Virus record (IMG/VR): IMGVR_UViG_3300021197_000117
Coordinates: 1-22,361 of that record
Direction: 5' to 3' (one strand)
Origin: a virus
DNA length: 22,361 nucleotides
Program-made: the position numbers and the translations under genes
The notes under the pieces: generated by a model
Database searches by the model: none
Seen by the model: the letters and a program-made list of their open reading frames with translations, nothing else
Told to the model about the DNA's origin: nothing
Shown here: positions 1-22,361 of the stretch, one piece after another
Layout: each line of letters starts with the position of its first letter
Numbering within the stretch: the first letter of the stretch is position 1

Positions 1-783
1 GATAACCTCGTAGGTATGCAGTACCGCATTGACCACTTGGAGAACCTTAAGGCTGACGTATTCGACCAGATCGCATACCCTATGCTTAAAATCCGTGGTG
101 ATGTAGAAGACTTTGACTTCCAGCCAGCTGGCCGTATCTACCTTGGTGAAGAGGGTGACGTAGGTTACATGGCTCCAGATGCTACAGCCTTGCAAGCAGA
201 CATGCAAATTAGGCTGCTAGAGGACAAGATGGAAGAGATGGCAGGTGCGCCTAAGCAAGCCATGGGTATCCGCACAGCAGGCGAGAAGACAGCCTTTGAG
301 GTACAGTCACTCCAGAATGCAGCCTCACGTATCTTTGAACACAAGACTGCTCACTTCGAACGTGTGTTCCTTGAGCCAATCCTTAACGCAATGCTTGAGG
401 TGTCACGCCGTAACATGAATGTGTCAGATGTAATTCGTGTTGTTGACGACCCTACAGGCGTCTCGCTGTTTCAGACTATTACCAAAGATGACATCACAGC
501 TGACGGTAAGATCGTCCCTGTAGGTGCTCGACACTTTGCTGAACGTGCTCGTCGTGTGCAAAACCTTACACAGCTTTACCAGATCAAGTTGTCAGACCCA
601 TCTGTTGCAGCACACATGTCAGGTAAAGAGTTTGCTCGCATCCTTGCAGACGAACTTGGTGAGCCAACACTGTTCAGCGAAAACGTAGCAGTAAGTGAGC
701 AACTAGAAACACAACAGCAGATGCAAGAAGCTGAAGCTATTAACCAAGAGCAACTAATGATTGCACAACAAGCAGGAATGTAA
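1..783 (+). CDS. Portal (head-tail connector) protein, 3' part
   Basis: This is the C-terminal half of a podovirus portal protein, the dodecameric ring at the capsid vertex through which DNA is packaged and ejected. The frame is open from base 1 (DNLVG precedes the Met at 16), so the true start lies upstream of the window and the Met at 16 is internal. Visible traits are the segment GIRTAGEKTAFEVQSLQNAA near codons 95 to 114, typical of the wing/stem region of T7-type connectors, then a helical stretch with an acidic, Gln-rich tail (EQLETQQQMQEAEAINQEQ), as in T7 gp8. About 260 codons are present against roughly 500 to 540 for the family. The position just upstream of scaffold and capsid genes agrees. 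I am confident of the family from sequence pattern and synteny. Confidence 0.87.
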   Translation, partial: DNLVGMQYRIDHLENLKADVFDQIAYPMLKIRGDVEDFDFQPAGRIYLGEEGDVGYMAPDATALQADMQIRLLEDKMEEMAGAPKQAMGIRTAGEKTAFEVQSLQNAASRIFEHKTAHFERVFLEPILNAMLEVSRRNMNVSDVIRVVDDPTGVSLFQTITKDDITADGKIVPVGARHFAERARRVQNLTQLYQIKLSDPSVAAHMSGKEFARILADELGEPTLFSENVAVSEQLETQQQMQEAEAINQEQLMIAQQAGM

Positions 784-784
784 A

Positions 785-925
785 ATGAAAGCGCCTAAGA
801 AATCACTAGCACCTAAGAAGTCACTCCGCCCCAAGGCTCGCCCTACAGGTGCAGTAGCTCGTGGTAACAGTGCTGCTAAGTACAACGCACAAGACATGAT
901 GCTTGTCAACAAGAAAAAGAAATAA
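785..925 (+). CDS. Small highly basic protein (46 aa)
   Basis: ATG at 785 begins one base after the portal stop, and the TAA at 923-925 shares its last A with the next gene's ATG, so the frame sits in a coupled series. The product starts MKAPKKSLAPKKSLRPKAR and ends in NKKKK. It is very rich in Lys, Arg and Pro, with a repeated K-K-S-L unit (twice within 13 residues), and has no Asp or Glu apart from one Asp. Such a basic, unstructured peptide could bind nucleic acid or an acidic virion protein, but I recognise no family. Its reality rests on the seamless spacing on both sides; otherwise there would be a 141-base gap in a fully packed operon. Confidence 0.6.
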   Translation: MKAPKKSLAPKKSLRPKARPTGAVARGNSAAKYNAQDMMLVNKKKK

Positions 926-1167
926 TGAAGTCTGTCTGGTTCAAAAAGTGTAAGAGTGCAAGCGAGAAGAAGTCTGTAGAGCAGACACTCCGCAGCCACA
1001 AAGCTACACTCGACAGCCTTCAAGAAATCCTTGGCTCTATGCTTAAGGAAAACCCCGCATCTACAGACTACGACAGTGCGTCATGGGCGTACAAGCAGGC
1101 TGACAGGAACGGGTACAACCGAGCAATCAACCAACTGCTCGAAATCGTTAACTTAGACAAGGAATAA
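925..1167 (+). CDS. Hypothetical protein, 80 aa, between portal and scaffold
   Basis: An 80-residue protein starting MKSVWFKKCKSASEKK. The basic N-terminus is followed by a helical region (VEQTLRSHKATLDSLQEILG) and a C-terminal part containing SWAYKQADRNGYNRAINQLL, which looks like a small helical-hairpin protein. It starts on an ATG that overlaps the preceding stop (TAATG) and ends three bases before the scaffold ATG. Small proteins of this size are common between portal and scaffold genes in marine T7-like phages. I cannot assign a function. Good codon pattern and packing make the gene convincing. Confidence 0.75.
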   Translation: MKSVWFKKCKSASEKKSVEQTLRSHKATLDSLQEILGSMLKENPASTDYDSASWAYKQADRNGYNRAINQLLEIVNLDKE

Positions 1168-1170
1168 CAC

Positions 1171-1947
1171 ATGGTATTCACTGACGGAACTGCAACCACA
1201 CAGACCGATCAGAACGCAGAGCAGACGCAAGTTGAGGACACACCACAGGAATCATACTTGAAGAAGCTTGTAGAGGCAAAGGGAGAGAACTGGGGAGACC
1301 CTGAGGTACTAGCTAAAGGCAAACTTGAAGCCGATGGTTACATCCGCACTCTTGAGGAACAGATGGCGCAAATGCGTGAAGACCTCAAGAAACAGGACTA
1401 CTCTGCTCAACTTCTCGAACAGCTGAAGGGAAAGGCCGCAGACCCCACCACTGCGAAACCTGAAGCGCCCAACAATAACAATATTGGTGGCACTACAGAC
1501 GGGAACACCAACCCGACACTGAGTGAGGAAGACCTGAAGAGCCTCGTTGAAAAGACACTAAGTGAACGTGAACAAGGAACACTGGTAAAGCAGAACCTCA
1601 CACACGTTGACACAGAGCTTGACAAAGCTTTCGGTGCAGAAGCTGAGAACGTTGTCAAGAAGAAAGCTGAAGAGCTAGGTTTGTCTATGGACCGCATGAA
1701 GGAACTTGCAGCCGAGTCACCAAACGCTTTCCTTACTCTGGTAGGTGAGAAACCAACAGTACCCTTTAAGCCTATTGTGCAGGGGTCGGTTCGAACCGAA
1801 GGTGTCAATATGCAAGTCTCGACAGAACGCAACTGGGCCTATTACCAGAAGCTACGTCGAGAGAACAAACACGAATACTACTCACCTAAAGTCCAACAAC
1901 AGCTTATCCAAGATAAGATGCGGATGGGTGATGGTTTCGGAAACTAA
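1171..1947 (+). CDS. Capsid assembly scaffolding protein
   Basis: A 258-residue acidic, helical protein directly ahead of the major capsid gene, the place and size of T7 gp9-type scaffolds, which guide procapsid assembly and then leave the shell. Features in order: a Gln/Glu-rich N-terminus; a conserved-looking segment around residues 30 to 60 (ENWGDPEVLAKGKLEADGYI) running into a coiled coil (LEEQMAQMREDLKKQD); a low-complexity Asn/Gly/Thr linker around residues 100 to 115; a second charged helical region; and a basic C-terminus (YYQKLRRENKHEYY) of the kind that contacts the capsid protein. The ribosome site AAGGAA lies just before the ATG. The call rests on composition, architecture and synteny. 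Confidence 0.83.
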   Translation: MVFTDGTATTQTDQNAEQTQVEDTPQESYLKKLVEAKGENWGDPEVLAKGKLEADGYIRTLEEQMAQMREDLKKQDYSAQLLEQLKGKAADPTTAKPEAPNNNNIGGTTDGNTNPTLSEEDLKSLVEKTLSEREQGTLVKQNLTHVDTELDKAFGAEAENVVKKKAEELGLSMDRMKELAAESPNAFLTLVGEKPTVPFKPIVQGSVRTEGVNMQVSTERNWAYYQKLRRENKHEYYSPKVQQQLIQDKMRMGDGFGN

Positions 1948-1983
1948 AATCTCTCAATTCTTTAAAAGAAAAGGACTAGCACA

Positions 1984-2958
1984 ATGGCTGGTATGATCTC
2001 GTCCAACACGGACATGCAACGTCTCATTCGTTCAGAGGTTTACTCCTCAGAGCTTAAGGACATCCTTCGTGATGAAATGCAAGCACAGCGTTACGTACGT
2101 ATGCTTGACGGTTTCCCTGATGGTGACACATTCACGATCCCGACAATTGGTGCAACAACTGTAGCTGACTACGTTGAAGATGCCACAGTTGCCTACGCAC
2201 CTATGGATACAGCTGAGTTCTCATTCACTGTTGACAAGTACCTCCAGTCAGGTACGTACATCACCAAGAAAGCTGCACAAGACTCGTTCTACAGCGCACA
2301 GCTCGAAGCTCGCTTCGTACCTGAGCAAGAGCGTGCAATCCTTGAGCACTTCGAAGCGACAACTTTTGCTTCACCAGAAGTCGGTGTCACAGCTAACTCA
2401 GCTGAAACTCTCGACGGTGTTGCTCACCGTTTGTCAGGTGGTAACGCTGGCCGTATCGAACTGCAAGACTTTGCATTCGCTCGTTACGCCCTCAAGAAGT
2501 CAAACGTTCCTGACCGTGGCCTCGTAGCTATCGTTGACCCATCAGTAGAGTACCAACTGAACACACTGACAAACCTTGTCAACGTGTCAAACAACCCAAT
2601 GTGGGAAGGTATTGTACGTGACGGTATCGCAACTGGTATGCGCTTCGTAGCTAACGTATACGGCTTCGACGTTTACACTTCTAACTACCTCAAAGCTGAC
2701 GTTGCTGATGCAGCCCTGCTTGAAAAAGATGGTACAACTGGTAACGACTTCTCAGTCAACGCTGGTGTTGCTAACCTCTTCTTCTCAGCAGACGCAACAG
2801 CTAACCCATTCGTGGGTGCATGGCGTCAAATGCCTGAGGTTGACTACGAGTACAACAAAGACAAACAGCGTCACGAGTATGTTACTACTGCTCGCTACGG
2901 TGTTAAGAAGTACCGTCCAGAAGGTATTGTCACAGTCGTGTCAAACCCTGACGTATAA
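1984..2958 (+). CDS. Major capsid protein (HK97 fold)
   Basis: A 324-residue capsid protein that forms the icosahedral head. The sequence has the T7 gp10-like layout: a helical N-arm (MQRLIRSEVYSSELKDILRD), a beta-rich E-loop/P-domain region with DGDTFTIPTIGATTVADYVE, the spine helix, then an A-domain with IVDPSVEYQLNTL and a C-terminal beta segment with ARYGVKKYRPEGIVTV. The ATG at 1984 has AAAAGGA upstream; a second Met three codons later is possible but less likely. It is followed by a terminator hairpin, consistent with a separately terminated, abundant transcript. I see no slippery site near the stop that would make a longer minor form, unlike T7 gp10B. Confidence 0.92.
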   Translation: MAGMISSNTDMQRLIRSEVYSSELKDILRDEMQAQRYVRMLDGFPDGDTFTIPTIGATTVADYVEDATVAYAPMDTAEFSFTVDKYLQSGTYITKKAAQDSFYSAQLEARFVPEQERAILEHFEATTFASPEVGVTANSAETLDGVAHRLSGGNAGRIELQDFAFARYALKKSNVPDRGLVAIVDPSVEYQLNTLTNLVNVSNNPMWEGIVRDGIATGMRFVANVYGFDVYTSNYLKADVADAALLEKDGTTGNDFSVNAGVANLFFSADATANPFVGAWRQMPEVDYEYNKDKQRHEYVTTARYGVKKYRPEGIVTVVSNPDV

Positions 2959-2964
2959 GCTAAA

Positions 2965-2998
2965 GGTTGGGGGCTTCACGGCCCCCTTCCACTTTTCT
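2965..2998 (+). terminator. Rho-independent terminator after the capsid gene
   Basis: A perfect 6-bp GC stem, GGGGGC (2969-2974) and GCCCCC (2981-2986), closes a loop TTCACG. GG/CC pairs outside a TT/TT mismatch can extend the stem. The downstream tract is TTCCACTTTT, a weak U-tract, so termination may be partial. It lies seven bases after the capsid stop. Confidence 0.72.
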
Positions 2999-2999
2999 C

Positions 3000-3028
3000 T
3001 TGACAGAACCTGCTGGTGTGTGTATAAT
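3000..3028 (+). promoter_or_regulatory. Perfect-consensus sigma70 promoter
   Basis: TTGACA at 3000-3005 and TATAAT at 3023-3028 match the bacterial housekeeping consensus 12 of 12, with the optimal 17-bp spacer. The expected start of transcription is about 3035. It sits directly behind the capsid terminator and ahead of the 189-aa gene at 3080, so it would restart transcription of the tail and ejection genes with host RNA polymerase. Confidence 0.85.
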
Positions 3029-3048
3029 AAATTAACCTTGGCAGGGAC

Positions 3049-3071
3049 CCTAGTATACATATACCCTTAGG
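3049..3071 (+). promoter_or_regulatory. Possible hairpin overlapping the ribosome binding site
   Basis: In the predicted leader of the 3080 gene, GTAT (3053-3056) can pair with ATAC (3061-3064), and CCTA (3049-3052) with TAGG (3068-3071) across a 3-base bulge. The outer strand includes the start of the Shine-Dalgarno sequence TAGGAG (3068-3073). The stem is short and AT-rich, so a real effect on translation is only a possibility. Confidence 0.3.
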
Positions 3072-3079
3072 AGCTACTC

Positions 3080-3649
3080 ATGGTCAACGTAAACCATTCC
3101 ACACTAACAGACCCATATCTACATGAACCTAAAGGTATTGCCTCAGCAGGTGTTGGTTCTATCTATGTAGCTGACGGTGCAGGTAGTGGTTCATGGAACC
3201 ATGCTCATCATTACATTGGTGCTTACATTCCCTTTGATGCTACTACTCCAGCATACCAGCATAGTGTAACCACAACTCTTTCTCCTCTTGACCCTACGTT
3301 TACTGTTTCAGAGAACAGCGGCTTTACAGGTGTTTCGTCACCTAACGCTAGACTCCAGTACACGGATGTGGAAAGTATTGTTGCTACCATTAACTTCACT
3401 ATGTCACTTAAGAATAACTCAGGCTCACCTAAACAGGTTGAGTTTGTCATCTACAAGAATGGTGTAGCTATTGGTGGTGCTCACAACATCCAGACAGCTA
3501 CTTCAGGTGAGTGGGCTACCTGTGTACTCGTAGGTCAAACAACACTAGACCAAAACGATTACATTGAGATTTGGATTAAGGCTGGTACAGCTTTTACTCT
3601 TGACGTAGCATCTGCTTACCTCACAATTGCAGGGAACTTTAAGCCATGA
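3080..3649 (+). CDS. Putative head decoration or fibre protein, jelly-roll type
   Basis: A 189-residue protein located between the capsid and tail-tube genes and expressed from its own strong promoter and Shine-Dalgarno site (TAGGAG, 6 bases before ATG). The N-terminal part (HEPKGIASAGVGSIYVADGAG) resembles short capsid or tail attachment segments seen in marine podovirus virion proteins. The remainder from about residue 60 is beta-rich with alternating hydrophobics (ATINFTMSLKNNSGSPKQVEFVIYKNG, split here as two strands) and ends in a DYIEIWIKAG...AYLTIAG pattern, like C1q/TNF-type trimeric jelly rolls. I infer a virion surface protein: a head fibre, decoration or short fibre. A host-recognition role is possible but not shown. 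Its stop overlaps the next start (ATGA). Confidence 0.6.
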   Translation: MVNVNHSTLTDPYLHEPKGIASAGVGSIYVADGAGSGSWNHAHHYIGAYIPFDATTPAYQHSVTTTLSPLDPTFTVSENSGFTGVSSPNARLQYTDVESIVATINFTMSLKNNSGSPKQVEFVIYKNGVAIGGAHNIQTATSGEWATCVLVGQTTLDQNDYIEIWIKAGTAFTLDVASAYLTIAGNFKP

Positions 3650-4368
3650 AGAAGACCCTCCTAGAGATCGTACAGTCAATCCTAAGTGACCTAGACTCAG
3701 AGGGTGTCAACTCCATTGAGGATACTGTAGAAGCCCTACAGGTTGCCTCCGTTGTTGAGGATACCTTCTACAACATTGTCACTACTCGTGATATCCCTGA
3801 GCACTACCGTTTGATCAAGCTTACGTCCTTGTCAAACTCACAGAAGCCTACGCACTTCACGTACCCATCTAACGTTCGTCGTATTGACGCACTTAAGTAC
3901 AAGACAGCTGAAGGCTACACAGACATTATCTTTGTTGACCCACTGACATTCCTTTCACGTACAGGTGCAGAGGTTAACAACACAGTAGAAGTCACAGACG
4001 TACACGCAGGCACATCACTGTACATTCGTAATGATCGTGCCCCTAGCTACTACACAAGCTTTGACGATCAGACAATCGTAATGAACTCATACGATGCTTC
4101 TGTTGAAGCTATCCTTCAGGCGTCTAAGACCCAAGCCTTTGGTGTCATTCACCCTGAGTTCGTTAAGGATGACGCACACGTACCTGACATGGATGACGTA
4201 ATGTTCCCACTCTTGATTGCTGAAGCTAAGTCAACATGCTTCTCATTGTTCAAGGGTGGCCCTGACCCTAAGATTGATCAGGCTGCTCGTCGGCATAAGT
4301 CATACATCCAGAATGATATGTACAAAAGCAAACGAGAGAACAAACGCCCAACATACGGGAGACGTTAA
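3646..4368 (+). CDS. Tail tube protein A / head-tail adaptor (T7 gp11-like)
   Basis: A 240-residue protein matching the tail tubular protein A family, which forms the dodecameric adaptor ring between portal and nozzle. Visible family traits are the helical N-terminus (LEIVQSILSDLDSEGVNSIEDTVEA), then ASVVEDTFYNIVTTRDIPEH, and the segment PTHFTYPSNVRRIDALKYKT typical of gp11-like proteins. Near the C-terminus KSTCFSLFKGGPDPKIDQAARRHK precedes a basic tail; this is the conserved C-terminal helix in the family. T7 gp11 is 196 residues, so this is a somewhat longer version. It is translationally coupled on both sides: ATGA with the previous gene and TAATG with the next. Confidence 0.85.
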   Translation: MKKTLLEIVQSILSDLDSEGVNSIEDTVEALQVASVVEDTFYNIVTTRDIPEHYRLIKLTSLSNSQKPTHFTYPSNVRRIDALKYKTAEGYTDIIFVDPLTFLSRTGAEVNNTVEVTDVHAGTSLYIRNDRAPSYYTSFDDQTIVMNSYDASVEAILQASKTQAFGVIHPEFVKDDAHVPDMDDVMFPLLIAEAKSTCFSLFKGGPDPKIDQAARRHKSYIQNDMYKSKRENKRPTYGRR

Positions 4369-4703
4369 TGGTAGACTTTATCTACGACACTGAAAACCAG
4401 AAGTGTGAGTGTAAGTCAGACAAGAATATAAGCACACTCTATATCGAAAAGGAACGAGGAGGTTATCGCTTCTTTGTCATTCGTCAAGAGAAGGGTTTAG
4501 TACCAAAAGAACTCAGCGGCAAGTACTCGTCAATCCTTAAGGCTCAAGAGGCTGTCACGAAGTACTTCCGCAACAAAAAGCCCACAGAAGCTGCTCGAAG
4601 AAAAGAGTCTGGGGATAACTACGAGAAACGTAAGAAGGCTAAAGATGGCGCAAAGACTCAACCAAAAGGTAGTAAACACGTTCATCAAGGGCTTAGTGAC
4701 TGA
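4368..4703 (+). CDS. Hypothetical basic protein, 111 aa, overlapping tail tube B
   Basis: Starts on a TAATG overlap with tail tube A and runs 59 bases into the tail tube B gene in another frame. The first 65 residues look folded (MVDFIYDTENQKCECK, then YIEKERGGYRFFVIRQEKG and SSILKAQEAVTKYFRNK), suggesting a small beta-sheet plus helix. The last 45 residues are Lys/Arg-rich and disordered, and the final part is constrained by the overlap. Two Cys (CEC) occur near residue 13 but no metal-site partner is evident. I do not recognise the family. The position suggests a minor virion component, chaperone or assembly factor. Confidence 0.6.
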   Translation: MVDFIYDTENQKCECKSDKNISTLYIEKERGGYRFFVIRQEKGLVPKELSGKYSSILKAQEAVTKYFRNKKPTEAARRKESGDNYEKRKKAKDGAKTQPKGSKHVHQGLSD

Positions 4704-6801
4704 AGCTGGTGAGCTTACGTTTCCTGAGAACGCATCCATTGACGAACTGAACTGCTTGCTCGAAAGAGATGGTTCTCGTCGCCGTAGACTAGCTGTTAAG
4801 GTGGAGGAGAGTAATGTCTTGTCCACCTTTACTGTATCTGAGACAGACGTATTCACTACAGGGAACTGGGAGAATGCAGCTGGTCAGGCTGGCCTTGACT
4901 TCCTTGTAGTGCAGTCAGGCAGCACTCTGTACTTCTATAACACTGCGTCAGAACCATACTCAGCAAACCAGAAGACCTTTAGCGTTGATCTAACGGCCTT
5001 TGAGCAAGCAGGTAGTGTTGGTGCAGGTAATGCCAAGGTACAGACTACATCCATCGTAGGTGCTCTTGTGGTTGCCTCTGCGGCTATCAACTCTTTCTTC
5101 GTTGAGTATGACCCTACGACTGACACAATCTCAACAACAGCTATTACCCCTCGTGTTCGTGACTTTGAGTGGCAGGGTGACACTGAGACTTACTCAGAGA
5201 ACAGCGTTCAAACCGTAACCTCTGCCGAACGTGAGTATGACACAAGAAACGCAGGCTGGACTGGCAACAAAGGTGAAATAGCCCTTAATCTATACAGAAC
5301 CGCTAACGCCTACTGGCCCCCACTCACACACCCTTGGTACTCAGGTAAGAATGCCTCAGGAGACTTTAGTGAGTCTGAGTGGCGTAAGGTTTACAGCGGC
5401 ACAACACTTACAGGCAACGGTCACTTCATCCTTGACTTCTTCAACAAGGTTCGCTCAGGCTTACCTACTGAAGCTGAAGCGTCACGCTTTAAAACTGTTG
5501 CAGCTTTCTCTGGCCGTGTGTTCTATGCGGGCTTGACTTCTGCAAAGAACGGTGGTAAGATTCTGTTCTCCAAGCAGCTTGATAACATCAGTGAGGCTGG
5601 TCGTTGCTATCAGCAGAATGACCCCACAGGTGAAAACGCAAGTGACCTACTGGATACTGATGGTGGTGTTATCATCATCCCAGATGCCAACAACATCCAG
5701 AAGCTACACGTATTTGGGTCAACTCTGTTTGTGTTTGCTGAGAATGGTGTATGGCAGATCAGTGGTGTTGATAACGTCTTCCGTGCTACTGAGTATTCTA
5801 TCTCACGTATCACACAGATCGGTATGACAAACTTCAACACCTTTGTGTCAGTCGAGGGTGTGCCTATGTGGTGGTCCAAGAACGGTATCCACACTGTGTC
5901 ATTCGATCAGGTCAGCGGTAAAGGCCAAGAGCAGAACCTTACAATCTCAACGATCCAGAAGTTCTTCGATAAGATTGATGGTAATGCCAAGGCTCAGTGT
6001 ACAGCTGCTTACGATGCTACAAACAAACGTGTGCATTGGTTCTACCCATCCAACTCAGAACCTAAGGTCAACAAGAAGAACCGTGTACTCACACTAGACA
6101 TTGCTATTCAAGCATTCTATCCTTGGGAAGTTGAAGATAGTGAGACTAACACTGACTACATCGTTGGAGCTTCTTATCTGCAAGGATTTGGTTCTGACTT
6201 TACAGACGTTGACGTATTCACATCAGCAGGTGATGACGTAGTTCTATCCACAGGTGAGGATGTAGTTGTCAACAAGCTTACGCAGCTTTCTCAGGCCGAC
6301 AGCTCAGTAGCTCTTATGGTCTTTGATAACGCTACCAGCAAGATGACAATTGCCTTCTTTAGTGGTACAGACTTCCTTGACTGGGGTGACGCAAACTACT
6401 CAAGCTATGCCGAAGCAGGTTACGACTTCCTTGGTGACTTGGTGCTTAAGAAGAACGCACCGTATATCCAAGTGTATCTACGCCCCACTGAGACAGGCTT
6501 TGAGGGTTCAGATGTTCTAGGTTACACACCTGTACGTGAGTCGTCACTACTTGTGTCATCCTACTGGGACTTCCGTAACAGTACTTCTTCCACACCACAG
6601 CAAGCATACAGACTAAAGTATCTTCCTGTTGTCAACACCTCAAGCTTAAATGTTTGGGATTACCCTGAAAATGTCGTAACCACACGACTTAAAATGAGAG
6701 GTCATGGCCGTAGTATGCGTCTTAGGTTCGAGAGTGAACAAGGCAAAGACTTCGTACTACTAGGCTTTGGGATTATCAGTGCAGCAAACCCCCGCTTCTA
6801 A
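4645..6801 (+). CDS. Tail tube protein B / nozzle (T7 gp12-like)
   Basis: A 718-residue protein of the gp12 nozzle family, which forms the distal hexameric tail of podoviruses. The N-terminus VNTFIKGLVTEAGELTFPEN followed by NCLLERDGSRRRRL is the signature of this group, and beta-propeller-like repeats fill the middle (KLHVFGSTLFVFAENGVWQI, then GMTNFNTFVSVEGVPMWWS). The C-terminal end RGHGRSMRLRFES...DFVLLGFGI is also characteristic. The size is close to T7 gp12 (794). ATG at 4645 has AAGAAGG upstream and lies inside the previous gene, so translation of the two is probably linked. Confidence 0.88.
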   Translation: MAQRLNQKVVNTFIKGLVTEAGELTFPENASIDELNCLLERDGSRRRRLAVKVEESNVLSTFTVSETDVFTTGNWENAAGQAGLDFLVVQSGSTLYFYNTASEPYSANQKTFSVDLTAFEQAGSVGAGNAKVQTTSIVGALVVASAAINSFFVEYDPTTDTISTTAITPRVRDFEWQGDTETYSENSVQTVTSAEREYDTRNAGWTGNKGEIALNLYRTANAYWPPLTHPWYSGKNASGDFSESEWRKVYSGTTLTGNGHFILDFFNKVRSGLPTEAEASRFKTVAAFSGRVFYAGLTSAKNGGKILFSKQLDNISEAGRCYQQNDPTGENASDLLDTDGGVIIIPDANNIQKLHVFGSTLFVFAENGVWQISGVDNVFRATEYSISRITQIGMTNFNTFVSVEGVPMWWSKNGIHTVSFDQVSGKGQEQNLTISTIQKFFDKIDGNAKAQCTAAYDATNKRVHWFYPSNSEPKVNKKNRVLTLDIAIQAFYPWEVEDSETNTDYIVGASYLQGFGSDFTDVDVFTSAGDDVVLSTGEDVVVNKLTQLSQADSSVALMVFDNATSKMTIAFFSGTDFLDWGDANYSSYAEAGYDFLGDLVLKKNAPYIQVYLRPTETGFEGSDVLGYTPVRESSLLVSSYWDFRNSTSSTPQQAYRLKYLPVVNTSSLNVWDYPENVVTTRLKMRGHGRSMRLRFESEQGKDFVLLGFGIISAANPRF

Positions 6802-7087
6802 AAGTCTTAACGGCATCAAGGGTTCCTGTTTTGACATTAGACTTGAGTACAGCAGTGAGTATATTATTGTACACGTACCTTACATCGAAAAGATGACAAA
6901 GGCTGTCTTTATCGAACTCAAGTACTTGTTAGAAGATTGGAACGAGTTCTTTAAAACAATGGGTTACAAGGGCATCTTTGCAGCTACAGACCCTTACACA
7001 AAGATAAACAAACTAGCTCTTATGCTAGGCTTCGACTACGTAGGTGAATCCCAAGGTATGTCGATTTACATTTTCAAAGGAGAGTAG
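6779..7087 (+). CDS. Small protein in the T7 gp13 position, GNAT-like C-terminus
   Basis: About 102 residues. GTG at 6779 is preferred, with GGGA six bases upstream; TTG at 6767 is in frame but has no usable ribosome site. The gene overlaps the 3' end of tail tube B. The C-terminal half (KINKLALMLGFDYVGESQGMSIYIFKGE) has the look of the last strands of a GNAT acetyltransferase fold: helix, then G-F-x-Y-V-G-E, then a closing strand. There is no clear acetyl-CoA pyrophosphate loop (R/Q-x-x-G-x-G/A), so catalytic activity is doubtful. By position it corresponds to T7 gene 13, an assembly factor for internal virion proteins. The role is inferred from synteny. Confidence 0.6.
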   Translation: MQQTPASKSLNGIKGSCFDIRLEYSSEYIIVHVPYIEKMTKAVFIELKYLLEDWNEFFKTMGYKGIFAATDPYTKINKLALMLGFDYVGESQGMSIYIFKGE

Positions 7088-7088
7088 T

Positions 7089-7520
7089 ATGGGACCAGCA
7101 GCAGCAGTAATTGCAGCAGTAACTGCAGTAGCAGGTACAGCAGCCTCAATCGACCAGAGCAAAAAAGCTGCTCGTGCGTCACAACGCCAACAGCAACTAC
7201 AGTCTCGTCGCTCACAACGTCAGGCTATCCGTGAGCAGCAGATCAGACGAGCACAGATGCAAGCTCAGGCTCAAGCATTGGGTGCAGCAGGTGGGTCAGC
7301 TGTATCTGGTGGCTTGTCCTCCTTGTCATCCCAGCTCGGTAGCTCGCTAGGGTACGCAAGTCAGCAATCAGGTTTGTCAAGCCAGATCACTACGGCAAGC
7401 CAACGTGCCGACATGTTTGGTTCTATTGCTGGGCTTGGTATGACAACATTCCAAGGTCTTGGTGGTTTTGATATGTTATCTGAAATGGGTGGCAAGCCAA
7501 CCGCACCCCAAGGTGGTTGA
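7089..7520 (+). CDS. Internal virion protein, gp14-like
   Basis: A 143-residue Ala/Gln/Ser-rich protein. The start ATG at 7089 is chosen over an in-frame ATG at 7044 because AAAGGAG lies six bases upstream and the 7044 start would lie deep in the previous gene. The N-terminus is a hydrophobic Ala/Val helix (MGPAAAVIAAVTAVAGTAAS), a candidate membrane-inserting segment, followed by a long Gln/Arg coiled-coil region (QRQQQLQSRRSQRQAIREQQ) and a Gly/Ser-rich C-terminus. This matches T7 gp14-type proteins, ejected first to form the outer-membrane pore. Position before two giant ejection proteins agrees. Confidence 0.75.
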   Translation: MGPAAAVIAAVTAVAGTAASIDQSKKAARASQRQQQLQSRRSQRQAIREQQIRRAQMQAQAQALGAAGGSAVSGGLSSLSSQLGSSLGYASQQSGLSSQITTASQRADMFGSIAGLGMTTFQGLGGFDMLSEMGGKPTAPQGG

Positions 7521-7551
7521 CCCACACTCTCTAATTAACTTAGGAATATAG

Positions 7552-7617
7552 ATGCCTTTTGTAGATCAAAACGTGGGAGCCAAGGGTTTCGAAAGCTTTA
7601 AAAAGAAAGAAGACTGA
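7552..7617 (+). CDS. Micro-ORF, 21 aa, coupled to the giant ejection protein
   Basis: ATG at 7552 opens a 21-codon frame, MPFVDQNVGAKGFESFKKKE plus a final Asp, ending at a TGA whose last A is the A of the next ATG. A ribosome site (TTAGGA) lies about seven bases upstream. The frame fills the gap between the gp14-like gene and the 1470-aa gene, which has no strong ribosome site of its own, so one role could be to deliver ribosomes to it by coupling. The codons look normal for this genome. The peptide may be functional in itself (charged C-terminus) or only a leader; too short for the usual gene finders. Confidence 0.5.
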   Translation: MPFVDQNVGAKGFESFKKKED

Positions 7618-10600
7618 TGGTTAAAATCCTAGGTGAAGACAGCAAACCAGTTACAGTTCTGGGTGACGAAGAGGTTGTTTACGAAAGATTACAAGCTGAC
7701 CCTCGCTCAGCTTCAGCTGAACGCAGAGATACTGCTGTACTAGGTGCTACAGGTCAGTTGCCCGAAGAGGTTGCTGACTTACGTGCTGAGGTGAGTGCTC
7801 GTGTAAACGACACTATGACAAATGCAGTGAGGGACCTACGTGTTTACGATATTGCTGACATTGAGGAAACAGCACAACAACTTGAGGATCAGTCAAACAA
7901 AGGCTCTACTCTAGTTACACTCGGTGACTTCTTTGACAACTCTTTTCAGGCTATGAAAAACCCTAGTCTAAACGAAGCAGCTAACCTTGCAACTATCAAG
8001 TATCAGCTGACTGTTGAGAAACTTCAAGACGCAATAGAAGCTAACACAGCAGAGACTGGTGTAGGTACTGTAGTTAACTGGTTTGACCGCTATGTTCTAC
8101 GTCAAGTTCCAATCGGAGCCTTTGAGGCTGTCACACTTGAAAGCACTGGAGTGAATAACGAGTTTGCTCGTGCCATTGCAGGTGATATGTCAGTACAAGA
8201 GTACGAAACATTTCTTGACACACGTATTGATGAGTTCCTAGGTCAGGGTATTCTCTTTGGAGATAACCCTTTTGCTTTACAGGACTTGCTTGCGGCAGCT
8301 ACTCGTTTAGGTAACGACGATAATGCCATTACGGATGCTGTGCTCGGTGCTGTTGATTTGGTTCCTCTGGCAGGCACAGTCGCTAAAGGAACGGTACGTG
8401 CCGCTTCTACCGTGACAAAAGCCCGTAGGATTTCCAAGGGATTGAACGCCCTGTCTAAGTCTCCTACAGCCTCTACTCGTGCTGGGGCTATTGCTGGCCC
8501 TGAGGCGGCTACAGAAGTAGCTGAGAACATAGCTAAACGTACAGACGAGCCTGAAAACCTAGCTTCTATGGGACCTAGCATGGCTGACCCTGTGTCAGAC
8601 AAAGCCCCTGTACGTCCCCTTGGCTCAGCTGCAGCCTCAAATGATGTAGCATCTGAAGTAGCTAATGATGCTTACAACTACGTCACTGACGCACTTGGTC
8701 AAATCTATGATAAGGACGCCCTTAACCTACACATATCCCGAAAGGTTGATGCCTTAGAGTCTAAGCTTAACAAGGGCCTCATAAACCAAGACCTAGACTA
8801 CACGACAGGAAAGCTATCTGTTGTTATGGGTAACCCAAGGACAGGTATGCCTGTGTCTAAGAAGACAGCCATGCGTTACGCTGAGGATGTGCCTGAAGCT
8901 ACTGTCATCCCCATTGACGAAGCTAACAACAAGTGGGCCATTCAAGTTGATGAAGTTGTTGACCTTGACGGTTTTGTCAATGTTAGTAACTTTGAGGATA
9001 GCTGGAAGTTTACCTCTGACAGTAAGACTAACTTCGTCACATACCTTGCAGGCGCAACTCAAAAGGCTTTCACTAAAGTATTTGGAAACCCTGTGACAGG
9101 AGGGGCTTACCTCCGTGACAATGCAAACTTAACTAATCTGGCTAACCGTGGCGAGAGTGGCTTTATACGCCTGACGCAGCTGGCAGCGCCTATGCTTGAA
9201 AAAATAGGTAAAGTTTCCAGTAAGGACTTCGAAAGTATCGGTGACATTATCTCTCGACTCCAGTCAGGTGACGCTGCGTCTACCCGTACATGGTTTACGG
9301 ATGACCAGTTCATCGACATGTGGAAAGCTGACAACAAGGGGAAAGCTCCTTCTCAGAAGGTAGTTGACGCTTATCGTGCTACTGTAAACCTTAGCGACTA
9401 CAACTACACTATCCGTTCAACTGAGCTTGTGAAATCCCTACACCGTGAAGGGTATCGACGTATTTCAGTAACTGTTGGTGGCGAGCAGAGGTTCCTAGCT
9501 GGTAAGAGACTAGACAGTGTTCCTGAAAACGAGCTGTTCCTTGACGCACGGTCTGGAGCTACCTTTACAAAGGCTGAGTATGATGGGCCAGTTGTCAACG
9601 TCTTTGAGATCGACATGGAGGTCAACGGAGTAAAGTACGTTGTTGACACAAACGTAGTCAAGCCTCTTGAGTTTGAGGACGCTATGGGTTACAATGCAGG
9701 TGGACCCCGTATTAACCCTACAGCCACCGAGTTTGTTGTCCTACTTGACGAAGCAGGTAAACCCCTTAACGTTGTCCTGTCGGCAAGCTCACCCAAAACC
9801 TCACGCTTAGCTGCAAAGCAGATGGATACTCTGTTTGATTCAGCTAAAGCTGATAACCTTACGGACGATATTGTTCAAGCCAATAACAAGTGGAACACAA
9901 GTCTTGAGACACGTGATGATGTTCTTCGTTGGTTTAACGAGAATGGTATTGACGTAAACGGTAAGAAGCCCCAGTTCACCACTAAGGCTCGTGACGAGTC
10001 TGTCTTTACAGGAGCAAACGCAAGTGTGTTTGTACCAAACGGTTCACTTGAAGACTTCTATACCTTCACTAACAAACGTAATGACAACCCACTAACTCAC
10101 TTCGGCAATGGTTCGGCTACTGTCAACGACAATCCTATCCGTGGTATCCTCAACCAGACCAATACGGTCAACAGAGCTTTGTCATTCAGCAAGTACAATG
10201 ACGCAGCCAAGGTATCTATAGGTCAAAAGGTAAAGCAGATCGCTGATCCGAACAGCTCAAACAAGGACTATCGTTCGTACTACGACAATATGCAGTCTTG
10301 GCTACCAGAAGACAGCAGCAACGAAGTTATTCGTAAACTGTACGAGCGTAAGCGGATCACAGACTTGCGCCTAGGGGGTGAGGGTTTTGGTGATAAGGCT
10401 GTCACACGTATAGCTGATGACGCTTCAAACCTCATCTATGACTTGACAGGTAAAAAGTTCAATGCAGGTAATCCAACGCACTTCTTGACGAACTATGGTT
10501 TTAAGTCCATTTTCCTTGGTGACCCTTTCCAGATGGTACTTCAGTCCGTTCAGTCTACCTTCATTGTAGCTATGGCTGGGCTTGATGATGGCCTCCAAGG

Positions 10601-12029
10601 TGCTGTTATGGCCAGTAGTCTTTTAAAGTCCCTCAAGCTAAGTGGTAAACCCCTCGACATTTACCTTGACAGGTTTGCAAAACACTTTAACTACTCCAAG
10701 CAGGAAGCTAGTGAACTTCGTCAACTTTTCATCGACATGGCTCGTTACGAAGTTGACCCTACTAATCTTGCAGAGGGTTTCCAAACCAACGCTAGACCCT
10801 CAGCCAAATCGTCAAGCAAAACTCTCAGAGTAGCAGGTAACAGAGTCAACAAGGCTTGGGAGAAAACCAACAGCGTAGGTATGGTCTTCTTTAACAAGGG
10901 CGAACAGATTACTCGCCTCACTGCTTTTGGTGCAGCGGCACGTAAGTGGGGTAATGCAAACAAAGGTAAAAGCTTCTTGTCAGAGGAGGCTCGTGTGTGG
11001 ATTTCAAACAAAGAACAAGCCTACTCTTTGAACATGACAAACATGAGCCGTTCACAAGTTCAGCAAGGTGTCACAAGAGTTCCGCTTCAGTTCTACTCCT
11101 ATATGTTGAGAGCCTTTGAGGGTGTCTTTATTGGTAAAGACCTCACCCCAGCTGAGCGTATGAAATTGGCTGTCATGCTTGGACCTTTCTGGGGTACAAC
11201 AGGCTTAGGTATGTCAAACGAAGCTCCAGTTGTTGAGGCTATGAACGGCTACCTGCCTGAGGGTTACAAGATTGAAGCTGGGTCAGACACATACAGGCTA
11301 GTTAAGAACGGTGCTATAGACGCTCTCTTTGCTTGGGCAACTGGGGATGACACCCCTGAGATTGCACTGGCAAGTCGTGCAGGTCTTGGGGATGGTGTTC
11401 TGTCAACCTACCGAAACTACCGTGATGGAACCTTTGTCGAAGCACTCCTTGGCGCAGGTGGTGGTAAGACTGGCGATACTCTGGTTGACTTTTCTAAAGT
11501 ACTGGGGGCAATCCAGCGTGGTGATCCTATCAGCATTAACGAAGAGGTTTTAGACTTGTTCAGAAACTTCAAGTTTATTGATAACACAGCCAAGGTTGTT
11601 GGTATGATTAGGCGTGAGGCTTACATATCTAGAAACGGGGGTAGAGTTGACTTCGAGTTTAACACACTAGACACTATCTTCACAGGTTTGGGTATCCCAC
11701 TTGAAGAAGTTCAACAGGTTTACGACTCACGTGACATTCTCTTCAACAGCAACAAAGTCTACAGAGCTTACTCCAAAGAGATCAAGAGTAGAATTGATGG
11801 CTACTGGGATGCTATCAACAACAGGGACGCTGAGTTAGCTAACCAACACATGTTAAGTATTCAGATGTCTGTGGATACAATGACAGGCTTAACCCCAGAG
11901 CAGCTTGATAGCCTACGTACTCAGGTATACCGAGGTTTCTCGGACACCACAACATTTGAAAACGTACAGAAACTTAGACGTATGGGTCTGTACAACGAAG
12001 CTCAGCAGCTTCTTGAAACCACAAAGTAA
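7617..12029 (+). CDS. Giant internal virion / DNA ejection protein, gp16-like (1470 aa)
   Basis: At 1470 residues this is the largest gene in the window and corresponds in size and position to the T7 gp16 class, which forms the trans-envelope channel and drives early genome entry. It is mostly helical with few Cys. A hydrophobic segment near residues 242 to 262 (AITDAVLGAVDLVPLAGTVA) could contact membrane. The centre is of mixed beta/alpha type. The C-terminal third holds further hydrophobic or aromatic stretches (PFQMVLQSVQSTFIVAMAG; FYSYMLRAFEGVF) and ends in soluble helices. I see no lysozyme motif in this protein, unlike T7 gp16, where it is N-terminal; here that activity appears to sit in the next gene. 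It starts on an ATGA-type overlap with the micro-ORF. Confidence 0.75.
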   Translation: MVKILGEDSKPVTVLGDEEVVYERLQADPRSASAERRDTAVLGATGQLPEEVADLRAEVSARVNDTMTNAVRDLRVYDIADIEETAQQLEDQSNKGSTLVTLGDFFDNSFQAMKNPSLNEAANLATIKYQLTVEKLQDAIEANTAETGVGTVVNWFDRYVLRQVPIGAFEAVTLESTGVNNEFARAIAGDMSVQEYETFLDTRIDEFLGQGILFGDNPFALQDLLAAATRLGNDDNAITDAVLGAVDLVPLAGTVAKGTVRAASTVTKARRISKGLNALSKSPTASTRAGAIAGPEAATEVAENIAKRTDEPENLASMGPSMADPVSDKAPVRPLGSAAASNDVASEVANDAYNYVTDALGQIYDKDALNLHISRKVDALESKLNKGLINQDLDYTTGKLSVVMGNPRTGMPVSKKTAMRYAEDVPEATVIPIDEANNKWAIQVDEVVDLDGFVNVSNFEDSWKFTSDSKTNFVTYLAGATQKAFTKVFGNPVTGGAYLRDNANLTNLANRGESGFIRLTQLAAPMLEKIGKVSSKDFESIGDIISRLQSGDAASTRTWFTDDQFIDMWKADNKGKAPSQKVVDAYRATVNLSDYNYTIRSTELVKSLHREGYRRISVTVGGEQRFLAGKRLDSVPENELFLDARSGATFTKAEYDGPVVNVFEIDMEVNGVKYVVDTNVVKPLEFEDAMGYNAGGPRINPTATEFVVLLDEAGKPLNVVLSASSPKTSRLAAKQMDTLFDSAKADNLTDDIVQANNKWNTSLETRDDVLRWFNENGIDVNGKKPQFTTKARDESVFTGANASVFVPNGSLEDFYTFTNKRNDNPLTHFGNGSATVNDNPIRGILNQTNTVNRALSFSKYNDAAKVSIGQKVKQIADPNSSNKDYRSYYDNMQSWLPEDSSNEVIRKLYERKRITDLRLGGEGFGDKAVTRIADDASNLIYDLTGKKFNAGNPTHFLTNYGFKSIFLGDPFQMVLQSVQSTFIVAMAGLDDGLQGAVMASSLLKSLKLSGKPLDIYLDRFAKHFNYSKQEASELRQLFIDMARYEVDPTNLAEGFQTNARPSAKSSSKTLRVAGNRVNKAWEKTNSVGMVFFNKGEQITRLTAFGAAARKWGNANKGKSFLSEEARVWISNKEQAYSLNMTNMSRSQVQQGVTRVPLQFYSYMLRAFEGVFIGKDLTPAERMKLAVMLGPFWGTTGLGMSNEAPVVEAMNGYLPEGYKIEAGSDTYRLVKNGAIDALFAWATGDDTPEIALASRAGLGDGVLSTYRNYRDGTFVEALLGAGGGKTGDTLVDFSKVLGAIQRGDPISINEEVLDLFRNFKFIDNTAKVVGMIRREAYISRNGGRVDFEFNTLDTIFTGLGIPLEEVQQVYDSRDILFNSNKVYRAYSKEIKSRIDGYWDAINNRDAELANQHMLSIQMSVDTMTGLTPEQLDSLRTQVYRGFSDTTTFENVQKLRRMGLYNEAQQLLETTK

Positions 12030-12038
12030 GGAAATACA

Positions 12039-14837
12039 ATGGCTGGAATATTCCAACAGCAACTTCAAACCCAAGTACAGCCAACCCAAGCTGTTGCAGA
12101 TAACTCTGCTTCTGCTGCTATTGATACGTTAACTGACGTTGCCGCTGGTTTCTTTAGGTCCCAGAAGGCCAACAAGCCAGCAGGCCCTACGTACAAGCAA
12201 GCTAAGCTTGAGAACTTCTCAGCTGATCTGAACCGTATACAAGCTTTGGCTGAGTCAGGTGAGATACCAGATAGTAGGATCAAAGCAGATGCCCGTATTG
12301 CAGCCCAAAGAGTCGCTAGCCTAGACGTACCTGAGGCAATCAAACAGCAGTACGAGGCTGTAACAGGTGATCAGTTCGATGCTTTTGCTTATGAAGACCC
12401 AGAGGAATACCAAACAAACCAGCTTCTCAGGACTGAGTTTGCTCAAGGTATCCGCCCTTCTGTTGCAGCAGAGCTTGAGGCCCAAGGTGTCGCTGTCACA
12501 CCTGAGGCTATCGACGCAGGAGTGTTATCAAAAGTAGAGCAGAAGAACCTGCTGGACAATCAGGTAGAAATACAGAGACAGAAACGTATCCTTGGTCAAC
12601 CTGTCGAAACCACACCCATCTTTGAGAGCATACAGTCTGACTACAGGACTCTTCTTGATGCTGTTAAGTCAGCCCAAGCAGACACTATCGTTGAACAGGC
12701 AGAGTTTCGTAGCCTACAGATGTCTGTCAGCAACCTTATTACAACTAAGTACGCAGGTTTTGAGACAAACCCTGAGATCAACGGCGTTATAAAGCAAATG
12801 AACGGGCTTCTTTCTGACGTTGGCAAGGGTGTAAGCTCTACACCCTCAGCTGTTCTAGCTGACACACTACAGGTAGCCTTACAGAGCAAAGGCTTTAATC
12901 CTGTAACTATTGCTATTGCTAGGGCGCAACTAGAGCAGAACCCTGAATCATTTAAGGCGAACTTCGCAAAAAATGATGAAGGTGAGACAGTAGCTGATGC
13001 GCTTGTGTCTCTCCTAGAGGGAGGTGCTCAGGACAAACCTATTGTAGATATCTTTGACTCGAAGGTTGCCCCTGTCCGTACTCCAGTAGCTGGTGAGAAT
13101 CCATCCCTTATGCAGATACCTTCTGTCTCTGAGAAACCTGAGGCGTACAAACAGGTAGTTGACAAACTGTCTTCTTCCGCAACTACCACCGACCCTAATC
13201 GTATTCTAGGAAGCCAAGAAGTACGTAACAGTTGGCTTAACTCAATGAACATTGTAGGTAGTGCTGTAGCCTCTCAGAGCGATGAGTTTATCCTTGGAGA
13301 AAAGCTTATCGCTATGTTCGCAAGTAATGGGGTCGTAAAAAACCTAGACGCAGTATACCGCACAGACCCAGCTAACGCTGCCCAGACTAATGATGTGCTA
13401 CAGAAGGGTCTCTCAGCAGAACGAGTGCGTCAAGTAAACGAACTAAACAACCGTCTTAACGCTGGTGTTGGGGAAGGTCAACTTGTGCTTGTCTCACAGG
13501 ATGGGCGACTACAGCTTAACAATGAGCTTATCGACAAGAACGCAGCAAGTCTTGCGGGTGGTGTTGCAGGCTGGAATGAAATGCGTAGTAAGATTGACGC
13601 AGCTGGTGGCCTTGAGGCTTTCCTAAAGCTTCCAAAGACAGGTGTAAGAGGCCCTAACCTAGACGCAGCTGTCATGGTAAACGGTACTCCTTACTTTTTG
13701 TCAGATATGTTCCGTATTGAGTTTGACAAGGTGAGTAAACTTACCAACAACCTTAAAATGATCGACACCAAACTAGGGAATCTTGAGACGCTTGCCACAA
13801 AGTACCAAGAAGATACCGACATGCTAAGGGGTAAACGTCAGGATACAGCTGACGCAGTAGGTGCAACCACAGGTTCTGTCACAGCACAGCTTATCGACCA
13901 GTATGAGGCTGGCCGTGGTGGTTACCGTACACTCTTTGGTCAAGCACAGGAAGCAGGCAAACCATTTGAAGGCTTCGATGTGACAACTAAGACGCTTGGT
14001 GAGCTTTATGAGTTCTCTAATCCGTCAGGTGCGGCTGGTACTTACGGTGCTTACGTTAAGGAAAATAACCCTGAGGGCGATCTCGCTACACCAATGGGCC
14101 GTTATCAGTTCGTAGGTAAAACCCTGCGTCAGGTAGCTAAGGACATGAACCTTCCAGACAGCACAGTGTTCACACCTGAGGTTCAGGACTCTATGTTCCT
14201 GTTCAAGGCTCGTCAGGTTACTAACGGCAAGTCACAGAAGGGTAAACGTGATGCCCTCCGTGGAACTTGGACAGGCTTTAAGTCAGCCTCAGATGCTCAG
14301 CTTGACCAAATGATTGGTGAGATTGAGAGCGGTAACCCTAACCTAGGTGCAGGAGCATTTGCTTCCACTAATGCACGTATGACACCTGAGGTTACGGTAA
14401 CACCACTAGCTGATCGTGGACCTGAGGTACAAGCATCTGCACCTGTAGCATCCATGGCCCCAGCTGGAGGTGCGGTAGGAGCCACAGGTATCCCAGCTGA
14501 AGCTACACTTGACCCAACGATAACTCAGGATACACCTGAGAACCAAGTAGGTGATGCACCATCTGCGCCTACGGACCAAGCAGCTGCTCTAGGACAGGCT
14601 GAAGGTTTGTCAACGGAGGTGCAGGGGTTCCTAGCAAACCTTGATGAAGACATTCCAGCTGACAAAGTACAGGCTCTGTTGGACTACTTCGGTATTGACG
14701 TTAACGAACAGTTCGGAAACAGAGAGGAAATCATTGATCGAGCTATGGCTAAGGCTTTGTCAATGGGTGGTACAGACGAAGGGAAGTTCAGTAAAGCTGA
14801 GGCTCTCCAGTACTTCCTAGATAAACTCCAAGGATAA
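12039..14837 (+). CDS. Internal virion protein with muralytic domain (932 aa)
   Basis: A second large ejection protein, following the first after a 9-base gap with TAAGGA as ribosome site. Residues 1 to about 600 are helical and Gln/Ala-rich, like T7 gp15. Around residues 615 to 770 there is a lysozyme-like domain: YEAGRGGYRTLFG with probable catalytic Glu623, then TLGELYEFSNPSG, then TPMGRYQFVGKTLRQVAKDM and FTPEVQDSMFLFKARQ. This pattern matches peptidoglycan hydrolase domains in phage virion proteins that cut a local hole in the murein for DNA entry. A Pro/Ala-rich linker (about 790 to 870) leads to a small acidic C-terminal helical domain (YFGIDVNEQFGNREEIIDRA). It thus combines gp15 position with the enzymatic part of gp16. 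Confidence 0.75.
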   Translation: MAGIFQQQLQTQVQPTQAVADNSASAAIDTLTDVAAGFFRSQKANKPAGPTYKQAKLENFSADLNRIQALAESGEIPDSRIKADARIAAQRVASLDVPEAIKQQYEAVTGDQFDAFAYEDPEEYQTNQLLRTEFAQGIRPSVAAELEAQGVAVTPEAIDAGVLSKVEQKNLLDNQVEIQRQKRILGQPVETTPIFESIQSDYRTLLDAVKSAQADTIVEQAEFRSLQMSVSNLITTKYAGFETNPEINGVIKQMNGLLSDVGKGVSSTPSAVLADTLQVALQSKGFNPVTIAIARAQLEQNPESFKANFAKNDEGETVADALVSLLEGGAQDKPIVDIFDSKVAPVRTPVAGENPSLMQIPSVSEKPEAYKQVVDKLSSSATTTDPNRILGSQEVRNSWLNSMNIVGSAVASQSDEFILGEKLIAMFASNGVVKNLDAVYRTDPANAAQTNDVLQKGLSAERVRQVNELNNRLNAGVGEGQLVLVSQDGRLQLNNELIDKNAASLAGGVAGWNEMRSKIDAAGGLEAFLKLPKTGVRGPNLDAAVMVNGTPYFLSDMFRIEFDKVSKLTNNLKMIDTKLGNLETLATKYQEDTDMLRGKRQDTADAVGATTGSVTAQLIDQYEAGRGGYRTLFGQAQEAGKPFEGFDVTTKTLGELYEFSNPSGAAGTYGAYVKENNPEGDLATPMGRYQFVGKTLRQVAKDMNLPDSTVFTPEVQDSMFLFKARQVTNGKSQKGKRDALRGTWTGFKSASDAQLDQMIGEIESGNPNLGAGAFASTNARMTPEVTVTPLADRGPEVQASAPVASMAPAGGAVGATGIPAEATLDPTITQDTPENQVGDAPSAPTDQAAALGQAEGLSTEVQGFLANLDEDIPADKVQALLDYFGIDVNEQFGNREEIIDRAMAKALSMGGTDEGKFSKAEALQYFLDKLQG

Positions 14838-14846
14838 GGGTACAGC

Positions 14847-15221
14847 ATGGGTTATACACTAGGTCCACGCAGTAGAGATAACCTTGAGGGGGTCCACACG
14901 GACCTCCAACGGGTTGTCGAGAGAGCCATTGAGATCACTGACAAAGACTTCACAGTCATTGAGGGCTTACGGTCTAAGTCTCGTCAACGTGAGCTTGTCA
15001 ACGATGGTAAGTCTAAGACTATGAACTCTCGTCACCTTACTGGTCATGCTGTAGATATCGCACCATGGCCTATCTCATGGGACTGGGATGAGTTCTACCC
15101 TATAGCTGATGCTATGAAGGAAGCCGCTGATGAACTTGGGGTTGCCCTTGAGTGGGGTGGTGACTGGAAAAGCTTCCCTGACGCACCTCACTGGCAACTA
15201 TCACGAAAGGTCTATCCATAA
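14847..15221 (+). CDS. Endolysin, M15-family L-alanyl-D-glutamate / D,D-peptidase
   Basis: A 124-residue zinc peptidase of the VanY/M15 type, close in design to phage T5 endolysin, which cleaves peptide cross-bridges in murein at lysis. Zinc ligands are visible as His63 in SRHLTG, Asp70 in AVDIAP and His115 in PHWQ; Asp112, three residues before the last His, fits the catalytic acid; and Glu102 in LEWGGDW is conserved in the family. There is no signal peptide or SAR anchor, so access to the wall requires a holin. It opens the lysis cassette and overlaps the next gene by TAATG. Confidence 0.9.
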   Translation: MGYTLGPRSRDNLEGVHTDLQRVVERAIEITDKDFTVIEGLRSKSRQRELVNDGKSKTMNSRHLTGHAVDIAPWPISWDWDEFYPIADAMKEAADELGVALEWGGDWKSFPDAPHWQLSRKVYP

Positions 15222-15487
15222 TGAGCCAAGATCACCAGTGGCACTTGAGCAAGAGTGTCCCAATCACCTTTATCTTTGCTATCATCATGCAGACCATTGC
15301 TCTTATCTGGTTCGTTGCTACCCTACGTAATGACGTAGACTCAAACCAGAAGGAGATCGTAAGGCTTGACACACGTACGAGCAGCCTTGAGTTAGTCGTA
15401 CAAACCCAAGCCATTACCCTTGGACGTATAGATGAGAACATAAAGTCTATCCGTATGATCTTGGATAGTATGGCACGTGAGAAATGA
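15221..15487 (+). CDS. Single-pass membrane protein with coiled coil (lysis cassette)
   Basis: An 88-residue protein with one transmembrane helix at about residues 13 to 34 (VPITFIFAIIMQTIALIWFV) followed by a heptad-patterned helix to the end (DSNQKEIVRLDTRTSSLELV and onward). The architecture, short N-terminus, one TM and long periplasmic or cytoplasmic coiled coil, recalls i-spanins (Rz) but also single-pass lysis regulators. Since a unimolecular spanin candidate lies downstream, a separate i-spanin seems unnecessary, so an antiholin-like or accessory lysis role is at least as likely. It sits between endolysin and holin with a TAATG and an ATGA overlap. Confidence 0.72.
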   Translation: MSQDHQWHLSKSVPITFIFAIIMQTIALIWFVATLRNDVDSNQKEIVRLDTRTSSLELVVQTQAITLGRIDENIKSIRMILDSMAREK

Positions 15488-15738
15488 AGACATTCAAGAG
15501 AGAGCTTGCGGTAGTCCTGTTGTTGTGGCTGGTCTACCTAGTGGAAACGAAGGGGATAGACATTGTTGAAGTACTTGTATGGCCTGTCTTTTCGTTTGCC
15601 GCTGCTGCTTTTGGGTTTGATGCTTATGGTAAGTTGCAGCAAGGGTCCACTAAGTCTTCTTACAGGTGGCGGTCCCAACGTAGCAGCCAACGTACAGGCG
15701 GGGAAGACCAACAGTCAGACGATTGGCACAACAAGTAA
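15484..15738 (+). CDS. Putative holin, two transmembrane helices
   Basis: An 84-residue protein with two predicted membrane helices, about residues 7 to 21 (ELAVVLLLWLVYLVE) and 28 to 46 (EVLVWPVFSFAAAAFGFDAY), a basic N-terminus (MKTFKRE) and a polar, charged C-terminal tail. This is the usual pattern of class II holins, which accumulate in the inner membrane and open at a set time. The start is an ATGA overlap with the previous gene. The last 176 bases are shared, in another frame, with the u-spanin gene, so the second helix and the tail are encoded on top of the spanin signal peptide and linker. Function is inferred from topology and location. Confidence 0.7.
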   Translation: MKTFKRELAVVLLLWLVYLVETKGIDIVEVLVWPVFSFAAAAFGFDAYGKLQQGSTKSSYRWRSQRSSQRTGGEDQQSDDWHNK

Positions 15739-15952
15739 CATAGCCCCCACGGTAAGCATCAGGCCTAATGCAAGGGTTGACAGAGTTGACCAGAGCACAA
15801 CGCAGACTAAGGTGTCATCAGATGAAGTACACACCGTTGTCATTAACGAAGTACCAGCTTGGGTGATACTACTGCTAATCCTTGGCTGGCTCCTGCCCTC
15901 ACCACAAGAGATAGCAAGAGGCTTTCTAAAACTATTCGGAAGGAAGACGTAA
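15563..15952 (+). CDS. Putative u-spanin (unimolecular spanin), TTG start
   Basis: A 129-residue protein with the two-ended layout of phage T1 gp11, which spans from outer to inner membrane and fuses them in the last step of lysis. The N-terminus is a lipoprotein signal (Lys3, Arg11, then LPLLLLGLMLMVSC) with the lipobox Cys at residue 25. The middle is a Thr/Ser/Asn-rich periplasmic linker. The C-terminus has an inner-membrane helix at about residues 98 to 111 (VPAWVILLLILGWLL) followed by a basic cytoplasmic tail. No ATG fits: TTG at 15563 has AAGGGGA seven bases upstream, and TTG at 15566 is an alternative. T1 gp11 is of nearly equal length (131). The gene is nested in the holin gene for its first 45%. 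Confidence 0.75.
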   Translation: MLKYLYGLSFRLPLLLLGLMLMVSCSKGPLSLLTGGGPNVAANVQAGKTNSQTIGTTSNIAPTVSIRPNARVDRVDQSTTQTKVSSDEVHTVVINEVPAWVILLLILGWLLPSPQEIARGFLKLFGRKT

Positions 15953-15953
15953 C

Positions 15954-16220
15954 ATGGCCAAAGAGAAAGACCCACGCCTCAAGCGAGCAGGTGTGTCAGG
16001 CTTTAACAAACCCAAAGCTACCCCTAGCCACAAGAGTAAGTCTCATGTTGTTGTCGCTAAAGAGGGTGACAAGATTAAGACCATTCGCTTTGGACAGAAG
16101 GGTGTCAAGGGCAGTCCTGATGGAAGCGCAAGGAACAAAGCATTCAAGGCTCGTCATGCAAAGAACATTGCCAAGGGTAAAATGAGTGCAGCCTACTGGG
16201 CAGACAAGGTTAAGTGGTAA
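15954..16220 (+). CDS. Conserved basic phage protein, 88 aa
   Basis: A small, strongly basic protein starting MAKEKDPRLKRAGVSGFNKP. It contains HKSKSHVVVAKEGDKIKTIR, GQKGVKGSP and a C-terminal FKARHAKNIAKGKMSAAYWA segment. I recall near-identical motif strings in small uncharacterised proteins of marine podoviruses and cyanophages, but no function is known to me. The charge and the RHAKNIAKGK helix suggest nucleic-acid binding. It is the last gene of the late operon, starting one base after the spanin stop (GGAAGGAAG upstream) and ending just before the terminator. Confidence 0.8.
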   Translation: MAKEKDPRLKRAGVSGFNKPKATPSHKSKSHVVVAKEGDKIKTIRFGQKGVKGSPDGSARNKAFKARHAKNIAKGKMSAAYWADKVKW

Positions 16221-16228
16221 ACACAAAG

Positions 16229-16264
16229 AAGCCCCCAAGGATTTTACTCCAAGGGGGCTTTTTT
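16229..16264 (+). terminator. Terminator between the convergent arms
   Basis: AAGCCCCC (16229-16236) pairs with GGGGGCTT (16253-16260), with an inner GG/CC pair, followed by TTTT (six Ts in all from 16259). This is a strong intrinsic terminator for the + strand late genes. Read on the - strand the same stem is followed by CTTCTTTG, so it may also stop the convergent early transcript, though less efficiently. Confidence 0.9.
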
Positions 16265-16294
16265 GCTTGTCTGAGGAACTCGTTCCGACTTCTG

Positions 16295-16507
16295 TTACTC
16301 GTCAGCTTCCGCATGTTCAATCAGGAAGTCTAGGTAGTGTCGGGCTTTCTTTAAGTCCTCAATACCGTTCTTGTACTTCCATCGTGTGACATACTTGACA
16401 ATGTTACCTTCGCAGAAGTCTAGCTCATTGGCTAGGATAAAGTCAATCGGTTGGATCGTCTGGATGTGGTAGTGGTCACCCCCTACTTGATGCTTCTTAG
16501 CTGTCAT
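16295..16507 (-). CDS. DUF3310 family protein
   Basis: A 70-residue protein with the full DUF3310 pattern: VGGDHYHIQTIQPIDFI, then DFCEGNIVKYVTRWKYKNG and EDLKKARHYLDFLIE. The family is widespread in phages and often annotated as a nucleotide kinase-like or SaV-like protein without clear biochemical proof; I treat its function as unknown. Its presence in a nucleotide-metabolism operon is typical. It is the last gene of the - strand operon, starting at an ATGA overlap with phoH and having an ideal Shine-Dalgarno (AAGGAGG) five bases before the ATG. Confidence 0.9.
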   Translation of the reverse strand: MTAKKHQVGGDHYHIQTIQPIDFILANELDFCEGNIVKYVTRWKYKNGIEDLKKARHYLDFLIEHAEADE

Positions 16508-17214
16508 AGTCCCTCCTTAAGGAACGTCTTGACCCACATGGCTGTGATGTCAGACCTTACAATATCTTCCACACCAAACTCAATGATTGGCACAGGCAAT
16601 TGGTGCTTCTTAGCAAGATGAATAACCTTTGTCAACCCATCAGCTTCCTTTAGGTCTGACTGTTGTACGTCACCATTGAGAACGATGGTTGTACCTTCAC
16701 CTACTCGTGTCAACAACATCTTCAACTCATGTGTGCTGATGTTCTGCGTCTCGTCTACGATTATAAAGGCATTATCGAAGCTACGCCCCCGCATAAGTGC
16801 AAGAGGAGCCATCTCTATATTCCCATTCTTGATCCCTGTCTCTACAGCACCCTTACCCAAGTGCTTCTCCAAGACATCAAGCACAGGCAAAGCCCAAGGC
16901 ATAGTCTTCTCCGTGAGGTCACCCTTGAGAAACCCTAGCTCCTTACCTACGGCAACGTGAGGTCTTGTGATGACGATCTTATCAATTTCTTTCGTCGTGT
17001 AGAGGTCGGAAGCATAAGTCGCCGTGACATATGTTTTGCCAGTGCCAGCAGGGCCAAGGATAAAGACTTGGCGGCTTGTCTTAAGTGCATCTATTAGGTC
17101 TTTCTGTTTGTCAGTACGTGGGACAAGACCAGATGTCTTCTTACTGGCTGCTCCTTTGTATGTAGTCTTACGTCTAGTACGAGATTGTTTCTTTGGTGGT
17201 TCAAGATCACTCAT
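16504..17214 (-). CDS. phoH: PhoH-like P-loop ATPase
   Basis: A 236-residue PhoH-family NTPase. Walker A is GPAGTGKT at residues 54 to 61, followed by the ITRPHVAVGKELGFLKGDL segment typical of PhoH, and Walker B is FIIVDETQN with Asp154 and Glu155. LTRVGEGTTIVLNGDVQQSD supplies the sensor motif. The first 30 residues form a Lys/Arg-rich extension. The family is common in marine phages; it was named for phosphate regulation in E. coli, but its role in phage infection is unresolved, and RNA helicase or RNase-linked functions have been proposed. It overlaps the nuclease gene upstream and DUF3310 downstream, each by ATGA. Confidence 0.93.
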   Translation of the reverse strand: MSDLEPPKKQSRTRRKTTYKGAASKKTSGLVPRTDKQKDLIDALKTSRQVFILGPAGTGKTYVTATYASDLYTTKEIDKIVITRPHVAVGKELGFLKGDLTEKTMPWALPVLDVLEKHLGKGAVETGIKNGNIEMAPLALMRGRSFDNAFIIVDETQNISTHELKMLLTRVGEGTTIVLNGDVQQSDLKEADGLTKVIHLAKKHQLPVPIIEFGVEDIVRSDITAMWVKTFLKEGL

Positions 17215-17663
17215 AGAACGACTAGCTCCGCTTGTGTGAATGGGATGTGGAAGAACTGCTCACCCTTCTGGATGTAACGACCCTTGGCTTCCTTAAGGGA
17301 TTCCTGTGTGAGTAGTGTGTCCTTGATACGCCATGCCTGCTTGAAGTCAGGTCTAAAGACGTAGAAGTTAAGCACACTGAAGATGTCGGTCTTATGTTTG
17401 TCAAGCAAACGCTGCTTACGTTCAGGGATACGTATCTCCGTCCAGTGCGTAGGCCAGTCAGCCTTCCATGCAGTCTTAACCTCAGCCTCATTGAAGTACG
17501 TGAAGCCATCCTTCTGTGTCACAAGGTCTACACCATAGTCCTCCTCGTTTGACACAACAGTATGGCCCTTACCCTCAAGGTATGACACCAAGGCTGTACG
17601 TGCAGGGGTGTCATATGCTTCGTATAGTGCTCGACTGAATTGCTTACGCACTGCTTGTGACAT
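17211..17663 (-). CDS. Putative PD-(D/E)XK nuclease
   Basis: A 150-residue protein from ATG at 17663, which has AAGGAG seven bases upstream. A longer reading from 17717 adds 18 Ser/Thr-rich residues that only shadow the glutaredoxin gene. After an N-terminal helix (ARTALVSYLEGKGHTVV) come Asp46 in YGVDLV and Glu61-Val-Lys63 in YFNEAEVK, the spacing and strand context of a PD-(D/E)XK nuclease core. A following segment has basic and aromatic residues (TAWKADWPTHWTEIRIPERK), plausible for DNA contact. Compared with restriction enzymes it is small and lacks a recognition domain. A role in DNA processing or host DNA breakdown is inferred. It overlaps glutaredoxin by 20 bases and phoH by 4. Confidence 0.65.
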   Translation of the reverse strand: MSQAVRKQFSRALYEAYDTPARTALVSYLEGKGHTVVSNEEDYGVDLVTQKDGFTYFNEAEVKTAWKADWPTHWTEIRIPERKQRLLDKHKTDIFSVLNFYVFRPDFKQAWRIKDTLLTQESLKEAKGRYIQKGEQFFHIPFTQAELVVL

Positions 17664-17883
17664 TGAAGTACTCCTTGAGTTCTGTGTAACCACCGATGAG
17701 CTTTCCATCTGGGTCAATGATCTGTGGGACTGTAGTGTATCCCGCCTGCTTAAGCAAAGTCAACACCCACTTCTTCTCTGGGTCCTGCACGTTGATGACC
17801 CTGAACTGTTTGTCAGCACCCGTGAGCAGAGCCTTGGCTGTGTCACAGAAGTTGCACTGGTTCTTTGTGATGATGGTGTACAT
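17644..17883 (-). CDS. Glutaredoxin / NrdH-type thiol reductant
   Basis: A 79-residue thioredoxin-fold protein. The redox motif Cys-Asn-Phe-Cys is at residues 10 to 13, the cis-proline motif TVPQI at 51 to 55, and the glutathione-site region GGYTELKEYF at 64 to 73. It should donate electrons to the ribonucleotide reductase encoded just upstream in the same operon, reducing the C-terminal cysteine pair of that enzyme. The motif is closer to glutaredoxins (CxxC followed by Asp-Thr-Ala-Lys) than to classical thioredoxin (CGPC). The ribosome site is AAAGGAAA, five bases ahead of the ATG. A tandem repeat lies just upstream of this gene. Confidence 0.9.
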   Translation of the reverse strand: MYTIITKNQCNFCDTAKALLTGADKQFRVINVQDPEKKWVLTLLKQAGYTTVPQIIDPDGKLIGGYTELKEYFNVTSSA

Positions 17884-17891
17884 GGCTTTCC

Positions 17892-17945
17892 TTTATGGTC
17901 TATACGCCACAGCGTAAGTTTATGGCTTTTACGCCATAGAGTAAA
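17892..17945 (-). repeat. 27-bp tandem direct repeat upstream of glutaredoxin
   Basis: Two adjacent copies, 17892-17918 and 17919-17945, match at 21 of 27 positions; read on the - strand the shared parts are CT.TGGCGTA and CCATAAA. One copy contains a perfect small inverted repeat, TACGC-TGTG-GCGTA. In the upstream copy TTTACT and TAAACT are 17 bp apart, each 4 of 6 to the -35 and -10 consensus. The repeat ends at the ribosome site of glutaredoxin. It may be a regulator binding site, a weak promoter, or an RNA element. Confidence 0.6.
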
Positions 17946-17978
17946 CGAACAGTTTAGACACATGCTCAGGTGTTAGGT

Positions 17979-19883
17979 TTACGTCAGGTCAACGATCTCA
18001 CAGCTGTCACCTGAACATGCCAGTGTCTGACTTCCTGCTGTGTTATCCTCAACCTCATACTCTGAAAGCTTGCTCCAGTCAATACCTGATGGCATACATG
18101 ACAGAAGGAACTCGTAGTCACTCTTGCCTACCTCTTGGTATGGCGCTTGCTGGTATGTGTGTTCGTTATACGGTAGGAATGACACACCTGACATTTCGTC
18201 AAAGTGTTTGTATACGAACGCACCAACCTCAAGCCACTCGTTAGACTTCACATTGATAGTGACAGATGGCTTGTGTTCACACCAGCTGCGTTGGTAAGCC
18301 AGCCACATCTCAAGCTGTTCAATAGCTGTCATGTCTGCCGTTGTAACTGCACCAGCTGGAGCCTTCATAGGGAAACTGAACACAACTGTCTGGTCTGGCT
18401 TCATGACACAGGGTTCACTTGGGATACCCTGATCCTTCATGAACTGCGTCAGAGGGTCTTTGATATCTCCCCTGACAGTACGTATGTAATACTCTGAGTG
18501 ACGAGCATGAATACCAGAAGCACTGTCAACAAGCTGGGATACAGTACCACTAGGTTTAACACAAGTGATAGCAGTAGAAGCAGGGATGCCAAGGCGTTCA
18601 GCCCACTCAGCGTTTGTAGCCACTGCGATAGTTTTAAGGTGTTCAAGGGTCTTCTCCAATCCATTGTTCTTGGTTGTCATTAAGGGGTTATCCATGATGC
18701 CTGTAAGGCTGACACCGAGGAGACGTTCTTCTTCTGTGTTCTTCTGCCAAATCTTACGGAGGTATGGGAACTTCGTAAAGCTTGACTGAATAGTACCAAG
18801 GATAGTCGCAAGCTTAACCTTACGCTCCAGTGTGTCAATCGTATCGGTAGCACGTACGACCACCTCAGTAAGGTTACAGAACTGATAGGGGCGAAGGATG
18901 ATCTCTGAGCAGGGGTTAGTACCAAACTCATAGTTGTCATCACGACGACCGTTCTTAGCTGCCTGCTTCTTAGAGGCCTGACGGTTAAAGACACCACGCT
19001 CACCTGAGCCTGACTCAACGAGTGCCATCCACTCACGCATGAAGGACATGCTGTCAGGTTTCTCAGTGTAGCTTACAGAGTTGTTAGCCAAGGCACGTTG
19101 TGGGTCATTCTCCCACCATGAGCCTGACTTAGCGTGACGCATACGGTCATCCGAAAGGTTTGACAGAGAGATCATAGCTGATCGACGTACACCACCAACT
19201 ACTACAACCTCACCAATCTTACACATCACATCGTGACACTCAAGTGAGCTAAGCTTACGACCCTGTGCTTCCTTGAAGGTGCGGATGGTAAAGTTAAAGA
19301 GATCAACCAGTGGTGCTGGGCCTGAGGCACGACCACCGAATGTCTTAAGCTTAGCACCAGCTGGACGTACACGGCTTACGTCCCACTTGGGAACCTCGCC
19401 ACTGTAGAGCAGTGCGATAACCTGACGCAGTGCCTTAGCCCAACCCTCTTTGCTGTCCTTTACAACAACAGTTGTCTCACTCTCGAAAAGCTCAGGAACT
19501 TCTGGAAGCTTTGACACAAACTGACGTTCGACTGAGAAGCCTACACCTGTGCCACACAGAAGGATGAACATAGCCTCATCGAATGACTTGGGGTCATCCA
19601 CTGGGAGATACGAGCAGTTGTAGCCAGCTGTGTTGTCACGTTCCAATGCTGGACCAGCTGTCATCAAGGCCCGCATAGATGGCATGACCTCAAGGTTCAG
19701 GATAGCATCACGGATAGACTGTGTGTAGCTGTCGTCACCTGCCTTAGGCTTCAGGATGTTGTCAACGTAACGGTCAACAGTCTCACCCCATGTCTCACGA
19801 CGACCCTCACCGTCAAGCCAACGGGCATAACGTGATGTGGCAATGAATGTTTGGTAGTCAGTTGGGAGGTAGTTGTTATTCAT
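17979..19883 (-). CDS. nrdJ: Adenosylcobalamin-dependent (class II) ribonucleotide reductase
   Basis: A 634-residue monomeric class II reductase that makes deoxynucleotides from ribonucleoside triphosphates using coenzyme B12. Key residues are present: Cys90 in AGYNCSYLPVD, the radical Cys325 within NPCSE together with Asn323 and Glu327, its partner-disulfide Cys336 in YQFCNL exactly 11 residues on (as Cys408/Cys419 in the Lactobacillus enzyme), and the C-terminal pair Cys623/Cys628 in ACSGDSC. LLCGTGVGFSVE and VVGGVRRSAMISL are also family motifs. It is about 100 residues shorter than the Lactobacillus enzyme (739). It contains no radical-subunit partner nearby, as expected for class II. The phage has no visible cobalamin genes here, so it would rely on host B12. 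The start is an ATGA overlap with the DUF1127 gene. Confidence 0.95.
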   Translation of the reverse strand: MNNNYLPTDYQTFIATSRYARWLDGEGRRETWGETVDRYVDNILKPKAGDDSYTQSIRDAILNLEVMPSMRALMTAGPALERDNTAGYNCSYLPVDDPKSFDEAMFILLCGTGVGFSVERQFVSKLPEVPELFESETTVVVKDSKEGWAKALRQVIALLYSGEVPKWDVSRVRPAGAKLKTFGGRASGPAPLVDLFNFTIRTFKEAQGRKLSSLECHDVMCKIGEVVVVGGVRRSAMISLSNLSDDRMRHAKSGSWWENDPQRALANNSVSYTEKPDSMSFMREWMALVESGSGERGVFNRQASKKQAAKNGRRDDNYEFGTNPCSEIILRPYQFCNLTEVVVRATDTIDTLERKVKLATILGTIQSSFTKFPYLRKIWQKNTEEERLLGVSLTGIMDNPLMTTKNNGLEKTLEHLKTIAVATNAEWAERLGIPASTAITCVKPSGTVSQLVDSASGIHARHSEYYIRTVRGDIKDPLTQFMKDQGIPSEPCVMKPDQTVVFSFPMKAPAGAVTTADMTAIEQLEMWLAYQRSWCEHKPSVTINVKSNEWLEVGAFVYKHFDEMSGVSFLPYNEHTYQQAPYQEVGKSDYEFLLSCMPSGIDWSKLSEYEVEDNTAGSQTLACSGDSCEIVDLT

Positions 19884-20062
19884 TTTGTTTCTCTTCCGCT
19901 TGCGTCTTTATCTTCTTTTAGCCAAACTAGCCGATCAATATCACCACGTGTTATGCCGATATCTCTAAGCTCTTTGTCTGACAACCTGTTCAGGTGCTTA
20001 ATGGCTTCACGGTGCTCTCGCCATGTAGCTAGGTAGTTAACGTATCTCCAGAACCATGTCAT
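19880..20062 (-). CDS. DUF1127 small protein
   Basis: A 60-residue protein with the DUF1127 (YjiS-like) core: a helix YLATWREHREAIKHL, then LSDKELRDIGITRGDID at residues 27 to 43, the family's diagnostic string. These small proteins are abundant in alphaproteobacteria; from literature, a Rhodobacter member (CcaF1) binds RNA and affects RNA turnover, and Agrobacterium members influence growth and phosphate responses. In a phage it is unusual. It begins and ends in ATGA overlaps with MazG and the reductase, so it is a stable operon member and not a stray insertion. The composition is slightly basic in the core and acidic near the C-terminus. Confidence 0.88.
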   Translation of the reverse strand: MTWFWRYVNYLATWREHREAIKHLNRLSDKELRDIGITRGDIDRLVWLKEDKDASGRETK

Positions 20063-20445
20063 CGGTTATCTCCGCTCCCACTTAATGTTCCACGGGATTG
20101 TCGTCCGTCTAGTTTGTCAATGTTCATCTTCATAACCATCTTCAAGTTACCCCCGTATAGGTTGGCTAGGGCTGTGGTGTAGAAGAGTACGTCACCAAGT
20201 TCCTTGAGGATATCTTGATCACTAAAGCGTGTGTCATCTCGAATGAGCTTCTTGATCTTCTCAGCTACTTCACCTGCCTCACCTACGAGACCCAAGATAT
20301 TCTCAACGACACGATCAGCACCCTCAGTCATGATCTTGTCTTCAACCCAACTAGAGTAAGTGACATAGGGGTCGAAGTCTCTCTGCTCTAACTCGTAGGC
20401 TGCATCGTAGTAACCCATCTCATCTAGTGTTCCTCCTGTAATCAT
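20059..20445 (-). CDS. mazG: MazG-like nucleotide pyrophosphohydrolase
   Basis: A 128-residue all-helical NTP pyrophosphatase. The metal-binding pattern is present: Glu56 and Glu59 in EAGEVAEKIKK, and Glu82 and Asp85 in ELGDVLFYTTALA, matching ExxE...ExxD of the MazG superfamily. Phage MazG proteins have been linked to hydrolysis of (d)NTPs such as dGTP and, earlier, to ppGpp control. It starts on ATGA with the upstream 61-aa gene; an in-frame ATG at codon 10 lies 13 bases after a strong AGGAGG and would give a 119-residue form with the motifs intact. It couples by ATGA to the DUF1127 gene. Confidence 0.9.
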   Translation of the reverse strand: MITGGTLDEMGYYDAAYELEQRDFDPYVTYSSWVEDKIMTEGADRVVENILGLVGEAGEVAEKIKKLIRDDTRFSDQDILKELGDVLFYTTALANLYGGNLKMVMKMNIDKLDGRQSRGTLSGSGDNR

Positions 20446-20627
20446 TCGTCACGTTCCTTCCAGTATTCCATTTCTGCGTCAGTGTTAAAGATATCCTCTA
20501 AGTCGATTAAGCCTTCGTCAACCAGAAAGCGTATGACAAACTCCTCAGCGATATCGTTCTGTGCAAGCAACTCCATAAGACCATAGTTGTCAGTGAGTGC
20601 TTGTATCTTGCTCTCTAGGTCAAACAC
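20442..20627 (-). CDS. Small acidic protein, 61 aa, GTG start
   Basis: The conserved-looking part of a longer open frame: a GTG at 20627 overlaps the endonuclease stop by 8 bases, with AAGGAG about ten bases upstream. The product (VFDLESKIQALTDNYGLMEL and onward) is acidic and helical, ending YWKERDE. The frame continues upstream to 20930, but that part only mirrors the endonuclease gene in another frame and has a Ser/Arg/Thr-rich shadow composition, so it is not included. No family recognised. Acidity and size would suit an inhibitor or DNA-mimic-like role, but there is no direct evidence. Confidence 0.65.
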   Translation of the reverse strand: MFDLESKIQALTDNYGLMELLAQNDIAEEFVIRFLVDEGLIDLEDIFNTDAEMEYWKERDE

Positions 20628-20994
20628 GTTTCTTCTTCTCCTTGATCCACTCCATAGGTATCTTCTCCTTTGCGTAGAGGAACCCATGCTTCTCACACCA
20701 GTCTGCGTAGGTTGACTTGGCCCCCTTAGATAGCTTTGCGTATGGGTTGCTAAACACAAAGCGTATGTCGTACTCAGGGTGTTGCTCTTTGACACACAGA
20801 TGTTTAAACCTATCCGCTGCTGTGAACCTACCCTTGGTTTCAATGATGATACCATTCTCAAGCTTGAAGTCAGGGGTGTACTTCTTAACTCGTTTGTCAA
20901 CCCAAGGTATCTTGAGCTTCTCGTACTCAAACTTTACCTTAAGCTTACGTAAGAAGGCTACCGTTCGAGCCTCCAAGCCTGATCTTGTTCTCAT
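20620..20994 (-). CDS. Endonuclease I, Holliday-junction resolvase (T7 gp3-like)
   Basis: A 124-residue homologue of T7 endonuclease I, which resolves branched DNA before packaging and takes part in host DNA breakdown. The active-site residues align with T7: Glu8 (Glu20), Glu23 (Glu35) in KFEYE, Asp42 (Asp55) in YTPDF, Glu52 (Glu65) and Lys54 (Lys67) in IIETKG. Downstream, KEQHPEYDIRFVFSN, YADWCEKHGFLYAKE and IPMEWIKE also follow the T7 protein closely. ATG at 20994 is chosen because it makes an ATGA overlap with the exonuclease gene; an in-frame GTG at 21009 is an alternative. The extra C-terminal basic tail of T7 is shortened here. Confidence 0.93.
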   Translation of the reverse strand: MRTRSGLEARTVAFLRKLKVKFEYEKLKIPWVDKRVKKYTPDFKLENGIIIETKGRFTAADRFKHLCVKEQHPEYDIRFVFSNPYAKLSKGAKSTYADWCEKHGFLYAKEKIPMEWIKEKKKRV

Positions 20995-21683
20995 TCTGGT
21001 GGTTCCCACATCTGCCCTATGCTACGACGAAGCCACAGAAGTCTTGCGTTTTCCATGAGCCATTCGAGGTCGTGATCATACGCTATCAAGCAGGAATTGT
21101 AAAGCTCTTTCTCTGTGTGACAGTCTCGAAGAATAGCTTCAGCCTTCTTAGGGCCAATACCCTTAAGGCCCTTGATGTTATCAGCTGTGTCACCTGTAAG
21201 CAGCTGTGTATAAAAGAACTTCAATCCTTCGAAGTCAGATACAGTCTTGTGCTTCTTAGTCATGGGGTTGTAGTGGTTACAGGGAAGCTGGAGCATGTCC
21301 TTGTCAATGGTGATAACGATTGAACTTGGGCCTCGTTCGGTTGACCAGATACCTAAGAGATCGTCAGCTTCCTCACCCTCTGACACAACGGCTCCCCAGT
21401 TGTCAATCATGTGCTGCCTTACCTCACCTAGATGCTCAGGCTTCTCAGCATCCTTTCGGTTACCCTTGTATGGGTAGGTGACAGCTACGTCATAACGGAA
21501 GTTAGTCTTACCTGTAAGGGCTACCTGTATGTCCTCCTCATCCCAAGCCCAAGCTACTGCACTAAGAGCCTCCTCAATCACCTCGTCAACCTTGTCGATA
21601 GCTGCTTCTAGGTCTTCACCCTGCTTGGAGAAGGCTGCTCTGTAAGCGAATGGATCACCATCTACGAATATGTATTTAGACAT
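20991..21683 (-). CDS. 5'-3' exonuclease (FEN / Pol I 5'-nuclease fold)
   Basis: A 230-residue 5' nuclease of the T7 gp6 / T5 FEN type. Metal-binding acids appear in order: Asp8 and Asp10 in FVDGDPFAYR; Glu104, Glu105, Asp107 and Asp108 in EGEEADDLLG; Asp127 and Asp129 in ITIDKDMLQL; and Asp165 and Asp168 in LLTGDTADNIKGLKGIGPKKAE, the last containing the helix-hairpin-helix DNA-binding motif. It degrades duplex DNA from 5' ends, removes primers and, with endonuclease I, feeds host DNA into nucleotide recycling. ATG at 21683 is preferred over 21695, as the protein-like sequence begins with MSKYIFVDGD. It overlaps the helix-turn-helix gene by 8 bases. Confidence 0.92.
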   Translation of the reverse strand: MSKYIFVDGDPFAYRAAFSKQGEDLEAAIDKVDEVIEEALSAVAWAWDEEDIQVALTGKTNFRYDVAVTYPYKGNRKDAEKPEHLGEVRQHMIDNWGAVVSEGEEADDLLGIWSTERGPSSIVITIDKDMLQLPCNHYNPMTKKHKTVSDFEGLKFFYTQLLTGDTADNIKGLKGIGPKKAEAILRDCHTEKELYNSCLIAYDHDLEWLMENARLLWLRRSIGQMWEPPE

Positions 21684-21876
21684 TGAACAGGTCATCCTTC
21701 CTTACTGCCTTCTTGTATCTCGTTTGGAAGTAGTCGTCACCTAGAACCTCACGAGATATCTTGGAGATTTCAGACGCATGGATACCTGACAAGTCTGCAA
21801 TAGTCCGCAGTGTTATGTTCTCGTCGAGGTAAGCCTTAGCGATTGCGAGACGTTGCTCAAGTGTAATTCTATTCAT
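21676..21876 (-). CDS. Small helix-turn-helix protein, 66 aa
   Basis: A 66-residue helical protein. EQRLAIAKAYLDENITLRTI followed by ADLSGIHASEISKISREVLG forms a clear helix-turn-helix, with the turn at SGIH and a Ser/Glu-rich recognition helix, similar to small sigma-like or transposase-type HTH modules. The basic C-terminal tail (RYKKAVRKDD) may add DNA contacts. It could be an early regulator of phage or host transcription, or a DNA-binding partner of the exonuclease it overlaps. It couples by ATGA to the upstream gene. Target and role are unknown. Confidence 0.75.
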   Translation of the reverse strand: MNRITLEQRLAIAKAYLDENITLRTIADLSGIHASEISKISREVLGDDYFQTRYKKAVRKDDLFNV

Positions 21877-22106
21877 TGTGTTTCCTCTCTCTGGTATAAA
21901 CCCTCAGGTAAGTCCATTGCTGTAATCATGTCACGAAACATGTCGTATGTAAGAAAGATACCAAGGTAACCCTGCTGGTCTTCATCCCACTGAGCAAGGG
22001 CTACTTTGTTTACGTCATGCAGAATGACTAATACATCCTCGTTTTCTGCCGTGGTGTCAAGCAGTGTTATGATAGTACCTTCTGCTTCGTGCTCAATGGT
22101 AAACAT
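21873..22106 (-). CDS. Hypothetical acidic protein, 77 aa
   Basis: A 77-residue acidic protein beginning MFTIEHEAEGTIITLLD, with a beta-rich N-terminal half (ITLLD; DVLVILHD) and a helical C-terminal half (YDMFRDMITAMDLPEGLY). This looks like a small alpha/beta fold and the codons match the neighbours. It starts four bases after the stop of an 18-aa micro-ORF and ends in ATGA with the HTH gene. I do not recognise a family. Early acidic phage proteins sometimes inhibit host enzymes, but nothing here shows that. Confidence 0.7.
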   Translation of the reverse strand: MFTIEHEAEGTIITLLDTTAENEDVLVILHDVNKVALAQWDEDQQGYLGIFLTYDMFRDMITAMDLPEGLYQREETQ

Positions 22107-22110
22107 TTGT

Positions 22111-22167
22111 TTAGTCCTCTCTCTTGTCGAGGTACTGGGCGATTGCTTGTGCGTTTCCGTCAGTCAT
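22111..22167 (-). CDS. Micro-ORF, 18 aa
   Basis: ATG at 22167 starts an 18-codon frame, MTDGNAQAIAQYLDKRED, with GAGGAAA a few bases upstream. Its ATG overlaps the stop of the preceding frame (TAATG) and its stop lies four bases before the next gene's ATG. Tight spacing on both sides and an amphipathic helix (AQAIAQYLDKRE) favour a real translated peptide or a translational bridge in the operon. It is too short for standard calling and I recognise no family. Confidence 0.5.
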   Translation of the reverse strand: MTDGNAQAIAQYLDKRED

Positions 22168-22262
22168 TACGTTTCCTCCACGAATATCTCAGGGTTGCTA
22201 CCATCCTCGTTACGTTCAATGCGGTAGACGCAGAGGCGGTTTTCTGTAGCCCCACGGTTCAC
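22167..22262 (-). CDS. Small ORF near the right edge, start uncertain
   Basis: The 3' end is clear: a frame ending IERNEDGSNPEIFVEET stops at a TAA overlapping the micro-ORF's ATG. The only standard start in frame is GTG at 22262, giving 31 residues and forming a GTGA overlap with a 32-aa ATG frame (22259-22357). However, the same frame remains open and protein-like upstream to 22337 (TTWHNDYEGWVGASNKVNRG) without any ATG, GTG or TTG after the TAG at 22338-22340. The true start may be a rare codon, or a frameshift or sequence error may be present. Upstream, a frame ending WHDDGGK at that TAG may be the tail of another gene, too short to call. Confidence 0.45.
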   Translation of the reverse strand: MNRGATENRLCVYRIERNEDGSNPEIFVEET

Positions 22263-22361
22263 TTTATTTGAAGCCCCGACCCAACCCTCGTAGTCGTTGT
22301 GCCACGTTGTAATGCGCTTTTGGATGTCGTGAAGGTGCTATTTACCCCCATCATCATGCCA

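Follow-up and report, generated by a model that had tools for sequence, protein, structure and literature searches.

The window, that is, the whole stretch of 22,361 bases that makes up the source record, has as its nearest named relatives the Cobavirinae (Zobellviridae) roseophages SIO1, P12053L, ICBM1-3 and T5S1-k141_653015, and its phage is taken to be a Cobavirinae-like marine podovirus, in a group related to phages of Roseobacter-type bacteria. We focus here on its lysis cassette, in which an M15 endolysin is followed by an 88-aa one-TM protein, an 84-aa two-helix protein, a lipoprotein and a small basic protein, with ATGA-type junctions connecting the genes. The features are as follows.

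14847-15221, plus strand: M15-family peptidase, the endolysin that opens the cassette (PHROG 465 endolysin, 3e-62; Pfam Peptidase_M15_4, 49 bits, cut-off 25).
15221-15487, plus strand: protein of 88 aa, with a single TM at the N-terminus and a tail that is helical or coiled-coil-like (weak phrog_19911 match, 1e-4; conserved in the cassettes).
15484-15738, plus strand: 84-aa two-helix membrane protein, class II holin-like (ATG start overlapping the preceding stop, ATGA; motif in 98 distinct sequences).
15550-15555, plus strand: SD-like AAGGGG 5' of the spanin TTG, inside the codons for the inter-helix loop of the holin-like protein (from the sequence).
15563-15952, plus strand: u-spanin of 129 aa, with lipobox Cys25, periplasmic linker and C-terminal TM (NF037952, spanin2_3).
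15563-15637, plus strand: overlap part B1, spanin signal peptide and lipobox on helix 2 of the holin-like protein; holin frame dominant (fourfold divergence).
15638-15738, plus strand: overlap part B2, start of the mature spanin (GGGPNVAANVQAGKTN) on the tail of the holin-like protein; spanin frame dominant, tail kept open (fourfold divergence; stop-making sites).
15954-16220: small basic protein, phrog_7595 (C-terminal motif KAFKARHAKNIAKGKMSAAYWADKVKW).

The endolysin, the 88-aa TM protein, the 84-aa gene and the spanin are all present in 46 retrieved sequences. The 88-aa protein bears the motif HLSKSVPITF and lies here upstream of the 84-aa gene; in SIO1, ICBM1-2 and P12053L, the gene of this family is found directly 3' of the spanin. 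At the other end of the cassette, the C-terminal motif of the small basic protein is very widespread, with at least 590 viral-contig relatives, and the protein resembles the terminal part of a DNA-pilot/minor head family (phrog_220). Beyond it, between convergent gene arms, lies a terminator-like hairpin (AGCCCCC...GGGGGCTTTTTT, 16229-16266), which the scan did not pick up, a long loop being the probable reason; in ICBM1, a bidirectional terminator is annotated at the equivalent position. A promoter scan found no excess.

The central feature of the cassette is the overlap of the third and fourth genes. The open reading frames 15484-15738 (ATG, 84 aa) and 15563-15952 (TTG, 129 aa, +1 frame) are real and have 176 bases in common, and, as the original prediction held, one stretch of bases (15563-15637) encodes helix 2 of the holin-like protein in one frame and the lipoprotein signal of the spanin in the other. 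The spanin start does lie inside the holin-like frame, as had been proposed; its exact position needs amending, since either the TTG at 15563 or that at 15566 may serve. In the window this TTG start goes with an imperfect SD sequence (AAGGGG), while 34 of 51 relatives possess a better ATG start. An SD match of at least 4 bases precedes the spanin in 46 of the 51, compared with 26% of background +1-frame starts, although the former count is inflated, each relative being scored by its best candidate start out of several. Around the start, the RNA is no more stably folded than shuffled sequences (z 0.56). The nesting itself is independent of which start is chosen: from the first base of the lipobox Cys codon (15635-15637), the holin-like ORF has 104 bases still to run, so that with any start that includes the signal the overlap amounts to at least about 146 bases.

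The identity of the downstream gene as a u-spanin is well founded. The 129-aa protein matches NCBIfam NF037952, a curated bacteriophage spanin2 family (spanin2_3), scoring 102.4 bits where the cut-off is 80; all 45 aligned spanin relatives match the family at E 1e-3 or better, and it is homologous to SIO1 gp22 (tblastn 1e-9); SIO1 and P12053L were placed in one u-spanin family by Kongari et al. 2018 (PMC6139136). The lipobox, LMVSC, follows a hydrophobic stretch, and its -3 residue (M) lies outside the strict consensus. The predicted lipobox Cys25 is invariant among the 45 aligned relatives, together with L33, G37, N43, Q45, G47, N50, Q52 and P114, and lipidation at this residue is to be expected. 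Cys25 is also the sole cysteine of the mature protein, and all 58 u-spanins surveyed previously were without a periplasmic cysteine beyond the lipobox (PMC6139136). The C-terminal TM that had been placed at 98-111 (PAWVILLLILGWLL) is conserved within a hydrophobic stretch of about 98-113, with W100 present in at least 90% of relatives and the invariant P114 in the same region; the AF2 model, of low confidence overall, has a helix at 99-110 with a block pLDDT of 84-88 there. Among bacterial genomes, two relatives of the u-spanin were found, both in Rhodobacteraceae MAGs.

The 84-aa protein is a more difficult case. Its AF2 model, also of low confidence (mean pLDDT 63.5), contains helices 4-22 and 24-56 and a disordered tail 60-84. 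The hydrophobic pattern is conserved in 40 relatives, in which R6, P34 and G44 are invariant, and the charges (KTFKRE before helix 1, an acidic loop and a K/R-rich tail after helix 2), judged by eye only, would fit an N-in/C-in pattern. In its two helices, its small size and its place in a lysis cassette, and perhaps in its charges, it resembles class II holins, of which phage 21 S21 is an example, although no sequence similarity was found and no dual start is seen in the window. Profile searches of PHROGs, Pfam and NCBIfam gave nothing above noise, the 40 relatives match no PHROGs or Pfam family, no solved structure was matched by sequence, and fold searches with the low-confidence model gave no useful match. 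No relative was found in bacterial genomes, and tblastn against named phages gave no match at E 1, though one exists in PQ867845, which was located via its spanin. In other relatives, the slot just 5' of the spanin is occupied by small membrane proteins of different families, one of which (in contig L024) matches the holin family phrog_4237. The earlier identification as a holin thus keeps the support of the two-helix model, the cassette position and this same-slot holin, and lacks a family match for the protein itself. Since no library recognises the protein and its slot-mates are membrane proteins, the label rests on topology and position, and that the protein is a holin is plausible but not proven. 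Three further contigs carry small membrane-protein genes that overlap the u-spanin start by about 35-60 bases in +1 phase (L034:2745-3014, L039:2754-3002 and L040:2330-2569); those of L034 and L039 belong to phrog_10198, and the three may constitute an independent case of the same arrangement.

Conservation of the nesting among related phages, which the original prediction had named as its first check, is complete in the sequences retrieved. The spanin lies in the +1 frame in 98 of 98 distinct sequences with the holin motif, and its lipobox Cys codon precedes the holin stop in 96 of the 96 that could be scored automatically, the stop falling 0 to 59 codons beyond the Cys. The other two of the 98, L202 (at a contig end) and L240 (a motif variant), escaped the search pattern and have the same arrangement by eye. 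Relatives were taken from the best 80 matches of each search (for the holin family, the best 80 of 320), with more distant relatives falling outside; within these, about 60 contigs recruited by the spanin carry the holin frame, and recruitment by the holin-like protein alone gave a +1-phase spanin in 69 of 69 distinct sequences. Apparently broken holin frames in L245, L248 and L249 were an artefact of where the match began, the frames being intact. A quick tree of mature spanins, with its root on the cobaviruses, groups the nested spanins into a single clade of 102; there are nine exceptions, among them L003, a fragment from a contig end whose spanin is nested after all. The non-nested spanins outside the clade suggest that the spanin is older than the nesting, which arose once or a few times, a point that we do not press on a single quick tree.

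Selection can be read in both frames. Across 15563-15738, where a comparison of synonymous-site constraint had been proposed, synonymous change in either frame is reduced wherever the other is the conserved one. Fourfold divergence, computed pairwise rather than under a full phylogenetic model (93 sequences, 1,056 pairs), is 0.55 for the holin frame outside the overlap, 0.26 in B1 and 0.06 in B2, and for the spanin frame 0.56 outside the overlap, 0.18 in B1 and 0.47 in B2. The depressions have non-overlapping intervals, except that of the spanin frame in B2, where there is a slight overlap, and the 13 closest non-redundant relatives agree (holin, p = 2e-4; spanin B1, p = 7e-6; spanin B2, p = 0.09); the depression of the spanin frame in B2 is weak. 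Divergence by codon position runs.24/.07/.47 in the holin-only part and.23/.12/.31 in B1 (both in the holin frame), then.17/.12/.44 in B2 (spanin frame) and.33/.27/.58 in the spanin-only part, the period following the holin frame up to the lipobox and the spanin frame beyond it. The dominant frame under selection therefore switches at the lipobox, from helix 2 of the holin-like protein to the mature spanin. In B2 of the 13 relatives, the third bases that can make a holin stop vary among A, C and G and are never T, up to the shared stop; this avoidance, combined with the holin-frame divergence, indicates that the residues of the tail are little constrained, yet the tail is kept open. In B1, the stop-making T occurs at 0 of 101 sites (50 sequences). 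This zero is in part a given, as such a T would close the holin frame; what matters is that sequences recruited by the spanin still keep the holin frame open. Conservation and selection in both frames thus show that the overlap is real dual coding.

Our best explanation, which we hold with good confidence, is that this is the lysis operon of a Cobavirinae-like podovirus in which the gene for a class II holin-like protein also encodes, in the +1 frame, a whole u-spanin lipoprotein signal. Holin activity, lipidation, membrane topology and independent initiation are what we infer from the sequences and models, and the working of the cassette would be as follows. Each frame would have its own start, that of the spanin, with its SD-like site, lying inside the inter-helix loop codons of the holin. 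The 84-aa protein would insert into the inner membrane as a hairpin and permeabilise it, thereby allowing the M15 endolysin to reach the wall. The u-spanin, with the lipid at Cys25 in the outer membrane and its C-terminal TM anchored in the inner membrane, would finally fuse or disrupt the outer membrane. That one stretch of RNA ties together the first and last steps of lysis, as had been pointed out, is correct and trivially so for any operon. The overlap would be tolerable because the two proteins have opposite needs on either side of the lipobox: before it, the holin would need exact helix residues and the signal peptide only hydrophobicity; after it, the mature spanin would need exact residues and the holin tail would only have to stay open and hydrophilic.

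It might be argued that just one of the frames is a gene and the other is open by chance. Open frames are common in this DNA (83 ORFs of at least 60 aa in 22 kb), and 44% of synonymous recodings of the window's holin-like gene leave the spanin frame open, so that an open alternative frame alone is no evidence. In the opposite direction, however, the holin frame is open in just 1.2% of synonymous recodings of the spanin, and homology, the invariant Cys and frame-specific synonymous depression in both frames across some 90 sequences all speak against chance, a reading to which we give next to no credence and which these comparisons of sequence already refute. The hydrophobicity of both helices is also above that of most recodings, which indicates that the code by itself accounts for the double hydrophobic coding only in part. 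Programmed +1 frameshifting, joining the two frames into a holin-spanin fusion, would account for a phase that is always +1. Start codons with SD-like sites, on the other hand, precede the spanin in nearly all relatives, no common slippery site is evident on inspection and the RNA fold is ordinary; a fusion would also put an N-terminal TM on the spanin and spoil its lipoprotein signal. We regard this reading as very improbable.

The remaining two readings accept dual coding. The 88-aa one-TM protein (15221-15487) is a candidate rival, which may be a holin, an antiholin or an i-spanin-like protein; were it a class III-type holin, the 84-aa protein would serve as antiholin or as a regulator of lysis. 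Genes with one or two TMs close to the spanin have been reported as possible holins and antiholins (PMC6775973), and the 88-aa family adjoins the u-spanin also in SIO1, ICBM1-2 and P12053L, whose cassettes, like that of ICBM3, contain the u-spanin and lack the 84-aa holin-like gene. Against such an exchange of roles, which we think rather unlikely, stand the occupants of the slot directly 5' of the spanin elsewhere, small membrane proteins of other families that include one PHROG holin, and the 88-aa protein's own weak match to the Rz-like phrog_739 (E 0.12). Alternatively, the overlap may be regulatory, with ribosomes on the holin-like gene limiting or feeding initiation at the spanin and so setting the ratio of the two proteins. 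Nesting is kept in all 98 sequences even though the holin tails vary so widely in length beyond the Cys, and the ATGA-type junctions point the same way; the start-region RNA, however, shows no special folding, cobaviruses manage without the overlap, and the embedding of o-spanins has been judged to gain coding capacity only (PMC6139136). Regulation through the overlap seems to us just as doubtful as the exchange of roles.

Setting the holin-embedded u-spanin beside known systems, the same homologous lipoprotein, with its GGGPNVAANVQAG motif and C-terminal TM, is found in SIO1 and P12053L (PMC6139136) and in ICBM1-3 (PMC6775973), where the spanin gene follows the endolysin or a hypothetical gene with little or no overlap and is not nested in a holin. 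In the embedded Rz/Rz1 of lambda and in the overlapped P2-type genes, a lipoprotein signal likewise lies out of frame inside another lysis membrane-protein gene; there, the host gene encodes the i-spanin, a partner in the same complex, whereas here the host gene is holin-like and the spanin unimolecular. The T1 gp11 u-spanin family, including KP34, has by published description a common u-spanin topology and is a different family; in KP34 the holin lies downstream of the spanin, the two overlapping by 8 bases, and there is no nesting of the present kind. Within the Cobavirinae, T5S1-k141_653015 (PQ867845) has the same nesting, with an annotated spanin2 and a 60-aa holin-like frame across its start (L165:1832-2014) that the deposited record leaves unannotated. 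The view that such nesting is not a standard arrangement agrees with the open-access literature, where u-spanins appear as stand-alone genes (PMC6139136, PMC9636201). None of the open-access papers searched describes a u-spanin within a holin gene; subscription papers were little covered, and priority is not certain. It is the gene architecture that is new, the component parts being of known kinds, and we lean towards regarding it as a spanin architecture beyond embedded, overlapped, separated and plain unimolecular, kept throughout a clade of marine phages, with the lipobox marking the point where the most strongly selected frame changes.

This is an out-of-frame lipoprotein signal embedded in a lysis gene other than that of the i-spanin and kept in about 100 sequences. 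Selection is readable on each frame, and since the tolerant part of one protein sits on the strict part of the other, the pair provides a natural case for how overlapping genes share constraint. The PQ867845 record, which annotates one frame only, illustrates how lysis genes get missed. For phages of marine Rhodobacteraceae, in which few holins have been assigned, the cassette supplies concrete holin and u-spanin candidates.
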